64,000 nucleotides of DNA from Hartmannibacter diazotrophicus (GTDB lineage: Bacteria; Pseudomonadota; Alphaproteobacteria; Rhizobiales; Pleomorphomonadaceae), in NCBI RefSeq assembly GCF_900231165.1, contig NZ_LT960614.1, positions 3,597,501 to 3,661,500 of the forward strand. Reading direction: 5' to 3'. Below, piece by piece: positions 1 through 64,000 of this stretch; the first letter of the stretch is position 1; every line of letters begins with the position of its first letter. The position numbers were made by a program, and so were the translations under genes. The notes beneath the pieces were generated by a model, which saw nothing but the letters and a program-made list of their open reading frames with translations, searched no databases and was not told the DNA's origin.

Positions 1-1
1 C

Positions 2-208
2 GAAACGCTCGTCGACGAGACCTTGACCATGTCGATCGACGATCCGGAATACGCCCCCAAGATCAAGCGGATGATCGAGATCGCCTACACGGATATCCCG
101 CGCATCCCGCTGTGGCAGCCGGCCCTCAACGTCGCCATCAACGGAGCCTCGGACTACGAATACTGGTTCCATCGCCAGCTCGACGTCCGCACCCTCAAAG
201 GGGCATGA
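2..208 (+). CDS. ABC transporter substrate-binding protein, family 5 (C-terminal fragment)
   Basis: The frame is open from base 2 and ends at a TGA at 206-208, so only the last ~68 residues are present. The tail reads as a periplasmic dipeptide/oligopeptide-binding protein (DppA/OppA, SBP family 5). It contains the terminal stretch RIPLWQPALNVAINGASDYE typical of this family, where a helix and an aromatic-rich strand close the second lobe. The permease gene starts 4 bp downstream, which places this protein first in a classical SBP-permease-permease-ATPase operon. An internal ATG at 29 is not the real start. Substrate cannot be deduced from the fragment; the allophanate hydrolase downstream hints at a nitrogen-rich solute, which is inference. 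Confidence 0.85.
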   Translation, partial: ETLVDETLTMSIDDPEYAPKIKRMIEIAYTDIPRIPLWQPALNVAINGASDYEYWFHRQLDVRTLKGA

Positions 209-212
209 GGCC

Positions 213-1238
213 ATGGGCCTGTTCCGCAACGCCATCGTGATCAGGATCGCCCAGGCGATCCCGGTCGTGGTCGGGGTGGTGGTGATCAGCTTCATCCTCA
301 CCCGCGCCCTGCCGGGAGATCCGGCCGTCTATTTCGCCGGCCCCGCGGCCGACGACAAGTCGATCGCCGAAGTCCGGGCCAATCTCGGCCTGGACAAGCC
401 CCTGCCGCAGCAGTTCTTCATCTATGTCGGAGAACTGCTGCAGGGCGACCTCGGCAAATCGGTCTCGAGCGGCCAGCCGGTCCTGTCGGATCTGGCCAAC
501 CGGCTGCCGGCGTCGCTGGAACTGACCCTCACCGCGCTCCTCATCTCCTGCGGGATCGCCATCCCGCTGGGGGTGCTGGCGGCAACGCGGCCGGGATCCC
601 TCGTCGATCACGCCTGCCGCCTGCTGGTGACGGCCGGCGTCTCGCTGCCGACCTTCTTCACCGGCATCGTCCTGATCTACGTCTTCTATTATCTGACGGG
701 ACTGGCGCCCTCGCCGCTTGGACGGCTCGACTTCATGTATATCGAGCCTGACCATGTCACCGGCTTCTATCTCATCGACGCGGCGATCGCCGGCGACTGG
801 GAGACGTGGCTCGCCGCCCTGAAACAGCTCATCCTGCCGGCATCAACGCTCGCCCTCTTCACAATGGCGCCGATCGCCCGCATGACAAGGGCCGCCATGC
901 TTTCCGCCCTCTCGTCCGACTTCATACGCACGGCAAGGGCCGCGGGCCTGTCGGGGCGCAAGGTCCTCTTCACCTATGCCTTCCGGAACGCGCTGCTGCC
1001 GGTGATCACCACGCTCGGCATGGTCTTTTCCTTCACGCTCGGCGCCAACGTGCTGGTGGAAAAGGTCTTCGCCTGGCCGGGGATCGGCTCCTACGCGGTC
1101 GAGGCGCTTGTTGTCTCCGACTATGCCGCGGTCCAAGGCTTCGTTCTGGCCATGGCCATGCTTTTCGTCGTCCTCAACCTCGTGATCGACATCGCCTACA
1201 CGCTGATCGATCCGCGCATCGGGTTCAACGCGAAATGA
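213..1238 (+). CDS. Peptide-type ABC transporter permease (DppB family)
   Basis: A 341-residue inner-membrane permease of the DppB/OppB family. The first transmembrane helix lies at residues ~10-30, followed by a periplasmic stretch (PGDPAVYFAGP), then five further helices. The cytoplasmic EAA loop that contacts the ATPase is visible near residues 235-265 (TARAAGLSGRKVLFTYAFRN). Length and topology are normal for the family. It starts 4 bp after the substrate-binding gene and overlaps the next permease by 4 bp (ATGA), so translation is coupled. It forms a heterodimer with the following permease. The family call is firm; the transported solute is unknown. Confidence 0.93.
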   Translation: MGLFRNAIVIRIAQAIPVVVGVVVISFILTRALPGDPAVYFAGPAADDKSIAEVRANLGLDKPLPQQFFIYVGELLQGDLGKSVSSGQPVLSDLANRLPASLELTLTALLISCGIAIPLGVLAATRPGSLVDHACRLLVTAGVSLPTFFTGIVLIYVFYYLTGLAPSPLGRLDFMYIEPDHVTGFYLIDAAIAGDWETWLAALKQLILPASTLALFTMAPIARMTRAAMLSALSSDFIRTARAAGLSGRKVLFTYAFRNALLPVITTLGMVFSFTLGANVLVEKVFAWPGIGSYAVEALVVSDYAAVQGFVLAMAMLFVVLNLVIDIAYTLIDPRIGFNAK

Positions 1239-2131
1239 CGGATGCCACCATCGACACCAAGGCAGAGGTTCCGGCCCTGCCCCGCCAGTCCGGCACCTTT
1301 GAGCACATTCTCTATGTGCTGAAGGCCAACCCGGTCACCATGTTCGCCTTCGCGATCTTCGCGCTTCTGATCCTGGCGGCGATCTTCGGCCCGGCGCTCG
1401 TACCCTACGACCCGCTCGCCTCCGACGCATCGAAAGCGCTGCAGCCGCCGAACTGGCAACACTGGTTCGGCACCGACACCCTGGGGCGCGACGTCTTTAG
1501 CCGCGTGATCGTCGCGACCCGCCTGGACCTGACGCTCTCCGTCGCGGCCGTGGCGCTCTCCTTCGTCATCGGGTCGGTGCTCGGCGCCGTTGCCGGCTAC
1601 TGGGGCGGCTGGCTCGATATCGTGCTGAACCGCATTCTCGACACCATCATGGCCTTCCCGCTCTTCGTGCTCGCCATGGGCATCGTCGCGGCCATGGGCA
1701 ACACGATCGAGAACATCATCTACGCGACGGCGATCATCAACGTGCCCTTCTACGCCCGCCTCGTCCGCGCGGAGGTCAACATCCGCCGCGAGGCCGGCTT
1801 CGCCCTCGCCGCAAAGCTCTGCGGCAACTCGGACATCCGGGTTCTGGCGATGCACATCTTTCCGAACGCCCTGCCGCCGATGATGGTCCAGGTCTCGCTC
1901 AATCTCGGCTGGGCGATCCTCAACGCGGCCGGCCTCTCCTTCATCGGCCTCGGCGTGCGTCCGCCGACCGCCGAATGGGGCATCATGGTCGCCGAGGGCG
2001 CCAACAACATCGTCTCCGGCGAATGGTGGCTGGCGATCTTCCCCGGCCTTGCCCTGATGCTCGCCGTCTTCACCTTCAACCTTCTCGGCGACGGCCTGCG
2101 CGACATGGTCGACCCGCGCCGGCGCACCTGA
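1235..2131 (+). CDS. Peptide-type ABC transporter permease (DppC family)
   Basis: A 298-residue permease of the DppC/OppC family. The ATG at 1235 is chosen because it overlaps the TGA of the preceding permease. The frame is open further upstream, but that region lies inside the preceding gene. The N-terminus is cytoplasmic, the first helix is at residues ~33-53, and the OppC-type periplasmic motif with HWFGTDTLGRDVFSRVI is at ~75-92. Five more helices follow, and the EAA loop is near AKLCGNSDIRVLAMHIFPNA. The next gene, for the fused ATPase, begins 13 bp downstream. Together the two permeases form the channel. Confidence 0.93.
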   Translation: MTDATIDTKAEVPALPRQSGTFEHILYVLKANPVTMFAFAIFALLILAAIFGPALVPYDPLASDASKALQPPNWQHWFGTDTLGRDVFSRVIVATRLDLTLSVAAVALSFVIGSVLGAVAGYWGGWLDIVLNRILDTIMAFPLFVLAMGIVAAMGNTIENIIYATAIINVPFYARLVRAEVNIRREAGFALAAKLCGNSDIRVLAMHIFPNALPPMMVQVSLNLGWAILNAAGLSFIGLGVRPPTAEWGIMVAEGANNIVSGEWWLAIFPGLALMLAVFTFNLLGDGLRDMVDPRRRT

Positions 2132-2144
2132 CGGGGGACCGATC

Positions 2145-3773
2145 ATGCTGTCCATCAAAGATCTGGCCGTTTCCTTCAAGACGCGGCGCGGCGAAGTGGA
2201 TGCCGTGCGCGGCATCACGCTGGAGATCGCCAAGGGCGAAACACTGGGGATCGTTGGCGAATCCGGCTCCGGCAAGTCGGTCACCTCCTACGCCCTGATG
2301 CGCATCCTCGATGCCGGGGGGCGCATCAAGGCCGGCGAGATCACCTACTCCGGCATCGACCTGAAACGTGCCTCGGAGCGCCAGATGCGCGATATCCGCG
2401 GCCGCGAGATCTCGATGATCTTCCAGAACCCGCGCGCTGCCCTCAATCCGATCCGCAAGGTCGGTCACCAGATCGAGGACGTGCTGATCCAGCATGGCCG
2501 CGCTACCCGTCGCACGGCGCGGGAGGAGGCGATCAAGGCGCTGGAGGCCGTCCGCATCCGCGACGCCGAAGCCCGCTATGACGCCTATCCCTTCGAGCTT
2601 TCCGGCGGCATGTGCCAGCGCATCGTCATCGCCATTGCGCTCGCCTGCGATCCGCAGCTCATCATCGCCGACGAGCCAACGACAGGCCTCGACATTACCA
2701 CCCAGAAGGCGGTGATGGACCTGATGGCCGACCTTATCCGCGAGCGCGGCATGAGTTCGCTGCTCATCACCCACGACCTCGGTCTTGCCGCCCAATACTG
2801 CCACCGCATCGTGGTGATGAAGGACGGCGAACTGGTGGAAGCGGGCGCGGCCGACGAACTCTTTGCAAGCCCCAAGCACCCCTATACCCAGAAGCTTGTC
2901 GATGCGACGCCCCGCCATGATGCGACGATCCGCGACCTGCTGCCGGCCGAAATCCGCACCCCGATGCCCGAGCACACGCCGGCCGACAAGCCACTCCTGG
3001 AGGTGATCAACCTCGTCAAGACCTATCAGGGCAAGTCCGGCCCCGTGCATGCGGTCAAGGGCATCTCCTTTTCGGTGAAGGCAGGCCAGAGCGTCGGCCT
3101 CGTCGGGGAATCCGGCTGCGGCAAGTCCACCACCTCCTCCATGATCGTGCGCCTGCTGGACCGCACCAGCGGCGAGATCCTCTTCGACGGCAAGGACATC
3201 GGCGAGATTTCCTGCCGCGACTTCATCAAGGATCCGATGCGCTCGCAGATCCAGATGGTCTTCCAGGACGCCACCGACAGCCTCAATCCCCGTCACACCT
3301 CGCGCCAGTCGATCGCCGAGCCGCTGAAATGTCTCGCCCACATGGGCGCGAAGGAACGGACGGCGCGGATCGAGGAACTGGCCGATCTGGTCGGCCTGCC
3401 CCGCCCGCTGCTCGACCGCTTCCCGCATCAGCTGTCCGGCGGCCAAAAGGCCCGCGTCGGGATTGCCCGCGCCATCGCGCTGAACCCGAAGTTCCTCATC
3501 CTCGACGAGCCGACCGCCGCCCTCGACGTTTCGATCCAGGCGGTCGTCCTCAACCTCCTTGTCGACCTCAGGGCCAAGCTCGGCATGAGCTATCTCTTCG
3601 TCAGCCACGACCTCCATGTCGTCCGGCTGCTTTGCGACCATGTCGTGGTGATGAAGGGCGGCGAGATCGTCGAGGCCGGCCCGGCCAATGAGGTGATGGA
3701 GAACCCCTCGCATCCCTATACCCGCGAACTGCTGTCCGCCGCGCCGAAGCCGCCGGAGCGAAAGGCGGCCTGA
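2145..3773 (+). CDS. Fused dual-ATPase subunit of peptide-type ABC transporter (DppD-DppF)
   Basis: A 542-residue protein with two complete nucleotide-binding domains in tandem. Domain 1 has Walker A GESGSGKS near residue 40, signature LSGGM, and Walker B LIIADEPTTGLD. Domain 2 has Walker A GESGCGKS near residue 323, signature LSGGQ, and Walker [13 protein letters not shown]. Each half ends in an oligopeptide-transporter C-terminal extension (SPKHPYTQKL; NPSHPYTRELLSA). In Escherichia coli these are separate DppD and DppF proteins; the fused form is common in rhizobia. It powers the two permeases encoded just upstream. Both ATP sites look intact. Confidence 0.93.
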   Translation: MLSIKDLAVSFKTRRGEVDAVRGITLEIAKGETLGIVGESGSGKSVTSYALMRILDAGGRIKAGEITYSGIDLKRASERQMRDIRGREISMIFQNPRAALNPIRKVGHQIEDVLIQHGRATRRTAREEAIKALEAVRIRDAEARYDAYPFELSGGMCQRIVIAIALACDPQLIIADEPTTGLDITTQKAVMDLMADLIRERGMSSLLITHDLGLAAQYCHRIVVMKDGELVEAGAADELFASPKHPYTQKLVDATPRHDATIRDLLPAEIRTPMPEHTPADKPLLEVINLVKTYQGKSGPVHAVKGISFSVKAGQSVGLVGESGCGKSTTSSMIVRLLDRTSGEILFDGKDIGEISCRDFIKDPMRSQIQMVFQDATDSLNPRHTSRQSIAEPLKCLAHMGAKERTARIEELADLVGLPRPLLDRFPHQLSGGQKARVGIARAIALNPKFLILDEPTAALDVSIQAVVLNLLVDLRAKLGMSYLFVSHDLHVVRLLCDHVVVMKGGEIVEAGPANEVMENPSHPYTRELLSAAPKPPERKAA

Positions 3774-3904
3774 CCGCTCGGTCCGGATGACAAGCACCCG
3801 AAACCGGTGAACTATCCTTCGCCCCCTTCAGGCCCGCCGCTGTCAAAGCAGGACCCTGGAAGAGCGCCAAGAACAACGACCAATCATTGCCAGGAACGTC
3901 TTCG

Positions 3905-5740
3905 ATGCGCGATCTGCCCTTCACCCTTCCCGCCCTGCGAGAGGCCTACGCGGCCGGTGCGTCCCCGAAAGATGTGATCGCGGAAGTCTATCGCCGGATC
4001 GCGAACGTGAACGATCCCGGCATCTTCATTCATCTGCGCGACGAAGCGGAAGCGGAGAGCGAAGCCGAAAGCCTTGGTGCCTTCGATCCGGCAAAGCCGC
4101 TCTGGGGCATTCCCTTCGCCGTCAAGGACAACATCGACGTCGCCGGCATGCCGACGACGGCTGCTTGCCCCGATTTTTCCTATGACCCCGAAGCCGACGC
4201 CTTTGTCGTCGCAAGGCTCCGCGCGGCCGGCGCCATCGTCATCGGCAAGACCAACCTCGACCAGTTTGCCGCCGGCCTCGTTGGCGTGCGCTCGCCCTAC
4301 CCGATCCCGAAGAACGCGCTCGATCCGGCCATCGTGCCCGGCGGATCCTCGTCCGGCTCCGGCGTCGTCGTCGCCCACGGTATCGTGCCCTTCTCGCTCG
4401 GAACCGATACCGCCGGCTCCGGCCGCGTTCCGGCTGCGCTCAACAACATCGTCGGTCTGAAACCCAGCCTCGGCGCCTTCTCGGCGACAGGCGTCGTCCC
4501 AGCCTGCCGCAGCCTCGACACGATCTCGGTCTTCGCCATGACCGTCGACGACGCCTACGCCGTCTTCGAACTGGCGACCGCCTATGACCCGGCGGACGCC
4601 TGGTCGCGGAAAATCCCCGCGCCGCCCCTGTCGCCGGTTCCCCCGGCGCTCAGGATCGGCATCCCCGATGCAGCCTCCATCGAATTTTGCGGCGACGACG
4701 TCCAGAAGGCGTCCTTCGATGCGACTGTCGCGCGTCTCAAGGACATGGGCGCGGCGATCGTGCCGGTCGATTTCACGCCGCTCTATGCCGTGGCCCGGAT
4801 GCTCTACGAAGGCGCATGGGTCGCCGAGCGCCATGCCGTGATCGAGGACCGCCTGCGGGACAAGCCCGAGACTGTGCATCCCGTGACGCGCACCATCGTG
4901 GAAAAGGCCCTGCCGCTGACAGCAACCGATGCCTTCCGCGGCATCTACCGGCTGAAGGACCTGATCCGGCAGGCCGAACCCGCCCTTGCCTCCGTCGACC
5001 TTCTCTGCGTGCCGACGATGCCGACCTTCTACACCGTCGCCGATCTTGAAGCCGACCCGATCGGACCCAACTCCCGGCTCGGCACCTACACAAACTTCGT
5101 CAACCTCATGGACATGTGCGGCATCGCCGTGCCGGTCGCCGCCCGCTCGGATAGTCGCCCCGGCAGCGTCACGCTGCTGGCGCCAAAGGGCCGTGACAGC
5201 CTTGTCGCCAGCCTTGCCCGCAACCTCGAGGTCGTTGCCGGACGCACCCTCGGCGCAACGACGTGGCCGTCACCCGCCCTCTCCCAGGCGCCCAATGCCG
5301 TTTCGGTTCGGGACGACGAGATCGCCATCGCCGTCTGCGGCGCCCACATGTCCGGCATGCCGCTCAATCCCGGCTTCGTGGACTTCGGCGCCCGTTTCCT
5401 CGGCGCGGCAAGCACCGCTCCTGTCTACCGGCTCTTCGCACTCTCAAAGCTGAGCCCTGAGCGTCCCGGCCTCGTGCAGGTGGGAAAGGACAAGGGCGCC
5501 GCCATCGATCTGGAACTCTGGTCGCTGCCCCGCGCACGGTTTGCCGATTTCCTGCTGACGATCGCGCCGCCGCTCGGAATCGGGTCCGTCCTGCTCGCCG
5601 ATGGAACGGCGGTGCCGGGCTTTCTCTGTGAGGCGATTGCGGGCGACGAGACGAGCGACATCACGCACTACGGCGGCTGGCGGCCCTATGTTCAGAGTCT
5701 TGAAAGGTCGCAGGAACGCGCGGTCGCGGTCAAAGCCTGA
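3905..5740 (+). CDS. atzF: Allophanate hydrolase AtzF
   Basis: A 611-residue enzyme with an N-terminal amidase-signature domain (residues ~1-440) and a C-terminal domain (~460-600) characteristic of AtzF/DUR1,2 allophanate hydrolases. It would hydrolyse allophanate or urea-1,3-dicarboxylate to ammonia and CO2. The Ser-cisSer-Lys triad is visible: Lys in PFAVKDNIDVAG, the cis-Ser in GGSSSGSG, and the nucleophile Ser in GTDTAGSGRVPA. The C-terminal domain carries CGAHMSGMPLN and PVYRLFAL, as expected. An ATG at 3905 has AGGA 9 bp upstream; a TTG at 3887 is a weaker alternative. It follows the peptide-type transporter by 131 bp with no terminator between them. It is the last step shared by the cyanuric acid and biuret routes encoded at 51-62 kb. 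Confidence 0.93.
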   Translation: MRDLPFTLPALREAYAAGASPKDVIAEVYRRIANVNDPGIFIHLRDEAEAESEAESLGAFDPAKPLWGIPFAVKDNIDVAGMPTTAACPDFSYDPEADAFVVARLRAAGAIVIGKTNLDQFAAGLVGVRSPYPIPKNALDPAIVPGGSSSGSGVVVAHGIVPFSLGTDTAGSGRVPAALNNIVGLKPSLGAFSATGVVPACRSLDTISVFAMTVDDAYAVFELATAYDPADAWSRKIPAPPLSPVPPALRIGIPDAASIEFCGDDVQKASFDATVARLKDMGAAIVPVDFTPLYAVARMLYEGAWVAERHAVIEDRLRDKPETVHPVTRTIVEKALPLTATDAFRGIYRLKDLIRQAEPALASVDLLCVPTMPTFYTVADLEADPIGPNSRLGTYTNFVNLMDMCGIAVPVAARSDSRPGSVTLLAPKGRDSLVASLARNLEVVAGRTLGATTWPSPALSQAPNAVSVRDDEIAIAVCGAHMSGMPLNPGFVDFGARFLGAASTAPVYRLFALSKLSPERPGLVQVGKDKGAAIDLELWSLPRARFADFLLTIAPPLGIGSVLLADGTAVPGFLCEAIAGDETSDITHYGGWRPYVQSLERSQERAVAVKA

Positions 5741-5760
5741 AAAGGGCATGAGCGGCCAAT

Positions 5761-5789
5761 GAGCCGGCTGCCGGACGTAAGCCGGCTCA
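5761..5789 (+). terminator. Hairpin after atzF
   Basis: Perfect 9-bp inverted repeat GAGCCGGCT / AGCCGGCTC with a 10-nt loop, starting 20 bp after the atzF stop. There is no T-run behind it, so it may act as an mRNA 3'-end stabiliser or Rho-assisted terminator rather than a classical intrinsic terminator. Confidence 0.5.
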
Positions 5790-6532
5790 GCCACCGTAAC
5801 CGGATGGACCGTAATCACCGGCAAGCTGAAAACATCTGCGCCGCGCATACTGATGGCAACAAAATATTGCAATGCAGCATGAAAAATCGACGGACCATCC
5901 ATCAAGATGATGAAGTAAATCTATCGTAACTTCTTTACTTAAACTTATACGTAGTTATACGAATCAGCGTGAATACATACAAGTTTTTATTTTCAGCCGA
6001 GGACGCGATCAAACTCCGTCCCAGGGCGGAAATAAACTCAATATTTTCAAGGATATATTTTGAATCCCGTCATCGACCGCACCGGCAGAAAATTATCCCC
6101 TGAACGACGCTCCCGGGCGGATGCCACGGATCGGCAATCACAAATTTTGAGCCCCGATCACGCCCGGTTTGGGCAAGCCGCGCGCGCCGGATATGGAAAA
6201 CTTCCGCGCGAAGAGGCAAACCTAACCATTTGAAAAAGGGGATTTTCAGGATTTTGAACTCAACCTATACGGGAGAGTAGAGCGCGTTGGCGCGATCGGT
6301 CCTGCGGCACCGGGACTCGATCCAAATGACACTTAAGCAATTTTTTCGACAGCCACGCCCTGAAATGGCCAAATCTTTCACACTTCATAAACCATGGGCG
6401 CGCATCCTTTTTTTGGGATGGCACTGTCGCAAGACTAGTGGTCACCCTTTCGCAGCGACCGTGACGCCTGCTGCGAAATGAACGCCGGCTCCTGGGCCGG
6501 CATGGTGAAGCTTACTGAATGCGGAAACGAGT
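5790..6532. other. Non-coding AT-rich interval
   Basis: About 740 bp without a convincing gene. Bases ~5860-6070 are markedly AT-rich against the GC-rich background and contain repeated TTATACG-type half sites (around 5944-5960), which suggests promoter or regulator-binding DNA. A GC-rich 6-bp hairpin (GCCGGC/GCCGGC, 6483-6500) precedes the small gene at 6533. Short open frames here lack ribosome-binding sites. Confidence 0.5.
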
Positions 6533-6844
6533 ATGGCTTCCTTCGCACTCATCTCTGGTATCGTCTTTGCGGCGACGGTTTACATCTTGATGGCGGCAGG
6601 CTTCGCAATGGCCAGCTGCATGGAGATGGTCGCTACGCGGAAACACTCCCGCACAAGACTGCTGCTCACGGTCCTCGCGAGCGCTATATGGCCCATAACA
6701 GGCGCCATTGTCTTTATCTACGCGCAGCTTTTCGGCTCTCACGCGCACTACGATCAGTCGTCCGACCCGAATGTCGTGTCGATTGACGAGCAGCGCCGTG
6801 AACGGCGCCGTCAGAAGATCATGGTCGCCAAACAGGTTCCCTGA
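6533..6844 (+). CDS. Small membrane protein, unknown function
   Basis: A predicted 103-residue protein with two hydrophobic helices (residues ~5-27 and ~43-66). A basic cytoplasmic tail follows (EQRRERRRQKIMVAK), so both ends probably face the cytoplasm by the positive-inside rule. The start codon is preceded only by a weak GGAAACGAG. It converges on the small gene at 6887-7174, with hairpins in between. It lies near the sugar transferase at 7551, and rhizobial exopolysaccharide loci often carry small membrane regulators, but I see no specific similarity to ExoX. Coding status is likely rather than certain. Confidence 0.55.
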   Translation: MASFALISGIVFAATVYILMAAGFAMASCMEMVATRKHSRTRLLLTVLASAIWPITGAIVFIYAQLFGSHAHYDQSSDPNVVSIDEQRRERRRQKIMVAKQVP

Positions 6845-6888
6845 CACGGCCTTGTGCCTGTCAGGCCACCTGTCCGGCCTTGATTTTT
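6842..6888. terminator. Convergent-gene hairpins with T-rich tail
   Basis: Two short hairpins sit back to back. The first is GACA(c)GGC/GCCTGTC at 6842-6861. The second is AGGCC/GGCCT at 6863-6880, followed by TGATTTTT. They lie exactly between the converging small genes and would serve the plus-strand gene. Confidence 0.45.
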
Positions 6889-7174
6889 ACTGCGGCCGCA
6901 TGGCGTGAGCCGGCCTCTTGCGCGCAGTCTTTGAGCCTGCCTTCGCCGGCCTCGTGTCCGGGGCGGTTTCCATGCGCCCGCTGTGGCGGAGAATCATGGA
7001 CACCAGCGCCGCGATCTGAAACGCGAAGGATGCAAGCAGCGCTTGACCGATGCCAAATCCGAGCATGCCGATCAGGGCGGCGACGAAAAGGGCACCAAGC
7101 AGCACGCTGAACAGACCGCCACGCAGGCCAAGCCCGAACCCGCAAAGGGCAGCAAGTGCAACTGAAACAGACAT
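6887..7174 (-). CDS. Small membrane protein, unknown function
   Basis: A predicted 95-residue protein. Residues ~1-62 are almost entirely hydrophobic and form two or three helices rich in Gly, Ala and Leu. A basic tail follows (RPAKAGSKTARKRPAH). The ATG at 7174 has GAGGAA 8 bp upstream, which supports translation. An inverted repeat lies 62 bp upstream of the start. I do not recognise a family. Confidence 0.55.
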   Translation of the reverse strand: MSVSVALAALCGFGLGLRGGLFSVLLGALFVAALIGMLGFGIGQALLASFAFQIAALVSMILRHSGRMETAPDTRPAKAGSKTARKRPAHAMRPQ

Positions 7175-7235
7175 CGGTCGTCTTCCTCAGCGAAACTTCG
7201 ATGTCCGTATAGTGGCACAATGGACTTACATCCTT

Positions 7236-7265
7236 GTTAAGTAATGGGGAAAACGCCCGCTTAAC
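7236..7265. promoter_or_regulatory. Inverted repeat in the divergent promoter region
   Basis: GTTAAG / CTTAAC arms with inner complementary GGG/CCC around an AAAA centre. It sits between the minus-strand small gene (start 7174) and the plus-strand sugar transferase (start 7551). The rest of the 7175-7550 interval has no gene; it could hold the promoters for both. Confidence 0.35.
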
Positions 7266-7550
7266 AGGAATGGTCGCATTTGTGCCGTCATCGGAGGCAA
7301 TTTGTTAGGCAAGGTTTGACCGGAAGATTCGGCATCCCGACTCGGCGTTGGGAGCGGTAGCCAAACTGCCACAGTCTCCAAGCATCCTGTCGACCGAGCT
7401 CAAAATGCGTTGCATTGGAAGGGCCATATGCTTTATAACTCGTTAAAACCTAGGCAAAAAAATTACTGCAAAGGCATTAAGAATTTTCGGGAATGCCCTC
7501 AGCAATGCAACGACGCTCGTCTCCTGCGTTGAGTGAAGGAGTTGGGTTGA

Positions 7551-8441
7551 ATGCAGAATGAGGACAGCATCTATTTTCTCGGTCTGGTGGCTGATTCATC
7601 TCCTCGCGCAGCCGGAAGCGATTCTTCAGAGGATAGCTTTCACTCGACTTTGAACGAGACGAACGATCATGCCGTATCCGGCGGAGAGGGAGAGCAGCGA
7701 CCAAATCCCACGGTTTCTGCGACTGGAGGCATTTTTAACGTGCTGTCGTTCATCAATTTTAACGCAAGTACAGACATGACCTCGACGCTCGGGCGCAATA
7801 GCAGCAGCCTTGATAAGAAGTTGTCGCCCAGGGTCATCCAACTCAAGATCAAGCGCGCGATCGACGTTGTCTTCGCGCTGCTCGGACTATGGTTTCTCTC
7901 GCCGCTCTTCATCGCAGTCGCCTGCCTGATCAAGCTTGAGAGCCGCGGACCGGTCTTCTTCCGTCAGGACAGAACGGGCCTTGACAATTCCACCTTCGAA
8001 ATTCTCAAGTTCCGTACGATGTACCTTGATCTGTGCGACTTCTCCGGGGTCGAGCAGACCGCGCCGAACGATGCCCGCGTGACGCGGATCGGGCGCGTCC
8101 TGAGGCGGACCAACATCGACGAACTGCCCCAGTTCATCAACATTCTGCGGGGCGACATGTCCCTCATCGGGCCGCGGCCGCATGTGCCCAACATGCTTGC
8201 CGCCGATCTGCCCTACGAGGAACTGGTCGAGAATTATCCTTTGCGCCACATGGTACGCCCGGGCCTCACCGGCCTTGCCCAGTCCCATGGTCTCCGCGGC
8301 CCGACGATCGACAGGGGCCCTTCCGTCAAGCGCATCGAATACGACCTCGAATATATCGAACGGTTCTCTCTCTGGCTGGATCTGGAGATCATGGTGCGGA
8401 CCGTCATCCGGGAACTCAAGAACTGCGGCCAGGGGTTCTGA
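7551..8441 (+). CDS. Polyprenyl-phosphate sugar-1-phosphate transferase (ExoY/WcaJ family)
   Basis: A 296-residue enzyme that would transfer a hexose-1-phosphate to undecaprenyl phosphate, the first membrane step of exopolysaccharide or O-unit assembly. Residues ~1-95 form a Ser/Asn-rich non-conserved head. One membrane hairpin lies at ~105-130. The bacterial sugar transferase core follows, with KFRTMY near residue 148, DELPQFINILRGDMSLIGPRP near 190, and RPGLTGLAQ near 240. The ATG has AAGGAG 9 bp upstream. A metallophosphatase follows after 65 bp. No glycosyltransferases or polymerase genes are adjacent, so this is an orphan priming enzyme. Sugar identity is unknown. Confidence 0.88.
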   Translation: MQNEDSIYFLGLVADSSPRAAGSDSSEDSFHSTLNETNDHAVSGGEGEQRPNPTVSATGGIFNVLSFINFNASTDMTSTLGRNSSSLDKKLSPRVIQLKIKRAIDVVFALLGLWFLSPLFIAVACLIKLESRGPVFFRQDRTGLDNSTFEILKFRTMYLDLCDFSGVEQTAPNDARVTRIGRVLRRTNIDELPQFINILRGDMSLIGPRPHVPNMLAADLPYEELVENYPLRHMVRPGLTGLAQSHGLRGPTIDRGPSVKRIEYDLEYIERFSLWLDLEIMVRTVIRELKNCGQGF

Positions 8442-8506
8442 GGCCGTAACGAATTACTAAGCTTTAGGCTTGAACGTCGGCGGGGGCTCACGCAAGCTCG
8501 TATCGA

Positions 8507-9310
8507 GTGACTGGAGCGAAGACGCTGATCGATCTGCTGAAGAACCGCTTTGGTCGGGGTGCGACGGCCGGACCGGAACCGGTCAGCCGTCGCAGGTTGT
8601 CGCTACCGCAGGACGACCGGCTGGTCATTTATGCCGTTGGCGACGTGCACGGGTGCTATCCGTTACTGCTCGATGCCGAAAGGCGCATCTGCGCCGATGC
8701 GGAGCAGCGCTCGGGCCACAAGCTCATCGTCATGCTGGGCGACTATGTCGACCGTGGCCCCAATTCCACCGACGTCCTGACGCATCTGTCATCGCCTCCC
8801 CCCAAGGGCATGCACCGGCTCTGCTTGTGCGGCAATCATGACGATGCCTTCCTGAAGTTCATCGCCTCGCCGCTTCGCTCGCTCAACTGGATCGATTTCG
8901 GCGGCTCCAAGACGATGATGTCCTACGGCGTGGACGTCGTGCCTCTTCTCGGCAACAAGCGCGGCCAGGCAAAACTCGTCGAGCTCGTCCGGGAAGTCAT
9001 CCCCCAGCTGCACATCAAGTTCCTGCGCTCGCTGCCCGTGACGTTGTCGGTGGGGCCGTATCTTTTCGTCCACGCCGGCATCGTGCCCGGCCTCGCCCTT
9101 GAGGAGCAGCGCGACGAGGATCTGATGTGGATCCGCGAGCCCTTCATCAGTCGCGGACCGATGCTGGAGGGCATGACCGTCATTCACGGCCACGTCGCCG
9201 CCAAGGAGCCGGTTTTCACGCGCGACCGGATCTGCATCGATACGGGCGCCTACGCCACCGGCAATCTGACCGTGCTGCGGCTCGAAAAGGGCAAGATCGA
9301 CCTCATTTGA
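8507..9310 (+). CDS. Metallophosphatase, PPP-type serine/threonine phosphatase family
   Basis: A 267-residue calcineurin-like phosphoesterase of the bacterial PrpA/ApaH-like branch. The metal-binding signatures are in order: GDVHG (residue ~48), GDYVDRG (~80), GNHD (~110), FVHAGI (~188) and HGH (~226). This is the full set for a two-metal active site. It lies 65 bp behind the sugar transferase and may be co-transcribed. In some rhizobia such phosphatases accompany polysaccharide genes. Substrate is unknown: phosphoprotein or dinucleotide are both possible. Confidence 0.85.
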   Translation: MTGAKTLIDLLKNRFGRGATAGPEPVSRRRLSLPQDDRLVIYAVGDVHGCYPLLLDAERRICADAEQRSGHKLIVMLGDYVDRGPNSTDVLTHLSSPPPKGMHRLCLCGNHDDAFLKFIASPLRSLNWIDFGGSKTMMSYGVDVVPLLGNKRGQAKLVELVREVIPQLHIKFLRSLPVTLSVGPYLFVHAGIVPGLALEEQRDEDLMWIREPFISRGPMLEGMTVIHGHVAAKEPVFTRDRICIDTGAYATGNLTVLRLEKGKIDLI

Positions 9311-9431
9311 CCCTGGCTCACCGATCTTGCAGGTTCGCCTTCACGGCGTCGCAGGACGGCTACGTATGGGCAGGCGCATCGACAGCCGGCGTCGTCTTGC
9401 TGAGGGTGCAGTTCACCTGAAGACCCGAGGA

Positions 9432-11330
9432 TCAGGCGGTCTCGAGACTGGCGGCGGGCTTCAGATGCCGCTTCTGGGCAGCGATCCGGAAGGGCGCATT
9501 GTAGGCCCCGTAGCCGCGATATCCGTTGCGCCGCTCGAGGAACTCAAGAAAGAGCCCCTCGCCGAAGCTTCGGCCATAGAGCTGGAAGAACTCTCCATCC
9601 TCATCGCGGTCGTAAAGGATGTTGGCCGCCCTGAGACGCGCCGAAAAGGCCGGATCGAGCCCGAACCGCGCTTCCAGATCGTCGTAATAGTTCGGCGAGA
9701 TCGCCAGCACGGGAAAGCCGTTCTTTTCCAGAGCGTCGGCCGTCTTGAAGATATCCGATGACGCGAAGGCGATATGCTGAACGGCCGATCCGAAGCTTTC
9801 CGCAACGAACTGCCCGGCCACCGTCCTGGGATTTTCCGCGCCGTTGAGGATCAGCCGGAAAGACTTGTTCCCGTTCTCGATCACCTGGCTGCGGACAAGG
9901 CCCGCCGGATCGACCACATCCACCATCGGCGCCTTTTCCGCATCGAAAATGGAAATGTAGAACAGCAGCCACGTCAGCATCTCGTCGTGCAGCATCGACT
10001 GGGCAATGTGGTCGATGCCGATCAGTGCCGCGTCGGCGACAGGCGCCTCGGGCTCGATGGAGCGAAAATCGATCTCCCAGAGTTGCTCCAGCTCGCTCAT
10101 CTCGTCGATGAAATGCATCAGCCCGCCGCCAAGGCCGCGAATGGCGGGAATGGAGAGTTCGCCGGGACCGATGAATTCGACGAAGGATTCGGCGCCGAGA
10201 GCTTCCGCGCGGGCCACCGTCGCCCCCGCGTCCTCGACCTTGAGGCCGATGTCGCAGACCGTGATGCCGTGGGCGAGAAAGGCCGTCCGCGCAAAGCCCG
10301 AGGTATGCGAATTGACCAGCAGGTTGACCCCGCCCTGGCGCCAGAGCGTGATGTCCTTGGAGACGTGCTTGGCCGTCCTGGTGAAGCCGGCCGCCTTGAA
10401 CAGGCGCGACAGCTCTCCCGCGGCCTCGCCGCCGGCCGCGAATTGGATGAACTCAATGCCGAAGGTCTCGATCGGCGCCGGCATGTTCGGCACCCGCCCG
10501 CGCACGACTTCCGGCTCCGCCCGGTAGACCTGATCCATCAGGTTGACGAGCGAGCGATGCCCGTCACGGGCGATGGATCTCGCGGACGCGCCCCGGAACT
10601 GGTCGTTGAAGATCTCAAGCGACAGCGGCCCGTCGTAACCCGTGGAGGCCACCGCCTGCATGAACTCCCGGACCGGCAGGTCGCCCTGCCCCGGCATGTT
10701 GCGGAAATGCCGGCTCCAGTAGAGCGTGTCCATGGCGATCAGCGGCGCGTCGGCCAGCTGCACCAGGAAGATGCGGTCGCCCGGAATCGCCCGGATCGAT
10801 TTCACATCGATCTTGTGCGACAGCGTGTGGAAGGAATCGAGAATGATGCCGATATTGGGGTGGTCGGCACGGCGCACGATTTCCCACGCATCGCGGTGGT
10901 CGTTGATATGCCGCCCCCAGGCCAGTGCCTCGTAGCCGACGCGCAGGCCCCGCTTCTGTGCCCGCTCGCCAAGTTCGGCGAAGTCGGCCGCGGCCCGGTC
11001 GATCCCCCCGATCGACAGCGGCGAGATGGACGAGCAGACCAGCATCAGGTCGGTGCCCAGTTCCTGCATCAGGTCGAACTTGCGCTCGGCGCGATCGAAG
11101 GCGCGCGAACGGTGCGGCTCCGGCAGCCCCTCGAAGTCGCGGAACGGCTGGAACAACGTGATTTGGAGTCCCGCGTCCCGGACCATCTGGCCGACGGTCG
11201 CCGGGGTTTCGTCGAAGGTGAGGAAGTCGTTCTCGAAGATCTCCACGCCGTCGAAACCGGCCAGCGCAATGGCCGACAGCTTTTCCTTCAGGTCACCGCT
11301 GATCGAGACCGTGGCGATGGATGTCTTCAT
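9432..11330 (-). CDS. quiC: Two-domain 3-dehydroshikimate dehydratase (QuiC-type)
   Basis: A 632-residue protein. Residues ~1-275 form an AP-endonuclease-2/sugar isomerase TIM barrel with metal ligands typical of 3-dehydroshikimate dehydratases (Glu in RVGYEALAWG, Asp in IILDSFHTLS, Glu in LSLEIFNDQF). Residues ~290-600 form a 4-hydroxyphenylpyruvate-dioxygenase-like VOC domain (IGIDHIAQSM; VQHIAFASSDIF; FFQLYGR). Known fused proteins of this design (Pseudomonas QuiC1) convert 3-dehydroshikimate to protocatechuate, linking quinate/shikimate to the beta-ketoadipate pathway. No quinate or protocatechuate genes are adjacent. The substrate of the HPPD-like half in this family is not settled. Confidence 0.87.
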   Translation of the reverse strand: MKTSIATVSISGDLKEKLSAIALAGFDGVEIFENDFLTFDETPATVGQMVRDAGLQITLFQPFRDFEGLPEPHRSRAFDRAERKFDLMQELGTDLMLVCSSISPLSIGGIDRAAADFAELGERAQKRGLRVGYEALAWGRHINDHRDAWEIVRRADHPNIGIILDSFHTLSHKIDVKSIRAIPGDRIFLVQLADAPLIAMDTLYWSRHFRNMPGQGDLPVREFMQAVASTGYDGPLSLEIFNDQFRGASARSIARDGHRSLVNLMDQVYRAEPEVVRGRVPNMPAPIETFGIEFIQFAAGGEAAGELSRLFKAAGFTRTAKHVSKDITLWRQGGVNLLVNSHTSGFARTAFLAHGITVCDIGLKVEDAGATVARAEALGAESFVEFIGPGELSIPAIRGLGGGLMHFIDEMSELEQLWEIDFRSIEPEAPVADAALIGIDHIAQSMLHDEMLTWLLFYISIFDAEKAPMVDVVDPAGLVRSQVIENGNKSFRLILNGAENPRTVAGQFVAESFGSAVQHIAFASSDIFKTADALEKNGFPVLAISPNYYDDLEARFGLDPAFSARLRAANILYDRDEDGEFFQLYGRSFGEGLFLEFLERRNGYRGYGAYNAPFRIAAQKRHLKPAASLETA

Positions 11331-11657
11331 GGCGCATCGCGCTCCTGTAGAAGGTCGGCGGCCACCATTTCAGGCAGGGTCGCGACCGATGACCTTTTCG
11401 GGAAAACCCCGGCAGCGCGCGGACTTGTGCGGGCAAAGAGCTGACCCCTCTCCGCCATCCGGACGTCGCTCGCCGATTGGTGCGCCCCGCAAGAAAGGCA
11501 AAAAGTCATTGGCAACAAAAGAATCTAAAAACCGCATCTGGCCGGAAATGGCCATGGCGCCTGTCGCATGCGGTGCTCGCGCACGCCGCATCAGGCATCA
11601 TGCATTTATTTCTAATGCAATCGGACCGGCAAAGGAAAGCGATACCAGTCCGGATCA
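11331..11657. other. Intergenic interval, no gene seen
   Basis: About 330 bp between the quiC start and the end of the 606-residue envelope protein, both on the minus strand. It must contain the quiC promoter. I see no hairpin terminator or clear operator. Confidence 0.5.
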
Positions 11658-13478
11658 TTAACGCCGGATCAGCAGTTGGCGCATCTCCCTTCGACCGCAG
11701 TCGCTGAGCATCTCGTTGATCGCGGCCTGATAGCCCCGCAGCGAGTATTCGACGTGGGCCACCTGACCGTCGCGGGTCATGCCGTCGATGGCGAGCAGGT
11801 TGCCCTGGGTCAGGCCTTCAAGGCTCTCGATCGACATCGCGTCGCCGCGTCCAAGGGACTGGACCTGATTGTTCATGACGCTGAGAGGGATGCCCCAGCT
11901 GCCGCCGCTTCCGAAGACCGCACCGCTGATCGGCGACTGCGGATCGTAATAGACGGCCGCATCGAACTTCTGCTCGATGAGCAGCGGATCATCGCCCGCG
12001 TCTTCCGGCACGAGGAACCAGATATAGGGCTGGATCGGCCGCCAGTTGCTCGGCGCCCAGCGTTCGGCCGGGGTGATGGCAAAGCAGGCCCGCCGTCCAT
12101 CCTGGAAAATCTCGCCCGTCTGCCAGTCGCGGAACTCCCGCTTGACCTCTGCCCCCGGCGGCAGGAGCGGCCGGAAGGATTCTTCGGCTTCGCGGGAAAT
12201 GAGCTGGTACTGCGCGGAAGACCGGTTGGTGTTCGAAATGCGCAGGCGATAGATACCCGACCCGATGCGGAAGCGATGGGTGATCGGCGCCCGGCTGGGG
12301 ATTTCGTCCAGGATCTGGCCATCGGCGTCATAGACCGCGACGACCGGATCGGGACCGCCATCGGTCGCGGCGGCGGTGAACTCCACCACGCCCGGGGCCT
12401 GCTTGCGGAAGGAATAGTCCTGCACGTCGGTCGCGTTGGCAAAGTCGCCGACGACAGAGCGCTGTTCCTCGGTCAGGATCAGGAGCTTGCCCGTCGCGCC
12501 GGTGAACGTGGCATCGCTCAGCTGCTCCACTGGGATGGGCGGCAGGGAATCGGGCGAGATCAGTCCGCGCTCGACGATGTCCTGCGACTGGCCGGGCAGC
12601 AGAATGCTGACCAGAACCCGGTAGGTGTTGCGCTTGCGCTCGACCTTGATGTTGGAGTTCCATGCCTCGCCGTCGCTGGACGGCTCGGCGCTCACAGGCT
12701 CGACCTTGATCACCTGCTCGGAGCCGATGACCTTGGTCGACATCTTCCCCCGGGCATCGTTCACGGCAAGCCGCGTCTGGTCGATGAAGGATTCCGTCCA
12801 GCGCGCCGGCGCCTCGCCCTCGCCTTCCACCTCGGCGGAAAGATAGACGACGGTTGTCTTGCCGTTCTTGGCCTGGCGCACCATCTCGCTCGCCGCCCTG
12901 GCAAAGATGGAATCGAGCGACTCGACCGGATCGCCGATCTGGTCTTCCGGCAGCACGAAGGCGGTGGACTGAGCCGCGCAGCCGCCGAGGCCCTGGGCCT
13001 TCAGCGTCAGCAGGAACTGGCCTGCCGGCGTCGCCGTCACATTGGCCGAGGTGAAGAGGTAGCTGTCGCGATAAAAGTCGACGGTCGGGTTGGGTCCGAA
13101 GGCCTCGCCGTTCACATAGGCCCTGAGGGTCGTCAGATCGGCCGGCGGGATTTCCCGGCGCCATCCGGTCTGCTCGCTCTGGAACAGGCTGTCGAAGGCC
13201 GCGTCGAGCTTGGCCTGCATCAGGTTGCGCAGCGGGTCCGAGACATAGGGATTGTTTCGGGAAAGCCCGGCATTGTCGACGATCAGCCTTGGCGTCGTCT
13301 CGCGAATGCAGCTCGCCTTGACCTTGGACCAGAGGTCGGCGACGGCCTCGGTCTGCACCGTCGTCGGACGGCCGACATCCAGCGGCGGCGGATTGTCGGC
13401 CGCAGCAGGCCGGGCGGCAGCGAGGACCCCCGACAGAACGGCAAGCACAAGCCCGCCTCTACGAACGATCGCCGTCAC
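11658..13478 (-). CDS. Exported multidomain protein with PPC-like and IalB-like regions
   Basis: A 606-residue protein starting at GTG, with GGGGG 7 bp upstream. A Sec signal peptide ends near AAADNPPP (residues 1-28). Residues ~40-340 match no family I know. Residues ~370-450 read like a pre-peptidase C-terminal beta-sandwich (VVAVYDADGQILDEI; GSGIYRLRISNTN). Residues ~480-600 resemble the invasion-associated-locus-B fold: a Cys in RRACFAI, alternating strands, and a final Cys in LSDCGRR. That gives a likely disulfide in a periplasmic or surface protein. It is the last gene of a minus-strand set with a lipoprotein and a protease. Domain readings are by eye and moderate in confidence; function is unknown. 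Confidence 0.75.
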   Translation of the reverse strand: MTAIVRRGGLVLAVLSGVLAAARPAAADNPPPLDVGRPTTVQTEAVADLWSKVKASCIRETTPRLIVDNAGLSRNNPYVSDPLRNLMQAKLDAAFDSLFQSEQTGWRREIPPADLTTLRAYVNGEAFGPNPTVDFYRDSYLFTSANVTATPAGQFLLTLKAQGLGGCAAQSTAFVLPEDQIGDPVESLDSIFARAASEMVRQAKNGKTTVVYLSAEVEGEGEAPARWTESFIDQTRLAVNDARGKMSTKVIGSEQVIKVEPVSAEPSSDGEAWNSNIKVERKRNTYRVLVSILLPGQSQDIVERGLISPDSLPPIPVEQLSDATFTGATGKLLILTEEQRSVVGDFANATDVQDYSFRKQAPGVVEFTAAATDGGPDPVVAVYDADGQILDEIPSRAPITHRFRIGSGIYRLRISNTNRSSAQYQLISREAEESFRPLLPPGAEVKREFRDWQTGEIFQDGRRACFAITPAERWAPSNWRPIQPYIWFLVPEDAGDDPLLIEQKFDAAVYYDPQSPISGAVFGSGGSWGIPLSVMNNQVQSLGRGDAMSIESLEGLTQGNLLAIDGMTRDGQVAHVEYSLRGYQAAINEMLSDCGRREMRQLLIRR

Positions 13479-13562
13479 AACACAACCCCCATGTATCTGG
13501 TCTCGCCACCTGAAAGGCGAAGACCGGACACCCCTTCGGCGCCCGGCCTCTGGCAGCCTGTC

Positions 13563-14063
13563 TTACGCCTCGGGCGCTTCCCACGTCGGCTTGCCCGCAA
13601 CGCGCACCTGGCACTCGGACGTGGAGCCGGAACCCGCAGCCTTTCCGTCGACCGTCTTGCTGTACTGGATGTCGCGGCACAGCAGCGCCGAGTCGCTCTT
13701 CTTGTTGTAGGTCTTGGTCGGCTTGGCCGTGTACTTGACCCGCTGACCCTTGGAATTCTTGAAGGTGCCGGTCGACGCCTGACCGCCGGAACGGGCGGCC
13801 CGGTAGACAACCCGCTGCTGCTGCTGGCGCTCGATCGCATCGCCGATGATCGCACCGGCGAAGGCGCCGACGAGACCGCCGATGAGGCAGCCGGCACCGG
13901 CATTGTCCGAAACGGCCGCGCCCACCGCGCAGCCGGCACCGCCGCCGAGCACGGCGCCCATGGTCGCTCCCTTGCCTGAGGTCTGGCATCCGGCAAGCCC
14001 CAGTCCGGCCACGGCAACCACCACGATCGCCACCCGGCTCATCTTCACGTTTGTCATCTGCAT
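13563..14063 (-). CDS. Glycine-zipper outer-membrane-type lipoprotein
   Basis: About 166 residues. It has a lipoprotein signal with lipobox LAGC, then a long glycine-zipper region (residues ~25-75, GAVLGGGAGCAVGAAV and GGLVGAFAGAIIGDAI) as in Rick17/OsmB-type proteins. A QQQQ turn and a basic C-terminal domain with two Cys (LLCRDIQ; SECQVRV) follow. Start choice: ATG at 14063 has GGGGA 5 bp upstream; ATG at 14057 is nearly as good. It sits between the protease gene and the 606-residue protein on the same strand. It probably associates with or inserts into the outer membrane. Confidence 0.8.
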   Translation of the reverse strand: MQMTNVKMSRVAIVVVAVAGLGLAGCQTSGKGATMGAVLGGGAGCAVGAAVSDNAGAGCLIGGLVGAFAGAIIGDAIERQQQQRVVYRAARSGGQASTGTFKNSKGQRVKYTAKPTKTYNKKSDSALLCRDIQYSKTVDGKAAGSGSTSECQVRVAGKPTWEAPEA

Positions 14064-14121
14064 TTGCTTCCCCAATAGCAATTGCCGATCCCCCCGGGGC
14101 CGGCCAGCGAGTTGCGCGTCG

Positions 14122-15078
14122 TCAATCCCTGCAGGCAGCTCCCTGCTGGAAGGATTGATGACGCGATTTCAGAAAATGTCGGATTTCGTCGACGGTCTGG
14201 GCGAAGGCGAAGCCTGTCGCGACACTTGTAATGCCTTCCTGCGCCACGACATTGCCGGCCTGGTCCCGGCCTGGCACGATGACGGTCGCATTGTCCATGG
14301 CGCCCCACGTGTTGACGCCGACGACCTGTCCGCAGGCATTGATCAGCGGCCCGCCGCTGTTGCCATGATGGATGAGCGCCGAATGCGTGACGACTTCCAC
14401 GCCGTTGCTCCGCTCCATGACATTCTGCACGGCGCCCGAGGAGATCACGACTTCAGGCACGGCCGAGAGGTCTCCCTGCAGGAAATCCGCGCGTCGCTGG
14501 TCGTTCTTGCCGACGACACCCGGAAACCCGATCGCATAGACGTCCGAGAGGCTTTCCACCGGCTCGCCGATCTCCAGCATGGATTGGCCGAGCGGCTTTT
14601 CGATGCGCAGCAGCGCGAAGTCCTCGCGCTTGTTCCGGGCGGCGTGGGAATCTGCCAGGACAGTGGCCTTGACATAGGTCTGGCCGGCAATCGAGACGAG
14701 AAGCATCGATGCCCCGTCGACGACATGGCTGTTCGTGAGCAGGGTCTGCGGATCGAGAAAGAACCCCGTTCCCGTGGAAAGGGTCTCCTTGATGCTGCCG
14801 TCTTCGGCCTTGGTCTCGCCGAAGTTGACGACAAAGACGACGGCCTCATGGGCCGCAGCCCTGAGCTCGTCCTTGGAAAGTTTGTGCGTTCCCCGTCCGC
14901 CGAGCACGCCACCGAGCGGCAGGGAGCTGGACGGGGACTTCTTGGCGGTGGAAGCCGGCGGCGACGCCGCGCCGCTTGAGCCGCCGATCAGGTCATTGAG
15001 ATTGGCCGCACCCGCGGCAAGAGGGGCGACCAGGCAATACGCAGCGACCAAACAAGCCAGTTTTGACTTGAACGTCAT
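14122..15078 (-). CDS. Secreted trypsin-like serine protease
   Basis: A 318-residue protein with a Sec signal peptide (residues 1-24, cut after AAGA). A short Ser/Pro-rich linker leads into a chymotrypsin-fold protease domain (~75-310). The catalytic triad is visible: His in TNSHVVDGA, Asp in EDFALLRIE, and Ser in HHGNSGGPLIN. No PDZ domain follows, so this differs from DegP/HtrA. The ATG at 15078 has a GGGGGG run just upstream; longer N-termini lack one. It lies among minus-strand envelope genes opposite an OmpA-like set. Targets are unknown; processing of the neighbouring exported proteins is a reasonable guess. Confidence 0.85.
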   Translation of the reverse strand: MTFKSKLACLVAAYCLVAPLAAGAANLNDLIGGSSGAASPPASTAKKSPSSSLPLGGVLGGRGTHKLSKDELRAAAHEAVVFVVNFGETKAEDGSIKETLSTGTGFFLDPQTLLTNSHVVDGASMLLVSIAGQTYVKATVLADSHAARNKREDFALLRIEKPLGQSMLEIGEPVESLSDVYAIGFPGVVGKNDQRRADFLQGDLSAVPEVVISSGAVQNVMERSNGVEVVTHSALIHHGNSGGPLINACGQVVGVNTWGAMDNATVIVPGRDQAGNVVAQEGITSVATGFAFAQTVDEIRHFLKSRHQSFQQGAACRD

Positions 15079-15299
15079 TGTGGGCCCCCCTCGAAATACA
15101 GTCTCCTGGAAAGTCGCCAGTCTCAAAGCGGCGTAAAATTGAAAAATTCGGTTGTGTCTTGCCCCGTCAATACACTCAGTGACCATACCATTGCGCGCGG
15201 AGTCAAGCCATTGGGCAGTCTCGAAAGGTCACTCCTTGCGCGCTCGGTAAACGGGCGACCGCATTCTGGCGAGGGCCAGCGACGGCCGTGCAACGCCGA

Positions 15300-16073
15300 T
15301 CAGCGTTGCCCGGGCCGGCCACAGGGCACGATCGGCCCGCCCGGATAGAAATCGTCGAGGACACGCACCGGGCGCGGGCAGTCGCCGGGCCGGTAGTCGG
15401 GGGCAGCCTCATAGACCGGAACGGTGACCGGACGCTCGTTCGTGACCCGGACCCGCGGCATGGCGGGCTGGGGACGGGGCGAGGGCGCGCCGGGGGCGGT
15501 GCCGCGCGCGACCGGCATCGGCACCTGGCCGTCGAACGCATAGACCGGACCGACAAAGGCGGAGTCGAGGGCGACTGTTCGCGCCGCGTCGGCCGGGGCA
15601 TTGGCAAGCCGGATCGGCATCACCGACACGTCGGTGGCAACGCCCCCGCGATTGCTGGCCATGCCGAGCGCCGCGATCACCAACCGCTCCGGCTTCATCG
15701 AGGGGACGGTGGACAGGAACTTGGAGCGAAGCGCCTGGGCACGGGTATAGGCAAGCGCCCGGTCGGCCGAATTGCCGACCTGGAAGCCGACCGTCATCAG
15801 CACGAGGCCGTCGCGCCCGAGCTTCGGGGACAACTCGCTCACGGCACTCCCGAACTCCTTGGCTTCGCGAGTGCCGAGCTCCTTGGCCGCATGGGCGTAT
15901 CGCACTGTGAGATTGCTGCGCCTGGCCGGGTCGAAGCGGGCCTCGATGCTGCGGCTCGGAAATTGCAGCATCAGCGACTGCTCTCCCGCGGCGAAGCTCT
16001 TCGCGGAAGGGTAAAAGGCACTGAGAAGCGTCGCAACGATGGCGACGAGGAAAGTCCTGCGACGGGCAACCAT
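15300..16073 (-). CDS. Exported protein of unknown function, proline-rich C-terminus
   Basis: A 257-residue protein with a signal peptide (residues 1-29, cut near SFAAGE). The mid-region (~45-165) is predicted alpha/beta. It contains RALAYTRAQALRSKFLS and the phrase VLMTVGFQVGNSAD, reminiscent of OmpA-like periplasmic folds but without the peptidoglycan-binding signature. Residues ~190-215 are Pro-rich. The tail has two Cys (GDCPRPVRV; IVPCGRP). It is the first gene of the minus-strand envelope set and is divergent from the OmpA-like gene at 16420. No family is recognised with confidence. Confidence 0.7.
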   Translation of the reverse strand: MVARRRTFLVAIVATLLSAFYPSAKSFAAGEQSLMLQFPSRSIEARFDPARRSNLTVRYAHAAKELGTREAKEFGSAVSELSPKLGRDGLVLMTVGFQVGNSADRALAYTRAQALRSKFLSTVPSMKPERLVIAALGMASNRGGVATDVSVMPIRLANAPADAARTVALDSAFVGPVYAFDGQVPMPVARGTAPGAPSPRPQPAMPRVRVTNERPVTVPVYEAAPDYRPGDCPRPVRVLDDFYPGGPIVPCGRPGQR

Positions 16074-16419
16074 GGTCCTGATCCTTCGGTCGTGCGCCGG
16101 ACCGCGTCACCGCGATGTCCTTGGCGCTGTTGCCGACGGCATGGACAGGCCTGCACCCGTTTTGCCGGCAGCGCCCGAAAAAACGACGAATGTCCTGCAG
16201 GCGTTCATGTTAACCAGAAGTGGAAAGACTGCCTTAACCAGACAGACCCGCTGGGTTGTAAATCTTTACAAGCAGCAACGTTCAATTCTATCAATTGCAT
16301 TGCGGAAAGTTGCTCTCGGACCTCAACAAGAAGAAATTTTTCCGGGCATGGCGAAATCGGGGCTGAATTGGCCATGACCGTGATCGAGTTCGACAGAGCC
16401 TACTTGGGGGACCGCTGCC
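16074..16419. promoter_or_regulatory. Divergent promoter region of the two envelope gene sets
   Basis: A 346-bp non-coding interval separating the minus-strand set (first gene start 16073) from the plus-strand set (16420). The section ~16200-16330 is AT-richer than its surroundings, so promoters probably lie there. I cannot assign individual sites. Confidence 0.5.
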
Positions 16420-17052
16420 ATGCCACGTATTTGCCGATCGACGCGCCATTGGGTCATTGCCGCATTTTCCTGCGCGGCCATTCTCGCCGGAGCTGAAGCC
16501 CCCGCCGTCGCCGGTGGGACCGATGCCTCGGCCACATCCATCATCCGCCAGCTGGCGCCGACGGCACCGTCGTCCCAAAGCACGATCACGTCGCCTTCGC
16601 CCGGCGGCACAGACAAGCGCGCAACGCGGCTCATTCGCCAGCCGGCCACCGTGCACGCTCATTCGATCCGCTCGCGGCCCGTCACGATCGTCATCGATCG
16701 CGCCTACAGCCTCGACTTCGATGTCTTCTTCGAATTCGACAGCGCCGCCCTGACGCCATCGGCCAAGGCATCGCTGCGCGAACTCGGACGCGCTCTCTCC
16801 TCGGCGGAACTGTCGCGTTACGATTTCCTCGTCGCCGGCCACACCGACGCCAAGGGGGACGCCGCCTACAATCTCGACCTGTCCGCCCGCCGCGCCATTG
16901 CGGTCGCCCGATACCTGATCGACGCCTTCCCGATCGATCCCTCACGCCTTTACACCGCCGGTTTCGGCGAGACGCAGCTGCGCCGTCCCGACCAGCCGAC
17001 TGCCGGTATCAACCGCCGCGTCGAGGTGAGCCTCGTCGCCGAGATCCAGTGA
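16420..17052 (+). CDS. OmpA-family peptidoglycan-binding protein
   Basis: A 210-residue protein with a signal peptide (residues 1-31) and a disordered linker (~32-85). The C-terminal OmpA-like domain (~100-208) includes FFEFDSAALTPSAKASLRELG, the diaminopimelate-binding core LVAGHTDAKGDAAYNLDLSA, and NRRVEV near the end. No beta-barrel is present, so it is a soluble periplasmic peptidoglycan anchor, or it joins the outer membrane through partners. It opens the plus-strand envelope set; the next gene starts 53 bp downstream. Confidence 0.87.
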   Translation: MPRICRSTRHWVIAAFSCAAILAGAEAPAVAGGTDASATSIIRQLAPTAPSSQSTITSPSPGGTDKRATRLIRQPATVHAHSIRSRPVTIVIDRAYSLDFDVFFEFDSAALTPSAKASLRELGRALSSAELSRYDFLVAGHTDAKGDAAYNLDLSARRAIAVARYLIDAFPIDPSRLYTAGFGETQLRRPDQPTAGINRRVEVSLVAEIQ

Positions 17053-17105
17053 TCAACGCCGGAGGGCTGTCACACGTCCGGCCAATTCATTTTCAGGGGG
17101 TTACA

Positions 17106-18098
17106 ATGTCTTTTCATTCCAGAGTTTTCGGTGCCTTCGCCCTGCTTGCCGCCTTCGCCGCGCCAGCCTGCGCCCAGACCGTTCCGCAAAGCGACCTGAT
17201 GAGCCGCAATGTCACCGTGATGGTCTTCTCCGACGATGCCGACGAGGACACCATCCCGCGCGACAACCGCATCTTCAACCGCGTCATCGCCCGCATCCAG
17301 GAATCGCTCAACCTGCGCGGCTTCCAGGTGTTTGACGAGACCGCAGTCACCATGGGCTATACCGAGGCCCACCGGATCCGGCGCACCGACGCGGAATTCC
17401 TCGAGATCGCCCGCTCGGCGACGCCGAAGATCAACGTCGCGGTGATCTTCCAGATCTATGCCTCCGTCATCAAGGGCGACTACGCCCCCCTCGCCCGCCC
17501 CAAGGTCCGCATCGCCGGCCGCATGCTCAACGTCCAGAGCGGCCAGTTCATCGGTTCCTTCGAGGTGAAGGAATTCCCGCTGCAGCCCCTGCCCCGCTCC
17601 TGCGAGGACCGCGACTGCCTGCTTGAGAACATCGGCGACTATGCCGGCGATCTCGGCAATGCCCTTGCCGAAACGCTGGCCGACAAGCTGGCCGGTTTCG
17701 TCATCCCCAGTTCGCCCGCGATTGTCGGAGACGCCGGCGGCGCGCCCTTTGCCGACAACTCCGGCCCGGCCCTGCAGGTCGCTCCCGCCCAGCCGGCCAC
17801 CGCCAACACCGCCGGCAACGGCTGCGTGGGCATGCCCGACACCTTCATCATCCGCTTCAAGGAATTCGAGGACGCCCAGATCAACCAGTTCGAATCCCTG
17901 CTGGCGTCCTTCGGCTGCTACACGCATCATGCAACGATCCGCAGCATGCGGGGGCTCGTCGAGTTCACCTACGACACCTCCTCGGGCGATGCCCGCCTGT
18001 CGCGGAACCTTCGCCTGCTGCTCGACTACGCCAACACCAAGGGCACCGTCTCGCAGACCGGCAACGTGTTCGAGGTCACGCAGGTCCGGACCCGCTGA
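17106..18098 (+). CDS. Exported CsgG-like/unknown protein
   Basis: A 330-residue protein starting at ATG 17106, with AGGGGG 5-6 bp upstream. Signal peptide residues 1-23 (cut after ACAQ). Residues ~30-190 read like the nucleotide-binding-like fold shared by CsgG, FlgT and TolB-N periplasmic proteins: NVTVMVFSDD, NRIFNRVIARIQESLNLRGF, INVAVIFQIYASV, RIAGRMLNVQSGQFIGSFE, and NALAETLADKLAGFV. A Pro/Ala linker (~215-245) precedes a C-terminal domain of ~90 residues (FIIRFKEFEDAQINQFESLL) of unknown type. The fold assignment is inference from pattern. It lies between an OmpA-like gene and three unknown genes. Confidence 0.72.
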   Translation: MSFHSRVFGAFALLAAFAAPACAQTVPQSDLMSRNVTVMVFSDDADEDTIPRDNRIFNRVIARIQESLNLRGFQVFDETAVTMGYTEAHRIRRTDAEFLEIARSATPKINVAVIFQIYASVIKGDYAPLARPKVRIAGRMLNVQSGQFIGSFEVKEFPLQPLPRSCEDRDCLLENIGDYAGDLGNALAETLADKLAGFVIPSSPAIVGDAGGAPFADNSGPALQVAPAQPATANTAGNGCVGMPDTFIIRFKEFEDAQINQFESLLASFGCYTHHATIRSMRGLVEFTYDTSSGDARLSRNLRLLLDYANTKGTVSQTGNVFEVTQVRTR

Positions 18099-18163
18099 CA
18101 AGTCCGGCGGCGGGAGCAGGATCCCACCGCCGCCTCATACTCGACGAGACCAAGCCGAGCGCC

Positions 18164-19579
18164 ATGCAGTCCCTCTCCCACCAGATCGACGAGCAGACCA
18201 AGACCGACGTGGTCGACATCGCCGATCTGCGCCGGCTGACGGAGGGACAAACGCTCAGGCTCGTTCAGGCACTCGCCGGCACCGCTGCCGGCCGCCACGA
18301 CGGGGCCTGCCTCGTCGCCGCCCACGCGCTGCACATGCTGGCGCTCGTCGGGCCGGAGACTGCCGCGGACCGGGGCGATTTCCTGGTGGAATGCTGCCTC
18401 GACCCGCGGGTTTCGGGACGGAGCGCTCTCACGTCGCGCCTCTCCGGGCTGATGCGGGAGAATGAAACGGACGGCGCCGACACGGCGAGCTTCGCCCTGC
18501 CGGGTCTGGCCTTCCGCCTCACCTCCCGGCAGATCGCCGAGGCTCTGGCTTTCGTGCATTTCCTGCTGGTCGCCGACGGGCTTCAGTTCTTCGCCGACGT
18601 GAAGACGGCCCTCGACGAGATCGAAACCGGGGAAAGCAGACTGGAAACATCCGTGCAGACGATGACCCGGGCGCTTGGCCGCGTCGTCTACGCCTACCGG
18701 ATGGCGCATTTTCCCGAACAGGACCTGATGCGGCGCAACGGTGCCCTTGCCGCCTATGTCCTCACGCAGGAAGGCGGCGAGAAGGGATTTTCCCGCGCCA
18801 GCGATGCCGTCATTCTCGGCGCCTGGCTGCATCTGGTGGACAACGGCGAGCGCACCCTGTTCGAGACGGTCGCACGGCGCTGCCTCCAGCTGGAGCGGGC
18901 CATACGCGAACGCAGGACACGTTCGCGCGTCCATGCCGACCAGGCTCTCGACGTCATCGGCGACCTTGCCGACGGCGACGGGCTTTCCACAGGTCCCGAC
19001 GAGACGGATCTCGGTCCGGCCGGCTGGATCGCCGAGATTCCGGACAGCCCCAAGGTGTTGACCGGACCGGAGCGGGACCTTTTGACGGGCATCCTGTCGC
19101 TTGCCCCGCTGCATCGGGACAGGACGCTGACGGTGCTGCGGTCGCAGGTCTTCAGCAGCTTCCAGGACCGGCTTGCGCGGCAACTCGGCCAGCAGCCGGG
19201 CAAGGCGCCGAAGAGCTTGCAGCCCGACCGCGACTACGCGGCCCAGCTTGCCGCGAGCAACGCTGTGCTCGGCCACCTCGTCAACGTCGCGGTCCTGCTC
19301 GTGGAAGCCTCGAACGGGCCGGACGGCGAAAGCGGCGTCAGCCTGCCGAAGCGCCAGCGGATCCGCCGCGAAGGCTTCGACGCGCCGCTGGACGAGATCG
19401 CGGCGGCCCTCGCGCCCAGCCGTTCGGCGATCGCCCAGGTGATCGGCGAACTGCGCCATTTCAACGAGACGGCGAGCGCCCATTGCGGCCGCCACGCCGA
19501 GGACCTGCCCATCTTTACCGAGGCCTTCCACCGCCTCTTCAGCGTTTTGGAGAAGACCGATGACCTCCACTGCCTTTGA
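18164..19579 (+). CDS. Large cytoplasmic alpha-helical protein, unknown function
   Basis: A 471-residue protein with no signal peptide or membrane helix and a strongly alpha-helical, Leu/Ala/Arg-rich composition throughout. I recognise no catalytic motif. The last 20 bp overlap the start of the next gene in another frame, which points to coupled translation. It lies within the plus-strand envelope set, so it may be the cytoplasmic part of that system, perhaps with the single-helix membrane protein encoded at 20136. This is inference from position only. Confidence 0.68.
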   Translation: MQSLSHQIDEQTKTDVVDIADLRRLTEGQTLRLVQALAGTAAGRHDGACLVAAHALHMLALVGPETAADRGDFLVECCLDPRVSGRSALTSRLSGLMRENETDGADTASFALPGLAFRLTSRQIAEALAFVHFLLVADGLQFFADVKTALDEIETGESRLETSVQTMTRALGRVVYAYRMAHFPEQDLMRRNGALAAYVLTQEGGEKGFSRASDAVILGAWLHLVDNGERTLFETVARRCLQLERAIRERRTRSRVHADQALDVIGDLADGDGLSTGPDETDLGPAGWIAEIPDSPKVLTGPERDLLTGILSLAPLHRDRTLTVLRSQVFSSFQDRLARQLGQQPGKAPKSLQPDRDYAAQLAASNAVLGHLVNVAVLLVEASNGPDGESGVSLPKRQRIRREGFDAPLDEIAAALAPSRSAIAQVIGELRHFNETASAHCGRHAEDLPIFTEAFHRLFSVLEKTDDLHCL

Positions 19580-20132
19580 GGCCGACTACGAACTCATCGC
19601 CGATATCGAGGCGGGCCTGATCGCGAACGTCGCCAACACCGAGCGCACCGTCCGCCGCTTCGAGGAGCGGATCGGCGCATCGGTCCGCGCGCCCGTCGAT
19701 CACGCCGCCCTCTGGCGTCATGCCCGGCGCCGGCCGGGTGACCCGGTCGACTTTGCCGCCATGCGGATGATACGCACCGACCCGGCCGCCCGGACCGCCC
19801 TTGCCCGCATGATGGCCGCGCAGTCGATCGCCTGCTCGCAGATGGCCTTTGCGGCCGCCGATTCCGGAGCGACCGCGCGGCAGATCGGCGACTATGGCTT
19901 CAGCCTCGAAGCCGACCCCGACAGCGGCCTCACCGCCCTCGTGATCGCACTGAACGATGCGGCCCGCGTTCCCCACGTCCTGCGCGCCGAAACCGGCGAA
20001 CAGTCGCTGGTGCTGCCGCTGCCCGAACCGCAGGACGGGCTGATCGAGATGTATTTCGCCCACGACAATCCCGATCAGGCCGACATCATCGGTATCCTGG
20101 CCGAGCCGACCGCCCTGATCGCCCTGGAGTAG
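19560..20132 (+). CDS. Unknown cytoplasmic protein
   Basis: A 190-residue acidic protein. The N-terminal half (~1-100) is helical, with ERTVRRFEERIG and DPAARTALARMMAAQ. The C-terminal half is beta-rich (LTALVIALND; QSLVLPLPEPQDGLIEMYF). It starts inside the 3' end of the preceding gene (20-bp overlap) and ends 3 bp before the next start, so all three are translated together. No family is recognised. Confidence 0.68.
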   Translation: MTSTAFEADYELIADIEAGLIANVANTERTVRRFEERIGASVRAPVDHAALWRHARRRPGDPVDFAAMRMIRTDPAARTALARMMAAQSIACSQMAFAAADSGATARQIGDYGFSLEADPDSGLTALVIALNDAARVPHVLRAETGEQSLVLPLPEPQDGLIEMYFAHDNPDQADIIGILAEPTALIALE

Positions 20133-20135
20133 GAG

Positions 20136-21572
20136 ATGCGCTCGTCGCAGGCCTTCCCCGCGCGCATCTTCATTCCAACGCCCGCCGGAACGGTCGAAAT
20201 CCTGTCGATCACCAGACGGCAGGCGGGCGGGCACGCCCGCTCTGTGGTCCTGCGCGACCAGTCCTTCGAGCCGCTCAGGATGTCTGGCTCCTATCGCGCC
20301 TTCACCTCCGACGCCGGACCGCTCGCGCTTGCCGATCCCGACCAGCAGGCGGCGATGTATATCCTCCAGCTGACCCACGACATCGACAGCGGCGACAGCT
20401 GGAACCTGCCCGTATTGCTGGCCCATCTCCTGCGCGAGAACCACGACTCTCTTGCCGATGTCTTGGCGTCGGTCGGCAAGACGGACGATATGCCTCTCCT
20501 GTTCGCGACCGGCTCGCTCGCCTTCGATCCGGGCCGGCCACTCGCCGACCAGACGTTCCGGGCCGAGACCTACGCGCTTGAAAACAAGATGGCCGCGATC
20601 CTCTCTGTCATCGAGAAATCCGGACAACCGGCCTTTGTGCTCCTGCCCGCAAGCGCCCCGGAGAGCGAACTCGCCGGGGCGGAAAGGCTGTTGACGGGAT
20701 CGCCTGCGAGGGATCGCATCCGCTACCATCGCTGCCGCAATGTCGGCGACGCCCTCGCGGCCCTCCGCGCGTCCGCCTCCACCCATGGCAATGACACGAA
20801 AGCCAGCAAAGGCTCAGCCGACACAGCTACGCGGAGCCCAGCAGGACAGCAATCTCCTGCCACCGCGACGAAGGCCGGCTCCAAGGCCAGCCCCTCATCC
20901 TCCGTCTGGAAAAAGCGGTCCGTCCTTGCCGGGTTGGTTCTCGTTCTCATGGCGGCCGGCGGGTTTGCCGCCCTTCAGGCCAGCTGGTTTGGAGAACCGG
21001 CGGGTGAAGACGTCGCGCAGGAGGCAACTTCCGAGCCTCTTCCTGCCAGTCGGCCACCGGACCCGTTGCCCGAGCCGGCAAACGCCACAGCGGATGAGAC
21101 CGCGGCAGACGAGACCGCATCGGACGCAAGCGCGCCGGGCTCAAACGCATCCCCCAGCACGGCGCCGGACGCCTCGCCTGCTCCAACTCTGCCGGAAGGC
21201 TTTGCCATCGCCGCGCTCATGGCGCCCGAAGGCGCCAGTTGTTTCGCCCTGATGACGTCGGCAATCGCTGCACGGCATCAACCGTTGACGGTGACGACAA
21301 CGGAGGCCGGCAGCGAGGTGACGCTGCCACCCGGCGCGTGTGGCGTTGCCTTGTCGATGAAGCCGGACTGGCAGATCGAGCTTTCAGGCGCGATGAAGGC
21401 GGATTTGATGAACATCGGCACGCGAACGGTCACTGCCCAAGGCGGGCCTGCGCTCGTCATCCAAGGCTACGCTCGCGCGTCCGTTGTCCTCGGAGACCGC
21501 CGCATATCGATTGCCGTCATTCGCCTTGCGGGCAATGGCAGCCATCCCGCCGTGCAACTCGACTGGCTCTGA
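20136..21572 (+). CDS. Single-pass membrane protein of unknown function
   Basis: A 478-residue protein whose ATG has GGAG directly upstream. Residues ~1-215 are cytoplasmic. Within them the stretch ~125-215 (TGSLAF, KMAAILSVIE, FVLLPASAPESEL, then a V..AL ending) follows the order of strands and helices in the Lon protease proteolytic domain, but I see no Ser-Lys dyad; this is weak inference. One membrane helix lies at ~268-290 (SVLAGLVLVLMAAGGFAAL). A low-complexity Ala/Asp/Thr/Pro spacer (~300-355) leads to a periplasmic domain with two Cys (ASCFAL; GACGVAL). It closes the plus-strand set. The membrane-spanning layout suits a link between the cytoplasmic partners and the envelope. Confidence 0.72.
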   Translation: MRSSQAFPARIFIPTPAGTVEILSITRRQAGGHARSVVLRDQSFEPLRMSGSYRAFTSDAGPLALADPDQQAAMYILQLTHDIDSGDSWNLPVLLAHLLRENHDSLADVLASVGKTDDMPLLFATGSLAFDPGRPLADQTFRAETYALENKMAAILSVIEKSGQPAFVLLPASAPESELAGAERLLTGSPARDRIRYHRCRNVGDALAALRASASTHGNDTKASKGSADTATRSPAGQQSPATATKAGSKASPSSSVWKKRSVLAGLVLVLMAAGGFAALQASWFGEPAGEDVAQEATSEPLPASRPPDPLPEPANATADETAADETASDASAPGSNASPSTAPDASPAPTLPEGFAIAALMAPEGASCFALMTSAIAARHQPLTVTTTEAGSEVTLPPGACGVALSMKPDWQIELSGAMKADLMNIGTRTVTAQGGPALVIQGYARASVVLGDRRISIAVIRLAGNGSHPAVQLDWL

Positions 21573-21622
21573 CCAGACCTAAACGCAAGGCGTATGGCCC
21601 GCAGAAGCCGCCGCCACACCGC

Positions 21623-21823
21623 TCAGTGACGCGGAGAGGTGTAGATCCGCTTCGCCACCAGAAACGCCAGCGGCATGGCGAGAAGAAATCCTGCTCCTGC
21701 CACCAGGGGGATGAGCCTCATCCCGTCCGCGTAGAGCGAGGGCACCGTCACGATGACAGTCACGAAGGAACCGGCAAGCGTGACACCAAGCATGATCCAG
21801 ATGAGCACTGCGACCTTCAGCAT
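21623..21823 (-). CDS. Small two-helix membrane protein under an FNR/FixK box
   Basis: A predicted 66-residue protein. Helices lie at residues ~3-27 (MLKVAVLIWIMLGVTLAGS start) and ~37-58, with a short basic tail. The ATG at 21823 has GGAG 7-8 bp upstream; longer forms have none. A perfect anaerobox centred about 60 bp upstream of the start codon implies control by FNR/FixK-type regulators under low oxygen. Function is unknown. Small proteins of this size can be accessory subunits of terminal oxidases, but no oxidase genes are nearby. Confidence 0.72.
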   Translation of the reverse strand: MLKVAVLIWIMLGVTLAGSFVTVIVTVPSLYADGMRLIPLVAGAGFLLAMPLAFLVAKRIYTSPRH

Positions 21824-21875
21824 ATTCGTAACTCCTTCAATAAGGAGACGATAGGCCCGCCCGGCAGGCTCACGA

Positions 21876-21889
21876 TTGATCTGCATCAA
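21876..21889 (-). promoter_or_regulatory. FNR/FixK anaerobox
   Basis: TTGATCTGCATCAA is a perfect match to the TTGAT-N4-ATCAA consensus. If its centre sits 41.5 bp upstream of transcription, RNA would start near 21841. That leaves an 18-nt leader holding the GGAG ribosome-binding site of the small membrane protein at 21823. Confidence 0.85.
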
Positions 21890-22054
21890 TGCAACCGCAT
21901 TTGGTAAGCAATCGATTCACCGGAATTCGGTCTTTTCATCCGGTTTTCATGATCCGGCTAATCGAAAGTCTCGAAATTCTTGATCAGAATCGACAACAAT
22001 TGCCAAGGACAAAGTCTAGTCCGGCATCCGCCCACCGCTCATGGCGCGAGTCGA

Positions 22055-22531
22055 TCAGGATTGGTATTGGGGCAGCAGGGTACGATTGAACGTGGAGAGG
22101 AATTGCACGGTTTGGCGCATCTGCCGCGCGTGCAATCCGATCTGCTGGAAGCGCGTTGCCAGCGGCACCGCCGAGCGATCGGCGGCGAGATCGTCGGCAA
22201 GGCTGCTGCAGTTCTCCACGATGGCATCGAGCGGTTTGCTCAACCCGGCGCGGATCGTTGATCCCACCTCGCCGGGTATCCCGTCGCCGGCAAGCCCGTC
22301 GATCGCGTTCGGATCGCTCAGGACCAGACGGATCATCCCGTCGAGGAGCGTGGCTGCAGCCCACACGTGCTCGGTATCGGACTTGAGCTCGACGCGCCCG
22401 GCGTCAACGCAGGCAACATCGATGGCGGCCAGCAGCCGCAGCATCACCTGGGATTGCGCGGCAAGAACGCCCCATTCGATCCGGCTGCCGGTCACCCAAT
22501 CCGAGAAAGGTCCGTAATGCGAACGATCCAT
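22055..22531 (-). CDS. Unknown cytoplasmic helical protein
   Basis: A predicted 158-residue alpha-helical protein (VMLRLLAAIDVACVDAGRVEL; TRFQQIGLHARQMRQTVQFL). It has no signal peptide, no membrane helix and no motif I recognise. The four-helix-like periodicity resembles phasin or chemotaxis-linker type proteins, but this is not strong enough to name. It stands alone on the minus strand, with 165 bp of promoter space on the FNR-box side and 400 bp behind its start. Confidence 0.6.
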   Translation of the reverse strand: MDRSHYGPFSDWVTGSRIEWGVLAAQSQVMLRLLAAIDVACVDAGRVELKSDTEHVWAAATLLDGMIRLVLSDPNAIDGLAGDGIPGEVGSTIRAGLSKPLDAIVENCSSLADDLAADRSAVPLATRFQQIGLHARQMRQTVQFLSTFNRTLLPQYQS

Positions 22532-22931
22532 GGTCGCACCTGCCCTGCCTGTGGTTCTCGCCGTCGCATGAACGAATATTCCTTCATCATGCGCACTCTC
22601 GACCCAGGACGCAATTCAATCTCCAACAGTTGTCGTGGACGGTCGACAAATCAAGGTTGATCGGCATAAGTCAGAACCCCGCGGACGCATATGACCACGA
22701 CGTGGTCTTGAGCCGGTCCGGCAAGGACATGCTCTCGCGGCTCGCGGGTGCGCGCCGCTTGTCCGCCCGGGCTTGCACAGGACGGAAGTCTGGAGCATTT
22801 CCGTGACACCGGGAAAAACGAAAATGCTCTAGGCTGGCAGCGACCTGCCGGACAGGCAATCAACGCGAACTCCCGTCACCCGCCCGTTCTCCAAAACCCT
22901 GCCAGTCACCAAGAACAATGAGGTCCCGCCA
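22532..22931. other. Intergenic interval with a palindromic repeat
   Basis: No gene seen in 400 bp between divergent genes. It contains the imperfect palindrome described separately at 22793-22829 and must hold the promoters of both neighbours. Confidence 0.45.
22793..22829. repeat. Rhizobial-type intergenic palindrome
   Basis: Arms GAGCATTT / AAATGCTC with a further partly complementary inner region (TCCGTGACACCGGGAA). The general form resembles short palindromic repeats scattered between genes of Rhizobiaceae. Only one clear copy was seen in the window. Confidence 0.5.
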
Positions 22932-23927
22932 ATGCGCAAGATCAGATGGGGTGTTCTGTCCACCGCCAAGATCGGCCGCGAACTCGTCATTCCCGCCATC
23001 ATGAACGCGGCCAACGCCGAACTCGTAGCCATCGCCTCGCGCGATGAGGCAAGGGCCAAGGCGCTCGCCGACAGCCTTGGCGTCGCGAAAGCCTATGGTT
23101 CCTACGAGGCGATGCTCGCCGATCCCGAGATCGACGCCATCTACAACCCGCTTCCCAATCACCTGCATGTAGACCTCACGCTCGCCGCCGCCCGCGCCGG
23201 CAAGCATGTGTTGTGCGAAAAGCCGATCGGCATGGACTTGAAGGATGCCGAGCGCCTGCGCGAGTCGCCGAAAAACGTCTTCGTCATGGAAGCCTTCATG
23301 ATCCGCTTCCATCCGCAGTGGCAGAGGGTCCGGGACATCGTTGCGAGCGGCGACCTCGGCGAAGTGCGGGCCGTCCAGACCTTCTTTTCCTATTTCAACG
23401 ACGATCCTTCCAACGTCCGCAACATGGCCGACATCGGCGGCGGCGGCATTCTGGATATCGGCTGCTACGCGATCACCAGCGCCCGGATGGCCTTCGGCTC
23501 CGATCCGAAGCGGGTCGTCTCGCTGATCGACCGCGATCCGGCCTTCGGCACCGACCGGCTTGCGAGCGCGCTCATCGACTTCGGCGATGGCAAGCGCTGC
23601 GACTTCACCGTCTCCACCCAGCTCGTCCCCTTCCAGCGCGTCCATATCATGGGCACGAGAAAGCGCCTGACGGTGCTCATTCCCTTCAATCAGCCGACGA
23701 CCGACGCAATCTTGCAGCTTTCGCAGGGCGCGCGCGGCGACACCGATCTGGAAACGATCGTCATCGACGGCTGCGACCAGTATCAGCGCGAGGTCGAGGC
23801 CTTCTCCGAGGCCATCGCGACCGGCACGCCGCTGCCCTACGGGATTGAGGATGCACTGGTGAACATGGCGACCCTCGACGCCATCTTCGAAAGCGAAAGG
23901 ACAAACGGCTGGGTCAGCCTCGGCTGA
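22932..23927 (+). CDS. Gfo/Idh/MocA-family NAD(P)-dependent oxidoreductase
   Basis: A 331-residue cytoplasmic dehydrogenase. The N-terminal Rossmann domain begins RWGVLSTAKIGRELVIPAI. The family motif HVLCEKPIG lies near residue 93, and the C-terminal alpha/beta domain includes GGGGILDIGCYAI near 178. This follows the layout of sugar or trans-dihydrodiol dehydrogenases: Lys of EKP binds cofactor, and the DIGCY region lines the active site. The start has GAGGT 6-7 bp upstream. It converges on modC with 7 bp between stop codons. No sugar genes are adjacent; substrate is unknown. Confidence 0.88.
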   Translation: MRKIRWGVLSTAKIGRELVIPAIMNAANAELVAIASRDEARAKALADSLGVAKAYGSYEAMLADPEIDAIYNPLPNHLHVDLTLAAARAGKHVLCEKPIGMDLKDAERLRESPKNVFVMEAFMIRFHPQWQRVRDIVASGDLGEVRAVQTFFSYFNDDPSNVRNMADIGGGGILDIGCYAITSARMAFGSDPKRVVSLIDRDPAFGTDRLASALIDFGDGKRCDFTVSTQLVPFQRVHIMGTRKRLTVLIPFNQPTTDAILQLSQGARGDTDLETIVIDGCDQYQREVEAFSEAIATGTPLPYGIEDALVNMATLDAIFESERTNGWVSLG

Positions 23928-23934
23928 CATTGTC

Positions 23935-25020
23935 TCAGGAGGGCGCCAGCGCGACGCCCTTCACCTGCGCGTGGACGGTCATCCCTTCCGCAAAGCCCAG
24001 CCGCTGCCATGAGCGGCGGGTGACGCGGGCGAGAATACGTGCGCCCTCTCCGTCCTCGCCAAGTCCGAGCACGGCGACGACCTCGTTGTCGCCCGCCGGC
24101 GTGACCGACAGGATCCGCACCTGCATCACGTTTAGGATCGTGCTTTCCGTTGGCCGCTGCCGGGCAAGGGAAACGTCGCCCGCCGCGATCCTGAGACGCC
24201 GGGTCTGGCCGACGAGGTCGGCCGGCGCCGGCATCAGGAAGCGTCCGCCAGCGACCGAAAGCGTTGCGAGCCCGTCGGTCGCCTCATGCGACGTGATCTT
24301 CGCTTCAAGGGTGACGGCCGCATCGCGCCGAAGCGCCAGCGGCAGGGCCGGATCGCGCTGCAACGCGTCATAGGGACCGGCCGCGACCACCCGCCCCTTG
24401 TCCATCAGAACGAGATGGTCGGCGAGCCGCTCGACTTCCGAAATATCGTGGCTGACGTAGAGCGCGGGAATCCCGAGCCGGCCGTGCAGCCGCTCAAGGA
24501 AGGGCAGGATCTCGTCCTTGGTCTGGCGGTCGAGCGCCGACAAGGGCTCGTCCATCAGCAGCAGGCGTGGCTCGGATAGAAGCGCCCGTCCGATCGCCAC
24601 GCGTTGGCGCTCGCCGCCGGAGAGCTTGTGCGTCGAGCGGTCGACGAGACGGGCAAGGCCGAGCAACTCCACCACATCGTCAAAACCGATCGACGCGGAC
24701 GCACGGGTTCCCTTCGTCTTCGGTGCGCCGTAGAGCAGGTTCCGCCGCACGGACAGATGTGGGAAAAGGCTTGCCTCCTGAAAAACATAGCCAATCGGGC
24801 GGCGATGGACCGGAAGGAACGTCTTGGCGTCCTGCCAGACATCGCCGTCGATGACACAGCGCCCCTCGCGCATGTGGTTGAGGCCGGCGATACAGCGCAG
24901 GACCGTGGTCTTGCCGCAGCCGGACGGCCCGAAGAGCGCCGTGATGCCCTGCCCCGGAACCTCGAAGGCAACGTCGAGCGAGAACTGGCCCTGAACGCCG
25001 GAAAAGCGCGCCTCGATCAT
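23935..25020 (-). CDS. modC: Molybdate ABC transporter ATPase ModC
   Basis: A 361-residue ATPase. Walker A GPSGCGKT is near residue 32, signature LSGGERQR near 130, and Walker [13 protein letters not shown] near 150. The C-terminal molybdate-binding TOBE domain (~285-355, [24 protein letters not shown]) is the mark of ModC. The ATG at 25020 overlaps the modB stop by 4 bp. It supplies energy for molybdate uptake by ModAB and is the last gene of modEABC. Confidence 0.95.
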
Positions 25021-25703
25021 GGTTCCGCCCTGACCTTGCGCTTTTCGATCAGCGTCACCGCCAGGATGACCACGAAGGCGAAGGCCGCCATGCCGCCGGC
25101 AAGCAGGCTCGCCTTGTCCCACTGCGAGGTCTCGACATAGTCGTAGATCGCAACGGACAGCACCTTGGTGCGGCCCGGGATGTTGCCGCCGATCATCAGG
25201 ACGATGCCGAACTCGCCGACCGTGTGAGCGAAGGTGAGCACGATGCCGGTGAGGAAGCCGGGACGGGCCAGCGGCAGCGCCACCGTCCAGAAAGCGCGCG
25301 CCGGCGAGGCACGAAGCGTCGCCGCCACTTCCAGCGGGCGCTCGCCCATCGCCTCGAAGGCGTTGCGGATCGGCTGCACCATGAAGGGCAGCGAATAAAT
25401 CACCGAGCCAATCACGAGACCCTCGAAGGTGAAGGCGAGCGTGCGCGCGCCCCAGAGGCCGGCGAGCCATCCGCCCGGGCCCTGCGGACCGAGGGCGACC
25501 AGCAGGTAGAAGCCGAGCACGGTCGGCGGCAGGACGAGCGGCATCGCGACGATGGTCGCGACCCCCTCCCTCCACCAGGCACGCGTACGCGCCAGCCACC
25601 AGGCGATCGGCGTGCCGACGAGCAGGAGGACCGCCGTCGTCATTCCGGCCAGCTGGATGGTCAGCCAGACGGCGATCCAGATGTCTTCCGGCAACCCATC
25701 CAT
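25017..25703 (-). CDS. modB: Molybdate ABC transporter permease ModB
   Basis: A 228-residue permease with five or six helices and the ModB-type EAA loop ([30 protein letters not shown], seen within residues ~115-145). An ATG at 25703 is preferred over the in-frame TTG just before it. It lies 5 bp after the modA stop and overlaps modC. It forms the homodimeric channel for molybdate (or tungstate). Confidence 0.95.
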
Positions 25704-25708
25704 CAAGA

Positions 25709-26473
25709 TCAGCTTCCCGCGTCGAAGCCGTAGCCGTATTTGGCGATGATCTCATGCGCCTTGGGTCCGCCGAGGAACGCCATAAAGGCCTTGGCCGCCT
25801 CGTTGTCGGCGCCCGTCTTCAGGAGCACGGCATCCTGGCGGATCGGCTTGTAGAGGTCTTGCGGAATGACCCAGCTCGACCCTTCGGTCTTTCCGGCAAG
25901 CTGCGACAGTGCCACGAAGCCGACTTCCGCATTGCCGGTGTCGACGAACTGATAGGCCTGCGAGATATTTGCCCCCTCGACGAGCTTCGGCTTCAGGCCA
26001 TCGTAGAGGCCGAGCGAGGTCATGGTCTCGATCGCTGCCGCGCCATAGGGCGCCGCGACCGGATTGCAGATCGAAAGCGCCGTGAAATCGGCCTTCTTCA
26101 GCGTCTCCGCGTCGACGACGCGCGAAGCATCCCTGGACCAGAGCACCAGTTTGCCGACCGCATAGGTGAAGCGGCTGCCGGCAACGCCGAGGCCGTCCGT
26201 CTCCACCTTTTCCGGACGCGCCTGATCGGCGGCAAGGAACACCTCGAACGGCGCGTCCTGCGTGATCTGGGTGTAGAGCTTGCCGGTCGAGCCGAAGCTC
26301 AGCACCGCGTCATCGCCGGTTGCCTCCTTGAAGGCGGCGGCGATCTCCTTGGCGGCATCGGTGAAATTGGCGGCAACGGCCACATGCACCTCGCCGGCGA
26401 AGGCCGAGGCGACGACGCCGGTGGAAAGGGCGCTTCCAAGCAACAGGACGGCAAGAACGCGGGAGGCACGCAT
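25709..26473 (-). CDS. modA: Periplasmic molybdate-binding protein ModA
   Basis: A 254-residue protein with a signal peptide (residues 1-26, cut after AFAG) and the ModA core. Oxyanion-contacting motifs are visible: [38 protein letters not shown], and Tyr/Asn-containing segments near the C-terminus ([13 protein letters not shown]). It starts 14 bp downstream of modE. It binds molybdate in the periplasm and delivers it to ModBC. Confidence 0.95.
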
Positions 26474-26487
26474 GAGAGGTTCCTTTC

Positions 26488-27279
26488 TCAGTCGATGGCG
26501 AGGATGACGTGGGAGGCGTCGAAAAGGGCAAAGGCCGGCAGGCCCGGCTGAAGGTCGAGCGCCTTGGCGCTCGCGGCGGAAATGGTTGCAGCAAGGCTCT
26601 TGCCGCCGCCGATATCGAGGACAACTTCCGCCGAGACGTCCGAGGCCGTGCAGCGCCGGACCGTCGCGGCGATCCGGTTGCGCACGGAAACGGCCGGCGG
26701 CTCCTTGCCCGTCGCGACCACGACGAAGGGCGCCTTGACGAGGACGATGGCTTCCCGCCCCACGCAAAGGCCAAGCTCGCGCACGCTCTCGTTGGTGACG
26801 AGCGCGTGGATCGTGGTGCCGGGCGCGACGTCGACGGCAACCGCCGCCGCGATGGCGTCGGATTGAATGGCGCTGATCGTGCCGCGCAGTGTGTTTCGGG
26901 CGCTCGTTCGCATCAGAAATCCCGTGATCAGACTGCCCGGCGAAATACCGGTGCCAGCGAGTTCGGACTGAAGCGCGCGCAGGGTGCGCTCCATCTCCGC
27001 TTCCAGCCGGTGAAAGGCTTCGATGACGCGGATGCCGGTCGGCGTGAGTTCCGCTCCGCCGCCCGCCTTGCCCCCGGCGCGGGTTGCCAACATCGGCGCG
27101 CCGAAAAGATTGGCCATGGCGTCGAGCGCGTCCCAGGCGGCCTTGTAGGAGAGCCCGACCGCCTTGGCGCCGGCCGTGATCGAGCCTTCGCGCGCCACGG
27201 CCTCAAGCAACCGGATGCGTTCGCGCCCGACGCTGCCCGCGTTTTCCGCCTTCAGGGAGATATGCGCTTCTATCGTCAT
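26488..27279 (-). CDS. modE: Molybdate-responsive transcriptional regulator ModE
   Basis: A 263-residue repressor/activator. The N-terminal winged helix (residues ~20-115) contains GSITAGAKAVGLSYKAAWDALDAMANLFG. Two tandem TOBE/Mop domains follow (~125-190 and ~195-260; ARNTLRGTISAIQSD and VRNRIAATVRRCTASDVSAE), as in full-length E. coli ModE. It is the first gene of modEABC. A palindromic Mo-box overlaps its start codon, so it probably represses its own operon when molybdate is plentiful. Confidence 0.95.
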   Translation of the reverse strand: MTIEAHISLKAENAGSVGRERIRLLEAVAREGSITAGAKAVGLSYKAAWDALDAMANLFGAPMLATRAGGKAGGGAELTPTGIRVIEAFHRLEAEMERTLRALQSELAGTGISPGSLITGFLMRTSARNTLRGTISAIQSDAIAAAVAVDVAPGTTIHALVTNESVRELGLCVGREAIVLVKAPFVVVATGKEPPAVSVRNRIAATVRRCTASDVSAEVVLDIGGGKSLAATISAASAKALDLQPGLPAFALFDASHVILAID

Positions 27280-27299
27280 GTAGTCAGACTATATAGCGA
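27273..27299 (-). promoter_or_regulatory. Mo-box (ModE operator) overlapping the modE start codon
   Basis: On the minus strand the half-site TCGCTATATA is followed by 7 bp and then TACATGACGA. The second half matches the expected mirror element TATATAACGA at 8 of 10 positions. The known Mo-box has two such halves around a 6-7 bp spacer. The ATG start codon of modE lies inside the downstream half-site, which would let bound ModE block translation initiation or transcription directly. Confidence 0.8.
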
Positions 27300-27367
27300 T
27301 GGCCGCAAGCGCAAGTTCCGTCATTTTGCGGATGCGGAACGGCGGGTGGCGCGGGGCTTGCCGCGGA

Positions 27368-28276
27368 CTAGCGTCCCCGCAGCATGGAGAAGGAATAGAG
27401 CGCCAGCGCCGCCCAGATGAAGCCGAAAGCAACCAGCTTTTCCGGGCCGAACGGCTCGTGGAAGACGAAGACGGCGATCAGGAAGATCATCGTCGGCGCG
27501 ATATACTGCATGATGCCGATGGTGGAGAGTTTGAGCAGCTTGGCCCCGTTGGCGTAGATCATCAGCGGCACTGCCGTGACCAGCCCCGACGCCATCAGCA
27601 ACAGCATGTCCGGCATCCCCGTGAAGCCGAAATGGCCCTCCCCGGAGGTGTACAGATAGGCGAGGTAGCCGAGCGCGACCGGCGAAAGCAGCAGCACCTC
27701 CAGGAAGAACCCCTGATTGGGACCGACCGGCAACGTCTTGCGCAGGAGCGCATAGCAGCCCCAACTGAAGGCGAGCGCCAGCGAGACCCATGGCAGTCCG
27801 CCGGCTCCAACCGCGAGAACCGCCACCGCGACGACCGCAAGACCGATGGCGGCAAGCTGGATCGGCGTCAGACGCTCCTTCAGGACGATGGCGCCCAGCG
27901 CCACGCTGAACAGCGGATTGATGTAGTAGCCGAGCGCCGATTCCAGCGCTCGGCCGGCCGCGATCGACCAGACATAGATCAGCCAGTTCACGCTGATGAG
28001 GCTCGCCGTCAGCGCCGCCATGCCCAGCATACGCGGCGTCTTCAGGGCGATCCACACATCGCCCACGCGCCCACGGAAGGCCAGAACGAAGCCGGCGATC
28101 GGCACTGACCAGAGAATGCGGTGGGCGACAACTTCCGAGGAGGGAATGTGTGCCACCGCCTTCATGTAGAGCGGCAGGAAGCCCCACAGGACATAGGCGG
28201 TGAACGCGTAGCCGAAGCCGGCAAGCGTGTCTTCATTCTTGAGCGCCGGCGCCGGCTGCGAGCTGTCGAGGGCCAT
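27368..28276 (-). CDS. rarD: EamA-family permease RarD
   Basis: A 302-residue inner-membrane protein with ten predicted helices in two EamA repeats. It has the RarD-type features GFGYAFTAYVLWGFLPLYMKAV at the N-terminus (read within residues 20-45), RILWSVP, LGYYINPLF and YIAPTMIF. RarD proteins are drug/metabolite-superfamily exporters; E. coli RarD was linked to chloramphenicol tolerance, but physiological substrates are unknown. It precedes modE on the same strand by 88 bp, though the Mo-box between them suggests separate control. Confidence 0.9.
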   Translation of the reverse strand: MALDSSQPAPALKNEDTLAGFGYAFTAYVLWGFLPLYMKAVAHIPSSEVVAHRILWSVPIAGFVLAFRGRVGDVWIALKTPRMLGMAALTASLISVNWLIYVWSIAAGRALESALGYYINPLFSVALGAIVLKERLTPIQLAAIGLAVVAVAVLAVGAGGLPWVSLALAFSWGCYALLRKTLPVGPNQGFFLEVLLLSPVALGYLAYLYTSGEGHFGFTGMPDMLLLMASGLVTAVPLMIYANGAKLLKLSTIGIMQYIAPTMIFLIAVFVFHEPFGPEKLVAFGFIWAALALYSFSMLRGR

Positions 28277-28380
28277 CGAAGTCTTTCCGTGAGACTGGCC
28301 GTGTAAACCGGTTCAACGCAAAAGACCAATTCATTTCCTTGATGACTGCCCTTGAGCCGGGTCTGCAACGCACCGGCCCC

Positions 28381-29457
28381 TCAGGAAACCACCATCGTCT
28401 CCACCGACATGATCATCGGCAGGTGCATGGCGGCCATCTGCCAGGTTTCGCCCTCGTCGGGGCTGGCGAACAGCGTGCCGGAGTTGGTGCCGAAATAGAC
28501 GCCGGCGGGCGCCAGCGCGTCCGTCGCCATCGCCTGCCGCAGGACGCAGAGATAGGCGTTTTCCTGCGGCAACCCCTGACGCAGGTCCTGCCATGTCCGG
28601 CCGCCGTCGCGCGTGCGCCAGACCGCAGCCTTGCCGTCGGGCATGTAGCGTCCCTCCTGGCCGTTGAGCGGCACGAGGAAGAGCGTGTCCGGGTCGCGCG
28701 GATGCGTCGCCGCCGGAAAGCCGAAGGTGGAGGGAAGCCCCTCCTCGACGCACGTCCATCCTGTGCCGCCATCGTCGCTGCGATACATGCCGCAGTGGTT
28801 CTGCTGGTAGAGACGCAGCGATTTGCCCGGCGCGCGCACGAGGCAGTGGACGCATTGGCCGTATTCCGGATAGCGCATGTCCTCGGGCATGAAATCGCAG
28901 CGTGTGCCCTGGTTGCGCGCCTCCCAGGTCTTGCCGCCGTCCGCCGAATGAAACACGCCAGCGGCGGAAATGCCGACCCAGATGCGGCCGGGGTCTTCCG
29001 GATCGGTCACCAGCGAATGCAGGATGAGTCCACCGCCGCCCGCCTGCCACTCGGGCCGCGAGGGATGCGCCTGCAGGCCGTCGACATGCGAAAAACTCTT
29101 CCCGCCGTTCTCGCTGACGAAAAGGCCCGCCGGTTCGACGCCGACATGCAGCCGTCCCTTTGAGGATGAAAGGCTCCAGACCGATTTCAGCGCCTCGGCA
29201 CCATCCGGATTGGTAAGCCCATCGCCCGACCAGTCCCACGTTTCGCCGAGATCGTCGGACCGCCAGACGCCGATCCCCGTCCACGGATTGCCGCCGCCGG
29301 CGTAGATCGTTCCGGTGGCTTCGTCGCCGACGACATGATGAATGGGCCAGTGGTCGCAGAAGGGGCCGCGAAGCTTGAAGCCCTTGCGCCCGGCATCGCT
29401 TTCAAGAATGAACGCACCCTTGTTGGTGCCGATCAGCACCAGAACTCTCTCCGCCAT
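28381..29457 (-). CDS. BNR/Asp-box repeat beta-propeller protein
   Basis: A 358-residue protein with at least six Asp-box motifs of type S-x-D-x-G-x-x-W: RSDDLGETW, VSENGGKSF, HSADGGKTW, RSDDGGTGW, RTRDGGRTW and ASPDEGETW. These mark a six- to seven-bladed propeller like sialidases or sortilin/YCF48 proteins. There is no signal peptide, so it is cytoplasmic. The sialidase catalytic Arg triad is not evident, so it should not be called a sialidase. It stands alone, with a palindromic site 95 bp upstream. Function is unknown. Confidence 0.8.
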   Translation of the reverse strand: MAERVLVLIGTNKGAFILESDAGRKGFKLRGPFCDHWPIHHVVGDEATGTIYAGGGNPWTGIGVWRSDDLGETWDWSGDGLTNPDGAEALKSVWSLSSSKGRLHVGVEPAGLFVSENGGKSFSHVDGLQAHPSRPEWQAGGGGLILHSLVTDPEDPGRIWVGISAAGVFHSADGGKTWEARNQGTRCDFMPEDMRYPEYGQCVHCLVRAPGKSLRLYQQNHCGMYRSDDGGTGWTCVEEGLPSTFGFPAATHPRDPDTLFLVPLNGQEGRYMPDGKAAVWRTRDGGRTWQDLRQGLPQENAYLCVLRQAMATDALAPAGVYFGTNSGTLFASPDEGETWQMAAMHLPMIMSVETMVVS

Positions 29458-29551
29458 TCGTTCGCCCTCCCTGACATCGGGCCACCATTTCCCTGGTGCC
29501 CTGTCCGGCTGCTTTTCCCCCTCGCCCGCGCCGCAAGCATGTCCGCAAAAT

Positions 29552-29569
29552 TACGTTGATGTCAACGTA
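29552..29569. promoter_or_regulatory. Palindromic operator candidate upstream of the BNR-repeat gene
   Basis: TACGTTGATGTCAACGTA has 8-bp arms around a 2-bp centre and sits 95 bp before the ATG at 29457. The next gene ends at 29602, so it can serve only the BNR gene. The spacing and symmetry suit a dimeric repressor (MerR, LacI or TetR type); no specific regulator is identified. Confidence 0.55.
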
Positions 29570-29601
29570 TCAAGCTCGATGAGCCACGAATGCTCCAGGC
29601 G

Positions 29602-30414
29602 CTAGACGCCGCAGTCGGAAAGAAACCGTTCCACCATGGGTCGGTAGCCGCCGCCGAAAAGGCGCAGGTGAACCAACGCCGGCCACAGGCTGTAGACCGC
29701 CTGCCGCTCGCGATACCCCGGCTCCAGCGGTCCATAAGCCGAATAGAACGCAGGTGACGGAGACCCGAACAGGCAGAGCATGGCGAGATCCACCTCAGAG
29801 TGGCCGAAATAGCAGGCGGGGTCGATCAGCCCCGTCACCTGTCCGCCGGCGACAAGCACGTTGCCGGTCCAGAGATCGCCGTGAAGAAGCGAGGCTTTCG
29901 GCCGCTCCGGCAACCGGACGCCGAGGCTGTTGCAAAGCCTCTCGATCCGCCGTCCGAGATCGGCGGGAACATGGGCGAGAAAGACCCGAAGCCGGCGCTC
30001 GGCCCAGAATTCCGGCCAGGTCTCGCTCCAGCCATTCTCGATCGGAACCGGGCCGAAGGCATGGTCGCTCTCCCAGCCATAGGCATCGCCCGGGACATCA
30101 TGCAGCAGGCGGACAGCGGCTCCGAGCGCTCCCCAGGCACTCCCGAGAGAGCCATCGCTTGCAAGCGCTTCCATGACCAGCAGGTCGCCTGCAACGCCGA
30201 GAACCTCCGGCGCCGGGGCCCCACTTTGGGCAATCGCGCGAAGCATTGCGGCCTCCCGCTGCACCTGCGGTCCATGCTTGAGAATGACGCTCCGGCCGTC
30301 CTGCAATTCGACGCGTTCCACAAGCGAGAGGTCGCCGCCGGCCATCCGGGTGCGGCGCACGGGTGCGGCCCCCACCAGCCCGCTCAGCAATTCAAAGTCG
30401 TCGAAGCGCGCCAT
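29602..30414 (-). CDS. Fructosamine-3-kinase family protein
   Basis: A 270-residue protein of the FN3K branch of the aminoglycoside phosphotransferase fold. The N-terminal lobe holds Lys in VILKHGP and Glu in VQREAAMLRAI. The catalytic loop is LHGDLWTGNVL, followed by the metal-binding Asp in GLIDPACYFGHSEVDLAM. These are the expected kinase residues. The family phosphorylates ketoamines on glycated proteins or small molecules, leading to deglycation. No partners are adjacent. Confidence 0.87.
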   Translation of the reverse strand: MARFDDFELLSGLVGAAPVRRTRMAGGDLSLVERVELQDGRSVILKHGPQVQREAAMLRAIAQSGAPAPEVLGVAGDLLVMEALASDGSLGSAWGALGAAVRLLHDVPGDAYGWESDHAFGPVPIENGWSETWPEFWAERRLRVFLAHVPADLGRRIERLCNSLGVRLPERPKASLLHGDLWTGNVLVAGGQVTGLIDPACYFGHSEVDLAMLCLFGSPSPAFYSAYGPLEPGYRERQAVYSLWPALVHLRLFGGGYRPMVERFLSDCGV

Positions 30415-30435
30415 CCCCTTTTTCCGTCGTATTCG

Positions 30436-30451
30436 TTGAACCGTTGTTCAA
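30436..30451. promoter_or_regulatory. Short inverted repeat in divergent promoter region
   Basis: TTGAACCGTTGTTCAA: 6-bp arms with a CGTT centre, 22 bp upstream of the kinase start (30414) and ~200 bp before the diguanylate cyclase. It is a possible operator. The rest of 30415-30649 holds no gene. Confidence 0.35.
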
Positions 30452-30649
30452 TCGATTAGGTTTCGAGCGGGTCAATGCCCAGCGATCATCCATGTGTGAG
30501 CGGTGGCGATTCAAGATCCGCATCTCCGCTGGCCTCGCCATGGATGCCCCGGATCGGCGGAAATCCGGACAAAAAGACAGCACGGTATCTCGCCGCAGTA
30601 TTTCATCCCCGCTCTTTGGCATCCCGTTTAAACGAACGTTTACAGGATC

Positions 30650-32653
30650 ATGCAATTGTCGTTGCTGAAAACAGCCGTCGGCATCATTTTTCAGTTCTGG
30701 GATTGCCCGTTGGACACGTTCTGGGCCAGCATTGAAGACAGTTTCGCACTGCTCCTGATCGTAGCGGTTGCATGGAACGTCGTTCGGGATCTGACGGCCA
30801 CGTGGCACCAGACTCACCGCGAACTGGCATCGGCCGCCGTGACCGGTCTCGGGGCCATTCTCCTGATGGCCGTCGAACGATTTGACGCGACCAGCGTCGG
30901 AATGAACCTCCATCCTGTTCTTCTCGCGCTCTGCGGCTTTCTCGCCGGTCCCGTCGCGGCGACCCTTGCCGCCGTCGTCGCCGGTGCCGGCGGCATCCTG
31001 TTGAAGACAGAGCCCTTTATCGGCATCTACCTGATGACCGCCGCCGCGACCGCGGTCGGCATCGCCGCCCACCATCTCCTTCACGGCCGCCGGCCGACGG
31101 AACGCGACCTCCTCTGGCTTGCCATTCTGCTTTCGACCGGAGCCATGGTCGGCGAGGCCGTTCTGTATCTGGCCAGGGCCGACGGCAACGAGGGTCTCCT
31201 GATCCCCCTTGCCGGAATTTTGACCTTTGTCGCCGCGCTCGTGAGTGGGCTTACCTGCATCGCCGAGGAGGCCCGGCGCGAAGCAACGGCGGCAACCCGG
31301 TTCTTCCGCGCCATCGTCGACACCCTGCCGGACGGTCTCAGCGTCAAGGACAAGGACGGCCGATTTCTGGCGGCCAATCCCGCAACCGCCCGGCACCTTG
31401 GTGCCGACCGTCCTGCGGATGTCATCGGACGGACCGACTTCGATTATCTGCCGATCGAGATTGCCCGGAAGAGCCATCTCGATGAGCAGCAGGTGGTGCT
31501 GACGGGCCAGCCGATGACCTTCCAGCAGACCAGCGTCAGTGCCGACGGCAGGTCCATGTTCCTGTCGAGCCACAAGTCGCCGCTGCGCGACGAAATCGGC
31601 AAGATCGTCGGCATCGTGACCCACAATCGCGACGTCACCGAAAAGAAGAAGCTGGAAAGCCAGTACCAGGAAAGCCAGCAGTTGCTCGCGGACGCCTTTG
31701 CCTTCATGGCCGATGGTCTCGTCATCTACGACGGCAGCAACAGGATCGTCTTCAGCAACAATCAGTTTCGCGAACTCTTTCCCCGCACGTCGGATTTGCG
31801 CGTTCCCGGCACCTCTCTGGAGCATGTTCTGCGTGCAGCGGTCCAGCGCGGCGAGGAAACGCCTTCCGGCGATTTGGACGACTGGATCCAGATGGTCCTG
31901 CATGCGGGACGCACGAACGAAAGCCGCCAATTCAAGCTCGGCGACGGCCGCTGGATCGAGGTTCGCGACCGCAGGCTTGCCAATGGCGGTTTCCTCAGCG
32001 TTGTCAGCGACATCTCGAAGTCCAAGCTGACCGAGACGACCCTCGCGACGATGAACCGGCAGTTGGCCGTCCTTGCCGAAACGGACGGTCTGACGGGTCT
32101 CGGCAATCGCCGGGCCTTTGAAGAAAAGATCGAGCGGGAATTCGCCCACGCCAGGGACACAGGCTCTGCGCTCAGCCTGCTCTTCGTCGATATCGACGTC
32201 TTCAAGGCCTATAACGACACCTACGGCCATCTGGCCGGCGACGACTGCATCCGCAGGATCGCCAGCTGCCTGCGCGGCATCTGCAACAGGCCGGTCGACC
32301 TCGTTGCCCGCTATGGCGGCGAGGAACTCGTCGCCATTCTCCCCAACTGCCGCCGGGAGAGCGCCTTCGTCATCGCCGAGGGCTTCCGCGTCTCCATCCG
32401 CCAGCTCGCCATGCCGCATGTGGCCAGCGAGAAGGGGCTCGTCACCATCAGCGGCGGTCTCTTCACCATGGACCGGCTGAACCCGGCCGGGAATGTCCGC
32501 GAGATGATCAAGCGCGCCGACGACGCCCTCTACCAGGCAAAGCGGACCGGCCGGGATTGCGTCATCAGCTGGCAGCCCTTCGAAAACGATGACATGGATG
32601 TCGACGTGGACGAGACCGAGACCGAGACCGAGATGCTCGTCTACCGCGCCTGA
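30650..32653 (+). CDS. Membrane diguanylate cyclase with LytS-type sensor and two PAS domains
   Basis: A 667-residue protein. Residues ~1-200 contain five or six helices with the 5TMR-LYT pattern (GAILLMAVERFDATSVGMNLHPVLLAL region; GPVAATLAAVVAGAGGILL). PAS 1 spans ~215-335 (FFRAIVDTLPDGLSVKDKDG) and PAS 2 ~345-460. A GGDEF domain spans ~480-645, with the intact catalytic motif GGEEL in RYGGEELVAILP and TDGLTGLGNRRAF at its start. It should make cyclic di-GMP in response to a membrane signal. I do not see an RxxD inhibitory site 5 residues before GGEEL. No EAL domain is present. An unusual acidic tail (DVDVDETETETEM) ends the protein. Confidence 0.9.
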   Translation: MQLSLLKTAVGIIFQFWDCPLDTFWASIEDSFALLLIVAVAWNVVRDLTATWHQTHRELASAAVTGLGAILLMAVERFDATSVGMNLHPVLLALCGFLAGPVAATLAAVVAGAGGILLKTEPFIGIYLMTAAATAVGIAAHHLLHGRRPTERDLLWLAILLSTGAMVGEAVLYLARADGNEGLLIPLAGILTFVAALVSGLTCIAEEARREATAATRFFRAIVDTLPDGLSVKDKDGRFLAANPATARHLGADRPADVIGRTDFDYLPIEIARKSHLDEQQVVLTGQPMTFQQTSVSADGRSMFLSSHKSPLRDEIGKIVGIVTHNRDVTEKKKLESQYQESQQLLADAFAFMADGLVIYDGSNRIVFSNNQFRELFPRTSDLRVPGTSLEHVLRAAVQRGEETPSGDLDDWIQMVLHAGRTNESRQFKLGDGRWIEVRDRRLANGGFLSVVSDISKSKLTETTLATMNRQLAVLAETDGLTGLGNRRAFEEKIEREFAHARDTGSALSLLFVDIDVFKAYNDTYGHLAGDDCIRRIASCLRGICNRPVDLVARYGGEELVAILPNCRRESAFVIAEGFRVSIRQLAMPHVASEKGLVTISGGLFTMDRLNPAGNVREMIKRADDALYQAKRTGRDCVISWQPFENDDMDVDVDETETETEMLVYRA

Positions 32654-32674
32654 GACATCCTGCCCGCTCCGGCA

Positions 32675-33754
32675 TCACCGGGGCGCCGAAGGATCGCGCG
32701 CCGACCGGATGAGGTCGTGCACGAATCCGAGTTTTTCCTTCACCGGCTCCGACAGGATGAACGGATAAAGGTCCGGCTGGCCCATGCTGCGGCTGAGGCT
32801 GTTCATCGCCACCGTCAAAGGCACCCAGGGTTCGATCAGGTCGTCGACCCTTTCCGTGTGATAGGGATTGGCGGCCATCGGGCTCTCCAGCCCGTCGCCG
32901 ACATCGACATGCGCCCGGATAGCGATCCCGTAACTGCGCGCCGTCTCCAGACCATCGACCATGTGGACATAATGGGCGAAGGTCTCGGCGAAATCCTCCC
33001 ACGGATGGGCCGAGGCATAGCTGCTGATGTGGTGCAGGGGCCAATCGGCGCGCGGCCCCTGTTCGTAGTGCTGCTCCAGGGCCTCGCCGTAGTCGGCCCG
33101 CTCGTCGCCGAAGATGTGCCGGAATCCGTCGAGCCGGCCGCCGTCCCGCACCAGCAGGTTCCAGTAGAAGTGCCCGACCTCATGGCGGAAATGGCCGAGA
33201 AGGGTGCGATAGGGCTCGGCCATCGCCGTCCGCCGACCTTCCCGCTCGACATCGTCCGCCTCGGCGATATTGATCGTGATGAGGCCGTCCTGATGACCCG
33301 TCATGACCGGCTCGACCGTGCCGTCCGGCTTCGTCACGTCGGCCATGAAATCGAAGGCCAGGCCTTCATTCGGGTCCTCCGTGCGGCTCGGCATCGGCAG
33401 TTGCCAGCGGGTCAATGAATAGAAGAGGTGACGCTTGGCCCGCTCCAGCTTCACCCAGCGGGTCTGGTTTTCCGGCTGCGTCAGATCGGGGACGGTCTGG
33501 TTGTGACGGCAGGCGGCGCAAAGCCCCGGGCCATGCCTGGCGGGAAGCAGCCAGTTGCAGGCGTCCCTTTTGGCATTGTCGCAGAAGAAATAGGAGCCCC
33601 CGTCGATCAGGGCCCGCCAGACGCCATTGTCCTCCTCGACGGCAGACATGCCGGCAAGGCCCGGGATATAGCCGAGCCAATGGCCGCATTGGAGACACGC
33701 CGTGTTGTCGAAGTGGACGGCATTGCCGCAGGACTGGCACTCGAAAATCTTCAT
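32675..33754 (-). CDS. Zinc-ribbon HExxH metallopeptidase-like protein
   Basis: A 359-residue protein. The N-terminal four-Cys zinc ribbon is CQSCGNAVHF and CLQCGHW (residues ~5-28), with a second Cys cluster CDNAKRDACNW and CAACR (~60-90). A gluzincin-like HEVGHFYW motif lies near residue 190 and has a downstream Glu/Asp in GDERADYGEAL. This matches the zinc-binding metallopeptidase family often annotated DUF in rhizobia. ATG at 33754 is preferred; an in-frame GTG lies 18 bp earlier. It converges with the cyclase gene (22 bp apart). Substrate is unknown. Confidence 0.82.
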   Translation of the reverse strand: MKIFECQSCGNAVHFDNTACLQCGHWLGYIPGLAGMSAVEEDNGVWRALIDGGSYFFCDNAKRDACNWLLPARHGPGLCAACRHNQTVPDLTQPENQTRWVKLERAKRHLFYSLTRWQLPMPSRTEDPNEGLAFDFMADVTKPDGTVEPVMTGHQDGLITINIAEADDVEREGRRTAMAEPYRTLLGHFRHEVGHFYWNLLVRDGGRLDGFRHIFGDERADYGEALEQHYEQGPRADWPLHHISSYASAHPWEDFAETFAHYVHMVDGLETARSYGIAIRAHVDVGDGLESPMAANPYHTERVDDLIEPWVPLTVAMNSLSRSMGQPDLYPFILSEPVKEKLGFVHDLIRSARDPSAPR

Positions 33755-33862
33755 GGAACCAACATCTCTCACCGCAGCCCGCCGCTCGGATGCCTTCCTA
33801 GCATCCTTTTGAAGCAGCGGGGCAACGGTTGAGGCCTGCCGAAGGTTCCAGGCCGAGTGGCA

Positions 33863-34399
33863 TTACCCTTGGCCGAAGCTCACTTCCGAGGCATCGCTCT
33901 CGTCCTTGAGCGCCCGTGCGTTGGCAAAGTCCAGCCGCTCCACGCGCTTTCCATCGTGATAGACGAAGGCGAGTTGACGCCGGCGCGAGGCAAGCTGGGC
34001 CGGCAGCGGATCGTAGCGAACGCCCTGCCCCCCCAGCAGCGGCACGACCGACCCGACATCCGTCAGATCCTCGATCTCGACGCGCAGGAGATGCAGTCGC
34101 CGCCCCTCTTCGTCGACGCCGACGAACGGAATTCCCGCAAGCCGCAGGAAGCTCGTGACGTCGGATGTCGTCGCGAAGCTCTCGACGAAGGTCTTCTCCA
34201 CGAGGTCGAGGTCGCGCTGCGCCGGCGGCGGCTCGTGGACGTGGTCATGCGGCAGATGCGGCGTCTGCCACTGCGTCGTGTCGCGGCCGCCGTTGTGTCC
34301 CGGGCCAACGTGCGAATGCCCGTGGCCGTGGTGGTGATGGCCATGCGCATGGCTGTGCGCATGCGAATGGCCGTCATGATGATGGTGGTCGTCGTGCAT
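33863..34399 (-). CDS. Histidine-rich protein, candidate nickel chaperone for guanidinase
   Basis: A 178-residue protein. About half of its first ~55 residues are His, in runs such as DDHHHHDGHSHAHSHAHG, as seen in nickel-storing HypB, SlyD and UreE. Residues ~60-175 form a compact domain (VEKTFVESFATTSDVTSFLRL; LHLLRVEIEDLTDVGSVVPLL) of no family I recognise. It starts 41 bp after the guanidinase stop on the same strand and is last in the riboswitch-controlled operon. Characterised guanidinases need Ni2+ and HypA/HypB-like helpers; none is seen here, so this protein may fill that role. That is inference from composition and context. Confidence 0.75.
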   Translation of the reverse strand: MHDDHHHHDGHSHAHSHAHGHHHHGHGHSHVGPGHNGGRDTTQWQTPHLPHDHVHEPPPAQRDLDLVEKTFVESFATTSDVTSFLRLAGIPFVGVDEEGRRLHLLRVEIEDLTDVGSVVPLLGGQGVRYDPLPAQLASRRRQLAFVYHDGKRVERLDFANARALKDESDASEVSFGQG

Positions 34400-34440
34400 G
34401 AAAGCAGTCCTTGCAGATGGAGGAGGGGAATTCCCTTCCC

Positions 34441-35649
34441 TCAATAGGCCACCGGCTTGTCGATGAGATGCTTGTGGCTGCCGAGCTTGCCATTGGCGAC
34501 CATCGACCCGAGCGCCTCGACGATCACGCGGGTGCCGAAGAGCGCCGTGATGTCCGAGGTGTCGTAGGGCGGACTGACCTCGACGACCTCGAGGCCGCAA
34601 AGGCCTTCCGCAGCGACGAGACCGAGGATCTTCAGCGCCTCGCGCGGCAGGAAGCCGCCCGGTTCCGGCCAGCCGGTGCCCGGCACGAAGCCGCAGTCGA
34701 TGCTGTCGACGTCGAAGGAGATATAGACCGCGTCGGCATCCTTCCAGGCGAGTTCGAGGGCGATCTCGGCGGTCTTTTCCAGGCCGATCCGCTCGATATC
34801 GTCGATCGTCAGCACATTGGTGTTGCGTTCGCGCCCGACCTTCACGCCGTCGCGCGGCACCTGCCAGCCGCCGATACCGAGCTGGACGAGGTTCGTCGCC
34901 GGCACGTTCGGCATGTTGGTCGCCCAGAACCACGGCGTCGTGTGCATCCGCTCGTCGAGATCCTTTTCCTGGATGTCGATGTGGCGGTCGAAGTGGATAA
35001 TGCCGATCTTCTTCGAGGTGCACTCGGCGATGCCGCGCACGCAGGGAAAGCCGATGGAGTGGTCGCCGCCGATCATCACCGGCAGCGCGCCAGACGAGAA
35101 GACATGCGCGACGCCGCGCGTGATCTGGTCGAAGCTCTTTTCCAGGTTGCCCGGGATCGTGAAGACGTCGCCGGCATCGCACAGCGTCATCTGTTCGCGC
35201 AGGTCGACGCCCATCTCGTAGTTGTAGGGCGTATAGAGCGCGGAGATGCGGCGCACGCCCTGCGGCCCGAAGCGGGTGCCGGGGCGGTAGGTCGTGCCGC
35301 TGTCGAAGGGAATGCCGAGGACGGCGGCGTCGTATTTGGCGACGTCGCGGACGTTCTCCACGTATGGCGCCTTGAGGAAGGTGTTGATGCCGGCGAAATG
35401 CGGCAGTTCCCCGCGCGCAAAGGTCGGGATCGACTTGTCGGTGAGGCTTTCCGCCCCCGGCAGGCCCATCTCCAGCGCCCACTTGCGCTCGCGCGCCCAG
35501 CCCTTGCCGGAAAGCTCGGCCTCGGCCTCCAGCGCCCTCCAACCCTGGGTCTCCAGCTTGTTGAAATCGGGATGGTGGCGGCGGGACCGCCCGGCCACCT
35601 TGGTGATGCCGGCCCTTTTGGCTTGACGGACGGGACCATGCGACATCAT
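34441..35649 (-). CDS. gdmH: Nickel-dependent guanidinase (agmatinase/arginase family)
   Basis: A 402-residue ureohydrolase, longer than agmatinases (~310) because of an N-terminal extension of ~80 residues, as in Synechocystis GdmH. Metal ligands are intact: GGDHS, then HFDRHIDIQ (the D-x-H-x-D triad with Arg in place of the usual Ala), and SFDVDSID. The segments ERMHTTPWFWATNM and VPGTGWPEPGG also fit the guanidinase branch as I recall it. The product would be urea plus ammonia from guanidine. The ATG overlaps the ATPase stop, and the operon begins with a guanidine-I riboswitch, which strongly supports the substrate. No urease is visible in this window. Confidence 0.87.
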   Translation of the reverse strand: MMSHGPVRQAKRAGITKVAGRSRRHHPDFNKLETQGWRALEAEAELSGKGWARERKWALEMGLPGAESLTDKSIPTFARGELPHFAGINTFLKAPYVENVRDVAKYDAAVLGIPFDSGTTYRPGTRFGPQGVRRISALYTPYNYEMGVDLREQMTLCDAGDVFTIPGNLEKSFDQITRGVAHVFSSGALPVMIGGDHSIGFPCVRGIAECTSKKIGIIHFDRHIDIQEKDLDERMHTTPWFWATNMPNVPATNLVQLGIGGWQVPRDGVKVGRERNTNVLTIDDIERIGLEKTAEIALELAWKDADAVYISFDVDSIDCGFVPGTGWPEPGGFLPREALKILGLVAAEGLCGLEVVEVSPPYDTSDITALFGTRVIVEALGSMVANGKLGSHKHLIDKPVAY

Positions 35650-36446
35650 GCAACGCTCCTTGCTTCTTCTTGGGCCTCGGTAACCGGAGGCAGCGGTTTG
35701 GAAAATCCGAGAACCGGGACAGCGGAGCCCGGATCGAGGTCAAAGTCGTAGGTGATCTTGGCGCCATAGCGGCCGGGGGCCTGCGGATCGACGCGCGGCT
35801 TGTCGAAGGCGACGACCCGCGTGCCGAGCCCGAAGGCTTCCTTCAGGTCGTGGGTGACCATGATCACCGTCATGCCGCAGTCTTTCCAGATCGGCTTGAT
35901 GAGGGCATGCATCTGCGCCCGCGTGCCGGGGTCAAGCGCACCGAAGGGCTCGTCCAGCAGCAGAACCTTCGGCCTTTTCGCAATGGCCTGGGCAATGGCC
36001 AGACGCTGCATCTGGCCACCGGACAGCAGCGAGGGATATTTGCCGCCATGTTCGCCGAGCCCCACTTCCTCGATCAGCCCGCGCGCCTCTTCGAGCGCGG
36101 CGCGGCGGCGTGCGCCGAAGAGTTTGCCAAGGAAGGGACTTGCCGAGAATTCGAAGGCGGCCAGGACATTTTCGAGCGCGGTCAGGTGCGGAAAGACGGA
36201 ATAGCGCTGGAAGACGACGCCACGGTCGGGACCCGGCTCACCGGGCAGCGGCTCGCCGTCGAGCAGAATCTGCCCCCGTGTCGGCCGCTCCTGCCCCAGC
36301 ACCATGCGCAGGAAGGTGGACTTGCCGCAGCCGGAGGGACCGACGACCGACAGGAACGCACCCGAGGGAATTTCGAGGTTCAGACCCTCGATGACGATCT
36401 GGTCGCCATATTCCATCCAGACATCGCGGACCGAGATCGCACTCAT
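35646..36446 (-). CDS. NitT/TauT-type ABC transporter ATPase (guanidine operon)
   Basis: A 266-residue ATPase: Walker A GPSGCGKST near residue 38, signature LLSGGQMQR near 145, Walker B VLLLDEPFGALD near 165, and H-loop VTHD. It belongs to the nitrate/taurine/bicarbonate group. It overlaps the guanidinase start by 4 bp and the permease stop by 1 bp. It is proposed to energise guanidine uptake because of the riboswitch at the operon head. Confidence 0.92.
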   Translation of the reverse strand: MSAISVRDVWMEYGDQIVIEGLNLEIPSGAFLSVVGPSGCGKSTFLRMVLGQERPTRGQILLDGEPLPGEPGPDRGVVFQRYSVFPHLTALENVLAAFEFSASPFLGKLFGARRRAALEEARGLIEEVGLGEHGGKYPSLLSGGQMQRLAIAQAIAKRPKVLLLDEPFGALDPGTRAQMHALIKPIWKDCGMTVIMVTHDLKEAFGLGTRVVAFDKPRVDPQAPGRYGAKITYDFDLDPGSAVPVLGFSKPLPPVTEAQEEARSVA

Positions 36447-37267
36447 CAGCGGGCCTCCTGCACGTAGGCCCAGGGGAAGCCCCAGCGGGCGAGCCGCGCA
36501 AGAGCGAAATCGAGCACATAGGCGATCAGCGTGATCCAGGCGACATAGGGCAGGATGGTGTCCATGGCGAGGTAGCGCCGGACGAGAAAGATACGGTAGC
36601 CAAGGCCGTTCTCCGCCGCGATGGCCTCGGCCGAAATGAGAAACAGGAAAGCCGGCCCGAGCGACAGGCGAAGCGCTTCCAGAAGCCTTGGAAAGGTCTG
36701 GGGCAGCGCCACCCGAAGCGTCGTCTGCCAGGTGGAGGCGCCGAGCGTCTGCGCCTTGATCATCTGCTCGCGCGGAATGGCCCCCACGGTCATCGCAAGA
36801 TCGCGCATCAGGAAGGGCGTGATGCCGATGACGATCAGCATCACCTTGGACAATTCGCCAAGGCCGAAGACGATGAACAGCACCGGCAGGATCGCCATCG
36901 GCGGGATCATGGACAACACCGCGACCAGCGGCCCGAGGCCGGCGCTTGCCGTCGGCAGCATGCCGAGAAGAAGACCGAAGCCGAGGCCGATGGCCGCGGC
37001 AAAGCCGAGCCCGAGACCCAGCCGCTGCAGACTGGCTGCCGTATCGGCCCAAAGCACCAGCGTGCCCGACCGCTTGTCCGGCTCCGTGGCAAGCCGTGTC
37101 ACGGTCGTCGCCATTTCGGAAACCGGTGGCAACAGCTTGTCGTTCGGGTTCACCGCCCGCCGTTCGGCCGAGCCCGTGACATAGAGGAATGCGATCAGGA
37201 CGAAGGGGATCAGGGCAAGGAAAAACCGTGCCCCCTTCCCCGGCACGACGTTCATGGCGCGTCGCAT
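36446..37267 (-). CDS. NitT/TauT-type ABC transporter permease (guanidine operon)
   Basis: A 273-residue inner-membrane permease with six helices. The EAA loop reads MIKAQTLGASTWQTTLRVALPQ (within residues ~170-195), which is typical of SsuC/TauC/NrtB. ATG at 37267 follows GAGGAG at a good distance; an in-frame upstream start lacks one. A long periplasmic segment after helix 1 (~35-75) is usual for this group. It lies between the solute-binding and ATPase genes. Confidence 0.92.
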   Translation of the reverse strand: MRRAMNVVPGKGARFFLALIPFVLIAFLYVTGSAERRAVNPNDKLLPPVSEMATTVTRLATEPDKRSGTLVLWADTAASLQRLGLGLGFAAAIGLGFGLLLGMLPTASAGLGPLVAVLSMIPPMAILPVLFIVFGLGELSKVMLIVIGITPFLMRDLAMTVGAIPREQMIKAQTLGASTWQTTLRVALPQTFPRLLEALRLSLGPAFLFLISAEAIAAENGLGYRIFLVRRYLAMDTILPYVAWITLIAYVLDFALARLARWGFPWAYVQEAR

Positions 37268-37383
37268 CAGCCTGTCTCCTCTTTGGTCAACGGTTCGTTC
37301 CATTGGCGATTGAGAGGGAGTGCCAGGGGGCAGCCCCCTCCCATTTCGCCATCAGGCAAGGATGAATGGCCTGGAGAAAGCGA

Positions 37384-38475
37384 TCAGAGCTTTCCTTCGG
37401 CGGCCATCTCCATGTAGCTCGGATCGAAGCGCAGCTTCACGTTGCCCTCGTCGCCAAGCACCTTGCCGCCCGGAAAGCCGATGCCGATGACATCGGGGCT
37501 CGGAGCGCCATCACCGAGGAGACCATGGTCGAAGGAGAAGGTGCGCACGTGATCCATCGTCGTCACCAGATCCTCGCTCTTGGTGAAGGCGACCGCATCG
37601 GCAGCGCTGGAGAAGAGCTTGGTGGCGGCAAGCTGCGCGTCGTAGCCGGCCATGTCCGTGCCCGACATCTCGCCCATCGCGGCCCTTGCCTTCTGGCCCG
37701 CTTCCGCCTGGTCGATGACCAGCGCCATGGTCTCATACCAGGCCCCGGCGAGAGCCTTGCCGAAATCGGGGTTGTCCTTCAGCGTCTCCGTGTTGACGGC
37801 GAGCATGTCGATGATCTCGCCCGGGATCTGGGAGGAGTTGAAGACCTCGGTCGCACCCGGCTCGGCCTTCACCTCGGCCAGCAGCGGGTTCCAGGTCACG
37901 ACCGTCGTCGTCTCGGGCGCCTTGAAGGCGGCGACCATGTCCGCGTCGGACGTGTTGACGACCGTCAGGTCCTTCTCCGAAAGGCCGGCCGTATCGAGCG
38001 CGCGGGCGAGCAGATAGTGCGACACCGAAAGCTCGACCAGATTGACGGTCTCGCCCTTGAGGTCCGCCACCGACTTCGCGGTCTTGGAGACGATGCCGTC
38101 GTTGCCGTTGGAGAAGTCGCCGACGATGAGCGCCGTGGTGTCGACGCCGCCGGCCGCCGGGATCGTCAGCGCATCCATGTTCGTCACCGTCACGCCGTCG
38201 AATTTGCCGGCCGTGTACTGGTTGATGGACTCCACATAATCGTTGATCTGCGTGACGTTGATCGTGAGGCCGTATTTGTCGGCCCATTTCTTCACGATGC
38301 CTGCGTCCGCCGCATAGGGCCACGGCATCCAGCCGACGTAGATCGTCCAGGCGATGTTGAATTCCTTCTTCGCCTCGGCCGCCGCCGGGGTCATGCTCGC
38401 CGCAAGCCCGATGGCAAGACCTGTCGCGGCGAGAGTGAAGGATCGGGCGAAGCTGGAAAATGTCTTGGTGCGCAT
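37384..38475 (-). CDS. NitT/TauT-type solute-binding protein, predicted guanidine-binding
   Basis: A 363-residue periplasmic protein. The signal peptide covers residues ~1-34 (cut near PAAAEA). The fold is the ABC solute-binding type of the nitrate/sulfonate/bicarbonate family: FNIAWTIYVGWMPW at the N-terminus, then GKFDGVTVTNMDAL and AWYETMALV. It is the first gene behind the guanidine-I riboswitch, so its likely ligand is guanidine or a guanidinium compound; ligand residues cannot be proven by reading. 116 bp separate it from the permease gene. Confidence 0.88.
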   Translation of the reverse strand: MRTKTFSSFARSFTLAATGLAIGLAASMTPAAAEAKKEFNIAWTIYVGWMPWPYAADAGIVKKWADKYGLTINVTQINDYVESINQYTAGKFDGVTVTNMDALTIPAAGGVDTTALIVGDFSNGNDGIVSKTAKSVADLKGETVNLVELSVSHYLLARALDTAGLSEKDLTVVNTSDADMVAAFKAPETTTVVTWNPLLAEVKAEPGATEVFNSSQIPGEIIDMLAVNTETLKDNPDFGKALAGAWYETMALVIDQAEAGQKARAAMGEMSGTDMAGYDAQLAATKLFSSAADAVAFTKSEDLVTTMDHVRTFSFDHGLLGDGAPSPDVIGIGFPGGKVLGDEGNVKLRFDPSYMEMAAEGKL

Positions 38476-38578
38476 ACGGCTGCTCCCCTCGTCGTAAAGG
38501 TCTGGAGCTCACGCGGCGCTGCTCAAGGTTTGGAAATCACGGCACACGGGATCTCCAAAGCAACGATATCGCTGCATG

Positions 38579-38695
38579 AGCCTCCCGGGCTTTTGTCCCG
38601 CCGTGGACCCGTCGGATGTCTCTCCGGCGGGGCGTTTCTCTCGGACCAGCCGTGCCGCAATGCTTCGATTGCCTGCACCGGAACCCTAGAAACTT
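38579..38695 (-). ncRNA. Guanidine-I (ykkC) riboswitch
   Basis: Reading the minus strand, the conserved ykkC blocks occur in order and spacing: CTAGGGTTCCG (38689-38679), GGTCCGAGAG shortly after (about 38648-38639), ACGGCGGGACAAAAGCCCGGGAGG at the 3' end (finishing at 38581; key core AAAAGCCCGGGAG). These nucleotides form the guanidinium pocket and helices P1-P3 in solved structures. It lies ~100 nt upstream of the solute-binding protein gene. I see no clean intrinsic terminator after it, so it may act on translation or by another route. Confidence 0.95.
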
Positions 38696-39109
38696 CCCGA
38701 AGTATAGGGCCGCCCCACCAAATCGAAAGCCGCAAGTCTGTGCAAGGGAGGTCAAATAATAATCTCTCTGCCCATAATTTATACGCATCACAAATCCGCC
38801 ATCGATTGATGTAAAGAAATCTGCGTAGAGTGAGTGATCGGGAAATCGAACCTGAGGCCGAGACGAGATCGGATCAAATTTTCCGAATATTGTTCTGCAT
38901 CCCGGCGCAATCTAGTCTTTCCAGACTTGAATTTAATGTCGGCTGAATTGCCGAAACAGGCGGAATTCACCGGCAAGTCCGCGCTCAGGCAGCCCTCTCG
39001 CGGGCGAACTCTCGGACAGCCATGCAGATTGTTTGACGAAACGATCCGCCCGAATTTCCTGTCAGCGCACGGAAGCGGCGCACGCCATGCCTTCAACGGG
39101 AGTTGCGAC

Positions 39110-40714
39110 GTGAGTGAAACCGCCCCCAACGTGCTGATGATCTACCCGGCCTTCAACGGGTCGTCCTTCTGGAACTATCGCAGCACCTGCGAAATGGTGG
39201 GCGCCAGATACGTCGCGCCGCCACTTGGCCTGATGACGGTCGCGGCCTTGTTGCCACCGACCTGGCCAGTCCGGCTCGTCGACCTGAATGTCGCGACGCT
39301 GGAAGAGCCCGATCTCGCCTGGGCGGACATGGTGATGATCGGGGGGATGCTGCCGCAGCAGGCCGCCGCATTGCGATTGCTGGAGATGTGCCGCAGCCGG
39401 GGGATCGTCACCGTGGTTGGCGGACCGGACGCCACGTCCAGCCCGGACCGCTACGAAGCGGCGAGCTTCCGGGTCCTTGGCGAGGCGGAAAGCATCATCG
39501 GCGAGTTCGTGCAAGCCTACGAGGATGGCGCGCGAAGCGGCACCTTCGAAGCGCCGAAGTTTCAGGCCGATGTGACCACAACGCCCATTCCGCGCTTCGA
39601 TCTCATCGATTTCTCGAACTATCTCGAAGTGAATATCCAGTTTTCGCGTGGCTGCCCGTTCACCTGCGAATTTTGCGACATCATCGAACTTTATGGCCGG
39701 AAGCCCCGTACGAAGACGGTCCCCCAGATCCTTGCCGAGCTGCAGCGTCTCCATGACCTCGGCTATCGCGGTCATGTCGATTTCGTCGATGACAACCTCA
39801 TCGGCAACAAGAAGGCGCTCAAGGCCCTCCTGCCCCATCTGATCGACTGGCAGACGCGCCACAACCGGCCCTTCGAGCTTTCGACCGAGGCCTCTTTGAA
39901 TCTGGCGGACGACGACGCTTTGCTCGAACTGATGGCGCAAGCCGGATTTTTCGCCGTCTTCATCGGGATCGAGAGCCCGGATCCAGACGTTCTCAACGCC
40001 ACGCGCAAGAAGCAGAACACCCGCCGCGACATCGCGGCAAGCATCCAGAATATCTACGACAAGGGGATGTTCGTCATCGCCGGATTCATCATCGGCTTTG
40101 ACGAGGAAAGCAGCAAGGCGGGCAAGGAAATCGGGGCGCTGATCGAGGAGGCGGCGATGCCTGTCGCGATGGCCGGCCTGCTCTACGCCCTGCCGAACAC
40201 GCAGTTGACCCGTCGCCTGCGCCGCGAAGGCCGGCTGCATACGCAGCACTCCGTCGACCTCGATGACGGGCTCGACGATCAATGCACCTCGGGGCTGAAT
40301 TTCGTCACGCAGCGACCGCGCGCCGAAGTGCTGGCTGACTATCGCGCCCTCGTCGACCGCATCTACCGGCCGGAGGCATATTTCGCCCGCGTGCGCTCCG
40401 TCGTGCGCCGGATCGACACCTCAAGGCCGAACGGATCGCTCATGTCAGGCGATTTTCGCAAGGATACGATACAGGCCCTGCGCCTGTTTTACGCCTTCAC
40501 TGTCCGCTTTCCGGCCTGGCGTGGGCTTTTCTGGGTAACGGTCGCGGACTGTCTGATCCGCAATCCCAAGAGCCTGAAGCCGGCGCTGCGGATGATCGCC
40601 CTCTTCGTCCATCTCGGGCCGTTCTCGCGCTTCGTTTCCACAGAGATCGGCCGTCAGGTCGACGATCTGTCGAAGGGCGATTGGGTCGAGCCGATGCTTG
40701 CGGCGGCCGAATAG
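39110..40714 (+). CDS. B12-binding radical SAM enzyme (DUF4070/HpnP-like group)
   Basis: A 534-residue protein starting at GTG 39110, with GGGAG 7 bp upstream; the frame is open further upstream but without support. Residues ~8-150 form a cobalamin-binding Rossmann domain (APPLGLMTVAALLP; VVGGPDATSSP). The radical SAM core follows, with the cluster motif CPFTCEFCDI near residue 180. The C-terminal ~130 residues match the DUF4070 extension seen in B12 radical SAM methylases and hopanoid C2-methylase HpnP. It would methylate or rearrange an unactivated carbon. No hopanoid genes are in the window, so the substrate is open. Confidence 0.85.
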   Translation: MSETAPNVLMIYPAFNGSSFWNYRSTCEMVGARYVAPPLGLMTVAALLPPTWPVRLVDLNVATLEEPDLAWADMVMIGGMLPQQAAALRLLEMCRSRGIVTVVGGPDATSSPDRYEAASFRVLGEAESIIGEFVQAYEDGARSGTFEAPKFQADVTTTPIPRFDLIDFSNYLEVNIQFSRGCPFTCEFCDIIELYGRKPRTKTVPQILAELQRLHDLGYRGHVDFVDDNLIGNKKALKALLPHLIDWQTRHNRPFELSTEASLNLADDDALLELMAQAGFFAVFIGIESPDPDVLNATRKKQNTRRDIAASIQNIYDKGMFVIAGFIIGFDEESSKAGKEIGALIEEAAMPVAMAGLLYALPNTQLTRRLRREGRLHTQHSVDLDDGLDDQCTSGLNFVTQRPRAEVLADYRALVDRIYRPEAYFARVRSVVRRIDTSRPNGSLMSGDFRKDTIQALRLFYAFTVRFPAWRGLFWVTVADCLIRNPKSLKPALRMIALFVHLGPFSRFVSTEIGRQVDDLSKGDWVEPMLAAAE

Positions 40715-40738
40715 CCCGGCCGCCGCAAGACATACTCT

Positions 40739-41338
40739 TTAGCTCGCGATCTTGGCCGCGATCTTGGCCACATGCGCGCCCTGGAAGCGGGCGGCATCGA
40801 GCTCCACGGCCGACGGCATGCGGGAGCCGTCGCCGTCGGTGATCGTCGAGGCGCCGTAGGGCGAACCGCCCTTGATCTCGTCGACGCCCATCTGGCCCTG
40901 GAAGGAATAGGGCAGACCGACAACCACCATGCCGTGATGCATCAGCGTCGGGATAAAGCCGAGCAGCGTCGACTCCTGGCCGCCATGCTGCGTGGCCGAC
41001 GACGTGAAGACGGAACCGACCTTGCCGACCAGCTTGCCCTGGAACCAAAGGCTCCCGGTCTGGTCGATGAAGTTGCGCATCTGCGACGCGACGGTGCCAA
41101 AGCGCGTGCCGGCGCCAAAGATGATGGCGTCGTAGTCCGACAGCTCGTCGACGGTCGCGATTGGCGCGTCCTGGTCGAGCTTGAAATGAGACGCCTTGGC
41201 GACCTCCTCCGGCACGAGTTCCGGAACGCGCTTGATCGTCACATCGGCGCCTTCCGACGCCGCGCCTTCAGCGACGGCCTTGGCCATCGCCTCGATGTGC
41301 CCATAGGCCGAATAATAGAGAACGAGAACCTTTGCCAT
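40739..41338 (-). CDS. wrbA: NAD(P)H:quinone oxidoreductase WrbA
   Basis: A 199-residue flavodoxin-like FMN enzyme. The phosphate loop is [12 protein letters not shown], followed by [24 protein letters not shown] (residues ~78-102) and [15 protein letters not shown], all hallmark WrbA signatures. It catalyses two-electron reduction of quinones and protects against oxidative stress. ATG at 41338; a longer frame lacks support. It converges with the radical SAM gene. Confidence 0.95.
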
Positions 41339-41613
41339 AATGCCTCCATCGACGTTCGATTGGTTCGTTGGCAGGCATATAGGCTTATTGGCGGTGACGT
41401 CAGCCACCTATGCATGGACTGACTGTTTACGAAAAACGCGCCAATCAAACAGGTTTGATGAAATTGACACTCTGAGAAGACTGCGGAAGGAGGCTGCTCC
41501 CGCGCCGGCCTGAACAGTGCGCCAGTTGCAGCACCGGTCGAAGCGCAGTGCGATCCGGGCCCTTCGGACACGGTCGCGGAAACGGCGGGCGATCAACTTC
41601 CGAAGCCGGCCTG

Positions 41614-41647
41614 AACGAAAAATGCCGCGGAGCGAACTCCGCGGCAT
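41614..41647 (-). terminator. Intrinsic terminator of tctCBA
   Basis: An 11-bp perfect stem ATGCCGCGGAG / CTCCGCGGCAT with a 4-nt loop. On the minus strand a run of T follows (complement of the AAAA at 41618-41621). It lies 30 bp after the tctA stop. Confidence 0.9.
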
Positions 41648-41676
41648 CTCGATTGTCGTTGAACCGATCGGGTCGA

Positions 41677-43197
41677 TCAGGCCGAAGCTTCGCCCGGCGT
41701 GCCGCCCTTGCCCTTGATGTTGTTGATCAGGGACGAGATCACCGGCCAGAAGAGCATGAAGAGAGCGAGCGTGACGATCGAACCAACCAGCCAGTTGGAG
41801 AAAAAGATCGACATGTCGCCTTCGGAAACCAGCATCGCCTGACGGAAGCCGTTTTCGGCATTGGCACCGAGAACAAGAGCCAGAACCATCGGAGCGAGCG
41901 GGTAGTTGCACTTCTTGAAGAGGTAACCGATTACGCCGAAGACCATCATCACCGAGATGTCCAGGAGCGCGTTGTTCACCGTGTAGGCACCGATCGCACA
42001 GATCACGAGGATGATCGGCGCAATGATCGAGAACGGAATGCGCAGGATCGACGCGAAGATCGGAACCGTCGTCAGCACCACGATCAGGCCGGCGATGTTG
42101 CCGAGGTAGATCGAGGCAATGAGACCCCAGACGAAGTCCTTCTGCTCAACAAAGAGCAGCGGGCCGGGCTGGAGACCCCAGATCAGCAGACCGCCGAGCA
42201 GAACCGCGGCAGTGGGCGAACCCGGGATGCCGAGGGTGAGCATCGGAAGCAGGGCCGACGTACCGGCCGCGTGAGCGGCGGTTTCCGGGGCGACGACGCC
42301 TTCCAGTTCACCGGTGCCGAACTTGTCGCCGTTCTTCGAGAAGCGCTTGGCAAGGCCGTAGCTCATGAAGGAGGCCGGAGTCGCGCCACCGGGAGTGATG
42401 CCCATCCAGCAGCCGACGATGGCACCGCGGATCGAGGTGACCCAGTACTTCGGCAGGATCTTCCAGGTCTGCCAGACAACCGTCGGGCTGATCTTGGCAT
42501 CCTTGCCGCGGAAGGCGAGGCCCTCTTCCATGGTCAGCAGAATTTCGCCGACGCCGAAGAGACCGATAACCGCGATCAGGAAGTCAAAGCCACGCAGCAG
42601 TTCGACCGTACCGAAGGTCATGCGCAGTTCGCCCGTCACGCCGTCCATGCCGACGCAGGCCAGAGCGAAGCCCAACATCATGGCCGACAAGACCTTGAAT
42701 GGCGGCTCTTTGCCCATACCTACGAAGGAGCAGAAGGTCAGCAGGTAGACGGAGAAGAACTCGGCCGGACCGAACCGCAAGGCGAAGCTGGCGATCAGCG
42801 GGGCAAGGAAGGTCAGGACGACGGTGGCGATGAACGCACCGATGAAGGACGACGTGAACGCCGCCGTCAGCGCTTGGCCCGCCTGGCCCTTTTGAGCGAG
42901 CGGGAAGCCGTCGAAGGTGGTTGCCACCGACCAGGGTTCGCCCGGGATGTTGAACAGGACCGACGTGATAGCGCCGCCGAACAAGGCTCCCCAGTAGATG
43001 GAGGAGAGCATGATGATCGCGGACGTGGGGTCCATCGAGAAGGTCAGGGGCAACAGAATGGCAACGCCGTTGGCGCCGCCGAGGCCCGGGAGCACACCGA
43101 TGAGAACGCCCAGGAAAACGCCGATGAACATGTAGACGATGTTCATCGGATCGGCCAAGACGCCGAACCCGTGCATCAGGGAAAAGAACGCGTCCAA
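41677..43197 (-). CDS. tctA: Tripartite tricarboxylate transporter large membrane subunit TctA
   Basis: A 506-residue integral membrane protein with ~11-12 helices. It has the TctA signatures GVLPGLGGANGVAILLPLTF near residue 38-57, YWGALFGGAITSVLFNIPGEP near 68, and GCWMGITPGGATPASFMSYG. The start is a TTG at 43197 behind GGAGG, a weaker codon than its partners use. The tctB stop lies 386 bp upstream, an unusually long gap for these normally adjacent genes. Family role: proton- or sodium-driven uptake of carboxylates with TctB and TctC. Confidence 0.93.
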   Translation of the reverse strand: MDAFFSLMHGFGVLADPMNIVYMFIGVFLGVLIGVLPGLGGANGVAILLPLTFSMDPTSAIIMLSSIYWGALFGGAITSVLFNIPGEPWSVATTFDGFPLAQKGQAGQALTAAFTSSFIGAFIATVVLTFLAPLIASFALRFGPAEFFSVYLLTFCSFVGMGKEPPFKVLSAMMLGFALACVGMDGVTGELRMTFGTVELLRGFDFLIAVIGLFGVGEILLTMEEGLAFRGKDAKISPTVVWQTWKILPKYWVTSIRGAIVGCWMGITPGGATPASFMSYGLAKRFSKNGDKFGTGELEGVVAPETAAHAAGTSALLPMLTLGIPGSPTAAVLLGGLLIWGLQPGPLLFVEQKDFVWGLIASIYLGNIAGLIVVLTTVPIFASILRIPFSIIAPIILVICAIGAYTVNNALLDISVMMVFGVIGYLFKKCNYPLAPMVLALVLGANAENGFRQAMLVSEGDMSIFFSNWLVGSIVTLALFMLFWPVISSLINNIKGKGGTPGEASA

Positions 43198-43583
43198 GGG
43201 AGGATCCTCCGTTAGGTATTTCTTCCTTGGAGCCTGACGGTAAGAAGGCTTCTAAGCGGCCTTTTGTCGGCTCCAAGTCTTCGAGTCACTTGAATTGACG
43301 TTGGCATATTTTTGGCATGCCAGCGATTTTCGCAAAATTTTTTGGCCGCGTGCCGGAACACTGCTGCAGCACCAGACGTTTCAGTGTGAAAGACTGGTAC
43401 GGTTCCACGAGCCTTCTGCGTGCCTGTCGCCAGACGAACGGATAAGCTCTTGCAAAGCCCGGCGAAACCATTCTTCGGCAAACCTGACAGGCATCAAAAT
43501 TTCGATTGATGTCATGAAGTCTGAAGAACTGTGGAACGTCAGGACAGTGTCAACGGCGGGCGACGCGCGGTCGCCGTTTTCGA
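43198..43583. promoter_or_regulatory. Long tctB-tctA intergenic region
   Basis: 386 bp with no convincing gene, AT-rich around 43290-43350. It contains the TGGCATGCCA palindrome (43313-43322) and a second half-site TTGGCAT just before it at 43301. An internal promoter for tctA, or an mRNA processing region, is likely. Confidence 0.5.
43313..43322. promoter_or_regulatory. TGGCATGCCA palindrome, copy 1
   Basis: Exact 10-bp palindrome within the tctB-tctA gap, preceded by TTGGCAT at 43301. One of four exact copies within 4.3 kb. Confidence 0.6.
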
Positions 43584-44093
43584 TCAGTAACCGAGAGCAG
43601 CTTCCAGGGGACCCTTCGGCAGGGGAACCAGGAACCAGACCTCGAACAGCACGAACATGAACAGCGGCACGCCAATCGACACCGGCACGACCTTGTAGAT
43701 CGGATACTTGCCGAGATAGATCATGAAGAAGCCGATGAAGATGGCCGACGACACGTAGATGCCGATGTAGCCGATGGTGGCAACGTAGACGACCGCAGGA
43801 ATGAAAACCTGCAGGATCTGCTTGAGCTGCTGGCGCTCAACGAACGTCTCAAGACCGACTTTGCTGTGACGAAGCGTGTTGATGAAGGTTCCCGCGCTGG
43901 TGACCAGCAGGATCACGCCGATCCAGAAGGGGAAATAACCAGCCTCCGGTCCGTCGAAGGCCCAACCGGCACCCGTCTTCCAGTTGTCGTACATGACCAC
44001 GAGCGCCACGACCATCAACAGCGCGGCCACAAACAACTCGACTGATCTGTGCGAGACGGTGTGCTCGCTCTTTTCATTAACCTCGTGAGCCAT
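43584..44093 (-). CDS. tctB: Tripartite tricarboxylate transporter small membrane subunit TctB
   Basis: A 169-residue protein with four helices: ~18-36, ~50-68, ~92-130 (double) and ~140-160. This is the TctB/DUF1468 pattern, with GPEAGYFPFWIGVILL near residue 48. It sits between tctC and tctA and is needed, with TctA, for membrane translocation. Confidence 0.9.
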   Translation of the reverse strand: MAHEVNEKSEHTVSHRSVELFVAALLMVVALVVMYDNWKTGAGWAFDGPEAGYFPFWIGVILLVTSAGTFINTLRHSKVGLETFVERQQLKQILQVFIPAVVYVATIGYIGIYVSSAIFIGFFMIYLGKYPIYKVVPVSIGVPLFMFVLFEVWFLVPLPKGPLEAALGY

Positions 44094-44154
44094 TGACGCC
44101 CCCGATCCCTTTTATCTTGCTGAAGATTTTGGCCATACCCGATCGGCATGGTTC

Positions 44155-44179
44155 GCCTCCGGCCGTTGCGGCCGGAGGC
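44155..44179 (-). terminator. Stem-loop between tctC and tctB
   Basis: An 11-bp perfect stem GCCTCCGGCCG / CGGCCGGAGGC with a 3-nt loop, 20 bp after the tctC stop and with no T-run. It probably stabilises or attenuates the mRNA so that the binding protein is made in excess over the membrane subunits. Confidence 0.65.
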
Positions 44180-44198
44180 GGAAGACTGCGAGGGCAGC

Positions 44199-45209
44199 TT
44201 ACTTCTTGAGGAAGCCGGCCTTGTCCATCAGGTCGTGATGAGTCGCTTCGGCCTTCTCGAGCCAGGCGTGGTACTCTTCACCCTTCATGAAGGACGTGTT
44301 GAACGCGCCCTTGGCCATGAAGTCCTTCCATTCCGGGGTCTCGCGGACCTTCGAGAGGACGTCCACGTAGTAGTCGACCTGCTCCTGGCTCACGCCCGGG
44401 GGCATCATGATGCCGCGAAGCATGAGGTACTCGATCGGAAGACCGGCCTCGGTGCAGGTGGGGATGTCACCCCACGACATGTCGGCGGTGACCTTGTCGG
44501 TGAGCTGGACACGCTGCGAGTCGAAGACGCAGAGCGGACGCAGTTCACCCGCGCGCCACTGCGACACGGCCTCGATCGGGTTGTTGACCGACGAGGTGAT
44601 GTGGTTGCCGACGAGCTGCGCCGCCACCGTTCCACCGCCCTTGTAGGGAACGTAGGTGAACTTGGCGCCGGTGTTCTGCTCGATGGCAGCGGTGATGATC
44701 TGGTCTTCCTGCTTGGAGCCGGTGCCGCCCATCTGGAACTTCGACGGTCCGCCTTCCTTGACGGCGTCGATGTATTCCGCGGGGGTCTTGTAGGGCGACT
44801 GCGCGTTCACCCACAGGATGAACTCGTCGAGAGCCATCATCGCAACCGGGGTCAGGTCCTTCCAGGAGAAGGGAACGCCCGTCGCCATCGGGGTGGTGAA
44901 CACGTTCGAAAGGGTGATGATGATCTTGTCGGGGTTGCCTTCGGACGACTTCACATCAAGGAAGCCTTCCGCACCGGAACCACCGCCACGGTTGATGACC
45001 ACCAGCGGCTGCGACATCAGATTGTGCTTCTGAATGACGCCCTGAATCATGCGGGCCATCTGGTCGGCACCGCCGCCGGAACCAGCCGGCACGATGAATT
45101 CAACCGTTTTATCTGGCTCCCAAGCCAGAGCAGGCGTCGCCACGGTCCCCAGGGCAAAGGCACCCACGGCGGCAACCCCAGCCAGGAATGAAGACACGGT
45201 CTTCTTCAT
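44199..45209 (-). CDS. tctC: Tripartite tricarboxylate transporter solute-binding protein TctC
   Basis: A 336-residue periplasmic protein. Signal peptide residues 1-29 (cut after PALAW or just before). The TctC/Bug fold is shown by VEFIVPAGSGGGADQMARMIQ near residue 38, VVINRGGGSGAEGF near 70, FTYVPYKGGGTVAAQLVG near 170 and a C-terminal helix pair. GGAGG lies 8 bp upstream of the ATG. Bug proteins bind diverse carboxylates, so the ligand is not fixed. A degenerate TGGCAT-type palindrome lies 70-90 bp upstream of the start. Confidence 0.93.
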   Translation of the reverse strand: MKKTVSSFLAGVAAVGAFALGTVATPALAWEPDKTVEFIVPAGSGGGADQMARMIQGVIQKHNLMSQPLVVINRGGGSGAEGFLDVKSSEGNPDKIIITLSNVFTTPMATGVPFSWKDLTPVAMMALDEFILWVNAQSPYKTPAEYIDAVKEGGPSKFQMGGTGSKQEDQIITAAIEQNTGAKFTYVPYKGGGTVAAQLVGNHITSSVNNPIEAVSQWRAGELRPLCVFDSQRVQLTDKVTADMSWGDIPTCTEAGLPIEYLMLRGIMMPPGVSQEQVDYYVDVLSKVRETPEWKDFMAKGAFNTSFMKGEEYHAWLEKAEATHHDLMDKAGFLKK

Positions 45210-45277
45210 AAAATTTCCTCCCGTTCGATTCTAACGGATGTTTTTCTAATTTCGCCAACGATCGAGCCGCCGGACGT

Positions 45278-45296
45278 CTGGCATAATGTATGGCAG
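45278..45296. promoter_or_regulatory. Degenerate TGGCAT-type palindrome upstream of tctC
   Basis: CTGGCATAATGTATGGCAG: seven of nine position pairs are complementary. It is related to the exact TGGCATGCCA sites nearby and lies within the tctC promoter region. Confidence 0.4.
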
Positions 45297-46078
45297 AGAC
45301 ATCCAAATCAACTAGATTTCTTCTATCCGGGGGCCAACGATGCCTGTTTCTGACTGATTTCGTCTCGCCTCGGGCCACTGCTTCGGCACCGCAAAACACC
45401 AACAAGACTCAATCTGATCAAAAGGATACCGAAACCGCCCTCACTTTGACTTCAATCCGAGTGACCGCGAAGAAAAATAGTTGCTGCGTTGCACCATCGT
45501 TGTAAATTCATCTGATCACGCAACAACTGCTACAGGCGTGACCGACGCGAAATCCATCCCCGCAAGGCACCATTGCCTTGCTCGTCATGATTATCTCGCC
45601 CTTGGTGCACACCCACAACGACCAAAGGGTTTTCAAATCGCGACGTATGAGCACATTGCGGCTAAATATCTATAAATTCAATCGTTTTAGCGAAATTGAA
45701 TACCAGTTTTCCCGGAAACGTTAATGCATCTTGCGAGCGCGCGTCATGGCAATCCTCCCCTGCCAGCGGCTTCCGGGCGGCCTCGCGCGGCGCGCCCGCC
45801 GTCGTCGGCCCAGGCGGAACCGGCGGAAAACGGGGCCATCGTCGATTCGGCTTTGTCCGTCGCCCCGGCGGCGCGTTTGCGCACTCGGGGACGCCTCTCC
45901 GTCCCGGCGGTCCGGCCTTTCATGCCGGCCGATGGACGAGACATCTCGCAGGGCCGATCGTCGGCCACCGGCAGAGCGTTGCCTCCCCTCCCCCTCACGC
46001 GAATTACCCTGCCCGGCTTCGCAATTCCCCACCCGACGCGCCGGTCTGCACCCTGTCAGGGTCGGTCAGGTTTAAGTC

Positions 46079-46088
46079 TGGCATGCCA
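46079..46088. promoter_or_regulatory. TGGCATGCCA palindrome, copy 2
   Basis: Exact palindrome ~200 bp upstream of the PDC-type gene; another half-site AATGCCG lies just downstream. Confidence 0.6.
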
Positions 46089-46205
46089 ATTAAATGCCGG
46101 TTTATATTTTCATATCCTCCATTGCCCCAAGGATTCGAAATAAATACCAAATCTCTTGTTTCGCGTTGCACCAATTTTTTCTGAATAAATTCGCATGGAT
46201 TCTTG

Positions 46206-46224
46206 TTGGCATAACAAATGCCAA
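46206..46224. promoter_or_regulatory. Spaced version: TTGGCAT-N5-ATGCCAA
   Basis: Perfect 7-bp inverted repeat with a 5-bp spacer, 63 bp upstream of the ATG at 46287, in a typical operator position. Confidence 0.65.
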
Positions 46225-46286
46225 GGTGTTACGGTCCGTGCCGCGGACTAAGCCGCAATGAACAAAACAAAGTCTTAGGGGGAAAC

Positions 46287-46850
46287 ATGAAAAGCCTTCT
46301 CGCTGCTTGCCTGCTCGCATCAGCCATCGCACTTCCCACCGCTTCCTTTGCGGAGGAAGCAGCCCACGTGAAGCCGGTGACGGATTATGTGACGGCCAAC
46401 GTGAAGCCTTGGCTTTCCGACCCGGCGGTGATCGAAGCCGTCAAGAAGTCCAACGAGGCACATGCCAAGACCGACTATTTCCAGATCAAGGAAATGGACG
46501 ATGCCTGGAAGGAGAGCAAAGGCGGTGAGCCCATGGCTGCGCTCATGGCCAACGATCTCTCGACCTTCCTGAAAGCCAAGCGCTCGGAAGCCGGCGATGT
46601 CATCACCGAGGCCTTCGTGATGGATGCGGCGGGCCTCAATGTCGGACAGACCGACGGCACCGGCGACTATTTCCAGGGTGACGAGGCCAAGTGGCAGAAG
46701 ACCTACGCCGCCGGCCCGGATGCCATCTTCATCGATGAAGTCGAGGAAGACGGTGGCAAGAACATTGCCCAGGCAAGCCTCTCGATCTCCGACGGCGGCA
46801 AGGCAATCGGCGCCATCACGATCGGGATCGATGTCGACAAGCTGAAGTAA
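46287..46850 (+). CDS. Periplasmic PDC/Cache-type ligand-binding protein
   Basis: A 187-residue protein. Signal peptide residues 1-22 (cut after SFAE). The remaining ~165 residues look like a single PDC/Cache domain: a long N-terminal helix (VTDYVTANVKPWLSDPAVIEAV), a pocket strand EAFVMDAAGLNVGQTDGTGDYFQGDEAKW, and the closing strands ASLSISDGGKAIGAITIGIDV. Such domains are usually the sensor part of chemoreceptors and kinases; here it stands alone as a soluble periplasmic protein. GGGGGAAA lies before the ATG. The palindromes upstream may place it under the same control as the tct genes. Confidence 0.8.
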   Translation: MKSLLAACLLASAIALPTASFAEEAAHVKPVTDYVTANVKPWLSDPAVIEAVKKSNEAHAKTDYFQIKEMDDAWKESKGGEPMAALMANDLSTFLKAKRSEAGDVITEAFVMDAAGLNVGQTDGTGDYFQGDEAKWQKTYAAGPDAIFIDEVEEDGGKNIAQASLSISDGGKAIGAITIGIDVDKLK

Positions 46851-47464
46851 GCGTCACAAGCACGATTCCAGGCGGGCGGGAACGGGGGCGGCGGCCTCGT
46901 TTCCGCCCGTCTGTTTTTCAAGGCCGGCAAGATCAGGACCCGCCGGGCGGCGCCCGCAGCCGGATCAGACGCCCCTCGCCTCCACATGGGCGCGGCGCTC
47001 GAACTACCAGCCCATGCGTCATTCGATACCTGAAGACTCATGACCTGCATTTCATGCATGGATAATCGTCAGCCATGCACCCACCCGTTCAGGCTCCGGA
47101 GCCCGAATTGCCAACCCCTTGATAGCAAGGGGCAATCGGAAGCAAAATCGATTGAAAACCAGAGCAACGCAACGCCTCGAAATCGCGACTTAATGGTTTT
47201 AACAGCCTGTTGCCGGGAATGAACTGTCGCCGACGCCAAGCATCATGTATAATCATAGTTATATTTGTTAATATTAGTTCATTGTCTAAAATATATACAC
47301 AATTTTTTGGATATAGTCGTTTGGAATTCATCCAAGAAACCCGAAATTATGCGGTTTCATCGGATTTTTAATCATAGAAAACCTTTCAGAGCCCAACGGC
47401 GACCAGCTGCAGCCTTTCTCTATCCCATCCGGCTCCCCGGTCCGCCCGAAAGTGCGCTGGAATG

Positions 47465-47474
47465 TGGCATGCCA
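47465..47474. promoter_or_regulatory. TGGCATGCCA palindrome, copy 3
   Basis: Exact copy, 219 bp upstream of the small membrane protein gene at 47684. Confidence 0.6.
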
Positions 47475-47565
47475 ATACTTCCACTTCGCAGTTGCAGCAT
47501 GAGATTTTGCGAAGCGAAGAGAGCCGCTAGCTATATGAGATTATTCGATATCAGCCCTGCAAAAC

Positions 47566-47575
47566 TGGCATGCCA
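47566..47575. promoter_or_regulatory. TGGCATGCCA palindrome, copy 4
   Basis: Exact copy, 118 bp upstream of the ATG at 47684 and ~91 bp after copy 3. Confidence 0.6.
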
Positions 47576-47683
47576 GATACCATTGACCACGCGACATGGG
47601 TGGCCATATAAGCAGTGCAACAAGGCAGTGATGCTCCCGGCAGAGGAACCAGACGCCTTGAACCGCCAGAAAGGATTTTCGCC

Positions 47684-47890
47684 ATGTCTGCTCATTTCCT
47701 CGAGTATGCCACCCTTGCCGTTTCCGTCGCCGGCCTCGCCGCTGTTCTCGCCGAGATCGTCGTCAAGGACGCCCGCCTGCTTCCCGCGATCATCCGCAAT
47801 GCTCGTGAGATCGCGGCTCCCGCCAAGGATCGCCTGCGCGGCACCAACGTGGCCTTCTCGCATCAGACGCATCTTCCCAATGCGGCCTGA
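47684..47890 (+). CDS. Small membrane-anchored protein, unknown function
   Basis: A predicted 68-residue protein with one hydrophobic helix (residues ~7-27, YATLAVSVAGLAAVLAEIVV) and a basic soluble tail. The ATG has AAAGGA 8 bp upstream, and an intrinsic terminator follows 25 bp after the stop, which supports a stand-alone gene. No family is recognised. Confidence 0.6.
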   Translation: MSAHFLEYATLAVSVAGLAAVLAEIVVKDARLLPAIIRNAREIAAPAKDRLRGTNVAFSHQTHLPNAA

Positions 47891-47915
47891 GACCGGCCAC
47901 TCGCCGAAGAACAAA

Positions 47916-47949
47916 AGAAAGGCCTCGATCTGCTGATCGAGGCCTTTCT
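47916..47949. terminator. Bidirectional intrinsic terminator
   Basis: A perfect 15-bp stem AGAAAGGCCTCGATC / GATCGAGGCCTTTCT with a TGCT loop, followed by GTTTTC on the plus strand and TTTGTTC on the minus strand. It separates the small gene at 47684 (plus) from TerC (minus). Confidence 0.9.
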
Positions 47950-48076
47950 GTTTTCGCCCTTCGCATCCGGCGGGTACACCGCCCCCAAGTGATCTTCCGC
48001 CCTCTTGCGGGATGCAGGGTTTGAGACGGACGTGAAAAAGCCCCGTGCCAACGAGTCGGCACGAGGCGTTTGTGGA

Positions 48077-48733
48077 TCAGAGCCAGCCGACGACGAGCGG
48101 CGCCACCTCATGCGTTCCACGCCAGATCATGTCGCCGGCGACATAGACGATGATCGCAAGGCCGACATAGGCGATCCAGCGGTGCCGGTTCAAAAGGCCC
48201 GCGATGAAGTTCGCGGCAAGCCCCATGAGCGCGATCGAGAGCACAAGCCCGATCACGAGGACCGACGGATGCTCGCGCGCCGCGCCAGCGACGGCAAGCA
48301 CATTGTCCAGCGACATCGAAACGTCCGCGACGACGATCTGCCAGGCGGCCTGAGCAAACGTCTTCCTCGGCGCGCCGACGCTTCCGGCCGTCGCGATGTC
48401 ATCCGCGTCGCCGGCATGTTCGGCATCGTGATTGCCGTGCCGCAGTTCACGCCACATTTTCCAGGCAACCCAGAGCAGCAGCAGTCCGCCCGCGAGCAGC
48501 AGCCCCACGATCTGCAACAGGACCGTTGTAATGCCGGCAAAGCCGATACGCATCACCGTCGCAGCGCCAATGCCGATCAGGATAGCCTTGGCCCTCTGCT
48601 CCTTGGGCAGCCCCGCCGCGGCAAGGCCGATGACGATCGCGTTGTCACCAGCCAGCACCAGATCGATCATGATAACCTGCAGGAGCGCCGTCAGCGCCTC
48701 CGGCGAGGTCAGTTCAGCAAGAAGTCCCTCCAT
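48077..48733 (-). CDS. TerC/YkoY-family integral membrane protein
   Basis: A 218-residue protein with about seven helices. It has the TerC core: LVLAGDNAIVIGLAA near residue 28, with the conserved Asp-Asn, and VSMSLDNVLAVAGAA near 130, the second Asp-Asn site. These Asp residues are thought to bind a metal; family members export manganese or support metal loading of exported proteins. The ~500-bp region upstream of its start shows no yybP-ykoY manganese riboswitch that I can recognise. Confidence 0.87.
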   Translation of the reverse strand: MEGLLAELTSPEALTALLQVIMIDLVLAGDNAIVIGLAAAGLPKEQRAKAILIGIGAATVMRIGFAGITTVLLQIVGLLLAGGLLLLWVAWKMWRELRHGNHDAEHAGDADDIATAGSVGAPRKTFAQAAWQIVVADVSMSLDNVLAVAGAAREHPSVLVIGLVLSIALMGLAANFIAGLLNRHRWIAYVGLAIIVYVAGDMIWRGTHEVAPLVVGWL

Positions 48734-49232
48734 GCCAATTCTCCGTGTTCAAGAACAGGGGAGAATGGCCTGCCGTCCTTCGCTGGGATGAAACGGCACC
48801 CACACCAACAGGGTCCCGGAATTTGCCAGGGCACCCGATTGGAGAGAGTGCTGCATCCCTTCCTTCCGGCATGAAACTGCAGCGCGTGCGACAACGCGAC
48901 GCCAACGCTCACCGTGAAAGGCATCGTCCGTCACATACGTTTCGTTTTGTCCACGTCGGAAAGGCAAGGTGTCAGGCCACTCAATTGTCACTCAGTCCGA
49001 CATCGCAGCTCCTTGAGCTGCCAGAGGGGCCCGGCCTGATAAAAACGTAAGTGTATTCGCGGATCATCCGTTTCAAGGCCGCAGTGAAAATTTTTTGTGA
49101 GGCGCACTCGCGGAAGGATGACGGGCTTTCATGGCAGGCGACCATGCCCATCATTCAGCCCCGGCCTGCCGAAATTGAGGGCTTCGCGAATTCGATTTTC
49201 CGGGTTAGCATTCTCGAGTCGTCAACGTATTG
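48734..49232. other. Intergenic interval upstream of terC
   Basis: No supported gene in ~500 bp. It contains the terC promoter and the upstream region of the leader ORF at 49248. Open frames on both strands are overlapping shadows without ribosome-binding sites. Confidence 0.45.
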
Positions 49233-49247
49233 AAAGGAGGTGATCCA

Positions 49248-49322
49248 GTGTCTCATTGTCATAATCCGCAGGTGCTGGGCACCTCGGCTGAGAACGTCGC
49301 CTTCAGGGGGCGTTCTAGCTGA
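49248..49322 (+). CDS. 24-codon leader ORF with a perfect extended Shine-Dalgarno
   Basis: A GTG start at 49248 is preceded by AAAGGAGGTGATCCAG (49233-49248). This is complementary over 16 nt to the usual 3' end of 16S rRNA and has AGGAGG 7 bp from the start. The predicted peptide has 24 residues, begins MSHCHNPQVLG and ends RGRSS. Within and after it are mutually exclusive pairings: AGAACG/CGTTCT (49291-49316) versus GGGGGC/GCCCCC (49306-49335). A strong hairpin follows. This is the layout of a translation-dependent attenuator for the membrane protein gene at 49500. I do not recognise the peptide; expression is inferred from the ribosome site only. Confidence 0.6.
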   Translation: MSHCHNPQVLGTSAENVAFRGRSS

Positions 49323-49354
49323 GGGTTTTGCCCCCGCTTTGCGGATGGCAATGG

Positions 49355-49390
49355 AAGGGCTGCCCGGGCGGGCGGCCCTTCTTGCGTTTT
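49355..49390 (+). terminator. Hairpin after the leader ORF
   Basis: AAGGGC-T-GCCC / GGGC-G-GCCCTT stem (11 pairs including one wobble) with a GGGC loop at 49355-49380, followed by CTTGCGTTTT. This looks like an intrinsic terminator or attenuator 110 bp before the gene at 49500. Confidence 0.65.
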
Positions 49391-49499
49391 GGGCTCGCAC
49401 CCGACGTCATCCGCAAGCAGCCATAAGCCGTAGAAGCCTTCGCAGGCCCGCCGCTCCAGAAGCGCCCCGGGCCGGATCGGCGATGGACCGGAGGGGCGC

Positions 49500-50063
49500 A
49501 TGCGATCGGCGGAATGGTTGAGGGACAGCGTCACACCCGCCGATCCGCTGCAGCGGGCAAGCCATCGCCTGTCGCTCGCCATTGCCGCCAACAAGCCGTT
49601 CTATCCGTTTTATTTCGTCTTCATGGTCGGCGACGACGCATGGGCGTCGCTTTGGACCATGCTGTCGATGCCCATTTTTCTGACAATTCCACTCCTCGGC
49701 CGCCGATGGCCGACCTTGGCGCGCGTGCTGGTGCCACTCATTGGCATGGTCGACACGATCTTCATCACCAAGCTTTTCGGCGAGGCGTCAGGCACGGAGC
49801 TTTTCCTTGCGCCCTGCGTCATGATCGCCGCCCTCTCCTTCCGCCACCGGGAACGCCATTGGGCGGTGGGTCTGGCCGGCTTCGCCTTCGTCGCCTTCGC
49901 AGTTCTCCACGGCCGCTTCGGCGAGCCGCTTGCCGAACTCGATCCGCAGGCGTTGCATCGCCTCTTTGAGCTCAACGCCTACAGCGTCGCGTCCCTCCTC
50001 TTCCTGGTGACATGGCTTTTCGCCGGCCAGGCCGAAGCGTCGGGCACTGCCCGCAGGACGTGA
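49500..50063 (+). CDS. Integral membrane protein, unknown function
   Basis: A predicted 187-residue protein with five or six helices (e.g. ~55-75, ~78-97, ~103-120, ~125-143, ~160-178). It resembles the stand-alone membrane-sensor portion of cyclases in general shape only. The ATG follows GAGGGG at 49491-49496. It sits behind a leader ORF and hairpin that may regulate it, and 93 bp before the 2OG oxygenase. Confidence 0.68.
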   Translation: MRSAEWLRDSVTPADPLQRASHRLSLAIAANKPFYPFYFVFMVGDDAWASLWTMLSMPIFLTIPLLGRRWPTLARVLVPLIGMVDTIFITKLFGEASGTELFLAPCVMIAALSFRHRERHWAVGLAGFAFVAFAVLHGRFGEPLAELDPQALHRLFELNAYSVASLLFLVTWLFAGQAEASGTARRT

Positions 50064-50156
50064 AAAATTCCGCAGCCCCCTGCTGAGCAAGACCTTTTGC
50101 ATGCGCCCGCCTATCGTTAAGCTCGGACCACCTGCCCGACCCATCCGAGGTATCTC

Positions 50157-51131
50157 ATGGAACGCCTGCCCGTCATCGACCTCTCCCCGCTCGTCACCGC
50201 GGCGCCGCAGGCCCGCAACGCGGCGCTCAAGGCTGTCGCCGATGCGATCGGCGCGGCGGCGCGCGGTCCGGGCTTCTTCTACGTCACCGGCCACGGCATC
50301 CCGGATGACCTGATCGAGGCGGTCTTCGGCCGGTCAGCCGATTTCTTCGCCCTCCCCCGCGAGGACAAGGCACCGCTTTCGATCGAGAAATCGCCGCACA
50401 ATCGCGGCTACGTCGGCCTGCTCGGCGAAAAGCTCGACACCGCCAAACCCGCCGACCTCAAGGAGGCCTTCAACATCGGCCTCGACCTTGCGCCCGACGA
50501 TCCGCGAATCGAACGCGGCGAACCCTTCCGCGGCGTCAACGTCTGGCCGCAGGATCCGGCCTTCCGCGAGACGATGCTTGCCTATTATGAGGCCGCCTGG
50601 AATGTCGGGCGCCTGCTGCACCGGGCGATCGCCATCGATCTCGGCATGCCGGAGGACTTCTTCGAGGACAAGCTCGACCAGCCGATGGCCGTCCTGCGCC
50701 TGCTTCATTATCCGCCCCATCCCGCGGGCGCGGAGGAAGGCCAGCTTGGCGCCGGCGAGCACACCGACTACGGCAACATCACCCTGCTGATGACCGACGA
50801 TGTCGGCGGGCTGGAAGTGCGCCGGCGCGATGGCACCTGGCTGAAGGCCCCGCCCATGCCCGGCAACTTCGTCTGCAACATCGGCGACTGCCTGATGCGC
50901 TGGACCAACGACGTCTATGTCTCGACGCCCCACCGCGTTCTCAACAGTGGCGGTCGCGAGCGCTACTCGGTCGCCTTCTTCCTCGACCCCAACCCGGACG
51001 CGGACGTGGCCTGCCTGCCGACCTGTCTCGAAGCCGGATCGACTGCAAAATACCCACCTGTCACGGGTGCCGACTATCTCAAGCAACGCCTTGATGCGAC
51101 ATACGATTTCCGCAAGAAAGTGACGACCTGA
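50157..51131 (+). CDS. 2-oxoglutarate/Fe(II) oxygenase, isopenicillin-N-synthase family
   Basis: A 324-residue enzyme. The N-terminal DIOX-N domain begins LPVIDLSPL and contains GPGFFYVTGHGI. The double-stranded beta-helix core carries the iron ligands His-x-Asp in GEHTDYGNITLL (near residue 202) and His in STPHRVLN (near 262), with the 2-oxoglutarate-binding Arg-x-Ser in ERYSVAFF. All catalytic residues are intact. The natural substrate is not evident. It ends 379 bp before the sigma-54-controlled nitrogen operon and has its own hairpin behind it, so it is probably transcribed separately. Confidence 0.88.
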   Translation: MERLPVIDLSPLVTAAPQARNAALKAVADAIGAAARGPGFFYVTGHGIPDDLIEAVFGRSADFFALPREDKAPLSIEKSPHNRGYVGLLGEKLDTAKPADLKEAFNIGLDLAPDDPRIERGEPFRGVNVWPQDPAFRETMLAYYEAAWNVGRLLHRAIAIDLGMPEDFFEDKLDQPMAVLRLLHYPPHPAGAEEGQLGAGEHTDYGNITLLMTDDVGGLEVRRRDGTWLKAPPMPGNFVCNIGDCLMRWTNDVYVSTPHRVLNSGGRERYSVAFFLDPNPDADVACLPTCLEAGSTAKYPPVTGADYLKQRLDATYDFRKKVTT

Positions 51132-51137
51132 TTGTCC

Positions 51138-51160
51138 GTGGCGGCATCGCATGCCGCCAC
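51138..51160 (+). terminator. Hairpin after the 2OG oxygenase
   Basis: Perfect 10-bp stem GTGGCGGCAT / ATGCCGCCAC with a CGC loop, 7 bp after the stop codon. There is no T-run. Confidence 0.6.
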
Positions 51161-51207
51161 GATATGCAGCCCTGACGGCCATATTGCTTAAATTTCGACC
51201 AGATGGA

Positions 51208-51229
51208 GCGCAGTTGTATGCAATTGCGC
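51208..51229. promoter_or_regulatory. Palindromic upstream activator candidate
   Basis: GCGCAGTTG-TATG-CAATTGCGC: 8 of 9 arm positions are complementary. Its centre is ~135 bp upstream of the -24 element, a normal distance for a sigma-54 enhancer. It is similar in style to, but not a clean match with, the NtrC consensus TGCACC-N5-GGTGCA. Confidence 0.5.
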
Positions 51230-51350
51230 GATTGAATGACGCGGAGCACGCCGCATTTGGGCTTTTCTCTCGCGGGTCCAGCGTCCGCACTTTTCCTTAA
51301 TTCATTGATTTCACTTTTGTTAACGAATCGCCCCTGCGACGAGAAGTGAA

Positions 51351-51367
51351 CTGGCACGCGCCTTGCG
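51351..51367 (+). promoter_or_regulatory. Sigma-54 (-24/-12) promoter of the ureide operon
   Basis: CTGGCACGCGCCTTGCG matches the TGGCAC-N5-TTGC consensus exactly, with the GG (51353-51354) and GC (51365-51366) doublets separated by the required 10 bp. Transcription would begin near 51378, giving a ~130-nt leader to the solute-binding protein gene at 51510. It implies RpoN plus an enhancer-binding protein, most likely NtrC, and hence induction on nitrogen limitation. Confidence 0.9.
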
Positions 51368-51509
51368 GATTAGTCCCCGAACAAAGGGCTCATGCCTTCG
51401 GACGCAGATCCGCCAGAAGCCCCACGAAGAAGAAAAAGGCACAGCCATCACAAAGACAGGCCGCCGGCGTCGAATCCGTCTTTTCGCGGCCTTCAAGGGG
51501 GTTTTCATC

Positions 51510-52625
51510 ATGGTTTTCAAGAATCTGGATCGCCGCTCCTTCATGAAGGGCTCCGCCGCGGGTCTTCTCGGCCTCAGCGCCGGCACCCTGCTGACGCGCC
51601 CGGCCTTCGCCGCCGACCTCACCGTCGGCATTCTCTACGTCGGCCCGCGTGACGACTTCGGCTGGAACCAGGCGCACGCCGTCGCCGCGGCGGCGCTGAA
51701 GGAAGTGCCCGGCGTCACGGTCGTCGAGGAAGAGAACGTGCCCGAGACGGTCGCGGTCTCGCAGTCGATGGAATCCATGATCAACCTCGACGGCGCCTCG
51801 CTGATCTTCGCCACCTCCTTCGGCTACTACAAGCCCTTCGTGCTGGAGATGGCCGCCAAGTATCCCGACGTCCAGTTCCGCCACGCCGCCCCGCTCTGGA
51901 CGCCGGACGACCCGAAGAACGCCGGCAGCTACTTCGGCTATCTCGACCAGGCCCATTATGTCGACGGCATCGCCGCTGGTCTCTCGACGACCTCTAACAA
52001 GCTCGGCTTCGTCGCCGCCAAGCCGATCGGCACCGTCCTGCGCAACATCAACTCCTTCGCGCTCGGCGTGAAGAAGACCAACCCCGCTGCCACCGTGCAG
52101 GTGATCTTCACTGGCGAATGGTCGATGCCGGTCCGCGAGGCGGAAGCCGCCAACGCGCTGATTGACGCCGGCTGCGACGTGCTGACCTGCCATGTGGACA
52201 GCCCCAAGGTCGTGATCGAGACCGCCGAGGGACGCGGCATCAAGTGCTGCGGCCACAATGCCTCGCAGGCCCCGCTCGCCCCGAAGGGCTTCATCACCGG
52301 CGCCGAATACAAGTGGTCGACGATCTACAAGGACTACGCCGCCAAGCTCGCGGCCGGCGAGGCCCTGCCGAACTTCATCGGCGGCGGCTTCGACAAGGAC
52401 TTCGTCCAGTCGACGCCCTATGGCGCCGGCGCGTCCGAAGCTGCCATCGCGGCGGCAGACGCTGCCCGCGAGGAGGTCAAGTCCGGCAAGCCGATCTTCG
52501 TCGGCCCGATCAACAAGCAGGACGGCTCGGTTCTGGTCGCGGGTGGCGCCACCCTCGACAACTACGATCCCTCCCTCGACCAGACCGACTACCTCATCGA
52601 GGGCGTCGTCGGCTCGATCTCGTGA
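51510..52625 (+). CDS. BMP-family ABC transporter substrate-binding protein
   Basis: A 371-residue periplasmic protein with a twin-arginine signal (DRRSFMKGSAAGLLGLSAG; cut after AFAA, residue ~35). The body is a BmpA/PnrA-like binding protein: VGILYVGPRDDFGWNQAHA, LIFATSFGYYKPFVLEMA, and GGGFDKDFVQSTPYG. BMP proteins usually bind nucleosides or nucleobases. In this operon the ligand is more likely cyanuric acid, biuret or a similar ureide; that is inference from neighbours. It is the first gene behind the sigma-54 promoter. Confidence 0.92.
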   Translation: MVFKNLDRRSFMKGSAAGLLGLSAGTLLTRPAFAADLTVGILYVGPRDDFGWNQAHAVAAAALKEVPGVTVVEEENVPETVAVSQSMESMINLDGASLIFATSFGYYKPFVLEMAAKYPDVQFRHAAPLWTPDDPKNAGSYFGYLDQAHYVDGIAAGLSTTSNKLGFVAAKPIGTVLRNINSFALGVKKTNPAATVQVIFTGEWSMPVREAEAANALIDAGCDVLTCHVDSPKVVIETAEGRGIKCCGHNASQAPLAPKGFITGAEYKWSTIYKDYAAKLAAGEALPNFIGGGFDKDFVQSTPYGAGASEAAIAAADAAREEVKSGKPIFVGPINKQDGSVLVAGGATLDNYDPSLDQTDYLIEGVVGSIS

Positions 52626-52662
52626 GGGGAAATCCGTCCTTCCACGGCTGATGCCACGCGTT

Positions 52663-52803
52663 TCCCTCTCCCCGGCGGGGAGAGGGTGCCCGGAGGGCGG
52701 GTGAGGGGGAATACGAAATCCCGTCCGGACGCCCGGGCGGGGTCGATCCCGCTCCCCTCATCCGGCTGCTCCGCAGCCACCTTCTCCCCGCCGGGGAGAA
52801 GGG
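52663..52803. repeat. RIME-type intergenic mosaic element
   Basis: Two perfect 10-bp stem-loops bracket the element: CCCTCTCCCC-GGC-GGGGAGAGGG (52664-52686) and CCTTCTCCCC-GCC-GGGGAGAAGG (52780-52802). Between them are GTGCCCGGAGGGCGGGTGAG and CCGGCTGCTCCGCAGCC. This is the form of Rhizobium intergenic mosaic elements. It lies between the binding-protein and first permease genes and could reduce expression of the downstream genes. Confidence 0.8.
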
Positions 52804-52848
52804 ATTTCGCGCCTCTTCGCAGTTTGTCACCTGAAGGAAGGGTCAGCC

Positions 52849-53958
52849 ATGGCAGAGGTTTCCATGCAGCCAGAGGTACAGCAGGGTGTCGCATTGAGCG
52901 AATTTCTCGATCGCTTCAGGCGCTCCTCGGAATTCGTGGTGATCCCGCTGCTGGCGCTGCTGGTTTCGGCGCTCGCCTTCTCCATCTTCCTGCTTCTGGT
53001 CGGCAAGTCGCCGATCGACTTCTACTCGCTGGTCTGGAAGGGCGGCTTCGGCACGTCGTTCTCCTGGCAGAACACGCTGGTGCGCGCCTCCCCGCTCATC
53101 TTCACCGCGCTCTGCGTCGCCATTCCCGCTCGCCTCGGCATGACCGTGATCGGCGGCGAAGGCGCCCTCATCCTCGGCGGCTTCGCAGCCGCCTCGATCG
53201 CGATCCCGCTGGTGCCCTGGGCGCCCAACTTTCTCGTCATGCCGGTCATGTTCGTGGCGGCGGCCATCGCGGGCGGCCTCTGGATCGGCTTCGTCGGCTG
53301 GCTGCGCCACTATCGCGGCATCAACGAGACGATCTCCTCGCTGCTTCTCTTCTATATCGCCACGTCGATCCTCAACTTCTTCGTCGAGGGGCCGCTGCGC
53401 GATCCCTCCGACCCGAACAAGCCGTCGACCATGCCGATCGGTCCCGACAACATGATCGGCCCGATGCCCGGCACCTCGGTCCACTGGGGCCTTGCCTTCG
53501 GCATCGTCGCCTGCATCGCGGTGTGGGTCCTGATGAACCGCACCACCTTCGGCTTTGCCGCCCGCCTCACCGGCGGCAATGTCCGCGCGGCGCAGGGCCA
53601 AGGCCTGCCGGTTGGCAAGCTGGTCGTCGTCTCCTGTGCCCTTGCCGGCGCGCTTGCCGGTCTTGCCGGCTACTTCGAGGTCGCCGCCATCCACGGCAAG
53701 GCCAACGCCTCGCTGATTGCCGGCTACGGCTTCACCGGCATCCTCGTCTCGTTCCTTGCCCGCCATAATCCGCTCGCGATTATCCCGGTCGCGATCATGC
53801 TTGGCGGCATCGCCGCCTCCGGCGGCCTCGTCCAGCGCCGCATGGACCTGCCGGACGCCACCGTGCTCGTGCTGCAAGGCATGATGTTCGTGATCCTGCT
53901 CGTCAGCGAAACGATGTACGGGCGCCTTGGCATCTTCAAACCGAAGGGAGTGAAGTGA
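52849..53958 (+). CDS. BMP-type ABC transporter permease 1
   Basis: A 369-residue inner-membrane permease of the branched-chain/ribose-nucleoside (BPD_transp_2) type. It has ~9-10 helices and the motif GEGALILGGFAAASIAI near residue 102. The conserved NRTTFGFAARLTGGNVRAAQ, the ATPase contact, lies near residue 230. It overlaps the second permease by 4 bp. The ATG at 52849 follows GAAGGA. Confidence 0.92.
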   Translation: MAEVSMQPEVQQGVALSEFLDRFRRSSEFVVIPLLALLVSALAFSIFLLLVGKSPIDFYSLVWKGGFGTSFSWQNTLVRASPLIFTALCVAIPARLGMTVIGGEGALILGGFAAASIAIPLVPWAPNFLVMPVMFVAAAIAGGLWIGFVGWLRHYRGINETISSLLLFYIATSILNFFVEGPLRDPSDPNKPSTMPIGPDNMIGPMPGTSVHWGLAFGIVACIAVWVLMNRTTFGFAARLTGGNVRAAQGQGLPVGKLVVVSCALAGALAGLAGYFEVAAIHGKANASLIAGYGFTGILVSFLARHNPLAIIPVAIMLGGIAASGGLVQRRMDLPDATVLVLQGMMFVILLVSETMYGRLGIFKPKGVK

Positions 53959-54881
53959 TGGGTGACGACGCCGGCCTTTCCACCGTCCTCTTCGCGATGA
54001 TCGCGGGTGCGATCCGCGTCTCCACGCCCTTCCTCTTCGTCAGCCTCGGCGAATGCCTCACGGAGAAATCGGGCCGCATCAACCTCGGGCTTGAAGGCAC
54101 GCTCGTCTTCGGCGCGATGACGGGCTACGCGATCTCCTACGAGACCGGCTCGCCCTGGCTCGGCGTTTTCGTTGCCGGCCTCGCCGGCACCCTCTTTGGC
54201 GCGATGCACGGCTACATCTGCAAGCTGCCGAAGGTGAACGACATCGCCATTGGCATCGCCATGATGCTCTTCGGCACCGGCCTCGCCTTCTTCTTCGGCA
54301 AGGCCTACATCCAGCCTGCCGCGCCGCGCCTGTCCTCGATCTCGCTCGGCGACTGGTCCGACAATCCGCAGGTCCGGCAGGCCCTCGAGGTCAATCCGCT
54401 CTTCCTGATCGGCATCGCGCTCGCCGTCCTGCTCTGGTGGGGCCTGAAGAACACGCGCCTCGGACTCGTCATCCGCACGACCGGCGACAGCGCCCCGGCG
54501 GCGCTGGCCCTCGGCGTCAACGTCGATCTCGTGCGCTTTCTGACGACCTCCTTCGGCGGCTTTCTCGCCGGCGTCGGCGGCGCCTTCCTCTCACTCTACT
54601 ATCCGGGAAGCTGGACGGAGGGCCTTTCCTCCGGTCAGGGCCTCATGGCCGTCGCGCTCGTCATCTTCGCCCGCTGGAACCCGCTCGCCTGCTTCGGCGC
54701 GGCCCTCCTCTTCGGGGCCGCCGGTGCGCTCGGGCCGGCGCTCCAGTCGATCGGCATCTCGCGCGGCTATCACTTCTTCAACGCCGCGCCCTACCTGATG
54801 ACCCTTCTCATCATGATCGTCTCGATTTCGCCGAAGCGCTCGCTCAAGGGCGCGCCGGGCGAACTGTCGATCACGAAATAA
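53955..54881 (+). CDS. BMP-type ABC transporter permease 2
   Basis: A 308-residue partner permease. Features: ECLTEKSGRINLGLEGTLVF near residue 27-46 (family hallmark EKSGxxNLGxEG), the contact loop NTRLGLVIRTTGDSAPAALAL near 167, and ~8-9 helices. It pairs with the preceding permease. The ATPase is encoded 2.9 kb downstream, separated by three enzyme genes, an unusual order. Confidence 0.92.
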   Translation: MMGDDAGLSTVLFAMIAGAIRVSTPFLFVSLGECLTEKSGRINLGLEGTLVFGAMTGYAISYETGSPWLGVFVAGLAGTLFGAMHGYICKLPKVNDIAIGIAMMLFGTGLAFFFGKAYIQPAAPRLSSISLGDWSDNPQVRQALEVNPLFLIGIALAVLLWWGLKNTRLGLVIRTTGDSAPAALALGVNVDLVRFLTTSFGGFLAGVGGAFLSLYYPGSWTEGLSSGQGLMAVALVIFARWNPLACFGAALLFGAAGALGPALQSIGISRGYHFFNAAPYLMTLLIMIVSISPKRSLKGAPGELSITK

Positions 54882-54906
54882 CCTACAAGGATCCGGGAGT
54901 ATCGCC

Positions 54907-55926
54907 ATGAACGGTCTTGGAGGACTGAACAAGTCGCCGAACGGCGTCGTCATCGGCCTCGTGCAGCTGCAGTTGCCCGTCGTCGCGACGCCGGACGATC
55001 TTGCCGCCCAGACGGCGCGGATCGTCGAGATGGTCGGCAAGGCCCGCCGCAATCTGGGCACCATGGACCTCGTCGTCTTCCCCGAATACGCCTTGCACGG
55101 TCTCTCCATGGACACCAATCCGGACATCATGTGCCGGATGGACGGACCGGAAGTCGCCGCCTTCAAGAAGGCCTGCATCGACAACCGGATCTGGGGCTGC
55201 TTCTCCATCATGGAGTACAATCCGGACGGCAATCCCTGGAACACGGGCCTCGTCATCGACGATCAGGGCGAGGTGAAGCTCTATTACCGCAAGCTCCATC
55301 CCTGGGTGCCGGTCGAACCGTGGGAGCCGGGCGATCTCGGCATTCCGGTGATCGAGGGGCCGAAGGGCTGCAAGCTCGCCCTCATCATCTGCCACGACGG
55401 CATGTTCCCCGAGATGGCGCGCGAATGCGCCTACAAGGGCGCCGAGATCATGCTGCGCACCGCCGGCTACACCGCCCCGATCCGCGATAGCTGGCGCTTC
55501 ACCAATCAGGCCAACGCCTTCCAGAACCTGATGGTGACCGCCAATGTCTGCATGTGCGGCTCCGACGGCAGCTTCGATTCCATGGGCGAGGGCATGATCG
55601 TCAATTTCGATGGTCAGGTGATCGCCCACGGCACCACGGGCCGAGCCGACGAAATCATCACCGCCGAAGTGCGCCCCGATCTGGTCCGTGAAGCGCGCAT
55701 CCACTGGGGCGTTGAGAACAACATCTACCAGTTCGGCCATCGCGGCTACGTGGCGGTCAAGGGCGGCGCGCAGGACTGCCCCTACACCTTCATGACCGAC
55801 ATGGTCGCCGGCAAATACCGCCTGCCCTGGGAGGACGAGGTGGTCCACACCGACGGCACCTCCTGCGGTTTCGACGCCCCGACGCGGGTCTATGGCGAAA
55901 AGGCGCATAAAGATGCGGCTGAGTAA
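54907..55926 (+). CDS. Formamidase / nitrilase-superfamily amidase
   Basis: A 339-residue enzyme of the aliphatic amidase/formamidase branch (AmiF-like; usual length ~335-350). The catalytic Glu-Lys-Cys are in VVFPEYAL, YYRKLHPW and LIICHDGMFPE. The N-terminus NGVVIGLVQLQLPVV is typical of formamidase, which splits formamide to formate and ammonia. Its place within a ureide operon suggests it recovers nitrogen from a small amide arising in or alongside the pathway; substrate not proven. GGGAG lies ahead of the ATG. Confidence 0.85.
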   Translation: MNGLGGLNKSPNGVVIGLVQLQLPVVATPDDLAAQTARIVEMVGKARRNLGTMDLVVFPEYALHGLSMDTNPDIMCRMDGPEVAAFKKACIDNRIWGCFSIMEYNPDGNPWNTGLVIDDQGEVKLYYRKLHPWVPVEPWEPGDLGIPVIEGPKGCKLALIICHDGMFPEMARECAYKGAEIMLRTAGYTAPIRDSWRFTNQANAFQNLMVTANVCMCGSDGSFDSMGEGMIVNFDGQVIAHGTTGRADEIITAEVRPDLVREARIHWGVENNIYQFGHRGYVAVKGGAQDCPYTFMTDMVAGKYRLPWEDEVVHTDGTSCGFDAPTRVYGEKAHKDAAE

Positions 55927-55959
55927 GGCCATGGACGGTCAGGCAGGAGGGATCCACCG

Positions 55960-56685
55960 ATGACCGACACCCTCGACGAACGGGTCGATGCCGCCATGGT
56001 GCCGGGCGGGCGCACAATCGCCTCCGATCCCTACCTCTGGCCCTTCGATGGCGACCTGCGGCCGGAGAACACGGCCATCGTCGTCATCGACATGCAGATC
56101 GACTTCTGCGCGCCCGGCGGCTACGTCGATTCCATGGGCTATGACATCTCGCTCACCCGCGCGCCGATCGAGCCCATCGCTAATCTCCTGAGCGTCGCCC
56201 GTGAAAAGGGCTTCACCGTCATCCACACCCGCGAGGGTCACAAGCCCGACCTCTCCGACCTTCCCGCCAACAAGCGCTGGCGCTCGCAGCGCATCGGCGC
56301 CGGCATCGGCGACCAGGGGCCTTGCGGACGTATCCTGGTGCGCGGCGAGCCCGGCTGGGAAATCATCCCGGAGCTTCAGCCCATCGCCGGCGAGCCGATC
56401 ATCGACAAGCCCGGCAAGGGCACCTTCCTTGCCACCGACTTCGACCTCGTCCTCCAGACCAAGCGCATCCGCAACATCGTGCTGGCGGGCGTGACGACGG
56501 ACGTCTGCGTCCACACGACGATGCGCGACGCCAACGACCGCGGCTACGAGTGCCTGCTTCTGTCCGACTGCACCGCCGCCACCAAGCTCGAAAACCACCT
56601 TGCCGCGCTCGACATGGTCAAGATGCAGGGCGGCGTCTTCGGCGCTGTCGCCACCTCCATCGATTTCATCAACGGGATTTCCTGA
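55960..56685 (+). CDS. biuH: Biuret hydrolase BiuH (isochorismatase-like)
   Basis: A 241-residue cysteine hydrolase. The catalytic triad is Asp in [10 protein letters not shown], Lys in [10 protein letters not shown] and Cys in TTDVCVHTT. The sequence follows, as I recall it, the characterised Rhizobium leguminosarum biuret hydrolase through long stretches ([43 protein letters not shown]). It converts biuret to allophanate and ammonia; allophanate is the AtzF substrate. It ends one base before the AtzD start codon. Confidence 0.9.
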
Positions 56686-56686
56686 C

Positions 56687-57811
56687 GTGCGTGAAGCCAT
56701 TGTCCATCGTCTGTCCATGCGCGCGCCCGATGATGTGGCGCCGCTTCTGGCTGCGATCGGCGAAGGCACCATCCGGCCCGAGGGGATCGTCGGCATCCTC
56801 GGCAAGACCGAGGGCAACGGCTGCGTCAACGACTTCACCCGCGCCTTCGCCATCCGTGCCCTGCGCGACGCGCTCGCGCCCCATGTCGGCGCCGAGAGGC
56901 TCGACGAAATTTCCATGGTGATGTCCGGCGGCACCGAAGGCGCGCTCAGCCCCCACATGCTGGTGCTGGAACGCCGCGAAAACGGCAGCGGCCCCTCCCC
57001 GGCCCTTGCCATCGGCTCGACCCGGACCGCAGACCTTGCCTTCGAGCATCTCGGCCGCCGCGAGCAGGTCCTGATGGTCGCTGATGGCGTCCGCGCCGCA
57101 ATGGCCGACGCCGGCTTCACCGACCCCGCCGACGTCCATTTCGTCCAGATCAAGTGCCCGCTGCTCACCGCCGAGCGCATTGCCGAGGCCGAGGCGCGCG
57201 GCGCAAGCGTCGCGACACGCGACACGCTGAAATCCATGGGCCTTTCGCGCGGCGCATCGGCGCTTGGCGTTGCCCTCGCCCTCGGCGAGATCGACGAAAC
57301 ATCCATCGGCAATGACGTCATCGGACGCGACATGTCGGTCTTCTCGTCAAGGGCCTCGACCTCCGGCGGCGTCGAACTCCTCGATCATGAAATCGTCGTT
57401 CTCGGCATGAGCGATGAGTGGTGCGGCGACCTCGTCGTCGACCATGCCGTGATGGTCGACCAGATCGACGCCGAGTCGGTGCGCGCCAGCCTGATGCGCC
57501 TCGGCTTCTCGGGCAACGGCCAGATCGCCGCCGCCGAACGTCCGCGCCTGAAGGCACTGCTCGCCAAGGCCGAAGCCGGGTCCACCGGCTCCCTGCGCGG
57601 CCATCGCCACACCATGCTCGACGACAGCGACATCTCCTCCACGCGCCACGCCCGTGCCTTCGTGGCCGGAGTGCTCGCGGGCCTTGTCGGCCATTCGGAG
57701 ATCTTCGTCTCCGGCGGTGCGGAGCATCAGGGGCCGGACGGCGGCGGCCCGGTGGCGCTCATCGCATCACGGCCGGACGACGGCATATCCATCACAACGG
57801 GAAGGGCTTGA
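56687..57811 (+). CDS. atzD: Cyanuric acid amidohydrolase AtzD
   Basis: A 374-residue ring-opening amidohydrolase of the AtzD/barbiturase family. Three internal repeat domains each contribute a Ser-Lys pair. Ser-rich signatures are visible in MVMSGGTEGALSPH (near residue 85), SSRASTSGGVELLDHE (near 220) and FVSGGAEHQGPDGGGPVALI (near 345). The start is GTG at 56687, since no ATG fits before the conserved N-terminus REAIVHRLSM. It hydrolyses cyanuric acid to 1-carboxybiuret. Barbiturase is the alternative member of the family, but AtzE, AtzG and BiuH next door favour cyanuric acid. Confidence 0.9.
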   Translation: MREAIVHRLSMRAPDDVAPLLAAIGEGTIRPEGIVGILGKTEGNGCVNDFTRAFAIRALRDALAPHVGAERLDEISMVMSGGTEGALSPHMLVLERRENGSGPSPALAIGSTRTADLAFEHLGRREQVLMVADGVRAAMADAGFTDPADVHFVQIKCPLLTAERIAEAEARGASVATRDTLKSMGLSRGASALGVALALGEIDETSIGNDVIGRDMSVFSSRASTSGGVELLDHEIVVLGMSDEWCGDLVVDHAVMVDQIDAESVRASLMRLGFSGNGQIAAAERPRLKALLAKAEAGSTGSLRGHRHTMLDDSDISSTRHARAFVAGVLAGLVGHSEIFVSGGAEHQGPDGGGPVALIASRPDDGISITTGRA

Positions 57812-57813
57812 TC

Positions 57814-59364
57814 ATGACGGCAGTGGCGACAGCTCCCATCGAGGCCCCGCAATCGCGCGCGATCGGCCTCGAAACGATCGGCATGACGAAGATCTTCGGC
57901 TCGCTCGTCGCCCTCGACGACGTTTCGATCAACGTCAGGCCGGGCTCCTTCCACGCCCTTCTTGGCGAGAACGGCGCCGGCAAGTCGACCCTCGTCAAAT
58001 GCATCATGGGCTTCTATCAGCCGACGCGCGGCACGGTGCTGGTCAACGGCACCGAGACCGAGATCGCCAACCCGAAGATCGCCCGCGATCTCGGCATCGG
58101 CATGGTCTACCAGCACTTCACCCTGGTGCCCTCGCTGACGGCGACGGAAAACCTCGTCATCGCTCGCGCCGATGTCCCCGCCGTCATCGACTGGAAGAAG
58201 GAGCGCCAGTCGCTCGACGCGCTCTTCGACAAGATGCCCTTCCGTGTGCCGCTGAACGTGCCCGTCTCCTCGCTCGCCGCCGGTGAAAAGCAGAAGCTCG
58301 AAATCCTCAAGCAGCTCTATCTCGACCAGAAATTCCTGATCCTCGACGAGCCGACCTCGGTGCTCACCCCCGGCGAGGCCGACGAGATCCTCGGCCTCCT
58401 GCGCACCATGACCGACGCAGGCGACCTCACCATCCTGATGATCAGCCACAAGTTCCGCGAGGTGACCGCCTTCGCCGACGAATTCACCGTCCTTCGCCGG
58501 GGCCAGCGCGTCGGCGGCGGCATGACCGGGCAGGTCTCCGTGCAGGAAATGTCGAAGATGATGATCGGCGACATGAAGCTGCGCGAGCAGGCCGCCCGCA
58601 AGGAATTCACCGGCCAGCCCGTCGTGCTCGATCTCGCCGGCATCTGCGCCGATGGCGACGACGGCCTGCCGGCGGTTTCCGCAGTCAATCTCAAGGTCCA
58701 CGCAGGCGAGATCGTGGGCATCGCGGGCGTATCGGGCAACGGCCAGTCCGAACTGATCGAAACGCTGTCCGGCCAGCGCGAGCTTTCCGACGGCCGCTTC
58801 TTCGTCCACGACAAACCTTACGAGCCGATGCGCCAGCAGATGGCCAAGCTCAAGGTCTTCGGCCTGCCGGAAGAGCCTCTGCGCAACGCCGCCGTGCCCA
58901 AGATGTCGGTGGCCGAGAACCTCGCCTTCCGCTCCTTCGACCAGCCGCCGATTTCCAAGGGTCGGGGCTGGATGTCCCCCGGCCCGATGCGTGCCAAGGC
59001 CCGCGAACTGATCGCGTCCTACCGGGTCAAGACGCCCTCGCCCGACGAACCGATCCAGAATCTCTCCGGCGGCAACGTCCAGCGCGCGATCCTTGCCCGT
59101 GAACTCTCGACCGACGTCGACGTCCTCATCGTCGCCAACCCCTGCTTCGGCCTCGACTTCGCCTCCATCGCGGAAATCCGCGGCCAGATCATGGACCAGC
59201 GCAACCGGGGCGCAGCCGTCCTTCTCGTCTCCGAGGACCTCGACGAGATCCTGGAGCTTGCCGACCGCGTCGCCGTGATGTCGGAGGGCCAGATCACCTA
59301 CGTCGCCAGGACCACCGAGACCGACCGCAACACCATCGGCCAGGCCATGGCCGGCCATCACTGA
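57814..59364 (+). CDS. BMP-type ABC transporter ATPase (dual domain)
   Basis: A 516-residue protein with two ATPase domains of the RbsA/NupA type. Domain 1: Walker [10 protein letters not shown] near residue 54, Walker [11 protein letters not shown] near 180. Domain 2: GVSGNGQSE in place of the Walker A Lys (as usual for the degenerate second site), signature LSGGNVQR near 428, and a Walker B-like [14 protein letters not shown] in which Asp-Glu is replaced by Ala-Asn. The second site is therefore probably non-catalytic. It serves the two permeases encoded at 52849-54881. Confidence 0.92.
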
Positions 59365-59375
59365 CGGGAGCACCC

Positions 59376-60071
59376 ATGATCACCGTCGACGCCAAGCCCT
59401 TCGCCTACTCCTTCCCCGAGGACAAGGTGGCGCTCATCGTCATCGACATGCAGCGCGATTTCATCGAGCCCGGCGGCTTCGGCGAAACGCTCGGCAACAA
59501 TGTCGCGCTGCTGCAGGCGATCCTTCCGGGCGTCGCAGGCCTGCTGAAGGTCTTCCGCGACAACGGCTGGCCCGTGATCCACACCCGCGAGGGCCACAAG
59601 CCCGATCTGTCCGACTGTCCGCCCGCCAAGCGCCTTCGCGGAAACCCGAGCCTGCGCATCGGCGACGACGGTCCGATGGGCCGCATCCTGATCCACGGCT
59701 CACCGGGCCACGACATCGTCGCCGAATGCGCCGCCATCGAGGGCGAATACGTCGTCGACAAGCCCGGCAAGGGCGCCTTCTACGCCACGGAACTTGGGGA
59801 GATCCTGAAGAAACATGGCATTACCCATCTGATCTTTGCCGGCGTGACGACGGAAGTCTGCGTCCAGACGACAATGCGCGAGGCCAACGACCGGGGCTAC
59901 GAGAACCTCCTGATCGAGGACGCGACCGAGAGCTATTTTCCCGAATTCAAGGCGGCCGCGATGGAGATGATCCGGGCGCAAGGTGCTATCGTCGGCTGGA
60001 CCGCGCCCCTTGCGAGTCTTGAGGACGCGGTTGCGAAGACAGAATCAAGAATTGCGGAGAGTGCAGGATGA
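59376..60071 (+). CDS. Second isochorismatase-like amidohydrolase, substrate open
   Basis: A 231-residue cysteine hydrolase. The triad is intact: Asp in VIDMQRDF, Lys in [10 protein letters not shown] and Cys in TTEVCVQTT. It is clearly a paralogue of the biuret hydrolase (shared [13 protein letters not shown] and [10 protein letters not shown]) but lacks its [12 protein letters not shown] substrate segment, having [15 protein letters not shown] instead. Known relatives with other ureide substrates include triuret hydrolase TrtA and guanylurea hydrolase. Either would fit: triuret gives carboxybiuret for AtzE, and guanylurea gives guanidine for the operon at 34-38 kb. It overlaps atzG by 4 bp. 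Confidence 0.82.
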
Positions 60072-60253
60072 CCGAGGACTTCGACGTCGAAGCCTATGTG
60101 GACATGATGGCCCGAGTAATGGGGATCGAGATCGCCCCCGAATGGAAGCCGACCGTGGTGGCCAACATGGTCAACACCCGTAAGATCGCCGCGTTCGTCA
60201 ACGAGTTCCCGCTCGAGATGCACGTTGAGCCTGCCTCCGTCTTCGAGGCCTGA
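60068..60253 (+). CDS. atzG: AtzG, small subunit of 1-carboxybiuret hydrolase
   Basis: A 61-residue acidic helical protein ([40 protein letters not shown]). In Pseudomonas sp. ADP the 68-residue AtzG binds AtzE as a heterotetramer and is needed for its folding and activity; this protein has the same size, the same place directly before atzE, and a similar helix pattern. It overlaps the hydrolase gene before it by 4 bp and ends 4 bp before atzE, so stoichiometric translation is likely. Such small genes are easily missed. Confidence 0.85.
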
Positions 60254-60257
60254 TCCG

Positions 60258-61658
60258 ATGTCCATGGACCTTCTGCACCAGTCCGGCGCCGAGATCGCCT
60301 CTGCCGTCAAGCGCCGCGAGGTTTCGGCCCGCGACATCGCGATCCGCGCCATCGAGACCGTTTCCGCCATCGACGAAAAGCTTCATGCCTTCACCGACGT
60401 CACCGCCGACCGTGCGCTGGCCGAGGCCGATGCGGTGGACGCAATGATTGCCAAGGGCCAGGCACCCGTGCTCGCCGGCGTTCCCTATGCGGTGAAGAAC
60501 CTCTACGACATCGAGGGCGTCACGACCCGCGCCGGCTCGAGGATCAATCGCGATAATCCCCCCGCCGCGGCCGACGCCACGCTGATCTCGAAGCTGAAGA
60601 CCGCCGGCGCGCTGCTGATCGGCGGGCTCAACATGGGCGAATACGCCTATGACTTCACCGGCGAGAACATCCACGACGGCAATGCGCTGAACCCGCACGA
60701 TCCCGGCCGCATGTCGGGTGGCTCCTCCGGCGGCTCGGGCACGGCGGTCGCCTCGGGCATGGTCCCGGTCGCGCTCGGGTCCGACACGAACGGCTCGATC
60801 CGCGTCCCGGCGTCCTTCTGCGGTCTCTTCGGCCTGAAGCCGACCTTCGGTCGCCTTTCCCGCGTCAACACCTTCCCCTTCGTCGCCAATCTGGACCATC
60901 TCGGCCCGATGGCGCGCTCGGCCGAGGATCTGGCGCTCGTCTTCGACGCCATGCAGGGCCACGATCCGCTCGACCACTGGCAGGCGAAGAAGCCGATTCT
61001 GCCGACGGTCTCCGAATTGAAGCGGGGAACGGACGGCCTGCGCATCGCCGTTGCGGGGGACTATTTCCGCAAGCGCCAGATGCCGGAGGCGAGCGCCGCC
61101 GTCGATCTCGTCGCCAAGGCGCTCGGGGCCACAGAGGAGGTCGTCATTCCCGAGGCGCTGCGCGCGCGTTCGGCCGCCTATGTCATCACCAACGCCGAGT
61201 CCTCGGGCCTGCACCTGAAGCAGCTTCAGGCACGCGCCGCCGACTATGATCCCGACACCCGCGATCGCTTCATCGCTGGCGCCTTCGTGCCGGGGGCCTG
61301 GGTGGTCGCGGCCCATCGCTTCCGGACGTGGTTCCGCGAGGAAATGCGCAAGATGTTCGAGACGGTGGATGTGATCCTCGCTCCGGCGACGCCGTTCCAC
61401 GCGCCGAAGTCCGGCACCAAGACCGTCGTTCTCGACGGCGAGGAACTGCCGGCCCGCGCCAACATCGGCATCTTCACCCAGCCGATCTCCTTCATCGGCC
61501 TTCCGGTGGTCGCCGTGCCTGTCTGGCTCGATGGCGCCAAGCTACCGATCGGCGTCCAGGTCATTGCGCCTGCCTGGCGCGAGGACATCGCCCTGCGCGT
61601 CGCCCACCAGTTGCAGATGGACGGCATCGCCCGGGCGCCTGTGGCCATGATCGCATAG
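60258..61658 (+). CDS. atzE: 1-carboxybiuret hydrolase AtzE
   Basis: A 466-residue amidase-signature enzyme. The Ser-cisSer-Lys triad: Lys in VPYAVKNLYDIEG (near residue 78), cis-Ser in GGSSGGSGTAVASG (near 155), and nucleophile Ser in GSDTNGSIRVPAS (near 178). It deaminates 1-carboxybiuret to urea-1,3-dicarboxylate, the AtzF substrate. It starts at ATG 60258, 4 bp after atzG. It is the last enzyme of the operon and is followed after 33 bp by the GntR regulator. Confidence 0.92.
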   Translation: MSMDLLHQSGAEIASAVKRREVSARDIAIRAIETVSAIDEKLHAFTDVTADRALAEADAVDAMIAKGQAPVLAGVPYAVKNLYDIEGVTTRAGSRINRDNPPAAADATLISKLKTAGALLIGGLNMGEYAYDFTGENIHDGNALNPHDPGRMSGGSSGGSGTAVASGMVPVALGSDTNGSIRVPASFCGLFGLKPTFGRLSRVNTFPFVANLDHLGPMARSAEDLALVFDAMQGHDPLDHWQAKKPILPTVSELKRGTDGLRIAVAGDYFRKRQMPEASAAVDLVAKALGATEEVVIPEALRARSAAYVITNAESSGLHLKQLQARAADYDPDTRDRFIAGAFVPGAWVVAAHRFRTWFREEMRKMFETVDVILAPATPFHAPKSGTKTVVLDGEELPARANIGIFTQPISFIGLPVVAVPVWLDGAKLPIGVQVIAPAWREDIALRVAHQLQMDGIARAPVAMIA

Positions 61659-61691
61659 GAAGGCCCGGCGAGGGTCGCTGGCAAGGGAACC

Positions 61692-62420
61692 ATGAACGAG
61701 CGGATCAAGACGGCAAGATCGAAGCGCAGACCGGCGGGGCGGACACGAACCGAGGACCTCCGGCTGCAGCTTGCCGACGAGATCATGCGCGGCGAGCTGA
61801 AGCCGGGAACCCCGCTCGACGAAGCCCGTATTGCCGCGCGGTTCGGTGTGTCACGCACGCCGGTCCGTGAGGCCCTGCGCCAGCTTGGCGCTGGCGGCCT
61901 CATCGAGCTTCGGCCCCATCGCGGCGCGGTCGTCGCGCCCTTCTCTGCGACCAAATTCGGCGAACTCTTCATGGCCATGGCGGAACTCGAAGGGCTCTGC
62001 GCCGGAATGGCCGCCATGAACATGACCGCGCAGGACCGCCACGAGATGGAACGCACGCACGCGACCCTGCGCGATCTCATTCGCACCGGCGATCCGCAGC
62101 GCTACCACGAGGTCAACGAGGCCTTTCACAATTCCATCTATGCCGGCGCGCACAACAGCCACATCGCCGAGCTGACGCTCTCCACCCGCCTGCGCCTGCA
62201 ACCATTCCGCCGCGCGCAGTTCCGCAACCTTGCGCGCCTCGCCCTCTCCTATGCGGAGCATGACAAGGTGGTTCAGGCGATCCTGCGGGGGGACAGGGAC
62301 GGGGCGGCGACGGCGATGCGCGACCACATCATCATCGTGCGCGACGCTGCCGAAGACTATGTCGAAAGCTTTGACCATCCGGACTTCGGCCCGGCGGACC
62401 TTGTCAGCGAGGAGACCTGA
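61692..62420 (+). CDS. GntR-family regulator, FadR/FCD subfamily
   Basis: A 242-residue regulator. The winged helix spans ~20-85 (LRLQLADEIMRGELKPGTPLDE; RFGVSRTPVREALRQLGAGG). The all-helical FCD ligand domain spans ~95-225, with probable metal ligands in Asp/His positions (NEAFHNSIY and AEHDKVVQAI). FCD regulators usually bind small carboxylates or, in rare cases, ureides. The position at the operon end suggests it adjusts expression by pathway intermediate, in addition to sigma-54 control. Confidence 0.9.
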   Translation: MNERIKTARSKRRPAGRTRTEDLRLQLADEIMRGELKPGTPLDEARIAARFGVSRTPVREALRQLGAGGLIELRPHRGAVVAPFSATKFGELFMAMAELEGLCAGMAAMNMTAQDRHEMERTHATLRDLIRTGDPQRYHEVNEAFHNSIYAGAHNSHIAELTLSTRLRLQPFRRAQFRNLARLALSYAEHDKVVQAILRGDRDGAATAMRDHIIIVRDAAEDYVESFDHPDFGPADLVSEET

Positions 62421-62477
62421 ATGGCCCCTCGTTCCGCAACGACGACATCTGGCCGGAAAACCAGGATGCGAAAGGCG

Positions 62478-63104
62478 TCAGCCGGCGGCTTCCTGCGCCG
62501 GAGCGGCAAGGCCGAGCCAGTCGACGATCTCGCCGAGATGCGCGATGTCGGCGCCGAGCCGCAGCACGCGGGCGCCGGCCGCTTCGGCGGCGCGCTGGCC
62601 GGTGAGGCTGTCCTCGACCACAAGCATCTCCGCCGGATGCACGCCGAACCGCTCCGCCGCCGTCAGATAGGGCTCGGGGTGAGGCTTTCCGACCGAGACA
62701 TCGTCCCGGCTGATCGTGAAATCCGTCAGATGGCCGATGCCGAGCGAGGCGATATTCGCGTCGACGATGCGCCGGATCGAATTGGAAACGCAGGAGAGCC
62801 GAAGCCCGTTGGCTTTCAGGTGATGCATGGTCTCCAGCGCGCCGGGCATCGGCTGCAGGCCGGCAAGGCCCGCGAGATATTCCTCGAGGATTTCGCCCAT
62901 CCAGACCGTCTGCGTCAGGCTCTCCGGATAGCCGCCTTTGAGATAGAGCCAGACGTCGTCCATGCTGGTGCCGGTGTGATCGGGCTCGACGGGCGAGATG
63001 ACCACGCCATAGCGTGTGGAGACCGTCTGCAGGGCCTCGAAATGCAGCGGCTCGCTGTCCACGAGCGTTCCGTCGATGTCGAAGGCGACTGCCCTGATCT
63101 CCAT
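62478..63104 (-). CDS. HAD-superfamily phosphatase (beta-PGM/phosphoglycolate-like)
   Basis: A 208-residue hydrolase. Motif I is FDIDGTLVDSE at residues 7-17, motif II Ser in LSCVSNS near 105, motif III Lys in SVGKPHPEPY near 140, and motif IV VVEDSLTGQRAAEAAG near 165. The helical cap between motifs I and II is of type C1. ATG at 63104 starts directly on the conserved MEIRAVAFDIDGT. It likely dephosphorylates a sugar phosphate or pyrimidine nucleotide; no specific substrate is evident. Confidence 0.88.
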   Translation of the reverse strand: MEIRAVAFDIDGTLVDSEPLHFEALQTVSTRYGVVISPVEPDHTGTSMDDVWLYLKGGYPESLTQTVWMGEILEEYLAGLAGLQPMPGALETMHHLKANGLRLSCVSNSIRRIVDANIASLGIGHLTDFTISRDDVSVGKPHPEPYLTAAERFGVHPAEMLVVEDSLTGQRAAEAAGARVLRLGADIAHLGEIVDWLGLAAPAQEAAG

Positions 63105-63221
63105 TCTCTTCTCCTCTTCGAATGGCCGTTGAGTGCCATTCCCGGACACGGAGGGCAAGTGGTCTTCGACGACCTTTTCCGCAAGTCCCCTCCCCGTCCG
63201 CAGCTGTAACGAGCGTTTTTC

Positions 63222-64000
63222 ATGTTTGATCTTCTTCTCCGGCAGGCCCGCACGCCGGGTCGGACCGCCCCGGTCGACATCGGCATCGCGGACGGGCGCA
63301 TCGCCGCCGTCGAACCCCGGATCGACGCCAACATGCACGCCTTCGTTTGCGACGGCGGGCTCGTTTTTCGCGGCTTCGTCGACAGCCATATCCATCTCGA
63401 CAAGGCCTGCATCATGGATCGCTGCCGGCTCTGCGAGGGAACGCTGAAGGAGGCCATCACCGAGACCGCCGCCGCCAAACGCGGCTTCACCCGCGAGGAC
63501 GTGCGCGAGCGTGGCCGGACGGTGCTGGAAAAAGCGGTCGGCTTCGGCACGACGCGCATGCGCACCCATGTCGAGGTCGATCCTCGCGTCGGGCTTGCCT
63601 CCTTCGAGGCCATCCTCCAGTTGAAAAGCGACTTTGCGGATTTCCTCGACCTGCAAATCTGCGTCTTCCCGCAGGAGGGCCTTACCAACGACCCCGGCAC
63701 GGAAGAGCTTCTCGACGAAGCGCTGTCGAACGGCGCCGATCTCCTCGGCGGCTGCCCCTATACGGACACCGACCCGGACGAGCAGATCCGCCGCCTCTTC
63801 CTCCTGGCCGAACGGCACGGCGTCGATCTCGATTTCCACCTCGACTTCGATCTGGAGCCGACTGGTGGCAGCCTTGCCGCAATCGTTGCCGCGACCCGGC
63901 GGCATGGCTATGGCGGACGCGTTGCCATCGGCCACGTGACGAAGCTCTCCGCCCTGCCGAAAGATGTGCTGGAACGCACCGCCGAAACGCTCGCCGAGGC
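63222..64000 (+). CDS. Cytosine deaminase/AtzC-like amidohydrolase (cut by window end)
   Basis: The first 259 residues of an amidohydrolase; the gene runs off the window. Metal ligands typical of the CodA/AtzC branch are visible: His-x-His in FVDSHIHLDKA near residue 56, Gln/His in the strand QICVFPQEG near 145, His in DFHLDFDLEP near 205, and His in AIGHVTK near 235. The N-terminus MFDLLLRQARTPGRTAPVDI is usual. E. coli CodA deaminates cytosine, and AtzC removes amines from N-alkylammelide to give cyanuric acid; next to AtzD, a triazine or pyrimidine deaminase is plausible. It is divergent from the HAD gene. Confidence 0.82.
   Translation, partial: MFDLLLRQARTPGRTAPVDIGIADGRIAAVEPRIDANMHAFVCDGGLVFRGFVDSHIHLDKACIMDRCRLCEGTLKEAITETAAAKRGFTREDVRERGRTVLEKAVGFGTTRMRTHVEVDPRVGLASFEAILQLKSDFADFLDLQICVFPQEGLTNDPGTEELLDEALSNGADLLGGCPYTDTDPDEQIRRLFLLAERHGVDLDFHLDFDLEPTGGSLAAIVAATRRHGYGGRVAIGHVTKLSALPKDVLERTAETLAE

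Follow-up and report, generated by a model that had tools for sequence, protein, structure and literature searches.

The guanidinase GdmH of Synechocystis and a related metformin hydrolase (MefH/DmgH) are nickel-dependent enzymes that are activated by HypA/HypB-type chaperones (PMC11399263, PMC12186494). These helpers are encoded beside the ureohydrolase that they are proposed to load, and HypA/HypB-like proteins are the only nickel route to a guanidinase that has been described. The guanidinase of N. inopinata was under-loaded with nickel when it was made without chaperones, its loading mechanism was called "unclear", and no chaperone for the guanidinase was found in comammox Nitrospira (PMC11410670). 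Other nickel proteins also carry His-rich segments. UreE, a small protein, combines a His-rich tail with a folded part that is separate from it, and the disordered His-rich segments of SlyD, Hpn and Hpn-like are proposed to store or buffer nickel. The tail of UreE is dispensable for urease maturation, whereas that of SlyD matters (PMC7055735).

Here we describe a His-rich protein (referred to below as the partner) that is encoded next to a guanidinase in the 64,000-nucleotide stretch of Hartmannibacter diazotrophicus DNA that was analysed, which we call the window. The relatives Methylobrevis and Chthonobacter place the genome in Pleomorphomonadaceae, order Hyphomicrobiales. Like the HypA/HypB helpers, it is encoded beside a ureohydrolase that is presumably nickel-dependent, and it is a candidate for loading that enzyme. 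The database annotation of its gene is "hypothetical protein" only. We found no mention of the protein in the open-access literature that was searched, and the link between the two proteins is new to the literature and databases that we searched.

The guanidine operon and its enzyme

The operon lies on the minus strand and runs from a guanidine-I riboswitch through an ABC importer and a guanidinase to the His-rich protein. The riboswitch aptamer at its head (38580-38700) scored 77.1 bits with Rfam RF00442, whose gathering score is 63. The substrate-binding protein of the importer (37384-38475) matched the NCBIfam "putative urea" family TIGR03427 with 561.9 bits (cut-off, 333.9), and guanidine is probably its ligand here. 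The genes for the permease (36446-37303; PF00528) and the ATPase (35646-36446; PF00005; coordinates taken from the open reading frame ending at 35646) follow. The ATPase gene overlaps the ends of the permease and guanidinase genes by 1-4 bp, and the junctions of the operon are overlapping or short. The final gene, at 33863-34399, is an open reading frame with an ATG start that encodes 178 amino acids and is located 41 bp 3' of the guanidinase gene on the same strand. An earlier reading of the DNA (the original prediction) had proposed this gene without giving its strand and had placed it in one transcript with the guanidinase; the gene is real, and its position at the end of a single riboswitch-headed operon shows co-regulation with the enzyme by the guanidine-I riboswitch.

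The upstream enzyme (34441-35649, minus strand; 402 amino acids; PF00491) is a guanidinase by sequence. Its best PDB matches were 7esr and 7oi1, which are Synechocystis GdmH (E 8e-164), followed by 9fek, the comammox guanidinase of N. inopinata (E 7e-160). The residues that define guanidinases (Thr105, His222 and Trp313 in N. inopinata numbering; PMC11410670) are present as T120, H236 and W327. The likeness to these three structures, together with the guanidine-I riboswitch, suggests that the window enzyme hydrolyses guanidine and depends on nickel.

Two other features of the window are recorded here. A gene for a metallopeptidase with zinc-ribbon and Peptidase_Mx domains (32675-33772, minus strand) lies 3' of the partner gene on the same strand; the relatives that were read did not show it at this position, where HupE often stands instead. 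Two Rfam matches lie near each other, a terC RNA motif (48988-49042, minus strand) and the sRNA CC2171 (49224-49379, plus strand).

A His-rich tail and a folded domain

His accounts for 17 of the first 31 residues of the partner and for 22 of its first 58 codons, or about 40%, so that the earlier figure of half of the first 55 residues was an overstatement. The His codons are divided evenly between CAT and CAC (11 each), indicating that the stretch is not a simple DNA repeat. An artefact of chance or low complexity is ruled out by this even usage, by a frame that is intact in nearly all relatives and by the conserved folded domain. In Methylobrevis pamukkalensis the partner gene (L038 10364-10780) is split across two frames by a frameshift or a sequencing error, and the guanidinase there is intact and 91% identical to that of the window.

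In the alignment of 51 homologues used to describe motifs and domains, the family has a variable His-rich N-terminus that ends in GHN, then a linker, and then a conserved domain. The tail of the window protein comprises residues 1-36 (34292-34399, minus strand) and is predicted to be disordered, with pLDDT values of 52-60 across residues 1-50 of the AlphaFold2 model; G34, H35 and N36 at its end are kept in 46-48 of 50 members. The linker motif is QWQTPH in subfamily A, where alone it is kept (residues 43-48 of the window protein; 34256-34273, minus strand), and DHLHSHxH in subfamily B, which is 25-30% identical to subfamily A.

The tail carries 7 to 31 His residues, with a median of 17, in 106 loci (related copies included), and almost every member, throughout about 18 families, has kept a His-rich tail. 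The tail is short or missing in two homologues: that of G837 (L194 3967-4326) contains only a few His residues, and that of G816 (L195 about 8141-8480) practically none. Both genes are directly 3' of a guanidinase. The folded domain must therefore carry the conserved function, and the tail appears to be a common but optional nickel collector, in parallel with the dispensable tail of UreE and in contrast to the tail of SlyD.

The original prediction could not place the C-terminal part and proposed structure prediction for it. The AlphaFold2 model gave a confident domain at residues about 59-165 (33905-34225, minus strand), in which two helices are followed by a small beta barrel with pLDDT mostly above 90. 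F71, F75, D80, L104, P120 and P133 are invariant, and conservation chiefly concerns hydrophobic, Pro and Gly positions, plus D80, R86 and R140. No conserved Cys or His site was found in the folded domain among the aligned family members, so that the domain would seem to be a module for docking or assembly and not one that binds metal.

The domain has no family that can be assigned to it. No relative of the partner emerged from Pfam, NCBIfam or PDB sequence comparisons that used the protein or the profile, and none of the 19 members tested had a Pfam match at E<=1, HypA, HypB/CobW, UreE and FKBP included. The best Foldseek E value was 0.035 for the whole model and 0.096 for the domain alone. 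The best VIA match (Z 5.5) was to kinetoplastid mitoribosome proteins over about 41-43 residues, and Tudor/SH3-like barrels appeared at Z 3-4. The Foldseek and VIA lists for the domain contained no UreE or other nickel chaperone, an absence that is compatible with a shared fold, and their matches were all weak (E >= 0.096, Z <= 5.5). Because all fold matches are below the level that would exceed a common small barrel, we made no family assignment.

The sequence comparisons place the partner outside HypA, HypB and UreE. HypA (PF01155) has a Cys4 zinc site, whereas the window protein is free of Cys and no HypA match was found in the 19 members. The window protein also has no P-loop and no Pfam or NCBIfam GTPase match. 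Some HypB proteins have a His-rich N-terminus, including that of the window genome itself, but HypA/HypB are two proteins and the partner is one. UreE differs in that its tail is C-terminal, whereas that of the partner is N-terminal; UreE has conserved metal-binding His at its dimer interface, whereas the folded domain of the partner has no invariant His, the 19 members have no UreE match, and the partner is linked to guanidinase rather than to urease. The partner lacks a match to an FKBP domain, which sets it apart from SlyD, and it differs from Hpn in its conserved folded domain and in its link to one particular enzyme.

Linkage of the partner to guanidinase

A homologue of the partner was present in all 80 alphaproteobacterial guanidinase loci (75-91% identity) and was directly 3' of the enzyme in 79 of them; the loci include related strains and so cannot be counted as independent. 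At the sole non-adjacent locus, in Jiella endophytica (L072 17233-17700), the partner is about 7 kb off on the opposite strand. An independent search of 397 genomes of the order that started from the partner gave 40 matches, one of which (G341; E 7.5e-4, internal stops) was spurious and was set aside; the 39 carriers that remain represent 27 genera from about 18 families. Guanidinase was present in 39/39 carriers, and the 397 genomes contain 41 guanidinase-like genes. The partner lies directly beside guanidinase in the 30 carriers for which the wider neighbourhood was read and, judged by coordinates, at a distance of a few hundred bases in the remaining ones. In a sample of 349 genomes of Pseudomonadota the identical six genomes hold guanidinase and partner, and in an alphaproteobacterial sample of 200 genomes, the seven with guanidinase all have the partner. 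In Sinorhizobium fredii NGR234 both genes are on NC_012586.1, guanidinase at 389835-391037 and the partner at 389321-389638. The original prediction had named a neighbourhood survey as the test that could refute it, if homologues were mostly found away from guanidinase; they almost always adjoin it. The comparison of genomes thus establishes a strong, close to absolute association of the partner with guanidinase.

One genome of the 200-genome sample that has no guanidinase (G815) holds an orphan piece of the partner domain (L192 about 7060-7350), which is degenerate and probably a relic. The low-scoring match in G807 (E 0.005), whose neighbours are lipA and E3 dehydrogenase genes, was set aside.

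Guanidinase-like genes without the partner occurred in only two genomes of the order sample, G371 (L155 8848-10077) and G156 (L156 9177-10508). These ureohydrolases are 57-58% identical to guanidinase, have Ser in place of the diagnostic Trp (PGTGSPEPGG) and carry their own His-rich N-terminal extension fused in cis. Both genomes have a LysR-type regulator nearby, and neither locus gave a guanidine riboswitch; in G156, HupE is the next gene. These enzymes possibly act on a different guanidino substrate and have a metal tail in cis.

The partner follows the enzyme and not the transporter. The ABC genes are absent in 16 of the 80 loci, which retain guanidinase and partner. In the three ABC-less loci that were checked (L050, L055 and L082), the guanidine-I riboswitch is immediately 5' of guanidinase, indicating that riboswitch, guanidinase and partner form the minimal unit. 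The identity matrices of guanidinase and partner were correlated across 69 loci (rho 0.76, against 0.13-0.32 for the ABC genes), but within subfamily A the contrast was gone (0.36 against 0.28-0.46), so that the matrices show only the A/B subfamily split, which is common to partner and guanidinase and is not seen in the ABC proteins.

Nickel supply and the proposed role of the partner

A gene for a HupE/UreJ nickel permease (PF04955) was found at 38 of the 80 loci; in 30 it lies 3' of the partner, and in the other 8 it precedes guanidinase on the 5' side. In the window, none adjoins the partner. This frequent neighbour is a membrane transporter and not a homologue of the partner, and the metformin hydrolase operon is likewise flanked by a HupE gene (PMC11399263). 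Together with the known nickel dependence of characterised guanidinases, the HupE/UreJ neighbours indicate nickel as the metal concerned.

The original prediction noted that the operon has no HypA/HypB and proposed that the partner is a solution different from the described one. The first statement is true for the operon, and within the 80 loci no HypA or HypB was found except for two weak GTPase matches; however, the window genome has both elsewhere, in a cluster of hydrogenase genes at a distance of 3.2 Mb (C1:444846-446047), and they, like the UreG of this genome, could contribute to the nickel supply in this strain. The second statement therefore rests on the relatives and not on this genome alone. 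Among 28 carriers, and counting matches above the cut-off, HypB was absent in 20 and HypA in 19, with neither present in 19. Consequently, HypA/HypB cannot serve these enzymes as a general helper.

The His-rich tail, the HupE neighbours and the linkage to one client suggest that the partner works like a nickel chaperone, which would bind nickel, dock on the enzyme and deliver or insert the metal. We consider it rather probable that the partner is a nickel accessory protein dedicated to guanidinase that acts without a GTPase and without HypA/HypB. In the mechanism that we propose, Ni2+ would be imported, where needed, by the co-encoded HupE/UreJ permease, the flexible N-terminal tail would collect it in the cytosol, and the folded C-terminal domain would dock on the (apo)guanidinase. 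The partner would thereby increase the nickel occupancy of the di-metal centre, in a loading step that would proceed without GTPase and HypA/HypB. We hold more tentatively the fuller reading of the partner as a nickel insertion factor that consists of one protein, needs no nucleotide, combines a new small docking domain with a disposable His tail that feeds it, and may have replaced HypA/HypB throughout alphaproteobacterial guanidine metabolism.

The domain could instead bind the guanidinase hexamer to assemble, stabilise or gate it, with a tail that is secondary or metal-sensing. Such a structural, folding or regulatory role would fit a domain that stays constant and has no conserved metal ligands while the tail ranges from 31 His residues to almost none, and it would fit a gene that follows the enzyme rather than the transporter. 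We nevertheless regard it as unlikely, given the retention of His-rich tails by almost every homologue in about 18 families, the frequency of HupE as a neighbour and the help with nickel loading that characterised guanidinases need (PMC11399263, PMC11410670).

It is less probable still that the partner only stores or buffers nickel, holding Ni2+ during growth on guanidine while insertion is spontaneous or proceeds via UreE/UreG or HypA/HypB. The window genome also has UreG, and UreG-like genes in most of the carriers tested could serve such a route; HypB and SlyD have His-rich regions that are similar in composition to the tail and have been proposed to serve for storage (PMC7055735). However, strict one-to-one linkage to a single enzyme would not be required of a free store, and the homologues without a tail remain linked to guanidinase.

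A part in nickel or guanidine transport, for example as a protein that assists HupE or the ABC importer from the cytosol, is suggested by the operon shared with the importer and by the HupE genes adjacent in 38/80 loci, but it is highly improbable, since the partner is kept in the 16 loci without ABC genes and in 42/80 without adjacent HupE, and its A/B split goes with guanidinase. Equally improbable is the handling of Mn2+ or Zn2+, whether this serves the enzyme or detoxification: the crystal of the N. inopinata guanidinase held one Ni and one Mn (PMC11410670) and His-rich tails bind several metals, but the HupE/UreJ neighbours and the chemistry of the GdmH family favour nickel.

The partner family is thus a testable candidate for the loading of many guanidinases of Hyphomicrobiales and other Alphaproteobacteria, in groups that include Sinorhizobium, Mesorhizobium, Bradyrhizobium and Ancylobacter. 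If the reading as an insertion factor is true, nickel ureohydrolases would have a third route to their metal. Co-expression of the partner could yield guanidinase with a full nickel load, for use in biochemistry or in the removal of guanidine.

Beyond Pseudomonadota, where the sample consisted of plasmid records, the actinobacterial guanidinases (Rubrobacter, Nonomuraea) had neither the partner nor HypA/HypB beside them, which indicates that some guanidinases do without a helper of this kind and have other routes, or none. On the Rubrobacter indicoceani plasmid (L174 5974-8762), the guanidinase-like gene has no nickel helper next to it and is followed by a sodium:solute symporter gene and, further on, by formamidase and urease genes.
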